Assembly (NCBI RefSeq): GCF_007845675.1
Contig: NZ_VOBR01000021.1
Location: 89,672-153,671, forward strand
Direction of reading: 5' to 3'
Origin: Lentzea tibetensis
GTDB lineage: Bacteria > Actinomycetota > Actinomycetes > Mycobacteriales > Pseudonocardiaceae
DNA: 64,000 nt
The first letter of the stretch is position 1. Every line of letters begins with the position of its first letter. A program made the translations under genes and the position numbers. Below, in pieces: positions 1 through 64,000 of this stretch. The notes under the pieces were generated by a model. That model had not been told where the DNA came from. It searched no databases and was given only the letters and a program-made list of their open reading frames with translations.

Positions 1-967
1 TGCGCATCTCCATCTCGCCGTAGTAGAAGTCGGCGGCTCCGGGAGCGTTCTTGCGGTCCTCGAAACCTTTGCGCAGCGACCGGTAGATCCGTTCGATCTG
101 CCGTGCGTCGCGCCTCTTCTGGTCGATGTCCGTGGTGCCTCTGGTCTCCCAGCGGTATTCCTCGTACAGGACTCTGCGCCGTTTCCGCGGTGGCAGCAGG
201 AACTGGTCGCTTCGGCCGATCCGCAGTTCATCGAGGTTGTGCGCACGCCCGAACTCGCACCTGCTCAGATCCACCTGCTCGAGCACGAGGTTGCCGACGT
301 TGGCTTCGTCGAGCGACAACACGCGCGGCTCGCTGGTCGCCTCTGTGAAACCGGTGAGGTCAGGGTGGCGGGAGGTGACCAGGAACGGTGCGTCGAACTT
401 CGCCTCGCTGAGGTTCACCGCCGCGCCCAACACCCGGACGCTGCCGCCTTCGGAGAAGTCAACACCCTGCAGGTGCAACTTCGGGCCCACAAACTGGATC
501 TCGACGAGCGGCCCGAAGCTGGCGCGTGTGAAGTCAGCTCGATCCCGGCAGAGGATGTCCAGCGTTGCGCGCACGCCGAATGTCGCGTCTCTCAGCGCGA
601 CGCTGCCTTCGAACCGGACCGTTCCGAAGACCAGGTGGTCGCCGAACTCCGCTCGCTCGAAGCTGCTGCCGTCCCCGAACCTCATGCGGTTGAACGACGT
701 GCCGTTCGGAAAGATGGCTTCGTTGCAAAGGATCTTCCACGCGGCGTCTTCATCAGGCGGAGCCTCAGAGATCAGCTCTTGCACCAGTTCCTGGGTGAAC
801 ATGACTCCCCGCGCATCCACCAGGCGCGCGCTCCGAGCCGACTCCAGATACTCCCGGCGCTGGTCAGGATCAGCGTGGCGGAGGCACCTCTGAGCGGCCA
901 CAGCCGAGCCCTGGCACCCGCGTTGGCCGATCGGAAGTCGACAGCGATCCCGCCGCGCAGACGTCAC
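1..967 (-). CDS. Pentapeptide-repeat-type protein, C-terminus cut by window edge
   Basis: The minus strand is open from a GTG at 967 to the left edge (about 322 residues seen; the C-terminus lies outside). The N-terminus carries Cys residues (an RGC and a QRCLRH segment), then MFTQELVQELI. Next come stacked strands of the A/D-F-x-x-A type (FERAEFGDHLVF, RADFTRASFGP, NLSEAKFDAPF), typical of right-handed beta-helix pentapeptide proteins. The last part (EYRWETRG, RSLRKGFEDRKN, AADFYYGEMEMR) matches the conserved region that precedes the membrane segment in large actinobacterial pentapeptide-repeat proteins. GTG 967 is chosen because an in-frame stop lies just upstream; no clear ribosome site is seen. 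Its cellular role is unknown. It lies downstream of, and is co-oriented with, the gtrA pair. Confidence 0.72.
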   Translation of the reverse strand, partial: MTSARRDRCRLPIGQRGCQGSAVAAQRCLRHADPDQRREYLESARSARLVDARGVMFTQELVQELISEAPPDEDAAWKILCNEAIFPNGTSFNRMRFGDGSSFERAEFGDHLVFGTVRFEGSVALRDATFGVRATLDILCRDRADFTRASFGPLVEIQFVGPKLHLQGVDFSEGGSVRVLGAAVNLSEAKFDAPFLVTSRHPDLTGFTEATSEPRVLSLDEANVGNLVLEQVDLSRCEFGRAHNLDELRIGRSDQFLLPPRKRRRVLYEEYRWETRGTTDIDQKRRDARQIERIYRSLRKGFEDRKNAPGAADFYYGEMEMR

Positions 968-1004
968 ATGGGGCTGTCGTCAGAGTCGCGCTCCGCGTTT
1001 CCAC

Positions 1005-1541
1005 TCAGGAGTGGCCGAGCTGTTCCTCTTCCTCGAGCGGACGGCCCTTGCCGCGCGCGTTCTCCTCGGGGAAGACCCACTTCTTGTACCCGTACCACCG
1101 GAAAGCCATCGCGACCAGCGTGCCGATGATCTGCGCGCTGGCGAAGTCGGCGATCTCCTGAACCGCGCGCGTGACAAAGGGTTCCTCGAGGTCGAACACG
1201 TACCGCGACACCCACAGCGGCAACGAGTTCAGCACGATGCCGATGCCGTTGACCAGGAAGAACAGGGCGGCCTCGTGGTGTCGCTCACGGCCACCGCGCG
1301 TGCGGAACGACCACTCGCGGTTCAGCACGTACGACACGATCGTGGCGATCAGCGTCGCGATGATCTTCGCGGTGACCGGCTTCTCGACCAGGACCGTCGT
1401 CTTCAAGCCGATGAAGACGGCCGTGTCGATTATGAAGCAGGTGCCGCCCACCAGGGCGAACTTGACCAGCTCACGATGCTTCAGCGCGATCGACCGGATC
1501 GGTTCCGGAAACCGCGAGATCACTGTTTCGCCCAGGGACAC
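1005..1541 (-). CDS. GtrA family membrane protein (paralogue B)
   Basis: A 178-residue protein with the GtrA pattern: an N-terminal FALVGGTCFIID helix, conserved NREWSFR between the second and third membrane segments, and a final helix ending GYKKWVFPEE. GtrA proteins have four membrane helices and are thought to help flip polyprenyl-linked sugars in envelope polysaccharide synthesis; here this is a family-level inference. The start is GTG at 1541, placed by alignment with the upstream paralogue, whose N-terminus has the same SRFPEP motif. That start lies 71 bases inside the upstream gene, so the two are co-transcribed. The position next to purK matches the M. tuberculosis gtrA-like gene Rv3277. 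Confidence 0.88.
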   Translation of the reverse strand: MSLGETVISRFPEPIRSIALKHRELVKFALVGGTCFIIDTAVFIGLKTTVLVEKPVTAKIIATLIATIVSYVLNREWSFRTRGGRERHHEAALFFLVNGIGIVLNSLPLWVSRYVFDLEEPFVTRAVQEIADFASAQIIGTLVAMAFRWYGYKKWVFPEENARGKGRPLEEEEQLGHS

Positions 1542-2073
1542 TCGCGCAGTCTACGGAGATCGGGTGAACGCGCCGATCCGGTCGCGCGCCGGCGTCCGGG
1601 AAGACCCACTTCCGAGTCGCCCAGAACTTGAAGCCCGTCGCCAGCAGCATGCCGATCACCGAGCCGCTCGCGAAGTCCGCGATCTCCTCGACCAGCGGGC
1701 TGACCAGGGGCGTCTGCAGGCCGAACAGGTGTCGCGACGCGTACAGCGGCAGCAGGTTGATCGCGACGCCGATGCCGCTCACGAGGAAGAACAACGCGGC
1801 CTCGTGGTGTCGCTCACGCCCGCCGCGCGTGTGGAACGACCACTCGCGCGACATCACGTACGACACGATGATCGCGACCAGCACGCCGATGGCCTTCGCG
1901 GTGACGACCTTGTCGGACAGGATCGTCAGCTTCAGCCCGTACCAGATGCCGTTGTCGATGAGGCACGTCGTGCCACCGACCAGAGCGAATCTGATGAGCT
2001 CGCGGTGGGAGTTGAGCAGGAACTGAACGGGTTCCGGGAAGCGGCTCAGGGCACGGCGGACGACTGGCAGCAC
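1471..2073 (-). CDS. GtrA family membrane protein (paralogue A) with extra C-terminal tail
   Basis: A 200-residue GtrA protein with four predicted membrane helices; FALVGGTTCLID, SREWSFHTRGG and RKWVFPD are the landmarks. It is clearly a tandem duplicate of the next gene (shared RHHEAALFFLV and EEIADFAS/QEIADFAS blocks). Homology ends at about residue 160; the remaining 40 residues are Arg/Asp/Ser-rich, have no counterpart in the paralogue, and are read across the start of that gene. This looks like loss of the original stop codon or a small frameshift. Expected role: membrane step in envelope glycan export. The start is GTG 2073. Confidence 0.86.
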   Translation of the reverse strand: MLPVVRRALSRFPEPVQFLLNSHRELIRFALVGGTTCLIDNGIWYGLKLTILSDKVVTAKAIGVLVAIIVSYVMSREWSFHTRGGRERHHEAALFFLVSGIGVAINLLPLYASRHLFGLQTPLVSPLVEEIADFASGSVIGMLLATGFKFWATRKWVFPDAGARPDRRVHPISVDCASVPGRNSDLAVSGTDPVDRAEAS

Positions 2074-2103
2074 CGGGGCAGCTTACGGATCACCGCCGAG
2101 GCC

Positions 2104-4308
2104 TCATTGGTGGGGTGGCAGGCACGGCCAGGGCAGCAGGTCGGGGATGAGCGGCGGACGCCACGGCGGCGCGGGCAGGCACGGCGGCAGCGACGGCTCC
2201 GAAGGCGTGGTCGGTGCGGGTGTCGTCGGTGGCACCGTGGGCTGAGGCGGCACGAGCGTCGGCGGCACGACAGGTGGCACGACAGGTGCCACGACCGGAG
2301 GCGCCGGCTTGGCGGGCTCAGTGGTCGTGGTCGTCTGCTTGGGCGGTGTGGTCGTGGTCGTAGTGGTCGGCGGCACGCTGGACGTCGGGTCCACGGGTGG
2401 GTCGACGGGTGGGTCGACCGGCTCCCACGGGTGCGGCTTGATCGGCACGGTGACCGTCTTGGTCGCGTTGCCGAGCGTCGCCGTCACGGTCACGGTCCCG
2501 CCGCGGTGCGGCAGCCCGAACGCCCAGAACGACATCCGGAACCGCTCGCCGGGCTCCAGCTCGTCGAGGCACTGGATGATGTTCTTGCCGACCCGTGAGC
2601 ACTCGCGGCACGGCGTGAAGATCACGATGTTCTCGGTGGACGTCGCGGTCAGCTTGAGCGTCCCGGCGCGCGGGCCCCGGTTGCGGGCGGTCACGTCGAC
2701 CCGCGGGTCCCAGTGCACCTGGTGCCACGTCGACACGGTCAGCTCGATGTCGTCCTTGACCGGCTGCACCTCGACGGCGACGTTGATGTTCACCGACAGC
2801 GACGTGCCCGCGTTGACGGTGCCGGTGATCACGCCACCGGTGGCGTCGGGTGTCGCGCGCAGCCGGAACACGAACGTCGCCGACCCGCCGGGCGCCAGCG
2901 CCCCGACAGATGTGCAGGTGAGCGTCCCGGTGCCCGCCGGGCACGTGACGCTCTGGTCCGCGGCCCCGTCGACCTGCACCAGCCGGGCCGATGCGAACGA
3001 CACGGCCCCGCCGACCGACTGCACACCGGGCGGCAGGTTCAGCGTCACGCTCGCCGGCGGCGCGGCCGTCTGGCCGCTGTTGCGCACCGTGATCGGCAGG
3101 TCCTTCGCGGCCTCACCGGGCGTCAGCGAGAAGCCGCTCGGCACGGTCGGCACGAGCGAGGGCGGCGTCGGCTGAGGCTGCGGCTGTGGTGACGGAGCGG
3201 GCGGCGCGGGAGCCGGCTGCGGCGGAACCGGGGCGGGAGGCGACGGCACCGTCGGCTGAGGAGGCTGTGGTGTCGGCGGCTGGGGCTGCGGCGGCTGCAC
3301 CGGTGGCTGGACGGGCGACGGCTGGGTCACCGCGGGCGGCGTCTGCGCCTGCACCGACGGGATGACCGGCGCGGGCCCGCCCGAGGCCAGCGTGATCGCG
3401 ACGGCCGCGGCCAGCGCGGCCGTGGAGGCACCGACACCGGCCAGCTGACGCGGCAACGCACTGGCGGCACCCGCCGCACCAGCGCCGGCCGCCGCGACAC
3501 CGGTGACGGTCGTGGCCGTCCCGGCGAGCGCGATGTAGCCCGTGGCACCGGCACCGAGCACCAGCGGAGCGACGAAGCCCCGCAGCGCGCCGTTGACGTC
3601 CGCCAGCTCGGCGGCCAGCGCACGGCACTGCCCGCACTCGTCGAGGTGCGCCTCGACCTGCGACGTCTCCCGCTTGGACAGCCCGGCCCGCGTCCACGCG
3701 CCGAGCCGGTCGACGGTCGCCTTGCAGCGTTCCGCCGTGACCTGGGCGAGGTGCATCTGGAGGTACTGCTGCCGCAGGCCCTCACGGGCGCGGTAGGCCA
3801 GCGCGGACACGCCGTTCGCGGTGAGCCCGAGCAGCGGCGCCACCTCGGCGGGCGACTGGCCCTCGATCTCGGTGTGCCAGAGGACCATCTGCCAGCGCTC
3901 CGGCAGCGCGGCGAACGCCCGTGCGGCGAGCGAGCGCTCGAGCCCGGCCACGGCGGTGTCGCTGAACTGGACCGGCGGCGCGACGTCCGTCATGTCCTCG
4001 GTGAGGTCGAGCTTCTTGTCCCTGCGCGTCTTGTCGTACGCGGTGTGCCGCAGCGCGGTCAGCAGGTAGGCGCGGAACGCCGAGTCGGGGCCGCGACCGG
4101 CACGCAGCGTGTCCAGCACCTTGGCGAACGCGTCCGACACCAGGTCGTCCGCCTCGGCGGTCGAGCGGGCCAGTTGGCGGGCGAGGTTGTAGGCCGCAGC
4201 GACGTGCCGTTCGTACAGCTGGCCGTACGCGTCGATCGTCCCGCCGCGCACGGACTCGATCAGCTCCGCGTCGCTGGGCCCTTGGACGTCTGCAGGAACG
4301 GTCGCCAA
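2104..4308 (-). CDS. ECF-type sigma factor with C-terminal zinc-finger, membrane and repeat extension
   Basis: A 734-residue fusion. Residues about 18-95 are sigma region 2 (ELIESVRGG to RHTAYDKTRR). Residues about 125-180 are region 4 (ALPERWQMVLWHTEIEG, then an HTH ending AYRAREGLRQQY). Residues 217-235 hold an H-x3-C-x2-C zinc-binding anti-sigma-like finger (H221, C225, C228). Ala/Gly-rich hydrophobic segments at about 245-310 probably cross the membrane, followed by a long Pro/Gln linker (about 320-400), DUF11-like beta domains (about 400-625), and a Pro/Thr-rich tail. The arrangement suggests a membrane-tethered sigma factor whose own C-terminus senses the envelope, as proposed for ECF groups with long C-terminal extensions. 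The start is TTG 4308, preceded by AGGAGGG at 9-base spacing. The gene is divergent from the GGDEF-like gene. Confidence 0.85.
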   Translation of the reverse strand: MATVPADVQGPSDAELIESVRGGTIDAYGQLYERHVAAAYNLARQLARSTAEADDLVSDAFAKVLDTLRAGRGPDSAFRAYLLTALRHTAYDKTRRDKKLDLTEDMTDVAPPVQFSDTAVAGLERSLAARAFAALPERWQMVLWHTEIEGQSPAEVAPLLGLTANGVSALAYRAREGLRQQYLQMHLAQVTAERCKATVDRLGAWTRAGLSKRETSQVEAHLDECGQCRALAAELADVNGALRGFVAPLVLGAGATGYIALAGTATTVTGVAAAGAGAAGAASALPRQLAGVGASTAALAAAVAITLASGGPAPVIPSVQAQTPPAVTQPSPVQPPVQPPQPQPPTPQPPQPTVPSPPAPVPPQPAPAPPAPSPQPQPQPTPPSLVPTVPSGFSLTPGEAAKDLPITVRNSGQTAAPPASVTLNLPPGVQSVGGAVSFASARLVQVDGAADQSVTCPAGTGTLTCTSVGALAPGGSATFVFRLRATPDATGGVITGTVNAGTSLSVNINVAVEVQPVKDDIELTVSTWHQVHWDPRVDVTARNRGPRAGTLKLTATSTENIVIFTPCRECSRVGKNIIQCLDELEPGERFRMSFWAFGLPHRGGTVTVTATLGNATKTVTVPIKPHPWEPVDPPVDPPVDPTSSVPPTTTTTTTPPKQTTTTTEPAKPAPPVVAPVVPPVVPPTLVPPQPTVPPTTPAPTTPSEPSLPPCLPAPPWRPPLIPDLLPWPCLPPHQ

Positions 4309-4504
4309 GTCTTGTGTCCCTCCTCGCGGGGCTCAGTGTGACGTACGGCATCGCACACAGTCACGTCGAACCCCCCGACCGGATTGCGTCACGAACGTGG
4401 AGCGCCCGCGTCTCCTTGCTGGATGCGACCGGGAAGGAAGAGGTGTCCGGGTGGGTGTTGCACAGGAGGAACGCCTGCTGAGGTCCAGGTGGCGGACCGC
4501 CACG

Positions 4505-5218
4505 ATGGCAGCGGGATGGGCGTTTCCGGCCGACTGGCAGCTCGCCGAGGTGGACGAGGTGTGCGCTGTGATGCTCGGCGCCGCCGACCCCGGTGACGCG
4601 CTCGTCCGGCTCGGGAGGGCTCGCGCCGAGGCCGGAGCCGGGCTCAGCGAGACGTTGCTGGACCTCGCGGCGTTGCACGCGGTGCTGACCGAGGGCACGG
4701 CGATGGTGGGCGCTGATGTCGACGCGTTGCCCGCGCGGATGCTGCGGATGACCGCGCTCGGCTGGGCGGACGTCATCACCAAGCAGGTCGGCAGCTGCGC
4801 GTCGGAGGACCCGCTCACCGGTCTCGCCACGGCGGCGTACCTGCGGACCCGGCTCGGCGAGGTGTACCGCGAGCTGTCCGTTCCCTCGGCGGTCTACCTG
4901 CTGGTGCTGCTGCGGCTCGACCTGTCGCAGGCGACCGGCTGGTCCCGCGTGGTCGCGATGACGCTCCTCTCGGACGCCATGCGCACGGTCTTCGACGGTG
5001 GCGAGACGCTCGCGACCATCGGTCCCGGTGTCGCCGCCGTGCTCACCAGACGCGACGACGTGCTCGCCAGACAGATCTCCAACCTGCGGGTTCTCGCCGC
5101 CGACAGCCTGGCCGTCGACCCGCACGTCCGCCCGACCGGACCGGCCGACGTCTGGATCGAACGGCTGCCCGCCACGCACGCGGAAGCCTGCACGCTCATC
5201 ACCGCTCTCGGACGCTGA
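4505..5218 (+). CDS. Degenerate GGDEF-like domain protein
   Basis: From ATG 4505 the protein has 237 residues. The middle has SEDPLTGLATAAYLRTRL, the hallmark entry helix of GGDEF domains, but the GG(D/E)EF catalytic loop is absent, so di-GMP synthesis is not expected; a nucleotide-sensing or structural role is possible. The frame is open upstream to 4397. An AGGAGG at 4464-4469 sits 5 bases before CTG 4475, so an upstream start with a rare CTG codon is possible; I keep ATG because conserved-looking sequence begins near RWRTATMAAGW. It shares its upstream region with the divergent sigma factor gene. Confidence 0.6.
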   Translation: MAAGWAFPADWQLAEVDEVCAVMLGAADPGDALVRLGRARAEAGAGLSETLLDLAALHAVLTEGTAMVGADVDALPARMLRMTALGWADVITKQVGSCASEDPLTGLATAAYLRTRLGEVYRELSVPSAVYLLVLLRLDLSQATGWSRVVAMTLLSDAMRTVFDGGETLATIGPGVAAVLTRRDDVLARQISNLRVLAADSLAVDPHVRPTGPADVWIERLPATHAEACTLITALGR

Positions 5219-5267
5219 CTCCCCTGTCCCGCGTCCGAACTCTTCCCGTCCCCACCGGAAGTGTTCT

Positions 5268-5291
5268 ATTGTTCTAGTTCACTAGAACAAT
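5268..5291. promoter_or_regulatory. Perfect inverted-repeat operator of the YtrA-type regulator
   Basis: ATTGTTCTAGT, two bases, then its exact reverse complement ACTAGAACAAT (11-bp arms). It lies just upstream of the GntR-family start, the position expected for autoregulation; YtrA-subfamily repressors bind long palindromes of this kind. The AT-rich match stands out in GC-rich surroundings. Confidence 0.85.
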
Positions 5292-5305
5292 CTGGGGAGC
5301 ACGTG

Positions 5306-5698
5306 GTGGTCGAGTTCAGGGTCGACCGGGCCAGCGGCCTACCGGCCTACCTGCAGTTGGGCAGGCAGGTCAGGGAGGCGCTGCGCCTGGGGTGGCTCCA
5401 GCCGGGCGATCGGTTGCCGACCGTCCGCGACGTCGTCGCGACCAGCGGCGTGAACGCGAACACCGTGCTCAAGGCCTATCGCGAACTGGAGCTGGCCGGC
5501 CTCGTCGAGGCGCGCCAGGGCTCCGGCACCTACGTGAAGTCGTCGCTGGGTTCCGCCGCGCCCGAAGCGCTGGACGACCTCCGGGCGAAGTTCGCGGCCT
5601 GGGTGCGCGAGGCGCGCTCCGCCGGGTTGGAGGACGAGGACATCGACGCGCTGGTGCGCGCGGTGCTGAGCGGGGGATCCGATGACGGTGCTGGCTGA
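5306..5698 (+). CDS. GntR family transcriptional regulator, YtrA subfamily
   Basis: About 130 residues: an N-terminal winged HTH (residues about 8-75, with GLPAYLQLGRQVREAL, LPTVRDVV and NTVLKAYRELE, ending RQGSGTYV) and a short C-terminal helical part of about 50 residues. The lack of a large ligand domain defines the YtrA group, whose members repress adjacent ABC transporter genes. Two GTG codons (5303, 5306) are possible starts; 5306 has the better spacing (6 bases) to GGGGAG. A perfect palindromic operator sits immediately upstream. The first ABC ATPase begins 33 bases after its stop, so regulator and transporter form one operon. Confidence 0.9.
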   Translation: MVEFRVDRASGLPAYLQLGRQVREALRLGWLQPGDRLPTVRDVVATSGVNANTVLKAYRELELAGLVEARQGSGTYVKSSLGSAAPEALDDLRAKFAAWVREARSAGLEDEDIDALVRAVLSGGSDDGAG

Positions 5699-5731
5699 AG
5701 CTGTCCTTGGTAGTTGGACAGGAGCTGCGGC

Positions 5732-6529
5732 ATGACCGTGCGAGTCGCTGGCGTGTCGAAGCGGGTGCTCCGGAACTGCACGTTCGAGCTGCCCGGCGGC
5801 GGGGTCACCGCGCTGGTCGGTGCCAACGGTGCGGGCAAGACCACCCTGCTGAACGTGCTGGCGGGCCACCTGACCGCGGACTCGGGTCACGTCGCGGTCG
5901 CCGGGCGGGTGGCGTTCGTGGCGCAGGACAAGCCGATGTACAAGGGTTTCACGCCGCTGGACGTGCTCCGGTTCGGCGGTCACATGAACAAGGTGTGGGA
6001 CGAGTACAAGGCGCACAGCTGGCTGCACCGCTACAAGGTGCCGCTGAAGCGGCGCTGCGGTGAGCTCTCCGCCGGGCAACGCGCGCACGTCGCGTTCGCG
6101 CTGGCGCTCGGCTCGCGGCCGGACGTGCTGCTGCTCGACGAGCCGCTGTCCGAACTGGACCCGCTGGCGCGCCGCAGGGTGGTGCGCGACCTGCTCGCGG
6201 AGGTCGCGGACACAGGGATGACGCTGCTGTACTCGACGCACGTGGTCGCCGAGCTGGGTGGTGTCGCCGACCGGTTGTTGTTGCTGTCGAACGGGAAGCT
6301 GATCGTCGACGGCGACACCGACGAACTGCTCGGCCAGCACGTGGAGATCACCGGTCCGGCGGCCGACCAGCCTCCGGTGCGCGGTGACGTCGTGCTGGCG
6401 AGGCACTACGACCGCCAGTCGACGTTTCTCGTGCGCTGCCAAGGGGAAGCGGTCGCCGAGGAGCCGTGGTCGGCGCGCCCGGTCACGCTCGAGGAGCTGG
6501 TCGTCGCGCACCTGGAGGCCGTGGCGTGA
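5732..6529 (+). CDS. ABC transporter ATP-binding protein (cassette copy 1)
   Basis: 265 residues from ATG 5732 (GGAG 7 bases upstream). Walker A GANGAGKTTL, signature ELSAGQRAH, Walker B VLLLDEPLSELD and switch STHVV are intact, so it should hydrolyse ATP. The C-terminal 60 residues form an accessory domain ending VTLEELVVAHLEAVA, also found in the second ATPase of the operon. It powers the membrane proteins encoded immediately downstream; substrate unknown. YtrA-controlled exporters often respond to envelope-active antibiotics, but nothing here fixes the ligand. The stop overlaps the next GTG start by 4 bases. Confidence 0.92.
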   Translation: MTVRVAGVSKRVLRNCTFELPGGGVTALVGANGAGKTTLLNVLAGHLTADSGHVAVAGRVAFVAQDKPMYKGFTPLDVLRFGGHMNKVWDEYKAHSWLHRYKVPLKRRCGELSAGQRAHVAFALALGSRPDVLLLDEPLSELDPLARRRVVRDLLAEVADTGMTLLYSTHVVAELGGVADRLLLLSNGKLIVDGDTDELLGQHVEITGPAADQPPVRGDVVLARHYDRQSTFLVRCQGEAVAEEPWSARPVTLEELVVAHLEAVA

Positions 6530-7404
6530 GAGGCCTGTTGTGGCTGACGTGGCGTCAGCACCGGTGGGTGCTGTGCTCGACCGCGGTGGTCGTGCTGCTC
6601 GCGTCGTGGCTGCTGATCGAGCTGGACCTCGCGAACACGCCGGGCGATGCCGTTCCGCTGTCCGGCTTCTACGCGCAGCTGGTGCAGACGGCGTTCGGTG
6701 GTCTGGTCGGGATGTTCTGGGGCGCACCGCTGGTCGCCCGCGAGTTCGAGGAGCGCACGTACCTCGTCGCGTGGGGCCAGGACGTCTCGCCGGAGCGGTG
6801 GCTCGCGGGCAAGGTCGCGCTGCTGGGGCTCGTCGCGGTGCTGCTGGCCGTGCCGATCGGCCTCGGTGACGGGTACCGCGGCCACCAGGACGTGTCGTGG
6901 GACGTGTTCGAGGTGAGCCCGCTGGTGCAGGCCGGGTACGTGCTCTTCGGGCTCGCCGCCGGCGTGCTGATGAGCGCGCTCGTGCGGCACACGCTGACCT
7001 CGATGGGGCTGACGCTCGCGCTGTACGTCGCCGTCCGGATGGTGATGTCGCTCGGCGCCCGCGACCACTACCTGCCGACCGAGCGCGTGTTGTCAGAGGT
7101 GGGTGAGGCCAGGCAGCTGCCGGAAGGCGTGCAGATCGTCGAGACCGGGTACCTGGACGGCGACGGTCACGTGATGGGCATGCCGTCCGAGTGCACGGCG
7201 TTCGTGAACCCGCAGAACTGCATCCGGACGCACGGCGGCGCGCACAGCTTCGTCGACTTCCAGCCGATCGACCGCCTGCCCGGCTTCCAGGTCGCCGAGT
7301 TCTTCGCGTTCACGGCGTTCGCCGCCGGGCTGTTCTTCCTCGCTTTTCTGCGGCTGCGCAGGGGATGGCGGCCGTCGCGATCGCATCGGAGGATCGCCGC
7401 GTGA
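6526..7404 (+). CDS. ABC transporter permease (copy 1, with large external loop)
   Basis: 292 residues, about six membrane helices. GTG 6526 overlaps the ATPase stop (GTGA). The N-terminus LLWLTWRQHRWV and the block FWGAPLVAREFEERTYL recur in all three permeases here. A hydrophilic stretch at about residues 180-250 (containing SECTAFVNPQNC with two Cys) should be extracellular. The last helix and basic tail (RLRRGWRPSRSHRR) are cytoplasmic. It pairs with one or both ATPases of the operon as an exporter; substrate unknown. The following permease starts in a 4-base overlap. Confidence 0.88.
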   Translation: MRGLLWLTWRQHRWVLCSTAVVVLLASWLLIELDLANTPGDAVPLSGFYAQLVQTAFGGLVGMFWGAPLVAREFEERTYLVAWGQDVSPERWLAGKVALLGLVAVLLAVPIGLGDGYRGHQDVSWDVFEVSPLVQAGYVLFGLAAGVLMSALVRHTLTSMGLTLALYVAVRMVMSLGARDHYLPTERVLSEVGEARQLPEGVQIVETGYLDGDGHVMGMPSECTAFVNPQNCIRTHGGAHSFVDFQPIDRLPGFQVAEFFAFTAFAAGLFFLAFLRLRRGWRPSRSHRRIAA

Positions 7405-7946
7405 CCGGGCTGCTGTGGGTCACCTGGCGCCAGCACCGCGCGGTGGTGAGCTGGACGACGGTGCTCGTCCTGGTCGTGGTGCTGTTCTCACCGGATCTGA
7501 TCGACTGGGCGTTCCGCAACGCGTTCGGTGCTGTGGTGGCGGTGTTCTGGGGTGCGCCGCTGGTCGCGCGGGAGTTCGAGGAGCGCACGTACCTCGTGGC
7601 GTGGGGCCAGGACGTCTCGCCCGCGCGGTGGCTGGCCGTGAAGTGCGGCCTGCTGGGATCCGCGGCCGTGGTGCTGGCCGCGTTGCTCGACGTGCGGCAG
7701 ATCGGCTTCACGCTGTTCGGGTTCGCGCTCGGTGTCGTAGCGGGCTTCGTGACGCGGCGGACGGTGCCCGCGATCGCGTTCACGCTGGTCGGGTACGTGC
7801 TGGTGCGCTGGCTGTTCGCCGGTGAGACCAGCGTGTGGCTGTTCGAGTCGAGCGTCCTTTGTGGAGTGTTCGGCGCCGTGTTGATCCCGGTCGCGTTCGT
7901 GCTGCTCTCGTGGCGGACGAACGCCTTTCGGATGGGGGTGGCGTGA
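7401..7946 (+). CDS. ABC transporter permease (copy 2, short form)
   Basis: 181 residues, about five membrane helices. GTG 7401 overlaps the previous stop. It begins TGLLWVTWRQHRAVV and carries the same FWGAPLVAREFEERTYL block, but lacks the large external loop of copies 1 and 3, so it is an internally shortened duplicate. Presumably it heterodimerises with another permease of the cassette. The stop TGA is followed directly by the ATG of the second ATPase. Confidence 0.85.
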   Translation: MTGLLWVTWRQHRAVVSWTTVLVLVVVLFSPDLIDWAFRNAFGAVVAVFWGAPLVAREFEERTYLVAWGQDVSPARWLAVKCGLLGSAAVVLAALLDVRQIGFTLFGFALGVVAGFVTRRTVPAIAFTLVGYVLVRWLFAGETSVWLFESSVLCGVFGAVLIPVAFVLLSWRTNAFRMGVA

Positions 7947-8744
7947 ATGGGGATTCACGTCGAAGGTGTGTCGAAATGGGTGTTGCGCGACTGCTCGTTC
8001 GAGTTGCCGTCCGGGAGCGTGACCGCGCTGGTCGGTGCGAACGGCGCGGGCAAGACGACGCTGCTGTCGTTGCTGGCCGGTCTGCTCTCCGCTGACTCCG
8101 GCCAGGTGCGCGCCGACGGGCGCGTGGCGTTCGTCGCGCAGGACAAGCCGCTGTACAAGCACTTCACCGCGACGGACGCGCTGAGCTTCGGCAAGCACAC
8201 CAACAAGGTGTGGGACCAGGAGCGGGCGGTCGGGTGGCTCTCGCGGTTCGGGGTTCCGTTGAAGCGCGCGTCCGGCAGGTTGTCCGGAGGCCAACGAGCG
8301 CACATCTCGTTCGCCGTGGCTCTGGGTTCCCGGCCGGATGTGCTGCTGCTCGACGAGCCGCTGTCCGAGCTGGATCCGCTGGTGCGCAAGGAGGTCACCG
8401 CCGCTCTGCTCGGTTTCGTGGCCGACGAGGGCACGACTCTGGTGCTGTCGACGCACGTGGTGTCGGAGCTGTCCGGTGTCGCCGACCGGTTGTTGTTGCT
8501 GGCGCAGGGGGAGCTGCTCGTCTCGGGTGAGGTGGACGACCTGCTCGGGTCGCACGTCTCGTACGTGGGGCCGGTGTCCACCGCGGCGCCTGGGCCCGGT
8601 GACGTCGTGCTCGCGCGGCACACGGCCGCGCAGTCGCAGTTCCTGGTGCGCACGCCGTCACCTGTTTCCGTTGCGGAGCCGTGGGTTTCGCGTCCCGTGT
8701 CGCTGGAAGACCTCGTACTGGCTCACCTGGAGGTGGCCGAATGA
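7947..8744 (+). CDS. ABC transporter ATP-binding protein (cassette copy 2)
   Basis: 265 residues, about 60-65% identical by eye to the first ATPase over its whole length, including the C-terminal accessory segment ending VSLEDLVLAHLEVAE. Walker A GANGAGKTTL, a canonical signature RLSGGQRAH (copy 1 has LSAGQ), Walker B VLLLDEPLSELD and STHVV are intact. The ATG immediately follows the previous stop, implying coupled translation. The duplicated ATPase-permease pair suggests the cassette arose by tandem duplication. Confidence 0.92.
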   Translation: MGIHVEGVSKWVLRDCSFELPSGSVTALVGANGAGKTTLLSLLAGLLSADSGQVRADGRVAFVAQDKPLYKHFTATDALSFGKHTNKVWDQERAVGWLSRFGVPLKRASGRLSGGQRAHISFAVALGSRPDVLLLDEPLSELDPLVRKEVTAALLGFVADEGTTLVLSTHVVSELSGVADRLLLLAQGELLVSGEVDDLLGSHVSYVGPVSTAAPGPGDVVLARHTAAQSQFLVRTPSPVSVAEPWVSRPVSLEDLVLAHLEVAE

Positions 8745-9664
8745 TCTGGGTGACCTACCGCCAGCACCGCTGGCTCGTGGCGGGCACGGCGCTGGCCGTC
8801 GCGCTGATGGCGCTCGTCCGCGTGCTGCCGAGGATGCCGGACTACATCTCCTACGGGGCCTTCGGTGCGATCGCCGCGGTGTTCTGGGGCGCGCCGCTGC
8901 TCGCGCGGGAGTACGAGGAGCGCACGCACGTCTTCGCGTGGTCGCAGGACGTCAGCCAGGGGCGGTGGCTGGCGGGCAAGGTGCTCGCGCTGGGGGCCGC
9001 GCTGACGTTGTTCGCGGTGGTGCTGTGGCTGGCCGGCCTGGGGACCACGACCTCGAGGTACCCGTGGGACAGCTTCGAGCTGGGGCTGTTCCCGTTGCTC
9101 GGCTACGCCTGGTTCGGTTTCGCGCTCGGGCTCGCGGCAAGTGCGCTGACCAGGCGGACTCTGGTCGCGATGGGGTTGTCGCTCTTCGTGTTCACGGTGA
9201 CCAGGGTGGTGCTCGCGCGCTGGGGGCGCGAGCACTACCTTCCTCCGGTCCACACCTGGCGCCCCGACCCGCCGCCTGGCGTCGACTACGTGCCGCAGCT
9301 GCCGCGCGACGGCCTCTGGATCGACAGCGGCTACGCCGACCGCAACGGTGACCCGATGCCGCCACCGCTGCAGTGCAACGGCGACGACACGTGCCTCAAG
9401 GCGAACGGTCAGATCGGGCACTTCGTCGACTACCAGCCAGGTTCCCGCTTGGTCACGTTCCAGCTGATCGAGTTCGCGATCTTCGTGGTGCTGGCCGCCC
9501 TGCTGCTGTTCGTGGCGTTCAGAGCGCTCCGGCGTGGTACGCGCTCCAGGCCGACGGGAAGCGCGGCCGGAACCCCAGTTCCCGCTGGATCCGGTTCGTC
9601 GACACGATCCCGTGCCACGGATCCGGATGCTGCGTCGGTTCGGCCGGAAGAGGAACCCCGTTGA
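8741..9664 (+). CDS. ABC transporter permease (copy 3)
   Basis: 307 residues. ATG 8741 overlaps the ATPase stop (ATGA). About six membrane helices, with a start (WVTYRQHRWLVAG) and FWGAPLLAREYEERTH block shared with the other permeases, and an external loop holding two Cys (CNGDDTC). After the last helix (about residue 262) the reading frame runs on for about 45 Arg/Ser/Gly/Pro-rich residues that overlap the 3' end of the convergent SDR gene by 146 bases. That tail is probably not a folded domain; it may reflect loss of an earlier stop. Confidence 0.85.
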   Translation: MIWVTYRQHRWLVAGTALAVALMALVRVLPRMPDYISYGAFGAIAAVFWGAPLLAREYEERTHVFAWSQDVSQGRWLAGKVLALGAALTLFAVVLWLAGLGTTTSRYPWDSFELGLFPLLGYAWFGFALGLAASALTRRTLVAMGLSLFVFTVTRVVLARWGREHYLPPVHTWRPDPPPGVDYVPQLPRDGLWIDSGYADRNGDPMPPPLQCNGDDTCLKANGQIGHFVDYQPGSRLVTFQLIEFAIFVVLAALLLFVAFRALRRGTRSRPTGSAAGTPVPAGSGSSTRSRATDPDAASVRPEEEPR

Positions 9665-10304
9665 TCTGGTGCAGTTCCGCGGCCGTCATCGGACTGTCGT
9701 CGGCGGCGTTGTAGATCCCGGTGTGCGGCGCGTCGAGCGCGAGGAACAACGCCTGCGCGACGTCCGCGTGGTGGATCAGGTGCAGCCGGTGGTGGGCGGG
9801 CCAGGTGCTCGCCCACCGCAGCGCCTCGCGCAGGTGCGGGTCGCCGTCGCCGTAGACGAACGCGAGCCGCACGATCGTCCCGTTCGTCGCCTTCTCACCC
9901 AGCGCCTTGGTTCTCGCGTACTCGCCCCACTGCACGGGAGGTTCCGCCGGATCGTCCTCAGTGGACGGACGGCCGAGTCCTTCCGGGTACACCAGGTTCG
10001 TGCTGACGTGGACGAACCTGGGTACCTCCCTCGCCGCCTCCACGAGCTTCCTGGTGCCGCCGACGTTGGTCGCCTCGTGGTCGGTGTCCGTGCGGAGGCC
10101 GGCGGCGAGGTGCAGCACGGCGTCCGCTCCGTGGACGAGCTCCTTGAGCGCGTTGTCGTCGTTCAGGTCGCCGTTGACGACCGTGGCGCCGGGGACCGTT
10201 CCGGTGCGGACCAGCGCGGTCACCTCGTACCCCCTGGCCAGGAGCCGCGGCAGCAGCCTGCTGCCGACCCGCCCGGTCGCGCCGGTCAGTGCGATTCGTG
10301 TCAT
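9519..10304 (-). CDS. NAD(P)-dependent epimerase/dehydratase-type SDR
   Basis: 261 residues, extended-SDR fold: the nucleotide-binding ALTGATGRVGSRLL at the N-terminus, HLAAG after the fourth strand, and VHVSTNLVYP followed by EYARTKALGEKA, where Tyr and Lys form the YxxxK catalytic pair. Family members reduce or epimerise nucleotide sugars or small carbonyls; substrate unassigned. The C-terminal coding end overlaps the convergent ABC permease by 146 bases. It is divergent from the XRE regulator with only about 60 bases between starts, so that regulator may control it. Confidence 0.85.
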   Translation of the reverse strand: MTRIALTGATGRVGSRLLPRLLARGYEVTALVRTGTVPGATVVNGDLNDDNALKELVHGADAVLHLAAGLRTDTDHEATNVGGTRKLVEAAREVPRFVHVSTNLVYPEGLGRPSTEDDPAEPPVQWGEYARTKALGEKATNGTIVRLAFVYGDGDPHLREALRWASTWPAHHRLHLIHHADVAQALFLALDAPHTGIYNAADDSPMTAAELHQINGVPLPAEPTQHPDPWHGIVSTNRIQRELGFRPRFPSAWSAYHAGAL

Positions 10305-10365
10305 GCGTCCAGCCTGTTGTTCTTCGTCTCGGCCAACCAGGGACTGTTGATCCCCGGCTAACCTC

Positions 10366-11187
10366 GTGGTCGTGGACCGACAGGAGCTGGCCCGCTTCCT
10401 GCGCGCTCGCCGGGAGCGGATGACGCCGTTGGCCGATGGCCGCCGACGGACACCTGGGCTGCGTCGCGAGGAGGTCGCCTCGCTGGCCGGGATGTCGACC
10501 GACTACTACACGCGTCTCGAACAGGCCCGCGGTCCGCACCCGTCGGCCTCCGTGGTGGCCGGGCTCGCACGTGCTCTGGAGCTGTCCACCGACGAGCGCG
10601 ACTACCTGTTCCGGCTGGTCGACGTGCCGGTGCCCGCCGCTGGTCCCGGTTCGCTCCGGCCGGGCCTGCGGCTCCTGCTCTCCCGCTTGCAGTCCGACTG
10701 CGCCACGGTGATCACCGACACGGGTGACGTGCTGGCGTGGACGCCGCTGGCCTCGCTGGTGTTTCCCGAGGTCGAGGACGGGTTGAACCTGTTCCGGCTG
10801 TTCTTCCTGTCCGGGCTGGAGAGCCGCATCCCGGCGCCGGATCGTCTCGACGTCGCTCGCTCGCACGTCGCCGACCTGCGCGCGACGCTGGCCAGGCGGC
10901 CCTCGGTCCGGCCGCTGGTCGACTCGCTGCTGGAGAGTCCTCTGTTCGCGCGGCTGTGGGCGGAGCAGGAGGTGGCCGTGCGGCGGTCGGCGCGCAAGCG
11001 GATCGTGCACCCGGTCGTGGGGCTGCTGGAGCTCGACTGCGAGGTGCTCCTGTCGCCCGAGCAGGACCAGCGGCTGGTGCTGCACACGGCACCGCCCGGC
11101 TCGGTCACCGCCGCTCGGCTCGACTTGTTGCGTGAACGGGCCGTTGACGATCCCGCGCAGCTGTGGGTCCTGTCGCCGGGTGGATGA
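10366..11187 (+). CDS. XRE family regulator with MmyB-like ligand domain
   Basis: 273 residues. Residues about 8-68 form a Cro/cI-type HTH (ELARFLRARRERM, GLRREEVASLAGMSTDYYTRLEQ). The rest matches the MmyB-like C-terminal domain seen in many actinobacterial regulators (LLSRLQSDCATVITDTGDVLAW, RSARKRIVHPVVGLLELDCEVL). These proteins often sit divergently to a single oxidoreductase gene and sense a small, possibly fatty, ligand; the divergent SDR gene fits. The start is GTG 10366 or 10372. The stop lies just before the hairpin and inverted repeat bounding the HNH element. Confidence 0.9.
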   Translation: MVVDRQELARFLRARRERMTPLADGRRRTPGLRREEVASLAGMSTDYYTRLEQARGPHPSASVVAGLARALELSTDERDYLFRLVDVPVPAAGPGSLRPGLRLLLSRLQSDCATVITDTGDVLAWTPLASLVFPEVEDGLNLFRLFFLSGLESRIPAPDRLDVARSHVADLRATLARRPSVRPLVDSLLESPLFARLWAEQEVAVRRSARKRIVHPVVGLLELDCEVLLSPEQDQRLVLHTAPPGSVTAARLDLLRERAVDDPAQLWVLSPGG

Positions 11188-11188
11188 G

Positions 11189-11274
11189 TGCCGGGCTTCG
11201 CCCGGACCACGGGTGATGCCTCCTTCGTCGGCGTCACCCGTACCGGATTCTTGGGTGGCTTGGCACCGTGGTCC
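11189..11274 (+). repeat. Left 86-bp inverted repeat of the DUF222-HNH element
   Basis: The reverse complement of this segment matches 12649-12734 with about 5 mismatches in 86 bases (my manual count). Its outer end is a hairpin, CCGGGC-TTC-GCCCGG, at 11191-11205. Weaker similarity to the right side continues inward (an ACGGACTCAACGC-type block). It begins two bases after the XRE stop, where the hairpin could also end transcription. Confidence 0.9.
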
Positions 11275-11434
11275 GGTCCGGTGGTCGGTTTCGTGGTTTG
11301 GTCGCGTTGAGTCCGTAGTCGCCGGGTGGTGGCTCGTCTTTTCGTTCTTTTCCTTCCGCCTCAACGATTATGGATGAGTACGTGACTCTAACGAGTGACA
11401 GCGGTTCGAACAATTGTGCGGTAATGTGTTCGTT

Positions 11435-12601
11435 GTGAACATCGAGGGGGCTCTCGACACAATCCAGCACTGCCAGAAACAGATCGACTACTGGCAGGCC
11501 CAGCAGGTTCGCGCATTGGGTGAATACGCCGAACTCACGTGGCAGGACGAGTTCGCGTCCTCCGAGATCGCCGCGATGATGCACTGGACCCGGAACTGGA
11601 CCGAGGACCGGATGATGGTCTCCCGGGATCTCGTGTCGCGGCTGCCGTTGACGGTCGACGCCCTGGAGAAGGGCGAGATCGACCTCTACAAAGCACAGAT
11701 CATCCACACCCAGACCCTGCCACTCAGTGCTGAGCAGGCGGCCGAGGTCGAACAACGCGTACTCACCAAGGCGCCCGAGCAGACCAGCGTGCAGATGCGG
11801 CGCCGAGGGCGGCGGATCGTGATGAGCGTCGACCCCGACGGAACCCGCGAACGCGCCGAAGCCAAGAAAGCCGCCCGCGCCGCCGGGATGGAGTCCCTCG
11901 AGGACGACATGGCCAAACTGTGGGTCACCATGCCCGCCGACAAAGCCATGGTCAGCTGGCTGCGCGTCGACAAGCTCGCCCGCGCCGCGAAGTTCCCCGG
12001 TGACACCCGCACCCTCAACCAGCGCCGCGCCGACGTCGTCGCCGACCTGCTGCTCGCGACCCCGGACAACGCCAGCCCGGTCAAGGTCGAGCTGCTGGTC
12101 ACCGTCTCGGCCACTACGCTGATGGGTCTCGACGAGCATCCCGGCGAGATGGACGGCTACGGGCCGATCAGCGCCGACCTGGCCCGCGAACTCGCCGGGG
12201 ACGCGACCTGGCGCCGTCTGCTCACCGACCCGGCCTCCGGCGCCCTGCTCGATGTCGGCACCAGCACCTACCGGCCCCCGGCGCATCTGCGCCGGTTCAT
12301 GTGGGCGCGGGACAAGACCTGCACCCAGTACGGCTGCACCGCGAAAGCCACCCGCTGCGACCTCGACCACACGGTCCCGTTCCCCGAAGGCCCGACCGCC
12401 GACCACAACCTCGGCCCCCGGTGCGGACACGACCACCGCCTCAAGCACGAATCAGCCTGGCAAATCACCCAACCCTCCCCAGGCACATTCCGGTGCGTCA
12501 GCCCCACCGGCCGCGTCTACATCCGCGAACCCGAACCAGTCCTCCCCGGCTTCAACTATGAACCAAGAGAAAGAATGAAAAGGCGAGCCACCGCCCGGTA
12601 A
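11435..12601 (+). CDS. DUF222-HNH endonuclease (13E12 repeat family)
   Basis: 388 residues from GTG 11435; ATG 11414 would add seven. The N-terminal two thirds are the helical DUF222 domain (CQKQIDYWQAQQVRAL, EIDLYKAQIIHTQTL, a basic RRRGRRIVMSVDPDG). The C-terminus is an HNH nuclease module: RDKTC and CTAKATRCDLDH supply zinc Cys and the first His, followed by ADHNLGPRCGHDHRLKH. Both zinc and catalytic residues look intact, so nicking or cleavage of DNA is expected. The coding 3' end runs up to the right repeat. Upstream DNA (11340-11420) is AT-richer than the neighbourhood and probably holds the promoter. Confidence 0.9.
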   Translation: MNIEGALDTIQHCQKQIDYWQAQQVRALGEYAELTWQDEFASSEIAAMMHWTRNWTEDRMMVSRDLVSRLPLTVDALEKGEIDLYKAQIIHTQTLPLSAEQAAEVEQRVLTKAPEQTSVQMRRRGRRIVMSVDPDGTRERAEAKKAARAAGMESLEDDMAKLWVTMPADKAMVSWLRVDKLARAAKFPGDTRTLNQRRADVVADLLLATPDNASPVKVELLVTVSATTLMGLDEHPGEMDGYGPISADLARELAGDATWRRLLTDPASGALLDVGTSTYRPPAHLRRFMWARDKTCTQYGCTAKATRCDLDHTVPFPEGPTADHNLGPRCGHDHRLKHESAWQITQPSPGTFRCVSPTGRVYIREPEPVLPGFNYEPRERMKRRATAR

Positions 12602-12648
12602 CCACGGACTCAACGCAACGAGAATCTCGCAAGGCAAGCATCGGATCG

Positions 12649-12734
12649 GGACCACGGTGCCAAGCCACCCAAGAACTCGGTACGCGTGACGCCGACGGAG
12701 GAGGCATCACGCGTGGTCCGGGCGAAGCCCGGCA
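12649..12734 (-). repeat. Right 86-bp inverted repeat of the DUF222-HNH element
   Basis: Inverted partner of 11189-11274. The terminal hairpin CCGGGC-GAA-GCCCGG lies at 12718-12732, close to the outer end. It lies 48 bases after the HNH stop and may double as its terminator. The remaining 72 bases before purK hold no recognisable gene. Confidence 0.9.
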
Positions 12735-12806
12735 ACCCACGCTCCCGGCCGCTTACCTGCGGTCGCGCGATGGACCAGCCATTTAGCCCAGTAGAGTGCG
12801 TAACCC

Positions 12807-13990
12807 GTGGACTCCCGAACCCGTCTCCCCGTCGTCGGCATGATCGGTGGCGGCCAGCTCGCGCGCATGACGCACCAGGCCGCGATCCCGCTCGGCCAGT
12901 CCCTGCGCGTGCTCGCCGCGTCCGAATCGGACCCCGCCGCCCTGGTCGCCCGTGACGTCGTGCTGGGCACGCACACGGACCTCGACGCGTTGCGCGCGTT
13001 CGCGAAGGGCTGCGAGGTCGTCACGTTCGACCACGAGCACGTGCCCGGCGAGCACCTGCGGGCGCTGCTCGCCGAAGGCGTGAAGGTGTTCCCCGGTCCG
13101 GAAGCGCTGCTGTACGCGCAGGACAAGTGGGAGATGCGCGAGAAGCTGTCGTCGCTCGGCCTGCCGGTCCCGCCGTACGCGGCGGTCTCGAACGTCCAGG
13201 ACGTGCTGCGCTTCGGCGCCGCCGAGGGCTGGCCGTGCGTGCTGAAGGCGGTGCGCGGCGGGTACGACGGCAAGGGCGTGTGGATGCTGAACACGCCGTC
13301 GAGCGCCGAACGCGTGGTGCCGGAACTGCTGGCCGCCGGAACGCCGCTCATGGTCGAGCAGTGCGTGCCGATGCGCCGCGAGCTGGCCGCGCTGGTCGCG
13401 CGCTCGCCGTTCGGGCAGGGCGCGGCGTGGCCGGTCGTCGAGACCGTGCAGCGAGACGGCATCTGCGTCGAGGTGCTCGCCCCCGCGCCCGGAGTGGACG
13501 GTGAGGCCGCGCAAGCGCTTGCGCTCCAGGTCGCGGACGCGCTCGGCGTCGTCGGTGTGTTGGCGGTCGAACTGTTCGAGACCGCGTCCGGTGTGGTCGT
13601 GAACGAGCTCGCGATGCGTCCGCACAACTCGGGCCACTGGACGATCGAGGGCGCGCGGACGTCCCAGTTCGAACAGCACCTGCGCGCGGTGCTCGACTAC
13701 CCGCTCGGCGCGACCGACCTCATGGCACCCGCGGTCGTCATGGCGAACGTGCTGGGCGCGATGACGCCGGTCGCGATGGGCCCGGACGAGCGCCTGCACC
13801 ACCTGTTCGCGCGGTTCCCGGACGCCCACGTGCACCTGTACGGCAAGGAGGAGCGGCCGGGTCGCAAGATCGGGCACGTGACCTTCCTCGGCGCCGAGAT
13901 GGAAGCCGTTCGCTCAAGGGCCAAGCTGTCCGCGCATTGGCTTTCCACGGGCGAATGGCTCGACGGATACGACATTCACGGAGGCACGGA

Positions 13991-13994
<4 letters not shown>
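12807..13994 (+). CDS. purK: N5-carboxyaminoimidazole ribonucleotide synthase
   Basis: 395 residues, GTG start. An ATP-grasp enzyme that joins AIR, ATP and bicarbonate to give N5-CAIR in purine synthesis. Visible are the N-terminal [19 protein letters not shown] (PurK-type TxExE analogue), the ATP-grasp core [16 protein letters not shown], and [18 protein letters not shown] with metal-binding and substrate residues. Length is normal for actinobacterial PurK. It overlaps purE by 4 bases, the usual order. The start lies 72 bases after the HNH element, so the element sits in what would be the purK upstream region. Confidence 0.96.
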
Positions 13995-14479
<485 letters not shown>

Positions 14480-14557
14480 GTGCGCAACGGCACACGACGT
14501 GCCAGGTGAACGTTCGCTAACATTCCTCTCAGATAATCCTACTGGGAGGTAACACCG

Positions 14558-15721
14558 GTGAACCCGAGCTTCGGCACCTACCAGCTCGCCGAGGAGCACG
14601 AGGCGCTGCGAGAGGCCGTGCGCTCGCTCGCCGAGAAGGAGATCAAGCCCTTCGCCGCCGACGTCGACGAGCAGGAGCGCTACCCGTCCGAGGCGCACAA
14701 CGCCCTCGTCAAGTCGGGTTTCGCGGGCGTCCACATCCCCGAGGCCTACGACGGCCAGGGCGCGGACTCCGTCGCGACGTGCATCGTGATCGAGGAGATC
14801 GCGCGCGTCTGCGCGTCGTCGTCCCTGATCCCGGCCGTGAACAAGCTCGGCACCATGCCGATCCTGCTCTCGGCGTCCGAGTCGCTGAAGCAGCAGGTCC
14901 TGCCGTCCATCGCGTCCGGCGAGGCCATGGCGTCCTACGCGCTGTCCGAGCGCGAGGCGGGCTCCGACACGGCGTCCATGCGCACGCGGGCCCTGCTGGA
15001 CGGTGACCACTGGGTGCTCAACGGCACCAAGTGCTGGATCACCAACGCCGGCGAGTCCTCCTGGTACACCGTCATGGCCGTGACGGACCCCAAGGCAGCC
15101 AAGAAGTCCGCGGGCATCTCGGCGTTCGTCGTCCACAAGGACGACCCCGGCTTCTCGGTGGGCCCGAAGGAGCGCAAGCTCGGCATCAAGGGCTCACCGA
15201 CCCGCGAGATCTACTTCGAGAACTGCACGATCCCGGCCGACCGCACCATCGGCGACCCCGGCACCGGCCTGAAGACGGCACTCGCGACCCTCGACCACAC
15301 CCGCCCGACCATCGGCGCCCAGGCCGTCGGCATCGCGCAGGGCGCACTCGAGGCAGCGGTCGACTACGTCAAGGACCGCAAGCAGTTCGGCAAGTCGATC
15401 GCCGACTTCCAGGGCGTCCAGTTCATGCTCGCCGACATGGCGATGAAGATCGAGGCCGCCCGCCACATGGTGTACGCGGCCGCCGCCAAGGCCGAGCGCG
15501 GCGAGCAGAACATCGGCTTCATCACCGCCGCCGCCAAGTGCTTCGCGTCCGACGTGGCCATGGAGGTCACCACCGACGCCGTGCAGCTCTTCGGTGGCGC
15601 CGGCTACACGCGCGACTTCCCCGTCGAGCGCATGATGCGCGACGCGAAGATCACGCAGATCTACGAGGGCACCAACCAGATTCAGCGGGTCGTCATGTCC
15701 CGCGCCCTGCTCAAGGGCTGA
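14558..15721 (+). CDS. Acyl-CoA dehydrogenase (FadE25-like)
   Basis: 387 residues, GTG start with a GGAGG ribosome site. Full acyl-CoA dehydrogenase architecture: an N-terminal helical domain, a flavin-binding middle (ALSEREAGSD, CWITNAG), and a C-terminal helical domain with DRKQFGKSIADFQ and QIYEGTNQIQR, whose Glu is the usual catalytic base. It oxidises an acyl-CoA to the trans-2-enoyl form, passing electrons to ETF. Size and position after purK-purE match M. tuberculosis fadE25 (Rv3274c). Natural chain length or substrate is not evident. A hairpin terminator follows. Confidence 0.93.
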   Translation: MNPSFGTYQLAEEHEALREAVRSLAEKEIKPFAADVDEQERYPSEAHNALVKSGFAGVHIPEAYDGQGADSVATCIVIEEIARVCASSSLIPAVNKLGTMPILLSASESLKQQVLPSIASGEAMASYALSEREAGSDTASMRTRALLDGDHWVLNGTKCWITNAGESSWYTVMAVTDPKAAKKSAGISAFVVHKDDPGFSVGPKERKLGIKGSPTREIYFENCTIPADRTIGDPGTGLKTALATLDHTRPTIGAQAVGIAQGALEAAVDYVKDRKQFGKSIADFQGVQFMLADMAMKIEAARHMVYAAAAKAERGEQNIGFITAAAKCFASDVAMEVTTDAVQLFGGAGYTRDFPVERMMRDAKITQIYEGTNQIQRVVMSRALLKG

Positions 15722-15736
15722 GCACGCCCCAGTCGA

Positions 15737-15767
15737 GAGGCTCCTGGTCCACGTGATCAGGAGCCTC
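15737..15767 (+). terminator. Hairpin terminator after the acyl-CoA dehydrogenase
   Basis: GAGGCTCCTG, an 11-base loop, then CAGGAGCCTC (perfect 10-bp stem, extendable by A-T), starting 15 bases after the stop. No long T tract follows, as is common in actinomycetes. Confidence 0.8.
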
Positions 15768-15873
15768 TTCGCGTTGAAGGGCGAGTCAGTAGGCACACAG
15801 CCCTACTGGCGTATGTCCTGTGTTCGCCGAACCTGCCATCGTCGAATTTGCCGACGATGGCGGGGGAGTGGAC

Positions 15874-16638
15874 ATGGACCTGATGAGTTGGCTTGCCGTG
15901 GTGAGCGGCGTGATCTCGATCATCGCCTTTGTGTTCGCGATCTGGGTGTGGCTCAAGTCCGACATCAAGGTTCTCGAACTGTCAGCCGCATTGCAGACCG
16001 TGCACGGCATCGCTGAATCCGTCGTGTGGAACACGCATTTCGTCAATGCGGGCGATGAGTCCACGCGACTCAGTCAGATGGAACGCGCGCACGGTCAGGT
16101 CATGGCCATTCGGACGTTGACGGCGAAGTACGTCGAGGTCCAGGTCGGCTACCGGAACACCGAGATCGGGACCTTGATCGATCGCCGGATCATCTGGACC
16201 ACCGACTGGCTCGGCAGGCTGGAGTCCTCGCGAGAGGTGCGCGAGGTGTGGTTGCTGACCCACGACCTCGAGCCGGACCTCAGTGCGGCCAAGACAACAG
16301 CCATGGTGAAGAAGAACGTGGCCACGGGAACGCGCTACGTCTATTTTCACCCCGCCGACCTTCCTGATGTGGAAAGCAAGGTGCGGAGGTTGCGGCGCAA
16401 CGTCGGAGGCGACACAGTGCAGGTCAGGTTCGTCGCGATCAGCGATCCCGGCTTGTTCACGCCAGCGAACGTCATCATGTTCTTCAAAGACGAACCCGCG
16501 TACGGGACGGACCTCGTGTTCCAGGAGATCGTCCTCACCAAGATTTCCGAACGCGGAATCTTTTGGCAGGAACACGAACGCGACTACGCGGCCAAGCTCG
16601 TCCACCGGCTGCGACAGGAGTTGGACAGGGCCTCGTAA
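15874..16638 (+). CDS. Membrane-anchored protein of unknown function
   Basis: 254 residues from ATG 15874, chosen for a GGGGGAG ribosome site 5 bases upstream. One N-terminal membrane helix (about residues 5-27, WLAVVSGVISIIAFVFAIWVW) is followed by a soluble alpha/beta region of about 220 residues facing the cytoplasm. The pattern (EVREVWLLTHDLEPDLS, ATGTRYVYFHPADLPD, VRFVAISDPGLFTPANVIMF) resembles domains that follow STAND/DUF-type sensors, but I recognise no family. Codon use is slightly less GC-biased than the neighbours, and it stands alone between a terminator and a convergent gene, which hints at later acquisition. Confidence 0.65.
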   Translation: MDLMSWLAVVSGVISIIAFVFAIWVWLKSDIKVLELSAALQTVHGIAESVVWNTHFVNAGDESTRLSQMERAHGQVMAIRTLTAKYVEVQVGYRNTEIGTLIDRRIIWTTDWLGRLESSREVREVWLLTHDLEPDLSAAKTTAMVKKNVATGTRYVYFHPADLPDVESKVRRLRRNVGGDTVQVRFVAISDPGLFTPANVIMFFKDEPAYGTDLVFQEIVLTKISERGIFWQEHERDYAAKLVHRLRQELDRAS

Positions 16639-16642
16639 ATGA

Positions 16643-17020
16643 TCAACTCCGGGGCTCGAACAGCTCGACCAGGTTGCCCGCCGGGTCGGCGATCAGGATC
16701 TGACGACCGCCGGGCCCCGAGACGAGGTCGCTGCGGAACTGCAGCCCGGCGGCCTGCAGCCGGGAGATCTCGGCGTCGAGGTCGCTGACGACGAGGTGGA
16801 TGCGGTTGCGGCCCGCGGCACCGGAGTCGGCGGGGGTGGCGCGGGCCCCGGAGCTCGCCGGGCCGGACAGCAGCAGGCGCAGCGGGCCGCGGACCACGTC
16901 GGCGAACGCGGGTGCGGCGTTGGTGTGGGCGGTGAAGCCGAGGTGGGTCGTGTAGAAGTCGACGGCGGCCTGCACGTCGTCGACCAGGTAGCGAACGCTG
17001 GCCAACTGGGGAGCGGTCAT
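16643..17020 (-). CDS. VOC (glyoxalase/bleomycin-resistance) superfamily protein
   Basis: 125 residues from ATG 17020, which overlaps the ArsR-ArsC fusion stop by 4 bases. It has the paired beta-alpha-beta-beta-beta pattern: SVRYLVDDVQAAVDFYTTHLGF, then NRIHLVVSDLDAEISRLQAAG and GRQILIADPAGNLVELFEP with the usual second-half Glu. In ars operons a VOC protein can be the C-As lyase ArsI, but ArsI needs Cys residues and this protein has none, so organoarsenical cleavage is unlikely. Other VOC functions (glutathione-independent detoxification, binding protein) remain open. Confidence 0.85.
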   Translation of the reverse strand: MTAPQLASVRYLVDDVQAAVDFYTTHLGFTAHTNAAPAFADVVRGPLRLLLSGPASSGARATPADSGAAGRNRIHLVVSDLDAEISRLQAAGLQFRSDLVSGPGGRQILIADPAGNLVELFEPRS

Positions 17021-17721
17021 GCCGGTACCTCCTGGAGTGAGGGCAGCAGGTGGCGGACGCGGGTGTCGATCTCCGCGGTGATGCGCTGGAACACGGGATA
17101 GGTGTCGGGCTCGGCCAGGCTCCAGTGGGTCCGCACTGAGCCGGGGAACGCGGGCAGGACCTCGCGGACCCTGTCGCACAGGCTGATCACGTGGTCGAAC
17201 CGGTGGCCTGCCACCTCGTCCAGAGAACGCGGGTGCGCGGCGATGTCGATGCCGTAGCCCGAGCGCAACGCGAGCACCGCGTGCGGGTTGATGTGCGGCT
17301 TCGGATGGCTGCCCGCGCTGGTGACCGACACCTGGCCGCGGGTGTGGTGGCGCAGCAACGCCTCGGCGACGGGGGAACGGGCGCTGTTGCCCGTGCACGT
17401 GAAGAGCACGTGGCGCGGTGCGAACGTCGTCGACGGAGAGGGACGCAGCGCCGGGTGGAGTGCGGCGCCGACCGAGGCCAGCGCCGAGGAGCAGCGGTCC
17501 AGGTCCAGGTGGTAGTAGCTGTCGCGGCCGTCGAAGTCGCTGCGGCGGGACGCGACCAGGCCCTCCTCGCGCAGCAGGCGCAGGTGGTAGGAGACCAGGT
17601 TCTGCGGTTCGCCGACCAGGTCCGTCAGCTCGCGGACCCGGTGGTCGCCCGCGGCCAGCGACGTCAGCAACCGCCACCGCAGGGGGTGTGCGGCCAGCCG
17701 TACGAACGCCGGAGGCTCCAC
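17017..17721 (-). CDS. ArsR regulator fused to low-molecular-weight phosphatase/arsenate reductase
   Basis: 234 residues, GTG start. Residues 1-90 are an ArsR winged HTH (LAAHPLRWRLLTSLA, QNLVSYHLRLLREEGLV). Residues 103-230 are an LMW-PTP/ArsC domain with the P-loop VLFTCTGNSARSPVAE (CX5R: C109 to R115), a second Cys at 182 in SLCDRVRE, and HWSLAEPD carrying the acidic Asp. The third Cys of thioredoxin-type ArsC is missing, so a mycothiol-linked mechanism or a phosphatase role is possible. The fusion would couple arsenic sensing to reduction. A perfect 8-bp-arm palindrome precedes the start. Confidence 0.88.
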   Translation of the reverse strand: MEPPAFVRLAAHPLRWRLLTSLAAGDHRVRELTDLVGEPQNLVSYHLRLLREEGLVASRRSDFDGRDSYYHLDLDRCSSALASVGAALHPALRPSPSTTFAPRHVLFTCTGNSARSPVAEALLRHHTRGQVSVTSAGSHPKPHINPHAVLALRSGYGIDIAAHPRSLDEVAGHRFDHVISLCDRVREVLPAFPGSVRTHWSLAEPDTYPVFQRITAEIDTRVRHLLPSLQEVPA

Positions 17722-17734
17722 GCCCCCGACAATA

Positions 17735-17752
17735 CATCAAACTGGTTTGATG
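17735..17752. promoter_or_regulatory. ArsR-type operator
   Basis: CATCAAAC-TG-GTTTGATG, perfect arms, 13 bases upstream of the fusion's GTG start. It contains ATCAA-N6-TTGAT, the usual ArsR/SmtB-type site, and probably overlaps the promoter, giving arsenic- or metal-relieved autorepression. Confidence 0.8.
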
Positions 17753-17758
17753 GACCTG

Positions 17759-17947
17759 TCAGCCGTTCGTGACGTGATCGACGACGCCTCCGCGGTGCCA
17801 CACGCGCATGCGGTCCTCGCGGAAGTCCATCGTCACCATCGGGTTCGTGTCCAGGTCCAGCACCTGGACGTCGTACCCGTCGGACTCGAGGCGGCCCACG
17901 GCGTCAGCCACGGGCCGCCCGGACAGGGTGCTCAGGTCGAAGGTCAT
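17759..17947 (-). CDS. Small I78-like peptidase-inhibitor family protein
   Basis: 62 residues from an ATG at 17947. The C-terminal half (NPMVTMDFREDRMRVW, then GGVVDHVTNG) matches the VTMDYRPDRL core of I78/potato-inhibitor-I-like proteins. It lacks a signal peptide and the Cys residues usual in that family, so it would be cytoplasmic and its activity is uncertain. It lies between the ars palindrome and the SRPBCC gene on the same strand. Confidence 0.6.
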   Translation of the reverse strand: MTFDLSTLSGRPVADAVGRLESDGYDVQVLDLDTNPMVTMDFREDRMRVWHRGGVVDHVTNG

Positions 17948-17971
17948 GCACCCATCGAAGCAGAAAGGGCG

Positions 17972-18445
17972 TCACTCGAACGTCGGGAGCAGCTCAGCGA
18001 GGCGGTCGTACGAACGGCCCGCGCCGTCGGACATCCCCGTCGCCAGCACGGCGTCGCGGACTTCCAGCGACGGCAGCTGCATCGTCGCCGTCATGGTGGT
18101 CACGCCGTCGGACTCGACGAAGGTCGTGGTCACCTGCGCGGGCGGGTTGTCCTCGAAGTGTTCGGTGTGGACGATGCGCGAGTGGGGCGTGAGCTCCTCG
18201 TACGAGCCGTACATCTCGAACGGGGCGCCTTCGGCGTCGGACGGTGCCCAGCCGTAGCGCCACTTGCCGCCCACCTGGAGATCGATCTCGCAGATCGGCA
18301 TGGTCCAGCCGTCGGGGCCCAGCAGCCACCGCTGCACCAGCGCCGGCGTGGTGAACGCCTTCCACACCAGGGAAGCCGGGGCGTTGAACACGCGGGTCAT
18401 CGTGATCTCGGTGTCCGAGGGCAGCGTGACGAGGGTTTCAGTCAT
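17972..18445 (-). CDS. SRPBCC (AHSA1-like) domain protein
   Basis: 157 residues forming a START/Bet v1-like fold: ITMTRVFNAPASLVWKAFTTP at the N-terminus, WLLGPDGWTMPICEIDLQVGG, and the C-terminal helix GAGRSYDRLAELLPTFE. Actinobacteria very often encode such a protein directly after a small ArsR regulator. The start overlaps that regulator's end by 8 bases. Role probably small-molecule binding; ligand unknown. Confidence 0.88.
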   Translation of the reverse strand: MTETLVTLPSDTEITMTRVFNAPASLVWKAFTTPALVQRWLLGPDGWTMPICEIDLQVGGKWRYGWAPSDAEGAPFEMYGSYEELTPHSRIVHTEHFEDNPPAQVTTTFVESDGVTTMTATMQLPSLEVRDAVLATGMSDGAGRSYDRLAELLPTFE

Positions 18446-18773
18446 CGGATTGCTCCTTCATCTCTTCGAGGAGTGCGTCGAGACGCGTGTAGGACGCGTC
18501 CCAGAACTGGCGGAAGTTCTCCGCCCACGCGGAGACCTCCCGCAACGGCGCGGCCGACAGCAGGCAGGGACGCCACTGCGCCTCCCGGCCTCGGGTGATC
18601 AACCCGGCCCGCTCCAGCACGTGCAGGTGCTTGGTGATCGCAGGCCCGCTCATCGCGAACGGTGCCGAGAGCTCCTTCACGGTGGCCTCACCCTCAGCCA
18701 GTCGCGCGAGGATCGCGCGGCGGGTCGGGTCGGCCAGTGCCGCGAACACGAGGCTCAGTGGGTCCGTTGCCAT
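18438..18773 (-). CDS. ArsR family transcriptional regulator
   Basis: 111 residues, almost entirely one winged HTH (FAALADPTRRAILARLAEGEA, FAMSGPAITKHLHVLERAGL). It has no ArsR metal-binding CxC motif, so it probably senses something other than arsenic or acts with the SRPBCC protein encoded in the 8-base overlap downstream. TAACCG/CGGTTA repeats and a TTGACT-N16-TAACCT promoter lie upstream. Confidence 0.9.
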   Translation of the reverse strand: MATDPLSLVFAALADPTRRAILARLAEGEATVKELSAPFAMSGPAITKHLHVLERAGLITRGREAQWRPCLLSAAPLREVSAWAENFRQFWDASYTRLDALLEEMKEQSDD

Positions 18774-18782
18774 GAGAGTGCC

Positions 18783-18796
18783 TAACCGCTCGGTTA
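18783..18796. promoter_or_regulatory. Inverted-repeat operator before the small ArsR gene
   Basis: TAACCG-CT-CGGTTA, overlapped by a second palindrome GTTAATTAAC (18793-18802). Both lie between the presumed -10 (18807-18812) and the start codon, a typical repressor position. Confidence 0.65.
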
Positions 18797-18806
18797 ATTA
18801 ACTACT

Positions 18807-18834
18807 AGGTTAGACGCGCTGGACAGGAAGTCAA
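18807..18834 (-). promoter_or_regulatory. Sigma70-type promoter of the ArsR-SRPBCC pair
   Basis: Read on the minus strand: TTGACT, 16 bases, TAACCT. Near-consensus -35; the operator palindromes begin just after the -10. Confidence 0.55.
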
Positions 18835-18919
18835 GAGGCAATCGACAGGGTCCCGACAGTCCGCAACTGGTTGAAATCGGTACAATGTAGTTAAAATTCG
18901 AACTATGTCGGGGAGTGTC

Positions 18920-19333
18920 ATGGAACGGCTGAAGGACGTGACCGCGCTGATCGCCCGCATCGGGGTCGGGGTCGTCTTCATCGCGCACGGCTGGCAGAAG
19001 ATCTCCGAGTGGGGACTCGATGGCACGGCCGCTTCGTTCGAGAAGATGGGCGTGCCGCTGCCCACGCTGTCGGCCTGGTTCGCGGCCGTCGTCGAGGTCG
19101 GTGGCGGGCTCGCGCTCGTCCTGGGCGTCGCGCTGCCGATCGCCGGTCTCCTGCTCGCCGTCGACATGGCCGGCGCGCTGGCGATCGTCCACCTGCCCAA
19201 CGGGCTGCTCGGCCAGGGCGGCTACGAGCTCGTGCTGGTGCTGGGTGTGGCGGCGCTCGCGCTCGGGTTCAACGGTGGCGCGTACGCGCTCGACCGGGTG
19301 CTGTTCAGGAAGAAGTCCCCAGCTCGAGTGTGA
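18920..19333 (+). CDS. DoxX family membrane protein
   Basis: 137 residues from ATG 18920 (GGGGAG 4 bases upstream; ATG 18905 is an alternative). Four membrane helices in the DoxX pattern: ALIARIGVGVVFIAHGWQKI, WFAAVVEVGGGLALVLG, the next helix with AIVHLPNG, and a last helix ending VLFRKK. DoxX proteins are linked to redox and oxidative-stress functions, but no activity can be assigned here. It is divergent from the ArsR gene, which may regulate it. Its 3' end overlaps the convergent TIGR03089 gene by 29 bases. Confidence 0.87.
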   Translation: MERLKDVTALIARIGVGVVFIAHGWQKISEWGLDGTAASFEKMGVPLPTLSAWFAAVVEVGGGLALVLGVALPIAGLLLAVDMAGALAIVHLPNGLLGQGGYELVLVLGVAALALGFNGGAYALDRVLFRKKSPARV

Positions 19334-19997
19334 TCTTCTCGCTGTCCCGGCGCGCGGGCATCCGCTCCGCGTCGGGACTGCTCACCTGCACCAGCGTGCC
19401 GCCACCCGCCAGTACGGCCAGGAAACCGTCCAGCAGGCCGCCGGGCCACTCCACAGTGGACATCACGCGCGAGTCGAGACCGATTCCCAATGCGGCAGCA
19501 CGGGTGCGGGCCGCAGCCACCAGTGAGTCCACATCGGACGAGTCGAGCGCGGGTGCCGAGCCGTCGAGAGCGGCCCACGGCGAGAAGTCGTCACCGTGCA
19601 CCCGCACGTCGTCGTTGTAGTCGACCGGTGCGCCGGACCCCGCGCCCATCGGGTGCAGCGACGCCACGGCCACCACGTCCGCCGCGGCCGAACCACCAGG
19701 CGGCACAACGGCAACGGCCGCGGCGACATCGGTGGTCACCACGTGCGCCCCGCACCACCACGCGCCCAGCAGGACGCCCACGGTCTGCCAGTGCGCGGGC
19801 AGCAGCACCGCGACGGGATCACCGGGCTGCACGTCGTGCTCGTCGCGCAACCAGTTCGCCGTCTTGGCCGCCCAGTTCCGCACGGTCGCGCGCGAGAGCT
19901 CGATCCGGGTGACAGCGGCGTCGTCGTAGTGGGTGATGAGCGGACGTCCGGGGTCCGCGGCGACCAGCGGTCCGAACAGGATCTCGGTCACGCTCAC
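19305..19997 (-). CDS. TIGR03089 family protein
   Basis: 230 residues from GTG 19997 (AGGAG 7 bases upstream; GTG 20000 also possible). It resembles the N-terminal part of AMP-binding enzymes (RATVRNWAAKTANWLRDE, PVAVLLPAHWQTVGVLLGAWWCGA) but ends before the phosphate-binding and catalytic motifs, so it should not adenylate. This truncated form is a conserved actinobacterial family next to the LCP gene (Rv3268 beside Rv3267 in M. tuberculosis). It starts 10 bases after the LCP stop, so the two are co-transcribed. Function unknown. Confidence 0.85.
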   Translation of the reverse strand: MSVTEILFGPLVAADPGRPLITHYDDAAVTRIELSRATVRNWAAKTANWLRDEHDVQPGDPVAVLLPAHWQTVGVLLGAWWCGAHVVTTDVAAAVAVVPPGGSAAADVVAVASLHPMGAGSGAPVDYNDDVRVHGDDFSPWAALDGSAPALDSSDVDSLVAAARTRAAALGIGLDSRVMSTVEWPGGLLDGFLAVLAGGGTLVQVSSPDAERMPARRDSEKITLELGTSS

Positions 19998-20007
19998 CAC
20001 GGAACTC

Positions 20008-21177
20008 CTAGTCGACGCAGGGCACACCGGCCTGGGCGGCGGAGGGGAACGTGCCGTCCAGCTGCACCAGCTTGCCACCGCCGAACCGCGACGACGGGGT
20101 CGGGGCCGGTGAAGTCGCGCCGACCAGCTGCGCCACGAACGCCTTCACGGCCTCGCGGTCGACGGTCACCACCGACTGACCGCGTTCGTTGCGGAAGTCG
20201 ATGTTCGTGACCGGGATCGTCGCGAACTCGACGTTGCCGGACGCCAGCGACTGCGCCTGCTGCGCCAGCGTCGCGATGTTCAGGTCCTCGTCGATCACGA
20301 CGGACTTCGACACCGCGTCCAGCAGCCCGCTCATCTTCGACTGGTCGGTGAAGGTACCCGCGGACAGCAGCTGCTTCACCGCCGCCGACATGAACGCCTG
20401 CTGCCGCGCGATGCGGCCGAGGTCGCCGTTCGGCATGTTGCGCTGCCGCACGAACGACAGCGCGTCGGCGCCCTGCACCAGCTGCTCACCGGCGCGGAAG
20501 TTCGCGCCCGAGTTCGGGTCCGACGTCGCGGCCTTGAGGCACACCGGCACGCCGCCGATCACCTCGGTCAGCAGGTAGAAGCCGTACAGGTTGACCTCGG
20601 CGTAGTGGTCGACGCGCAGGCCCGTCAGCTCCTGGACGGCCTGCACCAGCGCCTTGCGGCCCGCCTCGTCCGACTTCTTCTCCCGCTCGGCCAGGTCCGA
20701 GACGCCCTCGGCCTGCAGGCGTTCCGCGGTCAGGAACTTCACCGCGCCGTACGCAGAGTTGATCTTGTCCTCGCGGAAGCCCGCGATCGGCACGTAGGTG
20801 TCGCGCGGGATGGAGATCGCGTTCGCCTTGCCGCCGTTGTGCGGGATGCGGATCAGGATGAGCGTGTCCGTGCTGACGCCGTCGGTCGCCTCGGTGCGCA
20901 ACGCCTTCAGCACGTCGGCGGGCAGCAGCCTGCCCTGCGCGTCGTGCCTGCTGTCGCTGCCGACCAGCAGGATGTCCGTCGCACCGTCCTCTGCGGACGG
21001 TGAGTTCGGGATGTCCTCCAGCACGTTCAGGATGTTCGTCGTGTTGACGCTCTCCTGCACCCGCCGCAGCGTCGTCCAGCTGTAGCCGGAGACCGCGAGC
21101 GTGACGACCGCGAGCAGCGCGACGAACACCCTGCTGGTGATCAGCAGAGCCTTCTTCGCACGTGCGGCAGCGCTCAA
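20008..21177 (-). CDS. LytR-CpsA-Psr family glycan ligase (no LytR_C domain)
   Basis: About 389 residues from TTG 21177, which has GGAGG 5 bases upstream; an upstream TTG at 21189 lacks one. A cytoplasmic stub, one membrane helix (VFVALLAVVTLAVSGYSW), then the external LCP domain: DILLVGSDSRHD, DTLILIRIP, AISIPRDTYV, GFREDKINSAY and LSFVRQR, covering the Arg/Asp residues that bind the polyprenyl pyrophosphate. LCP enzymes transfer undecaprenyl/decaprenyl-linked glycans to peptidoglycan; arabinogalactan or a similar polymer is the likely donor. The C-terminus ends soon after the LCP fold. Confidence 0.93.
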   Translation of the reverse strand: MSAAARAKKALLITSRVFVALLAVVTLAVSGYSWTTLRRVQESVNTTNILNVLEDIPNSPSAEDGATDILLVGSDSRHDAQGRLLPADVLKALRTEATDGVSTDTLILIRIPHNGGKANAISIPRDTYVPIAGFREDKINSAYGAVKFLTAERLQAEGVSDLAEREKKSDEAGRKALVQAVQELTGLRVDHYAEVNLYGFYLLTEVIGGVPVCLKAATSDPNSGANFRAGEQLVQGADALSFVRQRNMPNGDLGRIARQQAFMSAAVKQLLSAGTFTDQSKMSGLLDAVSKSVVIDEDLNIATLAQQAQSLASGNVEFATIPVTNIDFRNERGQSVVTVDREAVKAFVAQLVGATSPAPTPSSRFGGGKLVQLDGTFPSAAQAGVPCVD

Positions 21178-21247
21178 CGGTTCCTCCAACGAACGGTGTG
21201 TGCGACCAGGCTATCCAGTGCGGACGCCGCACACCGGCATTTCCGCG

Positions 21248-22789
21248 TCAGTTGATGCAGGCCACACCATCGGCGGTGATGGGAGGGGTGGAGCTCGACG
21301 GGGGTGTCGTCGATCCCGGCGCGTTCTGGGTCTCGACGTCCTCGGAGCTGGGAGCGGAGTAGTCCGTGCCGATGTCGACCTGCACGGTCCCCTTGGTCAC
21401 GTCGGGGTCGACCTCGATCTGGACGTCCGGCCCGACCTCGGCGGCGACCTTGCGCGCGCTCGCCTCGTCGCCCTCGCCGTACCGCACGACCGTCGTGTCC
21501 GCGACGGCGACCGTGCGGGCCGCACCGCGGACGAAACCCTTGGCGGTCAACGTGTTCAGCACTTGCGCCGCGAGGCCCTGGATGCCCGACGCGTTGTTCA
21601 CGCCGACCGTGATCGACGAGTTCGGCGGTGCGGGCACGGAGGACGACGTCGGCGCGGGCGACGAGCTGCCGGTCGGCTTGTCGGTCGCGAGCTCGGTGAT
21701 GAACTTCTTCACCTGCGCCGGGTTGACCGGAAGCACGTTGCCGTCGCCGTAGGTGTCGGTCGGCGGGCCGACCGGGATGGTGCGGAACTGGATGTTGCCG
21801 CTCACCAGGCCCTGCATCTGCTCGGCGAACGTGGCGATGTCCCAGCCCTGGCTCAGCACGACCGACTTCTTGACCGCGTCGACCAGCCCGCTCAGCTTGT
21901 CCGTGTCGGTCAGCGTGCCCGACGACAGCACCTTCTTGGCCAGCGCGCCGATGAACACCTGCTGGCGCACGATCCGGTCGAGGTCGCCGTTCGGCAGGTT
22001 CTTGCGCTGCCGCACGAACGACAGCGCCTGCGCGCCCGCGATCGTCTGCTTGCCCGCCTGGAAGTTCGCGCCCGAGTCGGAGTCGCTGGTCGCCTCCTTG
22101 AGGCAGACGTCGACGCCGCCGATGGCGGTGGTGACCTCGTAGAACGAGGCGAGGTTGACCTCGGCGTACCGGTCGATCTTCACGGCGTCGCCGGTCATCT
22201 TCTCGATCGTCTTGATCAACGTCTTGCGCCCGGCGGTCATCGACTCGGTGCGCAGCCGCGCCTCGTCGGTGACGCCCTTGTTGCGCAGGTCGGTGTCCGT
22301 CTGGTTCTTCTGCCGCGCGAACGCGGAGTTGATCTTGTGTTTGCCGAACCCGTCGGCGATGTCGACGTACGCGTCGCGGGGGAAGGAGATCGCGACGGCA
22401 CGCGTCCCGTCGACCGGGATGTGCACCAGGATCATCGTGTCGGTGTTCATCTCGCCGTCCGCGATGCCGCCGTTCAGCATCGCGAGCACCTCTCGGGACA
22501 GCGGGTTGCCCTGCGCGTCCGTGCGGCTGTCCACGCCGACGAGCAGGATGTCGACCGCGCCGTCGAGCGGCTTGCGGGCGGGCCCGGCCGCGCCCTGGTC
22601 CGAACCGAAGACGTCCGTCGTCACGACGCCGGCGTTCAGGTCGCGCTGGAACGCCCACCCGTACCACGTGACCAAGAGCACTGCCGTCGCCAGCAGTGCC
22701 ACGAAGGTGCGAGCCGTGATCATGAACGCGCGGAACGAAGCAGTGGTCGGCGTCGCTGTGATGCGAACAGGACCACTCCTGTCTTCCAC
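21248..22789 (-). CDS. LytR-CpsA-Psr family glycan ligase with C-terminal LytR_C domain
   Basis: 513 residues from GTG 22789 (GGAGG 8 bases upstream); ATG 22807 is an alternative with a weaker site. One membrane helix (TFVALLATAVLLVTWYGW), an LCP catalytic domain (DILLVGVDSRTD, DTMILVHIP, AISFPRDAYV, KHKINSAF, LSFVRQRKN), a Ser/Pro linker, then a LytR_C domain (about 100 residues, VGVNNASGIQGLAAQVLNTL, VADTTVVRYG) and an acidic/Thr tail. It matches M. tuberculosis Rv3267 in architecture and place beside the rhamnose genes. It likely attaches arabinogalactan or another wall polymer to peptidoglycan. Paralogue of the gene downstream, 58 bases away. Confidence 0.94.
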   Translation of the reverse strand: MEDRSGPVRITATPTTASFRAFMITARTFVALLATAVLLVTWYGWAFQRDLNAGVVTTDVFGSDQGAAGPARKPLDGAVDILLVGVDSRTDAQGNPLSREVLAMLNGGIADGEMNTDTMILVHIPVDGTRAVAISFPRDAYVDIADGFGKHKINSAFARQKNQTDTDLRNKGVTDEARLRTESMTAGRKTLIKTIEKMTGDAVKIDRYAEVNLASFYEVTTAIGGVDVCLKEATSDSDSGANFQAGKQTIAGAQALSFVRQRKNLPNGDLDRIVRQQVFIGALAKKVLSSGTLTDTDKLSGLVDAVKKSVVLSQGWDIATFAEQMQGLVSGNIQFRTIPVGPPTDTYGDGNVLPVNPAQVKKFITELATDKPTGSSSPAPTSSSVPAPPNSSITVGVNNASGIQGLAAQVLNTLTAKGFVRGAARTVAVADTTVVRYGEGDEASARKVAAEVGPDVQIEVDPDVTKGTVQVDIGTDYSAPSSEDVETQNAPGSTTPPSSSTPPITADGVACIN

Positions 22790-22865
22790 CTTTCGTTCCT
22801 CCCCCATATACCTCAGCTTAGTCGCACCTCTTTTATATGACAGACGATGTGACGTCGCGGTGGGT

Positions 22866-22880
22866 TGCACCGATGGTGCA
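22866..22880. promoter_or_regulatory. Inverted repeat between LCP and rmlB genes
   Basis: TGCACC-GAT-GGTGCA, 6-bp arms, in the divergent region about 45 bases before rmlB. A possible regulator site; no cognate protein known. Confidence 0.35.
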
Positions 22881-22923
22881 CGTGACAGACTGCGACGACC
22901 GACCCACACAGGAGGACACGGGT

Positions 22924-23916
22924 ATGCGCGTACTGGTGACGGGCGGGGCCGGCTTCATCGGCTCGCACTACGTGCGGCAGTTGGTGAGCGGTGCTTACAG
23001 CTCGCTCGCCGACGCCGAGGTCGTCGTACTGGACAAGCTCACCTACGCGGGCAGCGAGGAGAACCTCGCCCCGGTCGCGGACAGTCCCACCCTGCGCTTC
23101 GTGCGCGGTGACATCTGCGACGGTGCGCTGGTCAAGGAACTGATGGCGGGCGTCGACACGGTCGTCCACTTCGCCGCGGAGTCGCACGTGGACCGGTCGA
23201 TCACCGGCTCCGCGGACTTCGTGCTGACCAACGTGCTGGGCACGCAGACGCTGCTGCAGGGCGCGTTCGACGCGGGCGTCTCGAAGTTCGTGCACGTCTC
23301 GACGGACGAGGTGTACGGCTCCATCGAAGAGGGATCGTGGACCGAGGACCACATCCTCGAGCCGAACTCCCCGTACTCGGCGTCCAAGGCGTCGTCGGAT
23401 CTGCTGGCGCGCGCGTTCCACCGCACGCACGGGCTGCCGGTCAGCATCACCCGGTGCTCGAACAATTACGGCCCGCACCAGTTCCCCGAAAAGGTGATCC
23501 CTCTATTCGTCACCAATCTGATGGACGGGCGCAAGGTCCCTCTTTACGGTGACGGCCTCAACGTGCGCGACTGGCTGCACGTCGACGACCACTGCCGCGG
23601 CATCCAGCACGTCGTCGACGGCGGGCGCCCCGGCGAGATCTACAACATCGGCGGCGGCACCGAGCTGACCAACCGCGAGCTGACCGAGCGGCTGCTGGAG
23701 GCGACCGGCCGCGACTGGTCGTTCGTCGAGCCGGTCACCGACCGCAAGGGCCACGACCGCAGGTACTCCGTGGACATCTCGAAGATCTCCACCGAGCTGG
23801 GCTACAAGCCGCAGGTCGACTTCGCCGAGGGGCTCGCCGCCACCGTCCAGTGGTACCGCGACAACCGCGCGTGGTGGGAGCCGCTGAAGGAACGCGCCGC
23901 GCTGGCCGGGAGCTGA
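22924..23916 (+). CDS. rmlB: dTDP-glucose 4,6-dehydratase
   Basis: 330 residues from ATG 22924, with AGGAGG upstream. It converts dTDP-glucose to dTDP-4-keto-6-deoxyglucose using bound NAD. Visible are VTGGAGFIGSHYV (NAD loop), HFAAESHVDRSI, HVSTDEVYGSI (catalytic Thr-Asp-Glu), NSPYSASKASSD (YxxxK) and TRCSNNYGPHQFPEK. This is step two of dTDP-L-rhamnose synthesis; rmlD follows one base later, while rmlA and rmlC are not in this window. Rhamnose is needed for the arabinogalactan linker made by the WbbL-like enzyme encoded at 44.5 kb. Confidence 0.96.
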   Translation: MRVLVTGGAGFIGSHYVRQLVSGAYSSLADAEVVVLDKLTYAGSEENLAPVADSPTLRFVRGDICDGALVKELMAGVDTVVHFAAESHVDRSITGSADFVLTNVLGTQTLLQGAFDAGVSKFVHVSTDEVYGSIEEGSWTEDHILEPNSPYSASKASSDLLARAFHRTHGLPVSITRCSNNYGPHQFPEKVIPLFVTNLMDGRKVPLYGDGLNVRDWLHVDDHCRGIQHVVDGGRPGEIYNIGGGTELTNRELTERLLEATGRDWSFVEPVTDRKGHDRRYSVDISKISTELGYKPQVDFAEGLAATVQWYRDNRAWWEPLKERAALAGS

Positions 23917-23917
23917 C

Positions 23918-24739
23918 GTGATCCTCGTGCCAGGAGGTCGTGGCCAGCTCGGCCACGACCTCGCCGCGTTGTCGGACGACGTGCGCGCGCTGCCGTCGTC
24001 CGAGCTCGACATCACTGACGCCGCAGCGGTTTCCGCGGCTGTCCGCGGCGCCTCGGCGGTGATCAACTGCGCCGCCTACACGGCCGTCGACGCGGCGGAG
24101 ACGGACGAGGACCGCGCGTTCGAGGTGAACGCCGTCGGACCGGGCCTGCTCGCCGAGGCGTGCGCCGAGCGCGGAATCCCGCTCGTGCACGTGTCCACGG
24201 ACTACGTGTTCCCCGGTGACGCGGACCGGCCGTACGAGCCGACCGACGCCACCGGCCCGCGCACCGCGTACGGGCGCACGAAGCTCGCGGGCGAGCAGCG
24301 GGTGCTCGCCGCGGGCGGCTGGGTCGCGCGCACCGCGTGGGTGTACGGCGTGTCCGGCAACAACTTCGTGCGCGCCATGCAGAACCTGGAGTCCACAAGG
24401 GACACTTTGTCCGTCGTGGACGACCAGCGCGGCTCGCCGACGTGGTCGGCCGACCTCGCCGCCGGGCTGCTGGAGCTGGTGCGGGTGCGGCCGGAGCAGC
24501 GGCTGCTGCACGCGACCGGCGGCGGCGACACGACGTGGTTCGGCTTCGCACGGGCCATCTTCGAGGAGCTGGGCGCCGACCCGGAGCGGGTGAAGCCCTG
24601 CACCACCGCGGACTTCCCGCGCCCGGCACCGCGTCCCGCCTACTCGGTGCTGTCCGGGAAGTCGTGGGCGGATGCCGGGCTCACCCCGCTGCGGCACTGG
24701 CGCGAAGCGCTGGCCACCGCGTTCAAGAACGGTTTCTAG
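23918..24739 (+). CDS. rmlD: dTDP-4-dehydrorhamnose reductase
   Basis: 273 residues from GTG 23918. It performs the last reduction to dTDP-L-rhamnose with NADPH. Landmarks: LVPGGRGQLGHDLA, NCAAYTAVDAAE, VHVSTDYVFPGD, and TAYGRTKLAGEQ with the catalytic Tyr/Lys. Its GTG lies immediately after the rmlB stop. The 3' end overlaps the convergent patatin gene by 4 bases. Length is normal for actinobacterial RmlD. Confidence 0.96.
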   Translation: MILVPGGRGQLGHDLAALSDDVRALPSSELDITDAAAVSAAVRGASAVINCAAYTAVDAAETDEDRAFEVNAVGPGLLAEACAERGIPLVHVSTDYVFPGDADRPYEPTDATGPRTAYGRTKLAGEQRVLAAGGWVARTAWVYGVSGNNFVRAMQNLESTRDTLSVVDDQRGSPTWSADLAAGLLELVRVRPEQRLLHATGGGDTTWFGFARAIFEELGADPERVKPCTTADFPRPAPRPAYSVLSGKSWADAGLTPLRHWREALATAFKNGF

Positions 24740-25578
24740 CCCCAGAGCTCGGCAACCTGTGCGGCGACCGCGGAGGCCTGGCGATAGCCGGCCTCCGCGA
24801 CCGCGGGCAGCAGCGCCGGGTCCATCGGGTTCGTGTTGACCGCCTCGACCGTCTCGTCGGCGAACACCGTCACGACGGAAGCGCCCGTCCGCGCGCGCAG
24901 TTCGCTCACCTGCTCCGGCACGTTGCCGATCGGGCTGAAGCCCTCCGCCATCGGTGCCAGCACGAGGATTCGCTGACACTTCCCGGCCAGGTCCGCGTTC
25001 GCGGGCGAGCGGATGAACCCGTCGACCCACCGCCTCCCGCCGACCTGCGCGGGCGGGTAGACGAACGGCAGCGCGCAGCTGGCGGTCACCGCGTCGGTGA
25101 GCGACACCCCGCTGTTCGCGTCGAACGCCACGAACTCGCCGCTCTCCGCGTCGACGGCGGTGACGAGCAGCCGCTGCGCCGGCCAGTCCGAAAACGGGCA
25201 CAACGCCAGAACTCCGGCTCTCAGCTCCTCTTCCGTCGCCAGGGGCGGCGTTTCCAATGCGGTGCGCCCCAAACGAGCTCGAGCGAGCTCCAGGTTCTTC
25301 CCGCTGCTGATCAACGCGCCGAGCTCGGCCATCGCCTGTGAAGTGAGCAATCTCGCAGGCCCTGGGTTGTTATTCGTGATTAGCTTCGCGAATATTTCTC
25401 GCGGATCGACGCCGGAAGCATGTTGGGCGCCGACTGCCGACCCGCAGGAAGTGCCGATCGTGAGATCGCTTCCACGCAGATCAATGCCTATTTCGGTGAG
25501 CGCGGCGAGCATGCCTACCAGCCATCCGAACCCTGTCAGCCCGCCACCACCGAGTACGAGTGCCCGTTCATCCCTCAT
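24736..25578 (-). CDS. Patatin-like phospholipase
   Basis: 280 residues from ATG 25578. The oxyanion-hole run GGGGLTGFGW at residues 10-19, nucleophile elbow GTSCGS (Ser44) and the DG of the Ser-Asp dyad (VDGFIRSP) are all present, so an active acyl hydrolase is expected, probably cytoplasmic because no signal peptide is seen. Substrate is unknown. It is divergent from the MIO-lyase operon; two inverted repeats in the shared 107-base gap could co-regulate both. Confidence 0.9.
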   Translation of the reverse strand: MRDERALVLGGGGLTGFGWLVGMLAALTEIGIDLRGSDLTIGTSCGSAVGAQHASGVDPREIFAKLITNNNPGPARLLTSQAMAELGALISSGKNLELARARLGRTALETPPLATEEELRAGVLALCPFSDWPAQRLLVTAVDAESGEFVAFDANSGVSLTDAVTASCALPFVYPPAQVGGRRWVDGFIRSPANADLAGKCQRILVLAPMAEGFSPIGNVPEQVSELRARTGASVVTVFADETVEAVNTNPMDPALLPAVAEAGYRQASAVAAQVAELWG

Positions 25579-25590
25579 TGTTGGAAGTCT

Positions 25591-25628
25591 GAACCTATCG
25601 GTTCTCTAAGTTTCCCTAGCTTTAGGGA
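25591..25628. promoter_or_regulatory. Two inverted repeats in the patatin/MIO-lyase divergent promoter
   Basis: GAACC-TATC-GGTTC at 25591-25604 and TCCCTA-GCTT-TAGGGA at 25613-25628, in an AT-richer stretch. The spacing suggests operator sites for the divergent genes. A third small repeat (GGGAA-GGATT-TTCCC, 25671-25685) encloses the ribosome site of the lyase gene. Confidence 0.5.
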
Positions 25629-25685
25629 TTCTATGCTTGATCACGCCCCTGAAGTGCGGTCGGTGAAACGGGGAAGGATTTTCCC

Positions 25686-27287
25686 ATGGCATCAATTCTG
25701 CTCGGTTCTGATGAGCTCACGTCGTCCGCTGCCGCGTCGTTCGCGCGTCGCCCGGACGGAAGAGTCATCAGATTGGACGACGAGGCGGAGAAGCGCGTCG
25801 TCCGCTCCGTTCAGCTGATGCGCGACCTCATCGCCACCGGACAGCCGATGTACGGCATCACCACGGGTTTCGGGGACAGCTGCGTCAGGCAGATCAGCCC
25901 GGACAAGGTCGTCGCGCTCCAGCGCAACCTGGTCCAGTACCACCTGAACGGGTTCGGCCCGATGGCCGAACCCGAGGTCGTGCGCGCGACCATGCTGATC
26001 CGCGCGAACTGCCTGTCCCGCGGGTACTCGGGCGTGCGTCCCGAGGTGATCAACCTGCTGGTCGACTGCCTGCACAACGACATCCTGCCGATGATCCCCG
26101 AGCGCGGGTCGGTCGGCGCGAGCGGCGACCTGGTGCCGCTGTGCTATCTGGCCAACGCGCTGACCGGGGACGGCGAGGTGCTGTTCGACGGCTCGGTCGT
26201 CCCGGCGCGGCACGCGATGCGCGAGTGCGGGCTCGAACCGGTCGTGCTGGAGGCCAAGGAGGGCCTCGGCCTGATCAACGGCACGTCGTTCATGTCCGCG
26301 TTCGCGTCGCTGGCGCTCAGTGACGCGGCCGAGCTGGCCGCGGTCGCGGACGTCTGCACGGCGCTCGCGATGGAGGCGCTGCTCGGCAACCGCGGCCACT
26401 TCGAGTCGTTCATCCACGAGCAGAAGCCGCACCCCGGCCAGCTGCGCAGCGCCGCCACGATCCACGGCCTGCTCGACGGCTCCGAGCTGGCCCGCGAGTA
26501 CTCGCAGGTGCTGTCCGCGAACAAGGCGCTGGGAGGCAACCGCTTCCAGGAGCTGGAGCACTCGATCCAGAACCGCTACTCGCTGCGCTGCGCACCGCAC
26601 GTGACGGGCGTGCTGTACGACACCGTCGAGTGGGCGACCCGCTGGGTCGACGTGGAGATCAACTCCACGAACGACAACCCGCTGTTCGACATCGAGGCCG
26701 CCACGATCCGCAACGGCGGCAACTTCTACGGCGGCCACGTCGTGCAGGCGATGGACTCGCTCAAGGTCGCGGTGGGCAGCGTCGGCGACCTGCTCGACCG
26801 CCAGCTCGCGCACCTCGTCGACGACAAGTTCAACATCGGCCTCACGCCGAACCTCATCCCGTTCACCGACGACGACGAAGAACTGGGCCTGCACCACGGG
26901 TTCAAGGGCACGCAGCTCGCCGCGTCCGCGCTGACCGCGGAGGCGCTGAAGCTCGGCATGCCCGCGACCGCGTTCTCCCGGTCGACCGAGGCGCACAACC
27001 AGGACAAGGTCAGCATGGGCACGATCGGCGCGCGCGACGCGCGAACCGTCGTCGAGCTGGTGCGCCAGGTCGCGGCGATCAACCTCGCCGCCACCTGTCA
27101 GGCCATCGACCTGCGCGGTGCCGACAAGCTCGGCCAGGGCACCCGCGCCGCGTACGACCTGGTCCGCGAGCACATCGCGTTCCTCGACCGGGATCGCAGG
27201 CTGGACGGCGATCTGTCCGCTCTCGTCGAGGTCATCAAGTCCGGTGCGTTCGGCGCCATCGCCGAGAAGTTCGGCGAGGACAGGTGA
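25686..27287 (+). CDS. MIO-type aromatic amino acid ammonia-lyase or aminomutase
   Basis: 533 residues, ATG start. It belongs to the histidine/phenylalanine/tyrosine ammonia-lyase family: catalytic Tyr56 in MYGITTGFGD, the self-cyclising Ala145-Ser146-Gly147 (SVGASGDLVPL) that forms the MIO cofactor, GLGLINGT, QNRYSLRCAPH, NSTNDNPLF and NQDKVSMGT. It eliminates ammonia from, or shifts the amino group of, an aromatic amino acid. The substrate-selectivity pair aligns as Tyr85-His86 (NLVQYHLNG), unlike His-Leu (Tyr lyases), Phe-Leu (Phe lyases) or Ser-His (His lyases), so the substrate is unassigned. It is first gene of a six-gene operon with ligase and carrier protein, arguing for secondary metabolism rather than histidine breakdown. 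Confidence 0.92.
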   Translation: MASILLGSDELTSSAAASFARRPDGRVIRLDDEAEKRVVRSVQLMRDLIATGQPMYGITTGFGDSCVRQISPDKVVALQRNLVQYHLNGFGPMAEPEVVRATMLIRANCLSRGYSGVRPEVINLLVDCLHNDILPMIPERGSVGASGDLVPLCYLANALTGDGEVLFDGSVVPARHAMRECGLEPVVLEAKEGLGLINGTSFMSAFASLALSDAAELAAVADVCTALAMEALLGNRGHFESFIHEQKPHPGQLRSAATIHGLLDGSELAREYSQVLSANKALGGNRFQELEHSIQNRYSLRCAPHVTGVLYDTVEWATRWVDVEINSTNDNPLFDIEAATIRNGGNFYGGHVVQAMDSLKVAVGSVGDLLDRQLAHLVDDKFNIGLTPNLIPFTDDDEELGLHHGFKGTQLAASALTAEALKLGMPATAFSRSTEAHNQDKVSMGTIGARDARTVVELVRQVAAINLAATCQAIDLRGADKLGQGTRAAYDLVREHIAFLDRDRRLDGDLSALVEVIKSGAFGAIAEKFGEDR

Positions 27288-28288
27288 GGACCGCGCTGGT
27301 CGGGGCACCCGGCAAACCGTTCGAGCTCGTCGAGGACGGGCCCGCCGAGGCGGGACTCGGCCAGGTGCTGGTCAAGGTCGACGCCTGCGGCATCTGCCAC
27401 ACCGACGCCATGTTCACCGCGGGGCTGTTCCCCGGAGCCAGGTTCCCGATGGTCGCCGGACACGAGGTCGCGGGCACCATCCAGCAGCTCGGGTCCGATG
27501 TGGACGGTTGGCGGACCGGTGACCGGGTCGGCGTCGGGTTCTGCGCCGGCTCGTGCGGGCGGTGCTCGCCGTGCCGCGCGGGCGACTTCGTCTTCTGCAC
27601 CAGCCGCGCCATCACCGGCATCACGCACCGGGGCGGCTTCGCCGAGGGGCTCGTCGTGCCCGCGGGTGCGCTGTCGGCGATCCCGGACGAGATCTCCGCA
27701 CCGGACGCCGCGCCGCTGATGTGCGCGGGCGTCACGACGTTCAACGCGCTGCGGCACAGCGACGCGTCCGGCGGTGACCTCATCGCGGTGCTCGGGCTCG
27801 GCGGGCTCGGCCACCTCGCGGTGCAGTTCGCCGCGAAGATGGGTTTCGACACGGTCGCGGTGTCGCGCGGCACGGACAAGCAGGAGCTCGCGCACCACTT
27901 GGGCGCCAGGCACTTCGTCGACAGCCGGACGACCGACGTCGCCGGGGCGTTGCGCGATCTCGGTGGCGCCAGGGTGATCCTCTCCACGATCACGCACGCG
28001 CCCGCCGTGAGCGCGGCCGTCGGCGGTCTCGCGCCCCGCGGCGAGCTGATCGTCGCGGGTGCCTGCGCGGACGCGATCGGCGTCGACACCGGTGTGCTGA
28101 TCGACCAGGGCAGGCGGATCTCCGGCTGCCTCGTCGGCACGCCGAAGGACATCGAGGACACCCTCGCGTTCTGCGCGCTCACCGGCATCCGGCCGATGGT
28201 CGAGACGGTGCCGTTGCAGGACATCGAACGCGCGTTCAGCCGCATGCTGGACGGTTCCGCACGATTTCGGATGGTGGTGCTGCCATGA
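27284..28288 (+). CDS. Zinc-dependent alcohol dehydrogenase (MDR family)
   Basis: 334 residues from GTG 27284 (GTGA overlap with the lyase). Catalytic zinc ligands lie in DACGICHTD and AGHEVAG, and a structural zinc loop in CAGSCGRCSPCRAGDFVFC. The NAD(P) loop is LGLGGLGHLAVQFA. Sequence style is that of AdhP/cinnamyl-alcohol-type enzymes. In the operon it could reduce or oxidise an aryl aldehyde or alcohol derived from the amino acid; this is inference. The stop overlaps a 19-codon micro-ORF by 4 bases. Confidence 0.92.
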   Translation: MRTALVGAPGKPFELVEDGPAEAGLGQVLVKVDACGICHTDAMFTAGLFPGARFPMVAGHEVAGTIQQLGSDVDGWRTGDRVGVGFCAGSCGRCSPCRAGDFVFCTSRAITGITHRGGFAEGLVVPAGALSAIPDEISAPDAAPLMCAGVTTFNALRHSDASGGDLIAVLGLGGLGHLAVQFAAKMGFDTVAVSRGTDKQELAHHLGARHFVDSRTTDVAGALRDLGGARVILSTITHAPAVSAAVGGLAPRGELIVAGACADAIGVDTGVLIDQGRRISGCLVGTPKDIEDTLAFCALTGIRPMVETVPLQDIERAFSRMLDGSARFRMVVLP

Positions 28289-28344
28289 GGACCAACTGGC
28301 TGGTCGGTCACGTTCGCTGCTGCGGAGTGGAGGTCCGGCTATGA
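28285..28344 (+). CDS. Possible 19-residue micro-ORF coupled to both neighbours
   Basis: ATG 28285 overlaps the alcohol dehydrogenase stop (ATGA), and its TGA overlaps the ligase ATG (ATGA). It reads MRTNWLVGHVRCCGVEVRL, with adjacent Cys residues. It may be a real coupling peptide or only a relic filling the gap; its exact fit between two coupled genes is what supports it. No known family. Confidence 0.35.
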   Translation: MRTNWLVGHVRCCGVEVRL

Positions 28345-29657
28345 CATCGTGGGTCGACGACTTCCTGCTCGCCGGGCCGGACGACGAGGTGTGCTTGCAG
28401 CTCGGTGGGCCGGTGCGCCGTTCGGAGCTGCGAACGGCGGTCGCCGGTCGGCAGAACCTGTTGCGGGACATGGGTGTCGGGCCGGTCCACTCGGTCGCGA
28501 TGCAGCAGCCCGCCTCGCTCGACCACGTGGCGACGGCGCTCGCGGTGTGGCGGCTCGGCGCGCAGCTCGTGACCGTCGACCACCGGGTCACCAGGGCCGG
28601 CTTCGACGACGTGCTCGCGGTGTTGCGGCCGAAGGCGGTTGTGACGGTCGAGCGGATCAGCCAGCGTCCGGTGTGGACACCCCGGACCGACCACGTGCTG
28701 GTGCAGGTGACCTCGGGCTCCACCGGTGCGCCCAAGCTGGTCGGCCGCACGTTCACCGACATCGTCGCCGAGGTGGTGAAGACCGGGCGGCTGCCCGGCA
28801 TGCCGGGACGCGGGGAGAGCGCGGTCGTGCTGGCCGCGTTCGCGCACACCTACGGCCTGTTCGCCGGTCTGCTGCACGGGTTGCACTCCGGTGCGCGGGT
28901 CGTGGTGCCGGAACACCCGACGGCGCGCGGCATCGCGACGGCCGTCGCGGAGGCGAGCGGTCCGGCGACCGTGTTCGGCGTCCCGTTCCACCTGCGGCTG
29001 CTCGCGTCGCTCAACGCCGACATGCCCGGACTGGCGCGCGTCGTGTCGTCCGGCGAGCGCATCGAACCGGTGCTGGGCGAGATGGTCGCGTCGCGGCTGA
29101 ACGTGCCGGTCGGCCAGATCTACGGGATGACCGAGACCGGCATGATCGCGGGCGACCTCGACGGCTCGTGCCGCCCCTCCGTCGGCAGGCTCGCGCCCGG
29201 TGTCGACGTGCGGACGCCGGACGGCGAACTGCAGGTGCGCATGGACGCCTCGCCGTATCTGGGCTTCGCGGAGGCCGGCAGGTGGCAAGCGGGCTGGTTC
29301 CGCACCGGTGACGCCGCGTCGGCCGGACCGGGCGGGCTGCTCACGTTGCACGGCCGGATGGACGCTCAGGTCACCGTCGGCGGCCTGAAGGTGGACCTGA
29401 CCTCCGTCGAGTCGATCCTCTCCGCGCTGCCCGGCGTCGCGGACGCGGTCGTCGTGAACGACGGCGTGCTCAAGGCGTTCGTGGTGCTGCGCGAAGGGGG
29501 AACCGTGGACACCGACGAGCTCGACCGCGTGCTGGCACCGCACCAGCGGCCGCGGGTCGTCCACACCGTGTCCGCGTTGCCGCGCACCCCGTCGGGGAAG
29601 GTCGTGCGCGCTCTCGACCAGTTGAACGCCGCCGTACTGGAGGGATCACTGACATGA
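28341..29657 (+). CDS. AMP-forming acyl/aryl ligase (adenylation enzyme)
   Basis: 438 residues, ATG start with GGAGG 7 bases upstream. ANL-superfamily core motifs are complete: VQVTSGSTGAPK (phosphate loop), IYGMTETG, WFRTGD, GRMDAQVTVGG hinge, and RTPSGKVVR with the C-terminal catalytic Lys. It is shorter than most acyl-CoA ligases, mainly by a compact N-terminus. A carrier protein gene starts at once downstream (4-base ATGA-type overlap), so the likely reaction is activation of an aryl or beta-amino acid and loading onto that carrier, though CoA as acceptor cannot be excluded. Confidence 0.9.
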   Translation: MTSWVDDFLLAGPDDEVCLQLGGPVRRSELRTAVAGRQNLLRDMGVGPVHSVAMQQPASLDHVATALAVWRLGAQLVTVDHRVTRAGFDDVLAVLRPKAVVTVERISQRPVWTPRTDHVLVQVTSGSTGAPKLVGRTFTDIVAEVVKTGRLPGMPGRGESAVVLAAFAHTYGLFAGLLHGLHSGARVVVPEHPTARGIATAVAEASGPATVFGVPFHLRLLASLNADMPGLARVVSSGERIEPVLGEMVASRLNVPVGQIYGMTETGMIAGDLDGSCRPSVGRLAPGVDVRTPDGELQVRMDASPYLGFAEAGRWQAGWFRTGDAASAGPGGLLTLHGRMDAQVTVGGLKVDLTSVESILSALPGVADAVVVNDGVLKAFVVLREGGTVDTDELDRVLAPHQRPRVVHTVSALPRTPSGKVVRALDQLNAAVLEGSLT

Positions 29658-30064
29658 ACATCGCCGAGTTCGTCGGAGTCGACGGCGACTTCGCCGCGCT
29701 CGACGCGCGGGCGCGGCTCGACCTCGCGCTGCGGGTCGAGCGGCAGTTCCGGATCCGGTTCTCCGACGAGGAGATCGAGTCGCTTCCCCGCCTGTCCTGG
29801 CAGAACTTCGTCGAGCTGACGAAGGCACTGCTGAAGAGGACGCGCGTCGCGAGGCCGCCGACCCGGCAGGACGTGCTCGCGGTGCTCGCCGAGGTGCGCG
29901 GCACCAGCGAGGTCATCGAGGAGATCGAGTCGATGGAACTGCTGTGGCTGCTCAACTCCATGGAGCAGCGGTACGGCGTGACGCTCGACATCGACGAGCA
30001 GAGCCTGACCCGGATGCGGACGGTCGACGGTGCCGTCGGAGTGCTGTGCTCGTGCGTGGGCTGA
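29654..30064 (+). CDS. Carrier protein with degenerate N-terminal carrier-like domain
   Basis: 136 residues. Residues about 70-132 form an acyl/peptidyl carrier domain with the phosphopantetheine serine at Ser93 (EEIESMELLWLLNSMEQRYG). Residues about 5-62 look like a second, shortened carrier fold (LDLALRVERQFRIRFSDEE, NFVELTKALLKR) in which the serine position is lost (DARARLD). So only one arm can be loaded. ATG 29654 overlaps the ligase stop. It presumably holds the substrate for the SDR and monooxygenase downstream. The end is overlapped by the SDR gene. Confidence 0.78.
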   Translation: MNIAEFVGVDGDFAALDARARLDLALRVERQFRIRFSDEEIESLPRLSWQNFVELTKALLKRTRVARPPTRQDVLAVLAEVRGTSEVIEEIESMELLWLLNSMEQRYGVTLDIDEQSLTRMRTVDGAVGVLCSCVG

Positions 30065-30804
30065 CCGTCGCCGTCACCGGCGCGAACCGGGGACTGGGCC
30101 GTGCCATCGCGGAACGAGCGGCGGACGCGGGAGCGGACCTGCTCCTGCTCGGCCGCGACCTGGACGCGTTGCGCGGTGTGGCCGCGGCGACCGGCGGCGA
30201 GGTGCGGTACCTCGACCTTGCCGATCCCGCGACCATCGGGCCCGCGCTGAGCGGGCGCGTCGACGTGCTGGTCAACAACGGGGGCGTGACCGGCCCCATC
30301 GGCCCGAGCTGGGAGGTCGCCGACCGCGACTGGTGGGAGGCGATGGAGGTCAACGTCCGCGGCACCGTCCAGGCCTGCCACGCCGTCCTGCCCGGCATGC
30401 TCGCCAGGCACTCCGGCCGGGTGATCAACATCGTCAGCAACGCGGGCAGGCTCACCTGGCCGTCGGTCAGCTCGTACTCCGTCTCGAAGGCGGCCGTCAT
30501 CAAGTTCACCGAGAACGTCGCCGAGGAACTGCGCAACCGCGGTGTCTCGGTGTTCAGCTTCCACCCCGGACTGCTCGACATCGGCATGGCGGGCGGGCAC
30601 CTCAACGAACGCCGCTCCACCGACCCGTGGCGCAACCAGATCCGCATCTGGCTGCGCATGGAGCGCAAGGCGGGCCGGTTCACCCCGCTCAGCCAGGCGC
30701 TCGAGACGCTGCTCCTCCTGCTCGACGGCACCGCGGACCCGCTGAGCGGCAGCTACCTGACCGCCGATGACGACATCGCCGCACTCGTGAAGGAGAAGTC
30801 ATGA
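30052..30804 (+). CDS. Short-chain dehydrogenase/reductase
   Basis: 250 residues from GTG 30052; GTG 30046 is possible and both lie inside the carrier gene. Classical SDR: VAVTGANRGLGRAIA (cofactor loop), VLVNNGG, catalytic Ser in NIVSNAGR, and SSYSVSKAAVIK (YxxxK), followed by FHPGLLDI. Expected to reduce a ketone or oxidise an alcohol on the carrier-bound or free intermediate. It overlaps the next gene by 4 bases (ATGA). Confidence 0.9.
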   Translation: MRGLTVAVTGANRGLGRAIAERAADAGADLLLLGRDLDALRGVAAATGGEVRYLDLADPATIGPALSGRVDVLVNNGGVTGPIGPSWEVADRDWWEAMEVNVRGTVQACHAVLPGMLARHSGRVINIVSNAGRLTWPSVSSYSVSKAAVIKFTENVAEELRNRGVSVFSFHPGLLDIGMAGGHLNERRSTDPWRNQIRIWLRMERKAGRFTPLSQALETLLLLLDGTADPLSGSYLTADDDIAALVKEKS

Positions 30805-31931
30805 CCTCGACGCTCGCCCCGGCCGAGCTCGTCACGCGTGCGCGGGAGATGCGTCCCCGGCTGCTCGACCGGCAGGCGCTGACGGACGAGCTGACCCGCG
30901 TGCCCGAGGAGACCCACCTGGACTGCCTCGACGCCGAGCTGTACCGCATGCTCTTACCCCGCTCGTTCGGCGGGCTGGAGACGAGCCTGCGCACGTTCGT
31001 CGAGGTCGTCATCGAGATCTCCCGCGGCTGCCCGTCGACCGGGTGGAACCTCGCGCTCGCCGCGGGCCACTCGCACACGATCGCCGCGCTGTTCCCGCTC
31101 TCGGCGCAGCGGGAGATCTTCGGGTCGGGCGACTTCCGCGCCGCGATGCCCGTCGCGCCGACGGGAACGGCGGTGAGATCCGGTGACGGCTACGTGGTCA
31201 ACGGCCGGTGGGGCTACGCGTCCGGCGTGATGGTGTCGACGCACGTGATCGCCGGCGTGCTGATCGACGGCGTGCCCGGCATCGCGTGCGTGCCCGAGTT
31301 CGAGGTGCTGGAGGACTGGGACCGCGCGCTCGGCATGCGCGGCAGCGGCTCCAACAGCGTGGTCGTGTCGGACGTGCACGTGCCAGCGGACTGGGTGCTG
31401 CCCGGTTTCGTGCTCGACTGGGAGGCCACCGGCGAGGCCGTGCACGGCAACCCGATGTACGGCGGGCGGCTGATGACGTTCTTCCAGCTGGAGCTGACCC
31501 CGGTGGTCGTCGGGTGCGCGTTCGCCGCGCTGGACGAGTACCGGCGGATCGTGTCGTCGAAACGGCTCATCCAGCCGCCGCACCAGCCGCGCCGCGAGCA
31601 CCCCGAGTACCAGCGGATCCTCGGTGTGGCAACGGGTCTGGCCGAGAGCGCGAGCCGCACCGTGCTGTCGGTGGCCGACGACTACCGCTCGGGCATGTCG
31701 CTGGCCGACGACTACCGGCTCGCGGTCGTGTGCAACCAGGCGGGCCAGTTGGCCGCGCAGGCGGTCGAGATGCTCGCCGCCGCGTCCGGGACCGCGTCCG
31801 TGCTGGCCGGGCAGCGGATGCAGCGCTACCTGCGGGACGTGCAGATGTACCGGACGCACTCGAACGCCCAGGTCGGCAACTGGGCGGCGACGTTCGGCCG
31901 GCTGGACCTGGGCCTTCCCCTGTCCTTCTGA
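30801..31931 (+). CDS. Flavin-dependent monooxygenase of acyl-CoA dehydrogenase fold (group D)
   Basis: 376 residues. The fold is acyl-CoA-dehydrogenase-like (LYRMLLPRSFGGLE, CPSTGWNLALAAGHSH, YVVNGRWGYASGV), but the C-terminus RYLRDVQMYRTHSNAQ resembles HsaA/DszC/HpaB-type oxygenases, whose His helps oxygen activation, and the ACAD catalytic Glu motif is absent. So hydroxylation, as by SgcC on a carrier-bound beta-tyrosine, is more likely than desaturation. A flavin reductase is not encoded nearby. A TTA leucine codon at 30954-30956 is unusual in this GC-rich DNA and implies bldA-type tRNA control. Confidence 0.83.
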   Translation: MTSTLAPAELVTRAREMRPRLLDRQALTDELTRVPEETHLDCLDAELYRMLLPRSFGGLETSLRTFVEVVIEISRGCPSTGWNLALAAGHSHTIAALFPLSAQREIFGSGDFRAAMPVAPTGTAVRSGDGYVVNGRWGYASGVMVSTHVIAGVLIDGVPGIACVPEFEVLEDWDRALGMRGSGSNSVVVSDVHVPADWVLPGFVLDWEATGEAVHGNPMYGGRLMTFFQLELTPVVVGCAFAALDEYRRIVSSKRLIQPPHQPRREHPEYQRILGVATGLAESASRTVLSVADDYRSGMSLADDYRLAVVCNQAGQLAAQAVEMLAAASGTASVLAGQRMQRYLRDVQMYRTHSNAQVGNWAATFGRLDLGLPLSF

Positions 31932-31979
31932 ACCCGCCAACGCTCTGTGATCGGGCTGGGCCGTTGGGGTGACCTGTCT

Positions 31980-31993
31980 GGCACGGCCGTGCC
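31980..31993. promoter_or_regulatory. Perfect 14-bp palindrome downstream of the biosynthetic operon
   Basis: GGCACGGCCGTGCC, self-complementary, 48 bases after the monooxygenase stop. It could be part of a transcript end or a regulator site; no T tract follows. Confidence 0.35.
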
Positions 31994-32014
31994 TGATGCG
32001 AGAACCTATGCGCC

Positions 32015-32170
32015 ATGTTCGACAGCGGACGTGCCCCCGAGCGTCCTCCGATGAAGCGGGATTCCGACCGGCAGCGCTTCCTGCGTTGCGTCGCCGCCGT
32101 GACCAGTTCGCGGCAGGTGTCGATGAGTGAGCTGAAGGACCACCGGCCTCCGGTGGGTCACAGCCGCTGA
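32015..32170 (+). CDS. Possible small protein of 51 residues
   Basis: ATG 32015 to TGA 32170 between the monooxygenase and the SARP gene. It is basic (KRDSDRQRFLRCVAAV) and has GC-rich third positions (about 78% by my count), so coding is plausible, but there is no clear ribosome site and no family is recognised. The rest of the 255-base gap holds only the palindrome at 31980. Confidence 0.3.
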   Translation: MFDSGRAPERPPMKRDSDRQRFLRCVAAVTSSRQVSMSELKDHRPPVGHSR

Positions 32171-32186
32171 GGCCGGGCTGGTGCGG

Positions 32187-35012
32187 TCATCCGCCCAGCC
32201 CGCTCGCAGTGCTCGCCCGGATCCGGTCGAGGCAGGTCGCCGCCTTCGCGATCCACCGCTGGTCACCCTGCCGCTCGAACACCTCCAACGCCTGCGCGGC
32301 GAGCCCGGCCGCCGCGGAGGAGTTGCCGCGCAACGACTCCAGCTCCGCGAGGCAGACGAACGTGCCCGCGGCGCCGTGTTCGTCCAGGGTCAGCGAGAAC
32401 ACCAGCCTGCTCTCGACCGCGCACGCGTACGCCATCTCGATCCGGTCCGCCGCCCGGTGGTTGAACGCGAGGCTGCGCCACGCCGACGCCTCGCGCCGCC
32501 GGTCGCCGACCTCGCGGAACGTGTCGCGGGCGGTCGTCAGCAGCTCGTGCGCGCCCGCGAAGTCGCCGACCTCGCGCCGCACCACGCCCAGCTCACGCAG
32601 GCACGCGGCGTGCCAGCGCGGGCTGCCCAATGACTCGTAGATGTCCGCCGCGGGCCGCAACGCGCGTTCGGCCAGCTCCCACTCGCCCCGGTAGCGGTGC
32701 AGGATCCCCTTCTCCCGCAACGTGTACGCGCGCCAGCCGAGGTCGGGGTCCTTGGCGAGGCACGCGTCGAAGCACGCGTGCGCCTCGTCCCACTTGCCCT
32801 GCAACCGCCGCGCGACGCCGATCGCCAGCATCGTGATCACCTCGAGCCGCGGGTCGGCGGCCTCGGGCAGCAGCCGGACGCACTCGCGGAACCACGCCTC
32901 GGCACGGGCGAAGTCACGCGTCTCCCGCGCCGCGAGCCCGCGCGCGAACAACGCGTACGCCGCCCAGTACGCGCTGCCGATGCGCCGCGCGGCACCCAGC
33001 GACACCTCGGCGACCTCGGTCAGGTGGTCCCACTGCGCGCGCAGCTCGCAGTACGGGGCGATGGTCGCGGACAGCTGGCACACCAGCTCGTCCAGACCCG
33101 CGTCGGCCGCGATCCGGATGGCCGCCAGCACGTTCGGGTGTTCCTCGTCGAACCACGCGGCCGGGTCGCGCACGAGCGGGTCGACGTCGATGCCGAACCC
33201 CGGCGCGGTGAACCGCGGCAGGCCGCCGAACTCCAGCCCGCGGTCCGCCCGCTGCGCCACGTGCAGGTACGCGGCGAGCACCCGGTCGCGGATCTGCTCG
33301 TGCGCCTCGACTTCCTGTTCCTCCGCGAACAGCCGGATCAGGTCGTGGAAGTGGTAGCGGCCGCCCGCTTCGAGGAGGTTCGCCTCCACGAGCCGGTCCA
33401 GCGTCCGTTCCGTCACGCGCAGGTCCTCGCCCAGCGCCGCCGCGACGGCCCACGCGCGGAAGCTCGTGCCGGGCAGCTTCGCGAGCACCCGGAAGACGTG
33501 CTGGTCGACGGGGTCGAGACCGGAGTAGCTGAGCGCGAACCCGGCCCGCACCTCGCGGTCACCGCCGACGAGCTCGTCGAGCCGGTCCCGCTCGTTCTCC
33601 AGCCGTTCCGCGAGGCCCGCGCTGGTGAGGTGGCTGAGCGAGCGCAGCTTCGTGCCGACGATCCGCAGCGCCAGCGGGAGCCCGCCGCACAGTCGCGCGA
33701 TCCGTTCCCGCGCAGGCGACTCCGAGTCGCCGGACAGCGATGTCAGCAGCGCGACGGAGTCCGCGGGCGCCAGCGGTTCGAGGCGCACCTGGTGGCTCGC
33801 GTCGAGTCCGGTGAGCCTGCGCCTGCTCGTCACCAGCACGCCGCAGCCCGGTTCGCCCGGCAGCAGCGGGCGGACCTGCTCCTCGTTGGCCGCGTTGTCC
33901 AGCACGAGCAGCATCCGCTTGCCCGACAGGCGATCCCGGAACGCCGCCGCGCGCTCGTCCGGCGCCTGCGGGATGTCGACGCCCGCGACGCCGAGGTCGC
34001 GCAGGAACCGGGCGAGCACGTCGCTCGGGTCCGGCGGTGCCGCGCTCGCGCCGCGCAGGTCGACGAACAGCTGGCCGTCCGGGAACTCGGTCCGGTGCGC
34101 CAGCCGCACGGCGAACGCCGTCTTCCCGACACCCGGCTGCCCGGTGACCGTGACGACCGACGGCGTGTCCGTCACGCGGCTCAGCTGCGCCACCGCGCCG
34201 CTGAGCTCGTCGGCGCGTCCGGTGTAGTGGGCGGTCTGCGCGGGGAGCTGGTTGGGCCTGCGCTCCAGCGCGCGGGTGGTGACCTCGGTGTCGTCGGCGA
34301 GCAGCGTCGCGTGCAGCTGCTGCAGCGACCCGCCCGGCGCGATGCCCAGCTCGGTGTCCAGGATCCGGTAGATCTCCTGGTAGGCGTGCAGCGCGTCGGC
34401 CCGCCTGCCGGACCGGTGCAGCGCCAGCATCAGCCGCTCCCACAGCCGCTCGCGCAGCGGGTTCGCCGCGACCAGCGACCGCAGCTCAGCGACCAGCTCG
34501 GCGTGCTGCCCCAGCGCGAGCCGCACGTCGGTGTGCCGCTCGACGACGGTGATCTGCTGCTCGGCCAGCCGGTCCAGCTCGGCGCGCAGCTCGGGCCCGG
34601 TTTCCAGGCCGGCCAGCGGCGCGCCGCGCCACAGCTTCAGCGCCTCGCCGTAGTCCGCCGCGGCGGTGGCCGGGTCACCGTCCCGCACGGCCTGGTCCGC
34701 GCGTCCGGTGAGCCTGCGGAACGCCGCCAGGTCCAGCTCGTCGCTCTCGACCCGCAGCAGGTAACCACCTGGACGGGTGGTCAGCCGGTCGGTCCCCAGC
34801 CTGCGGCGCAGCGCCGAGACGTAGGTGCGGATGTTGGCCTCCGGCGCGACCGGTGGCCGTTCCCAGAGCGCGTTGGTCAAGTAGTCGATGAATGCGGTCT
34901 CGTTGGCGCGCAGCAGCAGCGCGGCGAGCAGCGAGCGCTGTCTCGCCCCGCCGAGCGCGAGCACCTCGGCACCGTCGCGGACCTCGAAAGATCCGAGCAC
35001 ACGAAATTCCAC
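32187..35012 (-). CDS. SARP/AfsR-type regulator with NB-ARC and TPR domains
   Basis: 941 residues from GTG 35012 (GGGGGAG just upstream). Residues 1-95 are an OmpR-like winged HTH (VEFRVLGSFEVRDG, YVSALRRRLG). Residues about 100-245 are the BTAD helical domain (DLAAFRRL, ERLWERLMLALHRSGRRADAL). Residues about 280-560 are an NB-ARC STAND ATPase (Walker A GQPGVGKTAFA, Walker B KRMLLVLDNAA, GLPLAL). TPR-like repeats run to the end. Such proteins activate antibiotic-type gene clusters, switching on nucleotide binding. Being tail-to-tail with the MIO-lyase operon makes it the obvious candidate activator of that pathway. Confidence 0.93.
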   Translation of the reverse strand: MEFRVLGSFEVRDGAEVLALGGARQRSLLAALLLRANETAFIDYLTNALWERPPVAPEANIRTYVSALRRRLGTDRLTTRPGGYLLRVESDELDLAAFRRLTGRADQAVRDGDPATAAADYGEALKLWRGAPLAGLETGPELRAELDRLAEQQITVVERHTDVRLALGQHAELVAELRSLVAANPLRERLWERLMLALHRSGRRADALHAYQEIYRILDTELGIAPGGSLQQLHATLLADDTEVTTRALERRPNQLPAQTAHYTGRADELSGAVAQLSRVTDTPSVVTVTGQPGVGKTAFAVRLAHRTEFPDGQLFVDLRGASAAPPDPSDVLARFLRDLGVAGVDIPQAPDERAAAFRDRLSGKRMLLVLDNAANEEQVRPLLPGEPGCGVLVTSRRRLTGLDASHQVRLEPLAPADSVALLTSLSGDSESPARERIARLCGGLPLALRIVGTKLRSLSHLTSAGLAERLENERDRLDELVGGDREVRAGFALSYSGLDPVDQHVFRVLAKLPGTSFRAWAVAAALGEDLRVTERTLDRLVEANLLEAGGRYHFHDLIRLFAEEQEVEAHEQIRDRVLAAYLHVAQRADRGLEFGGLPRFTAPGFGIDVDPLVRDPAAWFDEEHPNVLAAIRIAADAGLDELVCQLSATIAPYCELRAQWDHLTEVAEVSLGAARRIGSAYWAAYALFARGLAARETRDFARAEAWFRECVRLLPEAADPRLEVITMLAIGVARRLQGKWDEAHACFDACLAKDPDLGWRAYTLREKGILHRYRGEWELAERALRPAADIYESLGSPRWHAACLRELGVVRREVGDFAGAHELLTTARDTFREVGDRRREASAWRSLAFNHRAADRIEMAYACAVESRLVFSLTLDEHGAAGTFVCLAELESLRGNSSAAAGLAAQALEVFERQGDQRWIAKAATCLDRIRASTASGLGG

Positions 35013-35050
35013 GGTCTCCCCCCGAGCGCGCAGCCTACTCAGGAAAGCCC

Positions 35051-35069
35051 ATTCCATCCTGTATGGAAT
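35051..35069. promoter_or_regulatory. Inverted repeat between SARP and I36-type gene
   Basis: ATTCCAT-CCTGT-ATGGAAT, 7-bp arms, in the 135-base divergent gap. An AT-rich dyad in GC-rich DNA; likely a regulator site shared by both genes. Confidence 0.55.
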
Positions 35070-35147
35070 CAGTGCGCGTGTTGTGCGGCCGCTCCGCCAT
35101 CGTTCCCGGTGGGTCCGCAAGGGGCCCGCTCGACGAGGGGGAGACTC

Positions 35148-35621
35148 GTGAAGCGCTTCTTCATGGCGGCCGCGGCCGTCGCCGCGGTGTTCTCGATCGG
35201 CGCCGCCGCGCCGGCCGCGGCCGCACCGCACAGCGAGGACAAGGTGCTCACCAGCACCGTCGCGGCGGACGACGTCAGCGCGATGGCCGTGTCGTGCTCG
35301 AACCTGTACTGGTGCATCTGGCGCGACCCGAACGCCACGAACAACAACTACCGGTACACCTGGTTCGGCTCGGACGGCAACTACGCCAACAACTACTGGT
35401 CCGGCGTGACCGTCAGCAACAAGGCGTCGGGCGTGTGGAACCAGGGCGACCGGCAGTTCGTGGTGATCTTCGACGGCCCGGACTACACCGGCAACTGGGC
35501 GTGCGTGCCCGCGAACACGCACATCCCGGACCTGCGCAACGCGGCGACCGGTGACACGCCGGTCGGCTGGTGGAACGAGCGGATCTCGTCCCACAAGTGG
35601 AGCAACACCTGCACCAGGTAG
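35148..35621 (+). CDS. Secreted peptidase inhibitor family I36-like protein
   Basis: 157 residues from GTG 35148 (AGGGGGAG upstream). A Sec signal peptide (KRFFMAAAAVAAVFSIGAAAPAA) ends near APAAAAP, then a mature domain with four Cys (CSNLYWC, WACVP, NTC) and many aromatic/Asn residues: WFGSDGNYANNYWSG. The pattern matches the I36/SMPI-like family of Streptomyces metalloprotease inhibitors, a beta-gamma-crystallin-like fold. It is exported and probably binds a protease or other ligand outside the cell. It is divergent from the SARP gene. Confidence 0.82.
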   Translation: MKRFFMAAAAVAAVFSIGAAAPAAAAPHSEDKVLTSTVAADDVSAMAVSCSNLYWCIWRDPNATNNNYRYTWFGSDGNYANNYWSGVTVSNKASGVWNQGDRQFVVIFDGPDYTGNWACVPANTHIPDLRNAATGDTPVGWWNERISSHKWSNTCTR

Positions 35622-35625
35622 GTGC

Positions 35626-36705
35626 TCAGCGGGAGCGGCGGTAGGCCTCGACCGTCGCTTCCGCGCACCGCCGCCAGGTGAACTCGGCCGCGTGCGCGCG
35701 CCGGGCCGCCTGCGAGACGGTGGTCGCCGGCGCCGCGACGGCGTCGGCGAGCGCCACCTTCAACGCCTCGACATCGCCGACGGGCACGTGCGTGGCGTGC
35801 CCACCGGCCACCTCGCGCAGCGCCGGTACGTCCGAGCACACGACGGGCACGTTGCACGCCAGCGCTTCCAGCACCGGCAGCCCGAAGCCCTCGTCGCGCG
35901 ACGGCAGCACGAGCACCGACGCGCCCGCGACGACGCTGCGCAGGTGCACGTCCGAGAGGTACCCGGTGCGCAGCACGCGTCCGTCCACTCCGGACGGGCC
36001 GGGTCCGGTGATCACCAGCGGTGGCAACGAGGGGTCGGCCGCGTGCGCCTCGATCAGGTACTTGAGGCCCTTGCGCGGACCGCCCGCGCCGACGAACAGC
36101 AGGTACTGCTTCGACAACCCGAGCCTGGCCCGCAGCGCGTCGCTCGGTGGCAGCGCGGCGAACCACGCCGGGTCGACGCCCAGCGGCGTCACCTTGATCT
36201 TGTCCGCCGGGATGGAGAACCGTTCCTCCACCACGGAAGCGACCGCCCTGGTCGGCGTGCACACGACACCGGCGCGCTGCGCGGAGAGCTTCACCAGCTC
36301 GGGCAGCCGCCGGTCGGACGGCGGCAGGTCGCCCAGCGCGTCGAGGAACGCGAGGTCGTGGATCGTCACCACGCCACCGGCCCTGATGGTCGGCGGGAGC
36401 ACGAAGTTCGTGCCGTGCATGACGTCCGTGAACCCGGTCAGGAACTCGACCGGCGGGAACGGGAAGCGCAGCCACATCTGCCGCAGCGCCCGCGCCGACA
36501 CGGGCAGGCCGCGGGCGATGACGTCGTGCGGGAGCACCGTGCGCAACGCGCGCCAGCCCCGCAGGGTGAACGCGACCGCCCGGACCTGCACCTCGTCCGG
36601 CATCGACGCCAGCTCCTCGGCGAGTGCCGCGGTGTAGCGCCCGATTCCGGTGCGATGTCCGAGCAGCGGGGTCCCGTCGAGGAGGACCCTGATAGGTCTA
36701 GCCAT
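35626..36705 (-). CDS. Glycosyltransferase family 4 protein
   Basis: 359 residues from ATG 36705. GT-B fold: an N-terminal half with RTGIGRYTAALAEEL and VVTIHDLAFLD, and a C-terminal GT1/GT4 half with FVGAGGPRKGLKYLI and the donor-binding EGFGLPVLEALAC (E-x7-E). It acts on the cytoplasmic face, adding sugars from NDP-donors, probably GDP-mannose, to an envelope glycan. Overlaps the fused GT gene upstream by 8 bases, so they are one operon. Confidence 0.92.
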   Translation of the reverse strand: MARPIRVLLDGTPLLGHRTGIGRYTAALAEELASMPDEVQVRAVAFTLRGWRALRTVLPHDVIARGLPVSARALRQMWLRFPFPPVEFLTGFTDVMHGTNFVLPPTIRAGGVVTIHDLAFLDALGDLPPSDRRLPELVKLSAQRAGVVCTPTRAVASVVEERFSIPADKIKVTPLGVDPAWFAALPPSDALRARLGLSKQYLLFVGAGGPRKGLKYLIEAHAADPSLPPLVITGPGPSGVDGRVLRTGYLSDVHLRSVVAGASVLVLPSRDEGFGLPVLEALACNVPVVCSDVPALREVAGGHATHVPVGDVEALKVALADAVAAPATTVSQAARRAHAAEFTWRRCAEATVEAYRRSR

Positions 36706-39187
36706 TCCTGCCACCACGCGCGATCTTGAGGAGGCGCCCCGTCGCCCGCTTGGCCAGTTCGGTCGGGCCTCCGTCGTTCAGGTACTCGCGCACCAGAGCG
36801 ATGTCCCGCTTGAGCTTGCCGCCCGTGCCCAGCGGCGCCTTGCGCACCATCGGGGCCGAGCCGGACAAGCGGTCCGCGGCGGGCCTGGGGTTGCGGCAGA
36901 ACTCCGCCAGCGGCGCGAGCGCCGTCTCCCAGGTGAACCGCTCACGGACGACGGCGATGCGCTCGCGGCACGCGGCCGCGAACTCCTCGTCGTAGAGCAC
37001 CTTCTCGAGCGCGTCCGCCAGCGCGTCCGGGTCCTCCGGCCGCACCACGACGCCGAGTCCTTCGCGTGCGACGAGGTCCGCGAACGAGTCGCCGGACGTC
37101 GTCACGATCGGCAGGCCCGCCCACAGGTAGTCCAGCACCCTGGTGCGGAACGCGAACGTCGTCTCCACGTGCTCGTAGTGCGTGGTGACGCCGCAGCTCG
37201 CGTCCAGCAGCCAGTTCTGCCGGTCGGTGTAGGGCACCCAGCCGTCGTTGAAGAACACGTGCTCGCCGGTCAGTCCGAGCTGCCCCGCCAGCGCGCGGGT
37301 CTGACCGCCGATGTCCATCTCCGGCACCTCGGGGTTGGGGTGCTTCATCCCGAGGAAGTACAGCTTCACGTCGGATCGCTTGTGCCGCAGGCGTTCGATC
37401 GACCGGATGAGCGTCAGCGGGTCGAACCAGCTGTACACGCCACCAGCCCAGATGACGACCTTGTCGTCGTCGCCGACGTTCGGCACCACGCCCTTGATCG
37501 CGGGCCCGGTGCGCGTCGGCGGCTTGCCGGACAGTCCGAAGGGGACGATCCCGAGCAGCGACTGCGTCGTGGGGTCGTTGTCGTACAACGTGGGTGTGAG
37601 CCTGCCGAGCGCGGCGAGGTGACCGAGCCAGAAGTGCCGCTGGCGTTCCGACGCGCACAGGAAGAAGTCGCCGCGCTCCAGCTGGGCGTTGAGGATCCTG
37701 GTGACGACCTGGAGGTCGGCCTCGCGCTTGTCGTCGGTGTCGTCCTTGCCCTGCTCCAGCAGTTCCAGGTGCATCGGGTCGTACATGTCGCAGACGACGA
37801 TCTTCGTGGAGTCCGCGCGCTTGAGGTGCGCGAGCTTCTCCAGCGCGTGTCCCTGCAGGACGACCACGTCGGCCCAGTCGACGTGCCCGAGCAGCTCCTT
37901 GGTCGACGCCCGGTGGATCTCGAACGGCGCTTCGGGCGCCGCGCACAGCGGGTTCGTCGTCACCAGTCGCACGGTGTGCTCGCCGGACAGCACGTCCGCC
38001 ATGTGCCACGCGCGGATCGCCGGGCCAGCCATCCGGTCCGAGATCGCGTCACCGGTGATCACCAGGATGCGCCGCGGCCGTCCGAAGACCTCCTCCAGCG
38101 CGAACACGTCGACCAGCACGTCGTGCGCGGCGAGGTAGCGCGGCAGCGGGTACGCGGGCTCCATCGCCTTGCGCATCAACGGAACCAGGTCGACGTCGGT
38201 GACCCGGCGCTTGGCCTGCTCCTCCTCGCGCGACTCGCGCAGCGACGGCAGCAGCTCGACGAACTGGTCCACCGCGAGGAACCCGGCGAGCGCCGAGCGT
38301 TCGACGGGGACGGGGGCCGCGTCGTCCTGCTTGTTCGCCGGCCGCTTGGTGATCTCCAGCTGCGTCGCGTCGATCTCGCCGCGCGCGGTGGCCCTGCGGA
38401 TCACCAGCGCGAGCGCGGCCGGGAGCACCTTGGCCAGCGTCTCGTCGGAGAAGTTCTTGTAGAGCGCCGCGAGTGCGTTGCGCTCCAACAGGAACAGCTC
38501 GCGGCTGTGGTCGATCTCCGTCATCGACGCGTGGTGCCGGTGGTAGGCCAGCGACTTCGGCTCGTAGCGCACCCGCCAGCCGCGCAGGTTCAGCCGCCAC
38601 CCGAGGTCGACGTCCTCGTAGAACATGAAGAACCGCTCGTCGAACCCGCCGAGCTCGCGGAACAGCTCCGCGCGCACGAACAACGCGCTGCCGGTGCCGA
38701 AGAGCACGTCGCGCGGCCCGTCGTTCTTCTCGTCCGGCTCGCCCGCGTGCCGCTTGTAGCCCATGCCGAACCAGGTGAGCCCGCCGTCGACGAAGTCGAT
38801 GTGCTGGCCGTCCCAGTCCAGCACCTTGCTCGCCACCGCGCCGACGGTCGGCTCGGCCTGGAGCGTCTTGACCGCTGCTCTGACCCAGTTCGCGTCCGGC
38901 TTGGCGTCGTTGTTGAGGAACGCCACCACCGAGCCGGTCGCGTGCCGCACGCCCAGGTTGCAGCCGCCGGCGAAGCCGAGGTTCTCGGCCGACTCGACGA
39001 CCAGTGCACCGGTTTTGCGGATCTTCTCGACACTGCCGTCATTCGACGCGTTGTCGACGCAGATGACCTGCAGGAGCTCGGCCGGGTAGTCCAGTTCGGA
39101 CAGCGCGCGCACACAGGTGACGGTGTCGTCCGCGCCGCGGTAGTTGACCACGACCACGGACACGACTGGCAGGTTCCCTCGCTCCAC
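36698..39187 (-). CDS. Fused glycosyltransferase: GT2 domain plus GT4-type domain
   Basis: 829 residues, GTG start. Residues 1-260 are a GT-A/GT2 rhamnosyltransferase-like module (VSVVVVNYRG, DNASNDGS, FLNNDAKPD as the DxD region, FMFYEDVDLGWR). After a helical linker (about 260-365), residues 370-780 form a GT-B module (ILVITGDAISDRMAGPAIR, VVIWAGGVYSWFDPLTLI, and LDYLWAGLPIVTT near the donor site). One polypeptide could thus add two sugars in sequence. The final 45 residues are basic. It clusters with other transferases and three paralogous membrane proteins. Confidence 0.92.
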   Translation of the reverse strand: MERGNLPVVSVVVVNYRGADDTVTCVRALSELDYPAELLQVICVDNASNDGSVEKIRKTGALVVESAENLGFAGGCNLGVRHATGSVVAFLNNDAKPDANWVRAAVKTLQAEPTVGAVASKVLDWDGQHIDFVDGGLTWFGMGYKRHAGEPDEKNDGPRDVLFGTGSALFVRAELFRELGGFDERFFMFYEDVDLGWRLNLRGWRVRYEPKSLAYHRHHASMTEIDHSRELFLLERNALAALYKNFSDETLAKVLPAALALVIRRATARGEIDATQLEITKRPANKQDDAAPVPVERSALAGFLAVDQFVELLPSLRESREEEQAKRRVTDVDLVPLMRKAMEPAYPLPRYLAAHDVLVDVFALEEVFGRPRRILVITGDAISDRMAGPAIRAWHMADVLSGEHTVRLVTTNPLCAAPEAPFEIHRASTKELLGHVDWADVVVLQGHALEKLAHLKRADSTKIVVCDMYDPMHLELLEQGKDDTDDKREADLQVVTRILNAQLERGDFFLCASERQRHFWLGHLAALGRLTPTLYDNDPTTQSLLGIVPFGLSGKPPTRTGPAIKGVVPNVGDDDKVVIWAGGVYSWFDPLTLIRSIERLRHKRSDVKLYFLGMKHPNPEVPEMDIGGQTRALAGQLGLTGEHVFFNDGWVPYTDRQNWLLDASCGVTTHYEHVETTFAFRTRVLDYLWAGLPIVTTSGDSFADLVAREGLGVVVRPEDPDALADALEKVLYDEEFAAACRERIAVVRERFTWETALAPLAEFCRNPRPAADRLSGSAPMVRKAPLGTGGKLKRDIALVREYLNDGGPTELAKRATGRLLKIARGGRNG

Positions 39188-39190
39188 GCG

Positions 39191-39736
39191 CTAAGCCTGC
39201 CTCATCACTCTCCGCGCCCGCAGCGCGGCTGCTGCGATCAGCAACGTGATGATCGCGACGGGCGTGCCGAGCACCCACTCGCGCGAGTAGTCGTTGTGGT
39301 CGCGGAACACGGGCCGCATCGGCTTCAGCCGCAGCACCGTCACCGGTCCGGGCGGCATCGTCCGCTCGCCGAGGACGACGATCTTCTCGGTGCCGCCTGG
39401 GCACGTCACGTCGTGCTCGAAGGCCTGGGTGTCCTGCCTGCCGAGGTCCCGCACCGCGGTGACCGTGCACTCCTCGGGCGCGCCGAACGTGCCGACGATG
39501 GCCCGCTGCCCGTCGCCGACCAGCACGGTCGTGCCGGTGATCGCGATGACGAACGCGGGGATCATCAGCCACCCGGACCGGCTGAGCCCGCCGACCCCGG
39601 CGACGAACGCGAGCGACAGCAGGATGCCGGGCACCATGACCGCGAGCTCCCACCCGTCCGGGACCACCGCCCCGACGAACACGCTGGCGGCCATCGCGAC
39701 CAGCCCGCACACGATCCACAAGACCGGGTTCTTCAC
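39191..39736 (-). CDS. Four-helix membrane protein, tandem paralogue 1
   Basis: 181 residues from GTG 39736, overlapping the upstream stop (GTGA). Three membrane helices lie in the first 85 residues, then an external domain with a Cys pair (EECTVTA and DVTCPGG), then a last helix (VAIITLLIAAAAL) with a basic end. The same plan and Cys pair are found in the two genes upstream, so the three form a tandem family. Function unknown; the setting among glycosyltransferases suggests an envelope role. Confidence 0.72.
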   Translation of the reverse strand: MKNPVLWIVCGLVAMAASVFVGAVVPDGWELAVMVPGILLSLAFVAGVGGLSRSGWLMIPAFVIAITGTTVLVGDGQRAIVGTFGAPEECTVTAVRDLGRQDTQAFEHDVTCPGGTEKIVVLGERTMPPGPVTVLRLKPMRPVFRDHNDYSREWVLGTPVAIITLLIAAAALRARRVMRQA

Positions 39737-40305
39737 TTGCGCCTCACCGCGGCCGCGACCAGCACCAACGCCACCATGGCGACCGGGATCCCCAGCAGCA
39801 GCCGCCCGTTGTACGACACCTCGCTCGCGACGAGCGGGTTCAGCGGAGGCCTGGTGAGCAGCCGCGCGGGCTCGTTCTCCGGCAGCCGCGAGCTGAACGG
39901 CAACCGCATCTCCACGCGTCCCGCCTCCGGGCAGCTCATCACGTAGTCCACGTACGGCCGCTTCACGTCGAGGTGCGCGTCGGCCTGGTTCACCTGGCAG
40001 GTCTCCTCGTGCCCGAACTGCCGCAGCACGGCCTGGTGCCCGAGCACCGCGAACAGCGTCGGCCCGATCACCCCGATGACGAACGCGGGCACCATCAGCA
40101 CCAGCCCGTGCCCGGCGAGCCCGGTGACCCCGAGGAAGAACACCACCGCGGCGGCGATCGTGGCGAGGTAGAACCACCCGCCGACGACCATGCTGAGCCC
40201 GGTGCCGACCACGACGCCGAGCAGCCCACCGCCGATCATCAGCCAGGCCTTCTTCTTGCTCATCGGCGTGGCCTTCATGATCAGCGTTGGTCTGAGTGAA
40301 CGCAC
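39733..40305 (-). CDS. Four-helix membrane protein, tandem paralogue 2
   Basis: 190 residues if started at GTG 40305; ATG 40263 (SKKKAWLMIGGG) aligns better with the other copies and would give 176. Three helices, an external domain with the paired Cys (EETCQVNQ and VMSCPEAG), and a fourth helix ending VRRK. The gap between paralogues is nil: the upper start abuts the previous TAG and the lower stop overlaps the next GTG. No known family recognised. Confidence 0.72.
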   Translation of the reverse strand: MRSLRPTLIMKATPMSKKKAWLMIGGGLLGVVVGTGLSMVVGGWFYLATIAAAVVFFLGVTGLAGHGLVLMVPAFVIGVIGPTLFAVLGHQAVLRQFGHEETCQVNQADAHLDVKRPYVDYVMSCPEAGRVEMRLPFSSRLPENEPARLLTRPPLNPLVASEVSYNGRLLLGIPVAMVALVLVAAAVRRK

Positions 40306-40910
40306 TAGCTCTCCTTCCTGACGGCCCCGGCCGTGATCACCAGCGCGGCCATCGCCACCGGGATGGCGGCGAGCAGCCCGAGGCTGAAGCTCGTCGTCTC
40401 GGCGAGCATCGGGCGGAACGGGGGGAGGGTGAGGACAGTGGCTTGCTGTGCGCGGAGCCGTTCGCTCCACGCCGTGGTGATCTCCTGCTCGCCGCTCGGG
40501 CAGTCCAGCACGTGGTCGACGCTCGGGTGCTTGGTCGTGCGGTGTTCCTCGGTGGTGCGGAGCGTGCACTGCTCCGGGGTGCCGTACGTGCCGAGCAGGG
40601 CGTCGTGGCCGATCACGGCCAGGATGATCGGGCCGAAGGCGGCTGCGATGAAGGCCGGGACCAGGATCCACTTCTGGCTGGCGAGGCCTGCCACGCCGAT
40701 GAAGAACGCGAGCCCTGCCAGGACCGTCGCGGTGATCAGGAGGACGTGCCAGCCGTCGGGGAGGACCATGCTGCCGGGGATGCCGATGGCCATGGCCAGC
40801 AGGCCTGCGCCGATCAGCTGCCACGCGGTGCGCCTGGACATGGGCTGAGGGGCCGGCCTGGTGACGGGGAACGACCTCAGCTCCCGCTTGCGCCTGCTCT
40901 TGCGTCCCAC
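40305..40910 (-). CDS. Four-helix membrane protein, tandem paralogue 3
   Basis: 201 residues with a basic N-terminus (GRKSRRKRELRS) followed by MSRRTAWQLIGAG, which aligns with the starts of the other two copies. Three helices, an external domain with Cys in EQCTLRTT and VLDCPSGE, a fourth helix, then KES. The conserved Cys pair probably makes a disulphide outside the membrane. It starts immediately after the GT2 gene's stop, placing it in the same operon. Confidence 0.72.
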   Translation of the reverse strand: MGRKSRRKRELRSFPVTRPAPQPMSRRTAWQLIGAGLLAMAIGIPGSMVLPDGWHVLLITATVLAGLAFFIGVAGLASQKWILVPAFIAAAFGPIILAVIGHDALLGTYGTPEQCTLRTTEEHRTTKHPSVDHVLDCPSGEQEITTAWSERLRAQQATVLTLPPFRPMLAETTSFSLGLLAAIPVAMAALVITAGAVRKES

Positions 40911-41819
40911 TCAGCGTCCTCCCCAGTCGCGCCAGACCACCTTCCGCGAGACGGACGCGCGCCACCCGATCCGCCACCGCTGCACCATCGTCACCGGCAA
41001 CCTGACCAGCACTTCTCCGAGCACCCGCAGCCGCAACCCGACCCGGAAGTTGGCCGCCTGGGGCACATTCTTCCTGAACGGCAGCAGCGAGGTGATCACC
41101 GCGAACCGCCCGAGCTCGCGCAAGGCGACGAAGAGAGGCGCACACCGCAGCAACATCAACAGCCGGTTGCGCTCGTTCCACCGGTGAAACAGCGCGGACC
41201 CGAGCCGAGTGCTCGCCCCGTGCCGGTGCCGCACCCGAGCAGGCCCGACGGAGATGACCCGCGACCCGTTCAACCGCAGCCGCCACGACGTGTCGGTGTC
41301 CTCGTAGTAGCAGAAGAACGAGGCGGGCACCCCACCCGCACGTCGCAGTTCCGAAGTTCGCACCAAAGCGGCCCCACCGCAGAACCCGAACACCTCGCGC
41401 CCGGCGAGCACCATGTCCTTGCCGTAGCCATCAGCGGTCAACGCGACACCGGACGACTGCGTGGAACCATCGGCGAGCAACATCGACGAGGTGGCGGCAG
41501 CGGCCGTGGGATCGTCCTCGAGAGCCGTCTCCAGCTCGGACAACCACGTCGGGTCGGGCTCGGCGTCGTCGTTCAGCCAAGCGACGTAGGGCGTGCGCAC
41601 CAGGTCGAGCACGGCCGCCAACCCACCCGCGTACCCGCGGTTGCGATCCAGCCGCAACACCTCGTACCCGCGGATCAGCGCCGCTGTGCCGTCGTCGGAC
41701 GCGTTGTCGACGATGATCGTCCTGTGTGGACTCTTCTGGGTCTCGAGCGCGTCGAGGCACGCGCCGATGTGTTCACGGCCCCGCCACGTCACGACCACCA
41801 CGGTGCTCAACGCGGTCAC
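40911..41819 (-). CDS. Glycosyltransferase family 2 protein
   Basis: 302 residues from GTG 41819. GT-A fold: STVVVVTWRGRE, IIVDNASDDGT, AWLNDDAEPD (DxD-type metal site) and FFCYYEDTDTSWRLR, then a basic amphipathic C-terminal part that may touch the membrane. Most similar in style to rhamnosyltransferases. It starts 20 bases from the divergent GT4 gene, so they share a promoter region. It heads the operon running down to 35.6 kb. Confidence 0.92.
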   Translation of the reverse strand: MTALSTVVVVTWRGREHIGACLDALETQKSPHRTIIVDNASDDGTAALIRGYEVLRLDRNRGYAGGLAAVLDLVRTPYVAWLNDDAEPDPTWLSELETALEDDPTAAAATSSMLLADGSTQSSGVALTADGYGKDMVLAGREVFGFCGGAALVRTSELRRAGGVPASFFCYYEDTDTSWRLRLNGSRVISVGPARVRHRHGASTRLGSALFHRWNERNRLLMLLRCAPLFVALRELGRFAVITSLLPFRKNVPQAANFRVGLRLRVLGEVLVRLPVTMVQRWRIGWRASVSRKVVWRDWGGR

Positions 41820-41839
41820 GGCGTGAGACGGTACGCGAC

Positions 41840-42820
41840 GTGCCCGAGCTCGTAGTGCTGACTGAGCAACTACTCGCGCCCGTTCCCGGTGGAACCGGCC
41901 GCTACACCGCCGAGCTGTACGCCGCACTGGCCAGGACCGCGCCACCGGGCTGGACGGTCGTCGGCGCCTCGACCAGCAGACACGAGCTGGCGTCGCGGAA
42001 GCTGCCGTTGCCGCGACGGGCGCTCGTCGCGGCGTGGGAACAGGGTCTGCCGTACGGCGTCGGCCTGCACGTGCACGCCCCCACTCCGCTCGCGCCTCCC
42101 AAGGGCGCGGTCGTCACGGTCCACGACACCGTCCCGTGGACGCACCCGGAGACCCTCACCCCGCGCGGCGTCGCGTGGCACCGCAAGGTGATCACCCGCG
42201 CGACGAGGACCGCCAAGGCGATCGTCGTGCCGACCGAGACGGTCAAGGAGGAGCTCGGCCACTACGCGCCGGGGCCGGTCCCGGTCCACGTGATCCCCAA
42301 CGGCGTCACGAAGCTGACCGGGGAACAACACGTCGACGTCCCCGAGAAGTACGTCCTGGCCATCGGCACGATCGAGCCGCGCAAAGGCTTCGACCTGCTC
42401 GTCAAAGCCACCGAAACCCTCCAGGTCCCGCTGGTCGTCGCGGGCCCGCAGGGCTGGGGCGGGATCGACCTCCGGGCACCGCACGTGCACCTGCTGGGCC
42501 GCATCACGGACGCCGAACTCGGCTACGTGCTCCACCACGCGACCGTGCTCGCCGCGCCGAGCTACGCGGAGGGCTTCGGGCTGCCGGTCGTCGAGGCGAT
42601 GGCCGCGGGCATCCCGGTCGTCCACTCGGACGCGCCCGCGCTCGTGGAGGTCGCGGGAGGCGCGGGGACCGTGTTCGCCCGAGGCGATCTGGCAGCGTTG
42701 ACCCGATCGTTGCGCACCGTTCTGGCTGATCCTGGTCACACCGTCGCGGACGGCTCGCGCAGGGCCGCGGCGTTCACCTGGGAAAAGGCGGCGGAGGCCG
42801 TCTGGCGCCTGCACGTGTGA
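41840..42820 (+). CDS. Glycosyltransferase family 4 protein
   Basis: 326 residues from GTG 41840. GT-B fold: PVPGGTGRYTAELYAAL near the start, VVTVHDTVPWTHPE, AIGTIEPRKGFDLLV and the donor site SYAEGFGLPVVEAMA. It is a likely mannosyl- or related transferase for an envelope polymer. It is divergent from the GT2 gene and followed 60 bases on by another GT4 gene, to which it is only distantly similar. Confidence 0.92.
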   Translation: MPELVVLTEQLLAPVPGGTGRYTAELYAALARTAPPGWTVVGASTSRHELASRKLPLPRRALVAAWEQGLPYGVGLHVHAPTPLAPPKGAVVTVHDTVPWTHPETLTPRGVAWHRKVITRATRTAKAIVVPTETVKEELGHYAPGPVPVHVIPNGVTKLTGEQHVDVPEKYVLAIGTIEPRKGFDLLVKATETLQVPLVVAGPQGWGGIDLRAPHVHLLGRITDAELGYVLHHATVLAAPSYAEGFGLPVVEAMAAGIPVVHSDAPALVEVAGGAGTVFARGDLAALTRSLRTVLADPGHTVADGSRRAAAFTWEKAAEAVWRLHV

Positions 42821-42880
42821 GGGTCTCGATTTGCATCATTCGCGCAGAACAGAGGGTCTGTTGACCGTACGCTGCAGAAC

Positions 42881-44029
42881 GTGCCGACCGTCGAACCCAG
42901 CGTGCTGATCGACGCCACCGCGGTCCCCGCCGACCGAGGTGGCGTCGGTCGTTATGTGGACTCACTCGTCGCGGCATTGGACTCCGACGGCACAAAACTC
43001 AGCGTGGTGTGCCAGCCCCGCGACGTGGAGCTGTTCACGAAGCTCGCGCCCAACGCGCGGATCGTGCGTGCGGCGGAGGCGGTCGCGACCCGCACGGCCC
43101 GGCTGACCTGGGAGCAGACGACGCTGCCGAGGCTGATCCGCAGCCTGCGGGTGGACGTCGTGCACTCCCCGCACTACACGCTGCCGCTCGCGAACTCGGC
43201 CGCGTCCGTCGTGACGCTGCACGACGCGACGTTCTTCACGGACCCGGTGCTGCACTCGTCGGTCAAGGCCCGGTTCTTCCGCGCCTGGACCCGCGCGTCG
43301 CTCAAGCGGGCCGCGCTGTCCGTCGTGCCGTCGCAGGCCACCGCGGACGAGCTGGTGCGCGTCGCGGGCGCGGAGAGGCGGGTGCTGCACATCGCGCAGC
43401 ACGGCGTCGACAGCGAGCGGTTCCACCCGCCGTCGCCGGACGAGGTGCTGGCGGTGCGCAGGACGTTGTCGTTGGGGGACATGCCTTACGTCGCGTTCCT
43501 CGGCGCGCTGGAGCCGCGCAAGAACGTGCCCGCGCTGATCCGCGGCTTCGCGCAGGCCGTGCGCGACCGGAAGAACCCACCCGCGCTCGTGCTCGCCGGC
43601 CAGCCCGGCTGGGACAGCCAGGTCGAACGCGCGCTCGACGCGGTGCCGCACCGGATCCGGGTGATCCGCGCCGGGTACCTGCCGTTCGCGCAGCTCGCCG
43701 GGTTCCTCGGTGGCGCCGAGCTGGTCGCGTACCCGTCGCTCGGCGAGGGCTTCGGCCTGCCCGTGCTGGAGGCCATGGCGTGCGGCGCGTCCGTGCTGAC
43801 GACCCGGCGGCTGTCGCTGCCCGAGGTCGGCGGCGAGGCCGTCGCGTACTGCGGCGTCGGCGCCGGTGACATCGCGGCCGCGATCAGCGAGCTGCTCGAC
43901 GACCCCGCGCACCGCGCCTCGCTGGCGGCCGCCGCGCAGCAGCGCGCCAAGGACTTCTCCTGGTCCATGAGCGCCGAACGGCACCGCCTCGCGTACGAAC
44001 GCGCTGCCCTCATCCACCGCCGCCGCTGA
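42881..44029 (+). CDS. Glycosyltransferase family 4 protein
   Basis: 382 residues from GTG 42881. Motifs in order: RGGVGRYVDSLVAAL, VVHSPHYTLPL, VVTLHDATFF, FLGALEPRKNVPALI, and SLGEGFGLPVLEAMACG with the E-x7-E donor site. The layout resembles mannosyltransferases of PimB/WbaZ type, but donor and acceptor cannot be read from sequence. A 60-base gap to the previous gene suggests its own or shared transcription. Confidence 0.92.
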   Translation: MPTVEPSVLIDATAVPADRGGVGRYVDSLVAALDSDGTKLSVVCQPRDVELFTKLAPNARIVRAAEAVATRTARLTWEQTTLPRLIRSLRVDVVHSPHYTLPLANSAASVVTLHDATFFTDPVLHSSVKARFFRAWTRASLKRAALSVVPSQATADELVRVAGAERRVLHIAQHGVDSERFHPPSPDEVLAVRRTLSLGDMPYVAFLGALEPRKNVPALIRGFAQAVRDRKNPPALVLAGQPGWDSQVERALDAVPHRIRVIRAGYLPFAQLAGFLGGAELVAYPSLGEGFGLPVLEAMACGASVLTTRRLSLPEVGGEAVAYCGVGAGDIAAAISELLDDPAHRASLAAAAQQRAKDFSWSMSAERHRLAYERAALIHRRR

Positions 44030-44070
44030 ACCCGCAGCTCAACCCGCCTGCGTTTCACCACGTGCATCAG

Positions 44071-44087
44071 ATACCCCCTGGGGGTAT
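44071..44087. promoter_or_regulatory. CsoR-type copper operator
   Basis: ATACCCCC-T-GGGGGTAT, 8-bp perfect arms. CsoR repressors recognise TACCC..GGGTA dyads of this shape. It ends 9 bases before the DUF4396 ATG and overlaps a TATGGT -10-like hexamer (44085-44090) that would start transcription at the ATG itself. Confidence 0.8.
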
Positions 44088-44096
44088 GGTAGGCGC

Positions 44097-44537
44097 ATGG
44101 ACTCCTCGTGGAAGACGGCGATCTCGGCCACGCTGCACTGCCTCACGGGCTGCGCGATCGGCGAGGTCCTGGGCATGGTCATCGGCACCGCGGCGGGCTT
44201 CTCCAACCTGGGCACGATCGTGCTCGCCGTGGTGCTCGCGTTCTTCTTCGGCTACGCGCTGACGATGCGCGGCGTGCTGAAGGCGGGCGTCACGTTCGGC
44301 CAGGCCGTGAAGCTCGCGCTCGCGGCGGACACGATCTCGATCCTCGTGATGGAGGTCGTCGACAACAGCGTCATGGTCTTCGTTCCCGGCGCGATGAACG
44401 CCGGTCTGACCAGCGTTCTCTTCTGGGGCGCGCTGGCGTTCTCGCTCGTCGTCGCGTTCGTGCTGACGGTGCCGGTCAACCGCTGGCTCATCGCGCGCGG
44501 CAAGGGGCACGCCGTCGTGCACCACACCCACCACTAA
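44097..44537 (+). CDS. DUF4396 membrane protein, probably copper-regulated
   Basis: 146 residues, four predicted membrane helices. The first contains LHCLTGCAIGE (His/Cys pair able to bind metal), and the C-terminus ends HAVVHHTHH, a His-rich tail. This matches the DUF4396 family. The CsoR-like operator directly in front argues for control by copper(I), so a role in copper handling is inferred. No ribosome site precedes the ATG and the -10 spacing suggests leaderless mRNA. It interrupts the glycosyltransferase block. Confidence 0.82.
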   Translation: MDSSWKTAISATLHCLTGCAIGEVLGMVIGTAAGFSNLGTIVLAVVLAFFFGYALTMRGVLKAGVTFGQAVKLALAADTISILVMEVVDNSVMVFVPGAMNAGLTSVLFWGALAFSLVVAFVLTVPVNRWLIARGKGHAVVHHTHH

Positions 44538-44547
44538 CCTGACCGGT

Positions 44548-45408
44548 GTGACAGCTTCCTACGGCGATGACCTGGCGGTCGTGACGGTCACCTACTCGCC
44601 GGGCGAGACGCTGGAGAGTTTCATCTCCAGCCTGGCGAAGGCCACGACCCGGCCGGTGCACGTGGTGCTGGCGGACAACGGCTCCACCGACGGCGTCCCC
44701 GAGCGGGCCGCGCAGGAGCACGAGCACGTCGAGTTCCTGCCGACCGGCGGCAACCTCGGCTACGGCGGCGGCGCCAACCGCGGTGTCGCCGCGCTGCCGC
44801 AGTCCGTCGGCTGGGTCGCGATCTCGAACCCGGACATCGAGTGGGGCGTCGGCTCGCTGGACAAGCTGCTGGAGGCCGCGAAGCGCTGGCCGCGCGGCGG
44901 CTCGTTCGGCCCGCTGATCCGCGAGCCGAACGGCGAGGTCTACCCGTCCGCACGGCTGCTGCCGTCGCTGGGCCGCGGCGTCGGGCACGCGGTGTTCTGC
45001 AAGATCTGGCCGGGCAACCCGTGGACGCGGGAGTACCGGCAGGAGAAGGCGGCGATCGAGGAGCGCACCTCGGAGTGGCTCTCCGGTTCGTGCTTCCTGA
45101 TGCGGCGCGAGGCGTTCGACTCGGTCGACGGCTTCGACTCCCGCTACTTCATGTACTTCGAGGACGTCGACCTCGGTGACCGCGTCGCGCGCGCGGGCTG
45201 GTTGAACGTGTACGTGCCGGACGCCGAGGTCGTGCACATCGGCGGCCACTCGACGGCGCGCGCGTCCACGCGGATGCTCGCCGAGCACCACAACAGCGCG
45301 TACCGCTACCTCGCCGACCGCCACCAGGGCGTGCGGTGGAAGCCGCTGCTGGTCGTGATCAAGGCGGGGTTGGCGCTGCGGGTGAAGTTGCTCACCCTGA
45401 AGGGTTAG
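44548..45408 (+). CDS. wbbL: Decaprenyl-PP-GlcNAc rhamnosyltransferase
   Basis: 286 residues, GTG start. Closely resembles mycobacterial WbbL: VVTVTYSPGETL, VLADNGSTDG, LPTGGNLGYG, ISNPDIEWG, GPLIREPNGEVYPSAR, NPWTREYRQE, WLSGSCFLMRR, YFMYFEDVDLGDR and HSTARAS. It adds L-rhamnose from dTDP-rhamnose to polyprenyl-PP-GlcNAc, making the linker between peptidoglycan and arabinogalactan. It is followed (after a convergent small gene) by the GDP-mannose pyrophosphorylase gene, as in M. tuberculosis (Rv3265c-Rv3264c). It depends on rmlB/rmlD encoded 20 kb away. Confidence 0.93.
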   Translation: MTASYGDDLAVVTVTYSPGETLESFISSLAKATTRPVHVVLADNGSTDGVPERAAQEHEHVEFLPTGGNLGYGGGANRGVAALPQSVGWVAISNPDIEWGVGSLDKLLEAAKRWPRGGSFGPLIREPNGEVYPSARLLPSLGRGVGHAVFCKIWPGNPWTREYRQEKAAIEERTSEWLSGSCFLMRREAFDSVDGFDSRYFMYFEDVDLGDRVARAGWLNVYVPDAEVVHIGGHSTARASTRMLAEHHNSAYRYLADRHQGVRWKPLLVVIKAGLALRVKLLTLKG

Positions 45409-45785
45409 TTCTCGCCGCCGTTCAGCCGCTGCGACAGGGAGGGCCGGGAGACGTTGTGGTGCTGCACGGTCGGCACCGCACCCGGCGCGACGACGGTCTG
45501 CGTGACCTCGCCCTGCTGCTGCATCTGTGGCTGAGGCTGCTGGTGGTGGTGGGGCTGTGGCGGCGGCTGGTGGTACTGCTGCTGCGGGTGCTGGATCCGT
45601 TCCGCGGGAAGGATCATCGTGGAGTCCGGGTCCATCCGCGGGTCCACGGAGTTGACCAGCGTGCGGGGGATCTGCTGGGTGTCGGACGCGTCCATCGGGG
45701 ACGTCATGTTGTCCGGCGTGACGATGTTCCGCCCGCGCGCGCGGGCGCGGGCTAGGAGCGCGTCGGCCCGGTCGCGGGGGTCCAT
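45405..45785 (-). CDS. Gln/Pro/His-rich hypothetical protein
   Basis: 126 residues. The start DPRDRADALLARARARGRN is charged and helical; residues about 65-90 are low complexity (repeats of QQ, PP, HHH, such as QPPPQPHHHQQPQPQMQQQ). The C-terminus VQHHNVSRPSLSQRLNGGEN is more regular. No signal peptide or membrane helix. It overlaps the wbbL end by 4 bases and is divergent from the pyrophosphorylase gene. I recognise no family. Confidence 0.6.
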   Translation of the reverse strand: MDPRDRADALLARARARGRNIVTPDNMTSPMDASDTQQIPRTLVNSVDPRMDPDSTMILPAERIQHPQQQYHQPPPQPHHHQQPQPQMQQQGEVTQTVVAPGAVPTVQHHNVSRPSLSQRLNGGEN

Positions 45786-45883
45786 TCGGATTACTCCTTG
45801 CCGGGACCACTGCCCGTCCGTCGATCTGCTTCGTGTCAGAGTATTCCGTCGAACGGCATGCTGTAACGCGGAGGAGGAAAAAG

Positions 45884-46951
45884 GTGCACGGCGTCGAAGC
45901 GGTGGTCCTGGTGGGCGGCAAGGGTACCCGCCTTCGTCCCCTCACCCTGTCCGCCCCCAAACCGATGCTCCCGACGGCGGGTGTGCCGTTCCTGACGCAC
46001 CTGTTGTCGCGGATCAAGGAGGCCGGCATCACGCACGTGGTGCTCGGAACTTCGTACAAGGCCGAAGTTTTCGAGGAGTACTTCGGCGACGGATCGAGGC
46101 TCGGACTCGAGCTCGAGTACGTCGTCGAGGACGTGCCACTTGATACGGCGGGAGCCATTCGCAACGTCGCGCACAAGCTGCGCGAGCAGGACGTGATGGT
46201 CTTCAACGGCGACATTCTTTCGGGTGTCGACCTTCCGGCGATCGTGGACACGCACCGCAGTTCCGAGGCGGACGTGACCCTGCACCTCGTGAAGGTCGAG
46301 GACCCGCGCGCGTTCGGCTGCGTGCCGACCGACGCCGAGGGCCGCGTGCAGGCGTTCCTGGAGAAGACCGACAACCCGCCGACCGACCAGATCAACGCGG
46401 GCTGCTACGTCTTCCGCCGCGAGGTCATCGAGGAGATCCCGGCCGGTCGCCCGGTGTCGGTGGAGCGCGAGACGTTCCCCGGCCTGCTGGCCGCGGGCCG
46501 TCGCCTCCAGGGCCACGTGGACGCCTCGTACTGGCTGGACCTCGGCAAGCCCGAGGCGTTCGTGCAGGGCTCGTCGGACCTCGTGCGAGGTGTGGCGCCT
46601 TCGGCCGCGGTCGCTGAACCGGGTGATTTCCTGGTGCTCGAGGGCTCGGTGGTCGAGCCGACCGCGATCGTGCGCGGCGGTTCGGCGGTCGGTGCCGGTT
46701 GCACGGTCGCCGCCGGCGCGGTCGTCGAAGGCTCGATCCTGTTCGACGGCGCCGTGATCGGCGAGGGCGCCGTGGTCGAACGCTCCATCGTCGGCGCGGG
46801 CGCGCTGGTGCAGGCGGGCGTCGTGCTGCGCGACGCGGTGATCGGCGACAGCGCCGTCATCGGCGCGCGATGCGAGCTGATCGGCGGGGCGCGAGTGTGG
46901 CCGGGAGTGGTGCTGCCGGAGGCCGGCGTGCGCTTCTCCACGGATGCATAG
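45884..46951 (+). CDS. GDP-mannose pyrophosphorylase (mannose-1-phosphate guanylyltransferase)
   Basis: 355 residues from GTG 45884, with GGAGGAGG 7 bases upstream. The nucleotidyltransferase domain has VVLVGGKGTRLRPLT (signature), PKPMLPTAG with the substrate Lys, FNGDILSGVD, FLEKTDNPP and YWLDLGKPEAF. A C-terminal left-handed beta-helix of hexapeptide repeats (about residues 245-345) follows. It makes GDP-mannose from mannose-1-P, which the phosphomannomutase encoded at 58.3 kb supplies. The position after wbbL and the length match Rv3264c. The end overlaps the AlkA-like gene by 8 bases. Confidence 0.92.
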   Translation: MHGVEAVVLVGGKGTRLRPLTLSAPKPMLPTAGVPFLTHLLSRIKEAGITHVVLGTSYKAEVFEEYFGDGSRLGLELEYVVEDVPLDTAGAIRNVAHKLREQDVMVFNGDILSGVDLPAIVDTHRSSEADVTLHLVKVEDPRAFGCVPTDAEGRVQAFLEKTDNPPTDQINAGCYVFRREVIEEIPAGRPVSVERETFPGLLAAGRRLQGHVDASYWLDLGKPEAFVQGSSDLVRGVAPSAAVAEPGDFLVLEGSVVEPTAIVRGGSAVGAGCTVAAGAVVEGSILFDGAVIGEGAVVERSIVGAGALVQAGVVLRDAVIGDSAVIGARCELIGGARVWPGVVLPEAGVRFSTDA

Positions 46952-47834
46952 TCGGGACTGGACACCACCGTTCCTGCTTGATGTGGGGGCGGTGCTGGGT
47001 CCCTTGCGCCGCGGCGCGGGGGACCCGGCGTTCTCGACCGTTGGCGGGTTGGCGTTCGCGGCCAACACGCCGTGCGGGCCGGGAACTCTGCAGGTGACGC
47101 GCTCGTCCGGCGTCGTGCACGCTTCGGCCTGGGGCGACGGGGCGGTCTGGCTGCTCGACGGGCTGCCCGCCCTGCTGGGCGCCGATGACCCGCTTTCGGA
47201 CTTCGTCGCACACCACCCGCTGGTCTCGGAGGCGCAGCGGCGCTTGCCAGGGCTTCGGCTGGGGTCGACGGGGCGCGTCTGGGACGCGCTGTTCCCGTCG
47301 ATCCTGGAGCAGAAGGTCACCGGCAAGGAGGCCTGGCGCACGTGGCGCGCGCTGTGCCGCGGGTTCGGCGTGGACGCGCCTGGGCCGTTGGGGCTGAAAG
47401 TGCCGCCCACGCCGGACGCCGTGCTGCGGATCAACGACTGGGAGTGGCACCGGGCCGGGCTCGACGGGGCCCGGCGGCGGGCCCTGGTCGCCTGCGCGCA
47501 GGTCGCTCATCGGCTGGAGAAGGCCGCTGAGCTGCGGGGCGAGGAGGGGCGGGCGCTGCTGCGCAAGGTGCCCGGCATCGGCGTGTGGACCGCCGCCGAG
47601 GTGGCGCAGCGGGCCTGGGGCGATCCCGACGCCGTCAGTTTCGGGGACTTCCACATCGCCAAGAACGTCGGGTACGCGCTCACCGGTACGCCTGTTGATG
47701 ATGACGGGATGGCTGAGTTGCTCGCGCCTTATGCGCCGCAGCGGCATCGGGCTGTGCGGTACATCGAGGCTGCCGGGGTGCAGCGGCCTCGGCGGGCGCC
47801 CCGGTTCTCGCCGCGCGACTACCGCGGCTTCTGA
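46944..47834 (+). CDS. DNA-3-methyladenine glycosylase-like protein (HhH-GPD)
   Basis: 296 residues. The C-terminal half has the helix-hairpin-helix LLRKVPGIGVWTAAEV and the catalytic Asp of GDFHIAKNVG, as in AlkA-type glycosylases that remove alkylated bases. The N-terminal half is a beta domain like that of AlkA (GTLQVTRSSGVVHASAWG). It is translationally coupled to the pyrophosphorylase gene despite the unrelated function, a frequent actinobacterial arrangement. Confidence 0.88.
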   Translation: MHSRDWTPPFLLDVGAVLGPLRRGAGDPAFSTVGGLAFAANTPCGPGTLQVTRSSGVVHASAWGDGAVWLLDGLPALLGADDPLSDFVAHHPLVSEAQRRLPGLRLGSTGRVWDALFPSILEQKVTGKEAWRTWRALCRGFGVDAPGPLGLKVPPTPDAVLRINDWEWHRAGLDGARRRALVACAQVAHRLEKAAELRGEEGRALLRKVPGIGVWTAAEVAQRAWGDPDAVSFGDFHIAKNVGYALTGTPVDDDGMAELLAPYAPQRHRAVRYIEAAGVQRPRRAPRFSPRDYRGF

Positions 47835-47939
47835 TCGCCGAGTTGTCCACAGGCTGCGCCGCTCGCGCCCCGGATTGTCGGTGCTTCGCGGCAAGCTGAA
47901 AGCAGGGGACCCCCTGGCGGGGACCTCTGCGTGAGCACA

Positions 47940-47994
47940 GGCGGCTGAGCGCGGACTCGATCAGCTGGTACAGGTCGGCCATGTTGGATGACAC
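47940..47994 (-). pseudogene. Fragment of a NUDIX gene 3' end
   Basis: On the minus strand it reads SNMADLYQLIESALSRL, nearly the same as the last residues of the intact NUDIX protein nearby ([17 protein letters not shown]). The rest of the gene is absent, so this is a duplicated remnant. Confidence 0.65.
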
Positions 47995-48179
47995 TGCGCT
48001 GTGAGGGCTGGGAGATCCGGACAGCAGCTTGGTGAAGCCCTGTGCGATGGCGAGCCTGCGGGACGACGTTGGGCAAGGCTGGGGCGCTGTTCACTCGGAA
48101 CATCAGTTCGCGTTGTACCTGCGGCTCGGTGGAAACGCCCTTGTCGTGCGGAGCATCGGGAGCGCCTGGTGCCGGACGT

Positions 48180-48408
48180 GTCGGGTTCATCGTCACCGAG
48201 CATCTCGACAACGACGCGGCGACTCGTCGTGCGCCCACCCGCAGGCTGCGCATGGAGGTTCTCAAGCGCGACGACTACCGGTGCGGTAGTAGGCGCGAAC
48301 TTGCCTGGTAGCGCCTCGCCCCTGGATGAGGACGGGACGGAGTTCAGCCGCGGTGTTCAGGCGTACCGGGCGAGGGTCAAGGAGCTCCTCGCGGCCCAGC
48401 ACCCTTAG
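48180..48408 (+). pseudogene. Broken HNH endonuclease gene
   Basis: Frame one (48186-48284) reads FIVTEHLDNDAATRRAP then RRLRMEVLKRDDYRC, the conserved lead-in to the HNH core of small actinobacterial HNH proteins. The metal-binding core itself is missing; a different frame then supplies an end-like stretch (DEDGTEFSRGVQAYRARV, LLAAQHP) to a stop at 48408. Deletion plus frameshift. The remaining DNA of 47835-48404 holds no intact gene. Confidence 0.6.
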
Positions 48409-48932
48409 CGCAGCCGGGCCAGGGCGGACTCGATCAACGGGTAGAGGTCGTCCACGTTGGACGGAAGCGCGTCGAGCGGCCACCACTGCAGGTCAACGGA
48501 CTCCGCAGACCGAACAGGCCGAGCCCCAACAGGAGCCCGCACCAGGAACCGCACGTCGAAGTGCCGAGTGGGCACCCCGAGCGAGCAGGTGATCGGGTGC
48601 ACGTCCAGGTGGATCGGCGTCGGCTCGATCCGCAACCCGCGAATCCCGGACTCCTCGGAAGCCTCACGCAAAGCGGCCCCGGCCAACGTCGAGTCGGTCG
48701 GCTCGCAGTGCCCACCGAGCTGCAGCCACCGCCCTACACGCGGGTGCAACGTCAACAGGGCCGACGACCCGGTCGCGTCCAGCACGAGTGCGGAGGCGGT
48801 GATGTGCCCGGCGGCGCAGGACCGCTGGCAGGCGTCCTCACGGGCGGCGAGGAAGCCGAGGTAGGCCTCCCGCAGCGCGTCCTGGCCGGCGAACCGGGAG
48901 AGCACCGAGACGGCGTCGGCGTGCAAGCTCAC
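48405..48932 (-). CDS. NUDIX hydrolase
   Basis: 175 residues from GTG 48932, overlapping the fbiB stop (GTGA). The 23-residue Nudix box is complete: [20 protein letters not shown] followed by EESGI, with the REASEE metal-binding Glu residues. It hydrolyses a nucleoside diphosphate linked to some group; substrate unknown. Tight coupling to fbiB suggests a role near coenzyme F420 synthesis, possibly house-cleaning of nucleotide intermediates; inference. Part of its 3' end was copied to 47940. Confidence 0.92.
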
Positions 48933-50251
48933 AGCGAGATCAGTCCTTCGCGCGGGTCGCGTGGGGTCAGCGGGTCCAGCGGCCACCCGACGGCGACCGC
49001 GCCCAGGGGTTCCCACGCTGGTGGAAGATCGAGCACCGAGCGCACCACGTCGGCGCAGAAGATCGTCGACGACACCCAGCACGAGCCGAGGCCCTCGGCG
49101 GCCAGTGCCACCAGCAAGCCTTGCACGGCGGCGCCACCGGCGACGGTGAACATCGTGTGTTCGGCCGCGGCACGCCGTGCGTCCGGGTAGGAGTGCGCAC
49201 CATCGCGCACCAGGAACGGCACCACGATCTCCGGGGCCTCCACGAGCAGGTCACCGCGGCGTACGCGGCGCGCGATCTGTTCGGGAGAGAAACCATCGGC
49301 GCGCAGGTCGGACTCCCACTGCGTGCGCATCGCGGAGAGCAGCGCGGAACGTCGTTCACGCACGTGCACGAACCGCAACGGAGACGTGTGGTGCGGCGCC
49401 GGAGCGGTCAGAGCCGCCCCCACCGCACGCCGCAGGGCATCGAGGGGCACTGGTGAAGAAGAGAAGTACCGGACGGACCGCCGCATCAGAACGGCCTCAG
49501 CGCGGCCCTGAGCCAGCGCCTCCTCGGTCCCCAGCCGAAACAGGTCCTCGTGCACCGGACGCGTCAGATCGCGCGCACAGGAGCCGTCGTCCTCGATCGG
49601 GAACCCGCGCAGGACCGCCACCGGTACCGCGCCGAGCTTGCCCTTGACCAGGTCGGCGGCGGCCGCGATCTCGTCCGCGATCGCGATCGACGTCACGAAC
49701 AGCTCGTTGCCCTGGCCGTCGACGGCACCCGCGTAGTTGTGCAGCACCCGCAGCCCGGCTGACCCGATCGCGGCGTCGGTCTGGCCCATCCGCCACGCGC
49801 GGCCCATCGTGTCGGTGATCACGACCGCCACGGACACGCCCAGCAGGGTGAGCAGCGCCGAACGCAAAGCCGAAGCGGAGGCGTCCGGGTCAACGGGCAG
49901 CAGCGCGATCTCGTCACCTGCGACGTTCGACGCGTCGACGCCGGACGCGGCCTGCACGATGCCCAGCTTGTTCTCGGTGATCAGCGTGCGCATCTTGCGC
50001 GCGATCACCCGAACGGCCTCGGCCTCGACGTGCGCGCGCCGGATCTCGTCGCGTTCGTCGGGGTCGGCGGGCACGCGGACCAGCCTGCCCTCCACTTTGG
50101 ACACGATCTTGGACGTCACGACCACCACGTCGCCGTCGCGCAGCCACGGCGCGCAGGCGGCGATGGCACCGGCGAGGTCGTCACCTGGGCGGAACTCGGG
50201 CAGGCCGGGGACCGGCAGCAGCTCCAAGCCGGCCGCGGCGTGATCAGTCAA
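48929..50251 (-). CDS. fbiB: Coenzyme F420:L-glutamate ligase, bifunctional with FMN-dependent reductase domain
   Basis: 440 residues, close to mycobacterial FbiB. Residues 1-245 form the CofE-type ligase ([45 protein letters not shown]). Residues about 250-440 form a nitroreductase-like FMN domain ([41 protein letters not shown]). It adds the glutamate tail and reduces dehydro-F420-0 to F420-0 in the actinobacterial pathway. The start overlaps fbiA by 8 bases; the NUDIX gene overlaps its stop. Confidence 0.96.
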
Positions 50252-51212
50252 CGCCCACTCCCGCGAGATCGAGTGCGATCCGGGCCATCTCGGCCGTCGC
50301 GTCCACTGAGGACATCAGCAGCGGCACCGCGCGCACCGCCACTCCTGGCACGTCAGCGCGGTCACCGGTCTGCACGAGCCAGCCGTCGAGGATGCCCGAG
50401 TCCGAGCACTGCCGCGACCCGTAGTGCCGTCCGACGGCCTCGGCGGACGTCTCGACGCCGATCGCGTCCAGGCAGGCGTCCGCCATGCCGCGCAACGGTT
50501 TCCCGCCAACGATTGGCGACAGGCCGACCACGCCTGCCTCGGTCTTGCGCAGCGCGTCCCGCACACCGGGCACGTTCAGGATCGTTCCGACCGACACGAC
50601 CGGGTTCGACGGCGCCAGCAGCACCGCGTCCGCGGAGGTGATCGCGTCCACCACGCCCGGACCAGCGGTGGCCTGCTCGGCACCGATGGACGCGAACGAC
50701 CGGGCGGGCAGCTGCGCCTTGTGCCGCACCCACCACTCCTGGAAATGGATCGCCTTCTCCGCGCCGTCGGCGTCTTCGACGACCACGTGGGTCTCCACCC
50801 GGTCGTCGGACATCGGCAGCAGTCGCACACCGGGCTGCCAGCGGTCGCACAGCGCCTCGGTCACCGCGGACAGCGGGTACCCGGCGCGCAGCATGCGCGT
50901 GCGGATCAGGTGCGTCGCGGTGTCCCGGTCGCCGAGCCCGAACCAGTCCGGGTCGGCGCCGTACGCGGCCAGCTCCTCCTTGACCGTCCAGGACTCGCCG
51001 GAACGGCCCCAGCCCCGCTCGGTGTCGATGCCGCCACCGAGCGTGTACATGCAGGTGTCGAGGTCCGGGCAGATCCGCAGGCCGTGCATCCACACGTCGT
51101 CACCGGTGTTCACCACCGCGGTGATCTCGTGCTCCGCTCCTGGTAGCAAGGCCTTGAGCCCCACCAGGAACCGTGCACCGCCAACTCCGCCGACCAGTAC
51201 GACAACCTTCAC
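50244..51212 (-). CDS. fbiA: Phosphoenolpyruvyl/2-phospholactate transferase of F420 synthesis
   Basis: 322 residues from GTG 51212; an ATG at 51230 would add six. CofD fold: [17 protein letters not shown] at the start, [19 protein letters not shown] (substrate and metal site), and [14 protein letters not shown]. It transfers the lactyl/enolpyruvyl-phosphate moiety to Fo, giving (dehydro)F420-0, which FbiB then finishes. F420 serves many reductases in actinomycetes. fbiA-fbiB order and the whiB gene upstream are the same as in M. tuberculosis. Confidence 0.96.
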
Positions 51213-51236
51213 GGCGGGCCATGCTTCCACATGGCC

Positions 51237-51989
51237 TCACAGCCAGAACAAGAAGTTCTCCATACCCGACGCCGCGGAGCTCCGGTCGCCGCCGAGCATC
51301 TCGAAGACGTTGTAGGCGAACCCGAAGAACAGCCGGTTGATCGCCGGGAACCCGATCAGCACCGCGAACAGGATCAGCGGCGCCCACGGCCGTGCTTTGG
51401 CCCCGAACTGCTGCGCCTGGTACGACATGAACGGCTCCAGCACGCCCCAGCCGTCCAGGCCGGGGATCGGCAGGATGTTCAGCACGAACGCGATGATCTG
51501 CAGCGCCGCCATGTACGACAGCGCGGCGCCGAGCGCCCACGGAGGGTTGAAGATCGCGACGGCCGCGATGAGCACTCCGCCGAGGATCAGGTTCGAGATC
51601 GGGCCCGCGAGCGACACCAGCGACTCGACCTTCTTCGACCGCAGGGCGTGGTGGTTGATCCACACAGCGCCACCCGGCAGTGGGATTCCGCCGAACGCGA
51701 GCAGCACCAGCGGCAGCACGATGCTCAGCACCGGATCGGTGTAACGGCGGATGTCGAGCGTCAGATAACCCTTCGCCCGGACCGAGTGGTCACCACCCTT
51801 GTAGGCGACTGCGGCGTGGCCGAACTCGTGCAGGCACAAGGAAACCGCCCACCCGCCGAGCACGAAGAGGACGGTTCCGCCGATCCTCGCCGCGCTGGTG
51901 TCGACCAGGGTCAGGACGGCTCCGGCGATGGTCGCCACGAGCAAGCCGATGAACAGTGGACTGGGGCGCACCGCTGATCGCTTCACCAC
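51237..51989 (-). CDS. Site-2 protease family (M50) membrane metalloprotease
   Basis: 250 residues, GTG start. The zinc motif HEFGH (residues 54-58) lies in the second membrane helix, and NILPIPGLDGW supplies the third ligand Asp, so activity is expected. About six helices and no PDZ domain. The short form resembles rhomboid-like Rip3-type or CBS-less S2P proteins; substrate unknown. It ends 24 bases before the fbiA start and may be co-transcribed with it. Confidence 0.9.
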   Translation of the reverse strand: MVKRSAVRPSPLFIGLLVATIAGAVLTLVDTSAARIGGTVLFVLGGWAVSLCLHEFGHAAVAYKGGDHSVRAKGYLTLDIRRYTDPVLSIVLPLVLLAFGGIPLPGGAVWINHHALRSKKVESLVSLAGPISNLILGGVLIAAVAIFNPPWALGAALSYMAALQIIAFVLNILPIPGLDGWGVLEPFMSYQAQQFGAKARPWAPLILFAVLIGFPAINRLFFGFAYNVFEMLGGDRSSAASGMENFLFWL

Positions 51990-52120
51990 ATCAGTGTGGC
52001 GTGTCCTCTGTGCTCGTGGGCCGTTCGGGGCCGACTTGCGCGGGCATGAGCACTGACGGTAGGAGGAGTCAAGGTTTTTGCGGCCATCCGCGCGAATATC
52101 CCCCGACGTGTGGACTCCGC

Positions 52121-52149
52121 TTGACCCTTTGCTGTGACGCAGGTGTAAT
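52121..52149 (+). promoter_or_regulatory. Promoter of the whiB gene
   Basis: TTGACC, 17 bases, TGTAAT: close to the housekeeping consensus. It predicts a leader of about 75 bases before ATG 52232. The rest of the 242-base gap (51990-52231) holds no gene I can support. Confidence 0.65.
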
Positions 52150-52231
52150 CACATCGGTGTCATTCGTCGTTGTGGGAACGGCGACTGGCGTCCGCCAACC
52201 GGGGAGAGCGGAAGGCGAGGAGGCGGACGAA

Positions 52232-52531
52232 ATGCGTGAATTCGAAGAAGATCGCGTCGAGCAGGGGAGCACCCACGAGTTGGGTGAGCTCTACATGTTC
52301 GACCAGGGCGACGAGCAGGACTGGCAGGAACGGGCACTTTGCGCGCAGACCGACCCCGAGGCGTTCTTCCCCGAAAAGGGTGGATCGACCAGGGAGGCCA
52401 AGCGCATCTGCCTCGGCTGCGAGGTGCGCTCGGAGTGCCTGGAGTACGCGTTGCAGCACGACGAGCGCTTCGGCATCTGGGGCGGTCTCTCGGAGAGGGA
52501 GCGCCGCAAGCTGAAGAAGCGAGCCGTCTAG
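52232..52531 (+). CDS. WhiB family iron-sulfur regulator (WhiB2/WhmD type)
   Basis: 99 residues from ATG 52232 (AGGAGG 9 bases upstream). Four Cys for a 4Fe-4S cluster: ALCAQTDPEAFFPEKGG, then ICLGCEVRSEC (CxxCx5C); next the GIWGGLSERER turn and basic KLKKR for DNA or sigma contact. The acidic N-terminus (REFEEDRVEQG) is typical of WhiB2. Homologues control septation and sporulation. Its place next to fbiA and the zincin matches Rv3260c. Confidence 0.95.
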   Translation: MREFEEDRVEQGSTHELGELYMFDQGDEQDWQERALCAQTDPEAFFPEKGGSTREAKRICLGCEVRSECLEYALQHDERFGIWGGLSERERRKLKKRAV

Positions 52532-52562
52532 AAGCGTGATCTTCGTGCTCTAGCTTGAGGAC

Positions 52563-55500
52563 GTGACGAGTCCTCAACCGCGACTGCGGACCGCGCCGGT
52601 GCTGGCCATCGTGGTGTGCCACGACGGCGACGAGTGGCTCAGCACCGCGCTGTCCGCCTTGCGGCGTCAGCGAATTCGCCCACGCCACGTGCTGGCGGTG
52701 GACACCGGTTCGACGGACCGGACGGCGAAGATCCTGGCCGAGGCCGAAGATCTGGACGGCGTGCTGACCCTGCCGCGAGGCACGGGTTTCGGCACGGCGG
52801 TGCGGCACGCGGTCGAGCACGCCGTCGAGCGGTGGGGCGATCCCGGCAAGTGGATCTGGTTGCTCCACGACGACAGCGCGCCGGAACCTGATTGCCTGGC
52901 AACGTTGCTCACCGCAGCCGACGTGTCACCCTCGGCAGCCGTGCTCGGCCCGCTGTGCCTCGATTGGGTGGATCCCAGGCTCGTCGTCGAGGCCGGGATC
53001 TCCACGGACGCATCCGGTCATCGGCAGACCGGAATCGGTGGTCACGAGTTCGCAGGCAGCTTCCAGCAGTCGAGCGAGGTGCTCGCCGTGTCGTCGGCCG
53101 GATCGCTGATCCGGCGCGAGGTCTGGCACCAGCTGGGCGGCTACGACGAGGTCATGCCGCTGCTGCGCGACGACCTCGACTTCGGCTGGCGCGTCAACCG
53201 CGCCGGTCACCTGGTGCTGTGCGTCCCGGTCGCACGAATGAGGCACGCCCGTGCCGCTTCTCGCGGTCTGCGACGACTCGACGCCGCCGTAGCTCGACCA
53301 GGTCCATCCGTTCGAGGGGTTGACCGCGCGCACGGAATGCGCATTTTTCTGATCAACACCTCGTCGATTTCCTATTTGTTCGGCATCTTGCGACTCCCCG
53401 TGCTCGCGGTGTTGCGCGCGGTGGGTTTCTCGCTGCTGCGGAGATTCTCCGACGCGCACGCCGAGCTGGGCGCTTTGCGCTATCTGCTGAGCGGCCGCGC
53501 GAAGCTCGCGGCAGGCCGGCGCCGCCGCCGGGGATCGGCCGTTGTTCGTGGACTGTTCACCAGCAGGCTCACCCGCATTCGCAACGCCGTCCGCGCCGCG
53601 GCCGCGTTCCTGATCCGCCGCCGCGTCGAGGCCGACGCCGCGCTGGGCAGGCTGCCCGCGTCCGACGCGGGCACGTCGTGGCTCGAACCGTCCGAAGTGG
53701 ACAACGGACGTCCGGTCGTCGGACCGGCGGCACTCCCCGCGGGAGCGCTGCGCCGTCCGCGTTCGGCCGGACTGCGCCGCCCGCCGTCGGTCGTCCCGGT
53801 CGACGCGACGCTGCCCGGCACGGTTCTCCCGTCGCCGAAACCCCGCCCGTCGCCGATGCCGCGCGGCTCGCGTCCGGCGGAGGTCGTGTTCTACGAGGTC
53901 GACCAGGGCCGCGTGCTGCGCTCGTTGCTGCTGTCGCCACCGGTGCTGCTCGTCGCCGGGCTGAGCCTGGTGGCGTTGATCGCGAACTGGAGTCGGCTCG
54001 GCCTCTCGCTCGCCGGTGGCCGGCTGCTGCCCGTGCCGGACTTCGTGTCGACGTGGTCGGAGTACCTGGCGTCGTGGCACGCGGTGCAGGGCGGCACCGC
54101 CGCGCCCGCGCCCGCCGCGCTGGCCGTTCTCGGCATCGTGCCGGGCGGTCCGCAGTTCGCGGTGGCGCTGCTGCTGCTCGGCAACATCCCGCTCGCCGCG
54201 CTGGCCGCGTACATCGCGAGCCGCGGCATGCGGGTGCGGCGTTCGGTGCGCGCCGTGGTGTGCGCCGCGTACGGCCTGCTGCCGGTCGCGACGACGGCCG
54301 CGGGCGAGGGACGCCTGGACGTCGTCGTCGTGCACGTCGTGGGCCCGCTGGTGTTCGCGGGGACGGTGGCCGTGCTGCGCGCGGCCTCGTCGTCGGCGTG
54401 GCTGCCGATCGCGTCCGGGACCGCGCTGGGGATGGCCGTGCTGGGCGCGTTCTCGCCGCTCGCGCACATCGTCGCCCTCATCGGCGCACTGGTCGGGTTC
54501 GTCGCCGTCGCGGGCGGCGGACCTCGCCGCATCGCCGCGTTGTTCGCGGTCGTGCTGCTGCCGCTGGCGTTGCTGCTGCCGTGGCCCGCCGTGCTGTTGC
54601 AGCACCCCGAGATGGTCCTGTCGGGTGTGGGCGGCGTGTTCACCTCGCCGCCGCCGAACCTGATCGTGTGCTCGGTGTTCGCGGTGGCCGGTTTCGCGGC
54701 CGCGGTGCTGCGCCCGAACGCCGCGATGCTCCCCGGACTGGCCGTCGTGGTCCTGGCGATCGGCGCGCTGGCCGCGTGCGCCGCGGTCCAGGCGTGGCCG
54801 GGGACGCCGCTGGTCATGCTGGCGTGGGGCATCGTGTGGATCGTGCTGGCCGCGTGCCGCCGGGGTGTCACGCCGGGCCTCGCCGGACGCGTCCGGATCC
54901 GTCGCGCGGTCTCGCTGGTCGGCGTCGTGACGCTGCTGTGCCTGGCCGTGGCGGGCGTGCTCGACCTGCGCCAGGGCCCGGTCCGCGCGGACGGCGGCGT
55001 GCGCCTCCCGTCGACCGTCGAGCAGGAGGTCGCCCGCACCGGTCGCGCCGTGCTGATCCTGGGCGCCGTGACGCGGCAGGTCGGCGGCCGCACGCCCCGC
55101 TTCGGCGACGACGACCTCGTGCCGACCGCGTCGTCCATCTCGCGCCTGCGCCGCTGGCACGCCGAGCTGCTGGGCGGCTCGTCCGAGTCGGTGAAGGTCA
55201 CCCTCGCGCAGGCCGCCGCCTCCGGTGTCGGCTTCGTCGTGCTGCCCGACACCGCCGCTTCCGAACGCATGCGCGGCGCGGCGGGGACGTTGCTCGCCGA
55301 GGCGAACCGGACGTCCGACGGACGTCCGGTCCTGCGGTTGGTGCTCACCGCCGACAACGCCGTGCTGATCTCACCCGAGCTGGCTCGGCGGGCGCGGACC
55401 GGTGGCCAGCCGCCGGCCGAGGTGACCACGGCCGGGGTGGCGTCGGTCGAGACTCCGCTGCCGGACGTGGACGTGCGGGTGTCCGAGGGGCCGGAGGGAC

Positions 55501-55733
55501 GGCTGCTCGTGCTGGCGGCCGAGGACGAGCCGGGCTGGAAGATCGACGTGGATGGGCGTCAGGTGCCCGTGGTCCGCTCGTGGGGCCATCTCGTGGGGGT
55601 GCCGCTGCCCGCGACCGCCTCCGAGGTGCACGTCCGGATGTCCACGACCCTGCGCGACTTCCTCCTGCTCGCTCAGGCCGCGGCGGTGCTCTTCACGCTG
55701 TTGACCGCGATCCCGTCCCGCCGCCGAGTCTGA
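52563..55733 (+). CDS. Large GT2 glycosyltransferase fused to polytopic membrane domain
   Basis: 1056 residues, GTG start. Residues about 10-240 are a GT2 domain (LAIVVCHDGDEWL, AVDTGSTDRT, WLLHDDSAPEPD as the DxD site, LLRDDLDFGWRVN). Then a linker with two hydrophobic segments (ISYLFGILRLPVLAVLRAVGF) and basic, Pro-rich stretches to about 430, and about 10 membrane helices from 450 to 800. The last 230 residues are an external domain (GFVVLPDTAASERMRG, ending LLVLAAEDEPGWKIDVDG) and a final helix. Such proteins are found beside whiB2 in Pseudonocardiaceae-type genomes and are probably envelope glycan enzymes. Confidence 0.88.
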   Translation: MTSPQPRLRTAPVLAIVVCHDGDEWLSTALSALRRQRIRPRHVLAVDTGSTDRTAKILAEAEDLDGVLTLPRGTGFGTAVRHAVEHAVERWGDPGKWIWLLHDDSAPEPDCLATLLTAADVSPSAAVLGPLCLDWVDPRLVVEAGISTDASGHRQTGIGGHEFAGSFQQSSEVLAVSSAGSLIRREVWHQLGGYDEVMPLLRDDLDFGWRVNRAGHLVLCVPVARMRHARAASRGLRRLDAAVARPGPSVRGVDRAHGMRIFLINTSSISYLFGILRLPVLAVLRAVGFSLLRRFSDAHAELGALRYLLSGRAKLAAGRRRRRGSAVVRGLFTSRLTRIRNAVRAAAAFLIRRRVEADAALGRLPASDAGTSWLEPSEVDNGRPVVGPAALPAGALRRPRSAGLRRPPSVVPVDATLPGTVLPSPKPRPSPMPRGSRPAEVVFYEVDQGRVLRSLLLSPPVLLVAGLSLVALIANWSRLGLSLAGGRLLPVPDFVSTWSEYLASWHAVQGGTAAPAPAALAVLGIVPGGPQFAVALLLLGNIPLAALAAYIASRGMRVRRSVRAVVCAAYGLLPVATTAAGEGRLDVVVVHVVGPLVFAGTVAVLRAASSSAWLPIASGTALGMAVLGAFSPLAHIVALIGALVGFVAVAGGGPRRIAALFAVVLLPLALLLPWPAVLLQHPEMVLSGVGGVFTSPPPNLIVCSVFAVAGFAAAVLRPNAAMLPGLAVVVLAIGALAACAAVQAWPGTPLVMLAWGIVWIVLAACRRGVTPGLAGRVRIRRAVSLVGVVTLLCLAVAGVLDLRQGPVRADGGVRLPSTVEQEVARTGRAVLILGAVTRQVGGRTPRFGDDDLVPTASSISRLRRWHAELLGGSSESVKVTLAQAAASGVGFVVLPDTAASERMRGAAGTLLAEANRTSDGRPVLRLVLTADNAVLISPELARRARTGGQPPAEVTTAGVASVETPLPDVDVRVSEGPEGRLLVLAAEDEPGWKIDVDGRQVPVVRSWGHLVGVPLPATASEVHVRMSTTLRDFLLLAQAAAVLFTLLTAIPSRRRV

Positions 55734-55793
55734 AAGGGACCTGAAAGCCGCCGCTCTTACGTTCACGCCCCAAGGGGATCGGGGGGCGGTTTC

Positions 55794-56768
55794 GTGGCGT
55801 TGAGACTGGTGTTCTCCCACAAGGACCTGGCACGGGTCCGGCTCGCCCCGGCGTCCGATCCGTTGTGGGAGCTCACGTTGAGCGTCCACCGGCTGCACCG
55901 GCCGCGCTCGGCGAGGTCGTACGAGGACTGGACCGGCTGGGTGCGCACCATCGGCAGTTCACGAGCGCACGCCGCCGCGCGCGTGCTCGGCACCCTGATC
56001 CCGGTCCGCGGGTACTTCCCGGACTTCCTCACCCCGCCCGAGCACTTCGCCTCGATCGACGAGGGCATCGACATCGTCGTCCGGACGCCGCGCCGCAGGC
56101 TTCGGGAGGAGCTCGGCAGGCTGGACCGGTTGCCGCAGTGGGGACAGGGCCTGCGCGACGGCGCTCGCGCCCAGCTCGACGGCCTCGCCGCGGCGCTGCG
56201 GACCTATCACGACGTGCTGATCGGACCGCACTGGAACCGGATCGGGCAGCGGCTGGACGCCGATCGGAACGCCAGGGTCGCGCAGCTGCTCGCCGGTGGG
56301 ACCGAACGGATGCTGTCCGGCTTCGGACCGCTCATGCGGTGGCGGGCGCCGGTGCTGGAGGTCGACTACCCGGTGCACCGGGAGGTGCACCTCGGCGGCC
56401 GCGGCCTGCTGCTCGTCCCGTCGTTCTTCTGCCACCTGACCCCGGTGAGCCTGGCGGACGACGACCTGCCGCCCGTGCTGGTCTACCCGGTCGATCCCGA
56501 CCCGGACTGGATGCGGTTCCCGGACCAGGACCGGCACCTCGAGGCACTGCTCGGCCGGACCAGGGCCGCGGTGTTGCGTTCCGCCGCCTACGGCAGTTCC
56601 ACGAGCCAGATCGCCCGCAGGTTGCGGGTGTCGCCCGCGTCGGTCAGCGAGCACGTCGGCGTGCTGCGGGACTCGGGCCTGCTGGCCTCCCGCCGCCAGG
56701 GGCGCTCGGTCCTGCACTGCCCGACCAGACTGGGATCAGGCCTGGTCAGGGGATGTCTCGACGCATGA
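55794..56768 (+). CDS. DUF5937 regulator with C-terminal ArsR-type HTH
   Basis: 324 residues, GTG start. The N-terminal 240 residues match the DUF5937 ligand-type domain (LRLVFSHKDLARVRLAPASDPLWE, VRGYFPDFLTPP). The C-terminus is a winged HTH: YGSSTSQIARRLRVSPASVSEHV, then LRDSGLLASRRQGRSVLH. HTH placement at the C-terminus is characteristic of this actinobacterial family. Target genes are unknown; the secreted protein downstream is a candidate. Confidence 0.88.
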   Translation: MALRLVFSHKDLARVRLAPASDPLWELTLSVHRLHRPRSARSYEDWTGWVRTIGSSRAHAAARVLGTLIPVRGYFPDFLTPPEHFASIDEGIDIVVRTPRRRLREELGRLDRLPQWGQGLRDGARAQLDGLAAALRTYHDVLIGPHWNRIGQRLDADRNARVAQLLAGGTERMLSGFGPLMRWRAPVLEVDYPVHREVHLGGRGLLLVPSFFCHLTPVSLADDDLPPVLVYPVDPDPDWMRFPDQDRHLEALLGRTRAAVLRSAAYGSSTSQIARRLRVSPASVSEHVGVLRDSGLLASRRQGRSVLHCPTRLGSGLVRGCLDA

Positions 56769-56780
56769 CGTGGGACCTCG

Positions 56781-56798
56781 ATTCGGCACCGGCCGAAT
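56781..56798. promoter_or_regulatory. Inverted repeat between DUF5937 regulator and secreted protein gene
   Basis: ATTCGGC-ACCG-GCCGAAT, 7-bp arms, 13 bases after the regulator's stop. It is either that gene's terminator or the operator of the next gene. Confidence 0.45.
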
Positions 56799-56870
56799 GG
56801 TGTCGTCGCGGCCACCCGGCCTGGCGAGACTCGGGCACGTCGAGTTCGTTCGTCTCCAGGGGGAGATCAA

Positions 56871-57278
56871 ATGACACGAATGCTGGCTGTCCTCATCGCG
56901 TTCTGCGCACTGTTCACGACGCCGTCGATCGCATCGGCGGCGGCACCGGAGCAGTCGGTCGGCGCGCTGGCCGAGCTCTCGTTCTACTGCGCGGGTGCCG
57001 ACACCGAAACGGTGTGCGACCCGGCGCCCATCTACACGATCGGCTACGTCGACATCTACGTGCGGATCGACAACCACGCGGCCGGTGGCGAGCGCTGCCG
57101 GCTGTTCATCAACGGCCGGGGTCACACGCCGTGGGTCTACATCAACGCCGGTGACGGCGGGCGCAAGTACCTGGCGCAGAACGTCCCGGACAACACCGGC
57201 TTCAACGTCCGGTGCCAGCGGCGCGCGGCCGCTGGCGACGCGGGTATCGGCGGCTGGGTCGGCGTCACGCCCGGCTGA
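56871..57278 (+). CDS. Small secreted protein of unknown function
   Basis: 135 residues, ATG start, GGGGGAG upstream. A Sec signal peptide (RMLAVLIAFCALFTTPSIASA) with cleavage near SAAA, then a mature domain of about 110 residues with four Cys (FYCAGAD, TVCDP, ERCRLF, VRCQ), likely two disulphides, and beta-rich sequence (VDIYVRIDNHAAGG). I recognise no family. Its expression may be set by the regulator upstream. A strong bidirectional terminator follows. Confidence 0.72.
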   Translation: MTRMLAVLIAFCALFTTPSIASAAAPEQSVGALAELSFYCAGADTETVCDPAPIYTIGYVDIYVRIDNHAAGGERCRLFINGRGHTPWVYINAGDGGRKYLAQNVPDNTGFNVRCQRRAAAGDAGIGGWVGVTPG

Positions 57279-57295
57279 CCGAGCTCCACGAACGG

Positions 57296-57328
57296 GATCC
57301 CCTTGTCGCGCTCCGCGGCAAGGGGATC
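57296..57328. terminator. Bidirectional hairpin terminator
   Basis: GATCCCCTTG, 13-base loop, CAAGGGGATC: perfect 10-bp stem between convergent genes (secreted protein and zincin-like protein), serving both. Confidence 0.82.
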
Positions 57329-57338
57329 TTCGGGATCT

Positions 57339-57782
57339 TCAGCCTTCGTCGACCACGTCCGGGTCGAGGCCCAGGTAGTTGGCGATCTGCTCGACCAGCA
57401 CGTCGTGCACCAGGTCGGACAGGTCCGCGCCGTCCTTGGCGCGCGCTTCGAGCGGCCGCCGGTAGAGCACGATCCGCGCCCGGTTGTCCGTGCCCGCGGG
57501 CAGCAGCCGGGCGAGTGGCACGTTGCCGTCCTCGACGACCCCGTCCTCACCCTCGACCTGCACGTCAGGCACGTCGTCGACGGCCACGTCGAGCTGCGTG
57601 AGCTCGGTGCGCCACCGCGCCTCGATCGGCTCGAGCGCTTCGATCACCAACGCGTCGAACCGCTCGGCCCGCGAACGGGCGGCGGGCAGCGTCGCGGGGT
57701 ACAGCGGCCCGCGCAGCCCTCGACCGTGCCGGTCGCGGTTGCGTCGCCGAGACGACCCTTGTCGCCGAGATCCCCGAGCCAT
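57339..57782 (-). CDS. Metallopeptidase-family (zincin-like) protein with degenerate HExxH
   Basis: 147 residues from ATG 57782. An Arg-rich N-terminus (RGSRRQGSSRRRNRDRHGRG) precedes a compact domain: RFDALVIEALEPIEARW, RIVLYRRPLEARA, and LVHDVLVEQIANYLGLDP. This is where typical family members have HExxH; here H126-D127 and a distant E131-Q132 replace it, so zinc catalysis is doubtful. This degenerate form is normal for actinobacterial members, and the location beside DUF3499 and whiB2 matches Rv3259. Function unknown. Confidence 0.85.
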   Translation of the reverse strand: MARGSRRQGSSRRRNRDRHGRGLRGPLYPATLPAARSRAERFDALVIEALEPIEARWRTELTQLDVAVDDVPDVQVEGEDGVVEDGNVPLARLLPAGTDNRARIVLYRRPLEARAKDGADLSDLVHDVLVEQIANYLGLDPDVVDEG

Positions 57783-57873
57783 CACCACATCTAGAAGCCT
57801 AGTCGGCGCGTCTGACAAGCAAACACAGCGTGGCTCACACACGCTCCCGGTCCGACGCGCTATCGTCCCCCGC

Positions 57874-58227
57874 GTGCGGAGCGTGAGACGGTGCTCGCGA
57901 ACCGGGTGTGCTAACCCGGCTGTCGCCACGCTCACCTACGCCTACGCGGAGTCCACCGCGGTCGTGGGGCCGCTCGCCACGTACTCGGAACCGCACAGCT
58001 ACGACCTGTGCGAGGAGCACGCGGTCCGGCTCACCGCGCCACGCGGATGGGACGTCGTGCGGCACCAGGGTGAGTTCGCGGCCCCAGAGCCGACGGTCGA
58101 CGACCTGACGGCGCTGGCCGAGGCAGTGCGGGAAGCGGGGCGTGCCGACCGGCCGGTCGAGCTGCCCGAGATCAGCACGTCCAGGCGCGGTCACCTGCGG
58201 GTTCTGCCGGATCCGCACGAGGACTGA
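57874..58227 (+). CDS. DUF3499 family protein
   Basis: 117 residues from GTG 57874 (GTG 57883 is an alternative). A zinc-ribbon-like pattern: RRCSRTGCANPAVATLTY followed by YDLCEEHAVRL, giving C-x4-C...C-x2-H. The C-terminus is charged. DUF3499 is a conserved actinobacterial family found between the zincin and phosphomannomutase genes (Rv3258c). Biochemical role unknown. Confidence 0.88.
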   Translation: MRSVRRCSRTGCANPAVATLTYAYAESTAVVGPLATYSEPHSYDLCEEHAVRLTAPRGWDVVRHQGEFAAPEPTVDDLTALAEAVREAGRADRPVELPEISTSRRGHLRVLPDPHED

Positions 58228-58293
58228 GCGACCACACGCAGCACTGATGCTCGCGCCGGTAGGCTGCCTCCCCAGTAGTCGTCAAGAGGGAGA

Positions 58294-59652
58294 GTGGGCG
58301 TGCGCGACCTGTCCGGCATCGTCAAGGCCTACGACATCCGCGGAGTCGTGGGCGAGCAGTTGGACGCGGATGTGGTGCGCGACTTCGGCGCGGCGTTCGC
58401 TCGTCTGGTCGGCGGCCCCGCCGTCGTCATCGGTCACGACATGCGTGACTCCTCGCCCGGCCTCGCGGCCGCGTTCGCGGAGGGTGTCACCAAGCAGGGT
58501 GTCGACGTGGTGAGCATCGGGCTCGCCAGCACGGACATGCTGTACTTCGCCTCGGGCAAGCTGAACCTGCCGGGCGCCATGTTCACCGCCAGCCACAACC
58601 CGGCGCAGTACAACGGCATCAAGCTGTGCCGCGCGGGTGCGGCGCCGGTGGGGCAGGACACGGGGCTCGGTCAGATCCGCGAGGACGCCGAGAACGAGGT
58701 GCCGGACGCGGAGGGCGTCACGCCGGGCTCGCTGCAGGAACGCGACATGCTCAGCGAGTACGCGGCGTACCTGAACCAGCTGGTCGACCTCAGGCAGAAC
58801 CGTCAGCTCAAGATCGTCGTCGACGCGGGCAACGGCATGGGCGGCTACACGGTGCCCGAGGTCTTCGCCGGCCTGCCGTTCGAGATCATCCCGCTGTACT
58901 TCGAGCTGGACGGCAACTTCCCGAACCACGAGGCGAACCCGCTGGACCCGAAGAACATCGTCGACCTCCAGGCCAAGGTCAGGGAGGTCGGTGCGGACGC
59001 GGGTGTCGCCTTCGACGGTGACGCGGACCGCTGCTTCGTGGTCGACGAGCACGGCGAGCCGGTCAGCCCGAGCGCGATCACCGCGCTGGTGGCCGTGCGC
59101 GAGCTGAAGAAGGACCCCGGCGGCACGATCATCCACAACCTGATCACGTCGCACGCGGTGCCGGAGATCGTCACCGAGCACGGCGGCAAGGCCGTCCGCA
59201 CGCGCGTGGGCCACTCGTTCATCAAGGAGGAGATGGCCAGGACCGGCGCCATCTTCGGCGGTGAGCACTCCGCGCACTACTACTTCCGCGACTTCTGGCG
59301 CGCGGACACCGGCATGCTGGCCGCGCTGCACGTGCTGGCCGCGCTGGGTGAGCAGGACAGTCCGCTGAGCGACATCACGCGTGACTACGCGCGGTACGCG
59401 GCGTCCGGCGAGGTCAACTCCACGGTCACCGACCAGGCCGGCCGCCTGAAGGCGATCAAGGACACCTACGGTGCCAAGGACGGCGTCACGCTCGACGAGC
59501 TGGACGGTCTCACCGTCGCACTGCCGGACGGGTCGTGGTTCAACCTGCGGGCCAGCAACACCGAGCCGCTCCTGCGCCTGAACGTCGAAGCCGCCACTCC
59601 CGAGGCCGTCGCCGCACTGCGCGACGAGGTCCTCGCGATCGTGCGGGCCTGA
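58294..59652 (+). CDS. manB: Phosphomannomutase/phosphoglucomutase
   Basis: 452 residues, GTG start. Phosphohexomutase signature parts: GIVKAYDIRGVVG, active serine in MFTASHNPAQYNGIK, metal loop AFDGDADRC, sugar loop GGEHSAHYYFRD and phosphate loop RASNTEPLLRLNVE. It converts mannose-6-P to mannose-1-P (and probably the glucose pair). With the manA product downstream and the GDP-mannose pyrophosphorylase at 45.9 kb it makes up the GDP-mannose route for envelope mannosylation. Matches Rv3257c in place. The Trm112 gene starts 11 bases later. Confidence 0.96.
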   Translation: MGVRDLSGIVKAYDIRGVVGEQLDADVVRDFGAAFARLVGGPAVVIGHDMRDSSPGLAAAFAEGVTKQGVDVVSIGLASTDMLYFASGKLNLPGAMFTASHNPAQYNGIKLCRAGAAPVGQDTGLGQIREDAENEVPDAEGVTPGSLQERDMLSEYAAYLNQLVDLRQNRQLKIVVDAGNGMGGYTVPEVFAGLPFEIIPLYFELDGNFPNHEANPLDPKNIVDLQAKVREVGADAGVAFDGDADRCFVVDEHGEPVSPSAITALVAVRELKKDPGGTIIHNLITSHAVPEIVTEHGGKAVRTRVGHSFIKEEMARTGAIFGGEHSAHYYFRDFWRADTGMLAALHVLAALGEQDSPLSDITRDYARYAASGEVNSTVTDQAGRLKAIKDTYGAKDGVTLDELDGLTVALPDGSWFNLRASNTEPLLRLNVEAATPEAVAALRDEVLAIVRA

Positions 59653-59662
59653 GGGGGACAAC

Positions 59663-59860
59663 GTGGCCGTACAGCTCGAAGCCCAGCTGCTGGAGATCCT
59701 CGCCTGCCCGTGCCCGGAGCACGCGCCGTTGCAGGTGGGCACGCCGGACGACCCAGAGGCAGACTTCCTCACGTGCACGGCGTGCCGCCGGTCCTTCCCG
59801 GTCCGCGACGGCATCCCGGTGTTGCTGCTGGACGAGGCTGTCGAACCCTCAGCGGAGTGA
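59663..59860 (+). CDS. Trm112 family protein
   Basis: 65 residues, GTG start. The Trm112/UPF0434 fold: LLEILACPCPEHAPLQ, then FLTCTACRRSFPVRDGIPVLL with CxxC and the conserved DGIPVLL. It carries a Cys pair for a zinc site. In eukaryotes Trm112 activates methyltransferases; the bacterial role is unclear. Its stop overlaps the next GTG. Confidence 0.9.
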   Translation: MAVQLEAQLLEILACPCPEHAPLQVGTPDDPEADFLTCTACRRSFPVRDGIPVLLLDEAVEPSAE

Positions 59861-60927
59861 CCACGGTGCTGGACGACACCCTGCTCGACGACCCGACGAG
59901 GCTCGCCGACGCGGACACCGGCGGCTGGCTGCGCGCCGCTGCCCGCGCGGGCGCGCAGGTCCGGTCGACGGCCGAGGCCGCCGCCGAGGCCGGCGTCGAG
60001 CGGATCTTCTCCGAACGCCCGCGCGCGGTCGTGCTCGTCGTCAGGCCCGGTGTGGGCCTGGCGGTGGCGCACCTCGTCGCGGCGCTGCTCGGTCCCGCCT
60101 GCCCGGTGCCGGTGGTCGTGTCCGACGACGTGCCGCCCTGGGTGGGCGCGCTCGACGTCGTGCTGACGCACACCGAGGACCCCGGCGATCGTGAGCTCGC
60201 CGAGTCGATCGACCGCGCGTGCCGTCGTGGCGCGCGGGTGCTGCTGACCGCGCCGAACGAGGGCCCGGTCGCCGCGGCCGCCGCGGGCAAGGCCGTGCTG
60301 CTGCCGCCGCGAATCACCGTGCCGCCCGGCTTCAGCTACCCGCGGGCGCTCGCCGCCTGGCTGACGGTGCTGAAGTCGCTCGGCCTGGTGAAGGTCGAGG
60401 TCGCGCAGATCGCGGACGAACTGGACCGCGAGGCCGAGCGCGACCACCCGATGCACGAGTCGTTCGTGAACCCGGCGAAGTCGCTGGCGTTGCGCGTGGC
60501 AGACCGGGTGCCGCTGCTGTGGGGCCTGGACGACGTGGCCACCGCGGTCGGCGTGCACGGCGCGAACGTGCTGGCGGGCTACGCCGGTGTCGCGTCGGAC
60601 GTCGCGGGGTACCCGCAGGCGCTGACCCGGCCCGTGCTGCACCGCCGCGCGGTGCAGGGCACATCGGGCGCGGACCTGTTCGCGGACCCGGAAGACGAAC
60701 AGGGCGGGCTCGTGCGCGTGCTGTTGCTCGCCGTGCGCCAGGGCCCGGCCGCCGAGGCCGCGCGCCGGGCCGCCGAAGACACCTTGCCGGGAGCAGACGT
60801 GCTTGAGCCGGCCGAGGAAGTGACGGGTGGCGACGCCGTGTGCGCGGCGCTGCTCGCGTTGCGGTTCGAGCTGGCCGCGCTGTACCTGGGACTCGCCGCG
60901 GGCTCGCTCGGCGGCAACCCCTACTGA
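59857..60927 (+). CDS. SIS-domain-like/TobH-type phosphosugar protein
   Basis: 356 residues from GTG 59857 (GTGA overlap). The N-terminus has a Rossmann-like sugar isomerase (SIS) layout: VVLVVRPGVGLAVAHLVAALL, VVVSDDVPPW, RGARVLLTAPNEGPVAAAA. The C-terminal half continues as in bacterial phosphoglucose/phosphomannose isomerase-like domains (NPAKSLALRVADRVPLLWG). In M. tuberculosis the equivalent gene (Rv3256c) is annotated TobH-like. Standing between phosphomannomutase and manA it probably acts on a phosphosugar; whether it is active is not clear. Confidence 0.8.
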   Translation: MTTVLDDTLLDDPTRLADADTGGWLRAAARAGAQVRSTAEAAAEAGVERIFSERPRAVVLVVRPGVGLAVAHLVAALLGPACPVPVVVSDDVPPWVGALDVVLTHTEDPGDRELAESIDRACRRGARVLLTAPNEGPVAAAAAGKAVLLPPRITVPPGFSYPRALAAWLTVLKSLGLVKVEVAQIADELDREAERDHPMHESFVNPAKSLALRVADRVPLLWGLDDVATAVGVHGANVLAGYAGVASDVAGYPQALTRPVLHRRAVQGTSGADLFADPEDEQGGLVRVLLLAVRQGPAAEAARRAAEDTLPGADVLEPAEEVTGGDAVCAALLALRFELAALYLGLAAGSLGGNPY

Positions 60928-60943
60928 GGAGCTGAACGGAACA

Positions 60944-62158
60944 GTGGACCTGCTGCACAACGCGGTGAGGCCGTATGCGTGGGGGTCGCGCACGGCCATC
61001 GCCGAGCTGCTGGGCAAGGAGGTGCCCACACCGCACCCGGAGGCCGAGCTGTGGATGGGCGCCCACCCCGGCGACCCGTCGCGGATCGTGGGTGCGGACG
61101 GTGTCGAGCGCTCGCTGCTCGACCTGCTGTCCGCCGACCCGGACGGCCAGCTCGGCACGCGCTGCGCGAACCGCTGGGGCACCCGGCTGCCGTTCCTGCT
61201 GAAGGTGCTCGCCGCCGAGGAGGCGCTGAGCCTCCAGGCCCACCCGTCCGCCGAGCAGGCCGCGCAGGGTTTCGCGGCCGAGGAGTCCGCGGGCGTCCCG
61301 CGCGACTCGGCGATCCGCAACTACAAGGACCCGGCCGCGAAGCCGGAGCTGATCTGCGCGTTGACGGAGTTCCACGCGCTGGCCGGTTTCCGCGAGCCGC
61401 ACCGCACCGTGACGTTCCTGCGCACGCTGGACGTGCCGGAGTTCGCGCCGTACACCGAGCTGCTCGCCGCCCAGCCGGACTCGGGCGGCCTGCGCGCGCT
61501 GTTCACGACGCTGATCACGTTGCCGCAGACGGCGCTCGGCGCGCTGTTGCCGCACGTGCTGGACGCGTGCGTGCTGCACGTGAAGGAGCACGGCGAGTTC
61601 GACGCCGAGTGCCGCACGATCCTGGAGCTGGGCGAGGCCTACCCCGGTGACGCGGGCGTGCTGGCGGCGTTGCTGCTCAACCGGATCGTGCTCCAGCCGG
61701 GCGACGCCATCCACCTGCCCGCGGGCAACCTGCACGCGTACCTGCACGGCACCGGCATCGAGATCCTGGCGAACTCGGACAACGTGCTGCGCTGCGGTCT
61801 CACGCCGAAGCACGTCGACGTGCCGGAACTGCTGCGCGTGCTGGACTTCACGTGCGGCGACATGCCGGTGCTGCGCGGCGAGGAGACCACGCCCGGCGTG
61901 AGCGTCTACCGCACGCCCGCGCCCGAGTTCGAGCTGTCGCGGCTGGAGGTGACCGGCGAGACGCGGGTCAACCACGACGGCCCGCAGATCATGCTGTGCA
62001 CGCGCGGTTCGGTGGAACTGGTCAGTGAGCTCGGAGACCGGCTCGAGCTGCTCCAGGGCCAGTCGGTCTGGCTCGCGGCGTCCGACCCGGCGGTTGTGGT
62101 GCGGCCCTCAGGCACCGAAAGTGCGCAGCTTTTCCGCGCCACCGCCGGCACCGACTAA
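60944..62158 (+). CDS. manA: Mannose-6-phosphate isomerase, class I
   Basis: 404 residues from GTG 60944. Cupin-type zinc enzyme: VRPYAWGSRTAIAELLG, ELWMGAHPGDPS, LSLQAHPSAEQA (zinc His), AKPELICALTEFHAL (zinc Glu), LQPGDAIHLPAGNLHAYL (zinc His) and the catalytic region ILANSDNVLRCGLTPKHVD. It interconverts fructose-6-P and mannose-6-P, feeding the phosphomannomutase. Same order as Rv3255c. Confidence 0.96.
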   Translation: MDLLHNAVRPYAWGSRTAIAELLGKEVPTPHPEAELWMGAHPGDPSRIVGADGVERSLLDLLSADPDGQLGTRCANRWGTRLPFLLKVLAAEEALSLQAHPSAEQAAQGFAAEESAGVPRDSAIRNYKDPAAKPELICALTEFHALAGFREPHRTVTFLRTLDVPEFAPYTELLAAQPDSGGLRALFTTLITLPQTALGALLPHVLDACVLHVKEHGEFDAECRTILELGEAYPGDAGVLAALLLNRIVLQPGDAIHLPAGNLHAYLHGTGIEILANSDNVLRCGLTPKHVDVPELLRVLDFTCGDMPVLRGEETTPGVSVYRTPAPEFELSRLEVTGETRVNHDGPQIMLCTRGSVELVSELGDRLELLQGQSVWLAASDPAVVVRPSGTESAQLFRATAGTD

Positions 62159-62215
62159 TGTGCTGCCTGACCGGAACCAGCCAGACAAAACGGACTTCCT
62201 GATCGGAGAGCGCGC

Positions 62216-63136
62216 GTGTCAGCAGGGGGCGGGACGAAGGCGATCGTCGCGGCGTTGGTGGCCAACGCAGGTATCGCGGCGGCCAAGTTCGTCGGATTCT
62301 TGATCACTGGTTCGTCGTCGATGCTGGCCGAGTCGGTGCACTCGGTCGCGGACACGTCCAACCAGGGCCTGCTGCTGCTCGGCCAGAAGACCGCACAGCG
62401 CAAGGCGACCACGCTGCACCCGTTCGGCTTCGGCCGCGACCGGTACTTCTACTCGTTCGTCGTGGCGCTGCTGCTGTTCAGCCTCGGCTCGGTCTTCGCG
62501 CTGTACGAGGGCATCCACAAGCTCCAGCACCCCGAGGCCCTGTCGTCGCCGTTCGTCGCGGTCGGCATCCTCGTCGTCGCGATCGGCCTGGAGACCTACA
62601 GCTTCATCACCGCCATCGGCGAGTCGAGGCTGATCAAGGGCAACGCGACGTGGTGGCAGTTCATCCGCCAGTCGCGCACCCCGGAGCTGCCGGTCGTGCT
62701 GCTGGAGGACGCGGGCGCGCTGATCGGCCTGGTGCTGGCCCTGTTCGGCGTCGGACTCGCCATGGTCACCGGCAACCCGGTGTTCGACGCGCTCGGCACC
62801 ATCGCGATCGGCGTGCTGCTGGGTGTCATCGCGGTCATCCTGATCATCGAGATGAAGTCGCTGCTGATCGGCGAGGGCGCCTCGGCGGCCGACCTCGACG
62901 TGATCGTCGACGAGATCGCCGCGGGCAAGGTGCAGCGCGTCATCCACATCAAGACGCAGTACATCGGCCCGGACGAGATGCTCGTCGCCGCGAAGATCGC
63001 GCTGGCGCCGGGCACCCCGCTCGACGAGGTCGCGCGGGCCATAGACGATGCGGAGCTGCGCGTGCGGAACAAGGTGCCGCAGGCCAAGCTCATCTACCTG
63101 GAGCCCGACCTCGACAGGTCGCTCGCGAAGTCCTGA
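62216..63136 (+). CDS. Cation diffusion facilitator family transporter
   Basis: 306 residues, GTG start. Six membrane helices: AALVANAGIAAAKFVGFLI, AESVHSVADTSNQ (metal HxxxD), the third and fourth helices, LLEDAGALIGLVLALFG (ExxxD-type partner as in SLC30A9-like members), and a C-terminal cytoplasmic domain (KVQRVIHIKTQYIGPDEML). Probably a divalent metal efflux protein; the ion cannot be told from sequence. It follows manA by 57 bases. Confidence 0.9.
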   Translation: MSAGGGTKAIVAALVANAGIAAAKFVGFLITGSSSMLAESVHSVADTSNQGLLLLGQKTAQRKATTLHPFGFGRDRYFYSFVVALLLFSLGSVFALYEGIHKLQHPEALSSPFVAVGILVVAIGLETYSFITAIGESRLIKGNATWWQFIRQSRTPELPVVLLEDAGALIGLVLALFGVGLAMVTGNPVFDALGTIAIGVLLGVIAVILIIEMKSLLIGEGASAADLDVIVDEIAAGKVQRVIHIKTQYIGPDEMLVAAKIALAPGTPLDEVARAIDDAELRVRNKVPQAKLIYLEPDLDRSLAKS

Positions 63137-63137
63137 C

Positions 63138-63857
63138 CTACCGGCGGACCGAAGCGAGGAAGCCGACCGCGGGAAGCGTGCCCGCGGCGATGCGGCGTTC
63201 CTCGGCTCGGCGGAGTGCGTTGAGTGCGTCGGGGACGCGGCTGGCCGGCTCGGTCCAGGCACCGCCTCGGCCGTCGAGCAGGCGCCACAGGATGGCCGTC
63301 TCCACTGTGGTCAGATCCGAGCCCGCGCGGTCCAGTGCGGCGAGCATGGCGGAGCCCTGGTGGAGTCGGTCGTGGCCGGTGACCCAGGTGGCGAGCAGGT
63401 CGTCGGCGGGGGTCTCGGCGGTGAGCAGGCCGGCGGCGACCAGCAGCGCGCAGTTGTCGTAGACGAACTCGGCGGCCGCGTGGTCCACGCGCTCCCAGGC
63501 GAACTCCTCGATGATGATCTGCCCGCTCGGGGCGAGCAACGTGGCGGCGTGGGCCAGGATGCCGTCCAGGTCTTCGGCGTGGTGCAGGGAGCGGGTGAAC
63601 AGCACGACGTCGTACTCGCCGGAGACGTCGTGGACGTCGGCCTGGATGACGGGCACGCCGCGCTCGCGAGTCGCGGCGGCCATCTCGGCGTTGCGATCCA
63701 GGCCGGTGACCTCGTAGCCCTCGTCGGCCAGTGCGGCGGCCAGCGCGCCGCGGCCGCAGCCGACCTCGAGCACCCGCGCCGGCGGTGCGGGCAGCAGCGG
63801 CTTCAGGTGGGTGAGGGTGTGGGGGACGGCAACGGTGGAGAGATCCATTCGGGCCAC
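63138..63857 (-). CDS. Class I SAM-dependent methyltransferase
   Basis: 239 residues (GTG 63857; ATG 63848 also possible). SAM-binding motif I VLEVGCGRGALAAAL, acidic end of strand 2 VTGLDRN, motif II-like YDVVLFTRSLHHAEDLDG and IIIEEFAW after. Substrate unknown; the C-terminal half is helical with no specific match. It ends convergent with, and one base from, the cation transporter, and its start sits by the transposon end at the window edge. Confidence 0.88.
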   Translation of the reverse strand: MARMDLSTVAVPHTLTHLKPLLPAPPARVLEVGCGRGALAAALADEGYEVTGLDRNAEMAAATRERGVPVIQADVHDVSGEYDVVLFTRSLHHAEDLDGILAHAATLLAPSGQIIIEEFAWERVDHAAAEFVYDNCALLVAAGLLTAETPADDLLATWVTGHDRLHQGSAMLAALDRAGSDLTTVETAILWRLLDGRGGAWTEPASRVPDALNALRRAEERRIAAGTLPAVGFLASVRR

Positions 63858-63863
63858 CCTAGG

Positions 63864-64000
63864 TGTATCTGGCCATCAGGTTGGTGACAGTCGGCTGATG
63901 GGCGGGCAGCCTCCGAGCGCGCTGTGGCGGCGTCGAGTGTTGTAGTACTCGAGCCAGGGAGCAAGGGCGGCAGTGCGCTCGGTGTTGCTGGTGAAGGCCT
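63864..64000. mobile_element. Edge of an IS481-like insertion sequence
   Basis: The transposase end is followed by a TGT-starting sequence at 63864 (TGTATCTGGCCATCAGG), the form of IS481 termini. The true boundary needs the other end. It lies 7 bases from the methyltransferase start. Confidence 0.5.
63876..64000 (-). CDS. IS481-type transposase, C-terminal end only
   Basis: The minus strand encodes 41 residues before TGA at 63876, including APWLEYYNTRRRHSALGG and PPISRL, the hallmark end of the rve integrase core in IS481/IS3-type transposases. The 5' part is outside the window, so integrity is unknown. Confidence 0.82.
   Translation of the reverse strand, partial: AFTSNTERTAALAPWLEYYNTRRRHSALGGCPPISRLSPT

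Follow-up and report, generated by a model that had tools for sequence, protein, structure and literature searches.

A DUF222-HNH gene between hairpin-tipped arms in Lentzea tibetensis: a probable one-gene mobile element with folded ends

How does a single nuclease gene, enclosed by two inverted repeats that are tipped by the same hairpin, come to lie between a regulator gene and purK in Lentzea tibetensis, and is it a mobile element? The question arises from a stretch of 64,000 nucleotides (contig NZ_VOBR01000021.1, positions 89,672 to 153,671; hereafter, the window), in which a preliminary description had singled out one intact DUF222-HNH gene between 86-bp inverted repeats (about five mismatches by hand count), and had suggested a nuclease-driven element with recognised hairpin ends. 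The architecture is as described: the unit, of about 1.55 kb, lies between an XRE/MmyB-like gene and purK in the order arm, gene, arm (Table 1), the 86-nt repeats have exactly five mismatches (94% complementary), and CCGGGCTTCGCCCGG stands at both tips.

Table 1. Features of the unit and its neighbours (positions in the window)
Feature	Position	Strand	Description	Evidence
Left neighbour, XRE/MmyB-like regulator	10366..11187	+		Pfam MLTR_LBD and HTH_31
Left arm	11189..11355	+	86-nt core 11189-11274, then inner inverted repeat 11301-11355	Inverted-repeat pairs; matches arms elsewhere in the genome
Left tip hairpin CCGGGCTTCGCCCGG	11191..11205	+		Tip motif and folding
Left second hairpin	11209..11241	+	12 pairs, 9-nt loop	Pairing kept through two-sided changes across arms
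DUF222-HNH gene	11435..12601	+	388 aa, intact	PF02720 E 3e-25; alignment with 27 relatives; HNH-type motif by eye
Right arm, inverted	12565..12734	-	86-nt core 12649-12734; inner part overlaps gene end	
Right second hairpin	12682..12714	-		Pairing kept across arms
Right tip hairpin	12718..12732	-		Tip motif and folding
Right neighbour, purK	12807..13994	+		Pfam ATP-grasp and PurK_C

The left arm begins after a gap of 1 nt from the XRE stop codon. A second inverted pair (11301-11355 with 12565-12619; 55 nt, 84%) extends each arm to about 170 nt, and an arm reads, from the tip inward, tip hairpin, second hairpin with its 9-nt loop, then ACCGG or ACCGA; two of the five mismatches are both halves of one second-hairpin pair, which is G-C in one arm and C-G in the other. 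The longest exact inverted repeat in 10401-13600 measures 27 nt (the maximum in 200 mononucleotide shuffles is 22), the window has two occurrences of the tip motif (up to one mismatch allowed) where 0.02 would be expected, and the arm regions, folded as DNA, lie about 2 SD below dinucleotide shuffles (z -1.95 and -2.01). No Rfam family reached its cut-off in this region (best 18.4 bits against 70). Elsewhere in the window (5714-9664), two alike blocks in a row, of an ABC-type ATPase ORF with permease-like ORFs, look in the ORF list like a tandem duplication.

Had the unit been found always at this one locus, the idea of a mobile element would have suffered; it is dispersed. The L. tibetensis genome (9.36 Mb, 105 contigs) contains five such units, the window's included, at five loci with unrelated flanks; they are 84-100% identical and each has an open gene; in the C20 copy the right arm is damaged. 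A further three DUF222 copies match at 66% identity along part of their length, one of them (C2) with its own pair of hairpin-tipped arms, and Lentzea sp. NBRC 105346 has five further copies with other arm sequences. Repeats without the gene, which the preliminary description had counted against an element, do occur. Arm-only units are present in the window's genome at C1, C23 and C28 (two) and beside the C20 copy; the arm is followed by a linker of about 71-85 nt, whole in three of these five units and partial at C1, after which comes the next arm (C20 and C28) or the first letters of one (C23). In a L. nigeriaca copy (L241), arms at 1254-1307 and 1628-1681 enclose about 29 remaining codons of the gene. 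We read the arm-only units and this internally deleted copy as relics or derivatives. The arms might also have been common transcription terminators, and this we reject: the exact tip motif TGCCGGGCTKCGCCCGG occurs 12 times in the 9.36-Mb genome, each time at an arm, and the reversed control pattern not once.

Resident paralogues could in principle have been multiplied by segmental duplication and gene conversion, without transposition. Gene conversion among the REP13E12 copies of Mycobacterium tuberculosis is reported (PMC13061034), the two arms of copy C13 are nearly identical (0.97), and the C30 and C20 copies (L002 and L009) sit at the same point beside paralogous XRE genes. Sharp boundaries recur, however, in many copies with unrelated flanks, and we consider this explanation very improbable. 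Homogenisation of the two arms of one copy is unsupported as well, C13 excepted, by the mean identities of own left-right pairs and of cross pairs (0.850 vs 0.848 in the window's genome, 0.853 vs 0.838 in NBRC 105346, 0.729 vs 0.715 in a mixed set of five). In all three sets tested the mean left-left and right-right identities equal or exceed that of own pairs; an arm is on average no closer to its own partner than to arms of its side in other copies, so the arms travel with the gene. In our view, the comparison of these copies establishes dispersal as a unit.

What do the sites look like with and without it? Empty XRE-purK sites, which the preliminary description proposed to look for, are found in 12 of the 24 other Lentzea genomes, where the two genes adjoin without insert (the two alignments overlap or leave no more than 105 nt between their ends; two of these 12 XRE matches are partial); the other 12 have no XRE match in the purK locus. 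A copy in NBRC 105346 with a frameshifted gene (L049) is syntenic on both flanks with the window's genome, where (L156) about 267 nt with a different palindrome take the place of 1757 nt; this palindrome, which measures about 70 nt and lies between the same pair of genes, is perhaps another small repeat or a terminator. A third paralogue of the XRE genes beside C30 and C20 is without a unit (C63, L158), and reads GAGTGAGGGTTG-TTCTCG where the filled C30 reads GAGTGAGGGTTG-CCGGG; the unit's outermost letters match this unfilled site, whether by microhomology or by chance. A comparison of L. kentuckyensis with L. alba gave no exact allelic empty site, the upstream flank alone aligning. Several tips lie a few bases past the stop codon of the neighbouring gene (flanks read, uncounted).

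A target duplication, the further check suggested at the outset, does not appear beyond mispaired controls: the mean junction repeat is 3.0 nt against 3.03 nt for 16 Lentzea units (a test in which the left tip of C13 was misplaced), and 3.63 against 3.65 nt for 35 units of five genomes, the single best repeats being 6 nt (L014) and 7 nt (L287). Pfam finds no transposase domain in the one gene of the unit, and these two results together agree with the original view that this is not a DDE transposon.

The plan of the arm is constant across Lentzea while its sequence varies. A set of 38 arms contains 11 distinct second hairpins, in which 127 of 132 cells are paired; slid controls give 23-56%. For 56 model-aligned arms (45 distinct) the figure is 98.0% against 21-46%, in an alignment that leans towards structure because it was fitted to the model. 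In these related sequences, cells with a two-sided change number 82, against 20.3 in shuffles, and the covariation score is 0.349 against 0.106 (for both, none of 500 shuffles was as high); 8 of 17 pairs show a two-sided change, a number within the ordinary range (60 of 500 shuffles). The covariance model, trained on 20 arms that all came from DUF222 loci, has 56 matches in 17 of 25 Lentzea genomes and none, with stricter filters, in 273 other Pseudonocardiaceae genomes. Of 55 matches inspected, 48 are at loci with DUF222 sequence; of the seven others, the window's genome has six and G002 one, close to a contig end. Thirty-five of the 56 lie at loci that had already been analysed, training arms included. 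Of the 21 new places, 17 are at DUF222 sequence, three are without, and the uninspected one is at a contig start. Fifteen of the 17 accompany subfamily B and C genes, which had no part in the training (the other two arms surround a remnant); they do not count as 15 independent events, since many B genes share a neighbouring ORF and seem orthologous. On these loci, the folded arm in Lentzea goes with DUF222 genes. Viral contigs contained no exact 23-nt core of the L. flava-type arm (which is not the window's arm), and the seven phage and nine plasmid records were all below 60% identity.

The units are laid out in three ways. Inverted arms at both ends are seen in the window's genome, NBRC 105346, L. 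flava, L. nigeriaca and L. atacamensis. In four L. alba and five L. kentuckyensis copies (five distinct loci, four of them shared by the two species) there is a left arm only and the unit ends at the stop codon. In three L. aerocolonigenes copies there is a right arm only, and the unit starts about 65-80 bp before the gene. Orthologous copies can differ in layout, so that arms have been lost or gained, and inverted repeats are not essential, because one-armed units of either side are dispersed too. The idea of an element bounded by inverted repeats thus holds for the window copy, and fails as a requirement in L. alba, L. kentuckyensis and L. aerocolonigenes. Nor are flanking inverted repeats a general mark of DUF222 genes: they were found at 13 of 35 testable loci (36 taken), two of them short (33 and 35 nt), the control loci giving 0 of 24 for purK and 2 of 24 for XRE. 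The left arm of one L. alba copy (L176, 1102-2317) is interrupted by about 1.2 kb with an ORF that we take to be an IS110-type transposase.

One might ask whether the arm is a transposon end at all. It could serve DUF222 genes as a structured leader or a regulatory site, the family spreading by other means. In subfamilies A, B and C the Lentzea arm lies about 200-280 bp upstream of the gene, also at stable-looking loci, and its presence upstream of subfamily-B genes, many at apparently one conserved locus, speaks against the element reading; there a regulatory role would fit as well. We see such a locus in several Lentzea species (L218, L220, L222, L224, L242, L243 and L244), where a subfamily-B gene with one upstream arm is near an ORF starting LKLDRALGLMREV, presumably adenine phosphoribosyltransferase-like; the B gene is seemingly a stable resident copy. 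A leader would not readily account, however, for a tip that is the boundary of the repeated unit, for an arm that is found downstream as well, in inverted orientation (and in L. aerocolonigenes at no other place), or for dispersed arm-only units, and we regard this explanation as unlikely.

What of the protein? DUF222 (PF02720, E 3e-25) is its sole Pfam match, and the HNH-type motif at the C-terminus (DHTVP, residues 311-315) was recognised by eye. No Pfam HNH model scored the window protein or three subfamily-A relatives tested; subfamilies C and D score above the cut-off and B below. The start at 11435 (GTG) was set by comparison with other copies (the ORF list starts at TTG 11414). No model of NCBIfam, PHROGs or PADLOC matches, Pfam gives neither a DDE nor an HUH (Y1) transposase nor a RuvC domain, and a PDB sequence search returned one match, an HNH endonuclease, over the HNH region (E 0.39). 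Comparison of copies gives a dN/dS of 0.06-0.25 for the window's genome, 0.03-0.06 for NBRC 105346 and 0.07-0.12 for L. kentuckyensis; judged by these ratios, the DUF222 genes are under purifying selection. As dS within genomes is mostly 0.2-0.5, with dN/dS of 0.03-0.25, the copies are old yet functional. At another locus (L072, 1605-3153), inverted arms enclose a DUF222-HNH gene of very different sequence (identity of about 30% across the HNH region), and the inner part of these arms resembles the main-family arms of the same genome.

A nuclease beside a covarying structure recalls IscB, which has an upstream RNA, and an analogous reading would make the protein an RNA-guided or RNA-dependent nuclease, the arm the scaffold of its RNA and the spread homing-like. 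The likeness to IscB/OMEGA systems lies in the HNH-type motif (by eye) and in the covarying structure beside the gene at the element edge; moreover, 43 of the 45 distinct arms retain one particular U-G pair, which favours the strand read from the tip inward. This strand argument is thin, because without that pair the G-U cells number 11 and the A-C cells 8. Unlike those systems, the protein has no RuvC domain by Pfam; also against this reading, the Lentzea arm is known from DNA sequence, and the tip hairpin stands at the outer edge in two inverted copies. Such a reading appears to us decidedly unlikely.

It could also be argued that another host enzyme moves the arms in trans, the DUF222-HNH gene being a passenger or an accessory. 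The existence of arm-only units in the window's genome would suit this, and catalysis by the DUF222-HNH protein is a role that we infer. On the other hand, differing arm sequences in differing Lentzea lineages stay with DUF222 genes, and these genes are under purifying selection; we doubt that the arms are moved in this way.

We think that the unit is probably a self-contained one-gene mobile element, whose DUF222-HNH protein would act on the folded end. Its position at unrelated intergenic sites, its sharp ends, its deletion derivatives and its conserved folded end are established as far as genome comparison reaches; that the protein drives dispersal through this end is suggested by its being the only gene, by the selection upon it and by the association of arm and gene. 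In this mechanism, the DUF222 domain would bind the folded arm, most likely as single-stranded DNA or as a hairpin extruded during replication, the HNH domain would nick at or near the tip, and the element would be copied into a new site via strand invasion or end joining, without target duplication. One folded end seems enough, because left-only and right-only units have dispersed as well; in one-armed units the edge of the gene would define the other end. The copy in the window has both arms.

A first scan of genome contigs, with a single protein as query, gave no match. Of 60 Pseudonocardiaceae genomes searched, three of them Lentzea, 38 have DUF222; at least 31 copies are present in three of the 60, 31 being also the number of candidates scored. 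Repeated boundaries with unrelated flanks were found in four genomes of other genera (10, 10, 10 and 3 copies) and in seven copies of a further L. aerocolonigenes subfamily (that separate subfamily, L308-L314, of about 405 aa, has many copies, some near contig ends, in a genome with 22 DUF222 matches). When folded, the left ends of four G031 and four G030 units form long hairpins (no shuffle control). The right ends are close to the end of the gene. By median alignment ends, all eight G031 copies have a stop codon that ends outside the unit, at a distance of 9-51 nt, so that the flank supplies it; in eight of nine G030 copies this distance is 5-13 nt (127 in one); the unit runs 46-52 nt past the stop in nine of ten G076 copies (147 in one, its frame closing early) and 2-6 nt past it in all three of G057. 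We would tentatively go further, to a proposal that we hold as possible rather than probable: DUF222-HNH proteins may be the mobilising enzymes of a new transposon class, in which an HNH nuclease acts on a folded DNA (or RNA) end, one end is enough and no target duplication is made, across Pseudonocardiaceae (31 or more copies in some of its genomes), with the mycobacterial REP13E12 perhaps among them.

By protein family, REP13E12 is the closest known system; PMC10589994 labels it REP13E12/HNH endonuclease/DUF222. Like the units described here, REP13E12/13E12 of M. tuberculosis is repeated in one genome and of the DUF222 family (PF02720, E 3e-25, five copies here), and the comparison extends to that shared family only, the hairpin arms, arm-only derivatives and layouts being described here for Lentzea. 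A further feature of REP13E12 is its use as a site of prophage attachment. The closest working likeness is RAYT-REP, in which, according to PMC2817692, one gene lies between two inverted palindromes and coevolves with them, and palindromes also occur dispersed. Here too one gene lies between inverted folded ends and arm-only copies are dispersed, without target duplication; membership fails on the enzyme, which is DUF222-HNH with no tyrosine (HUH) transposase by Pfam, and the arms are of about 170 nt instead of short REPs, the gene is multi-copy and arm-only copies are few. DDE insertion sequences and MITEs share the inverted repeats round one gene seen in some genomes (window copy included), and the internally deleted L. 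nigeriaca copy, which keeps both arms, is MITE-like; unlike DDE insertion sequences, the unit has no DDE domain by Pfam, no target duplication and dispensable inverted repeats. Folded ends and the absence of target duplication are also features of IS200/IS605, as they are here. There TnpA recognises hairpins (PMC6006769), whereas here Pfam found no HUH domain and the ends are inverted or single.

The repeat family itself was already known, as PMC10589994 and the preprint PMC13061034 make clear. No description of a DUF222 mobile element, nor of the folded ends, layouts and derivatives, was met in the literature searched, most subscription papers lying outside the search; one match, PMC10123090, concerns DUF2220, not DUF222. 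The REP13E12 repeats are still described, in PMC13061034, as without defined function. DUF222 is a common multi-copy family, and the ends, the derivatives and the filled and empty loci give concrete substrates for this old question: which of the ends is cut, what cuts it, and how the joining is done. Should the HNH protein prove to be the mobiliser, its transposition chemistry would belong to none of the DDE, HUH, serine and tyrosine classes.
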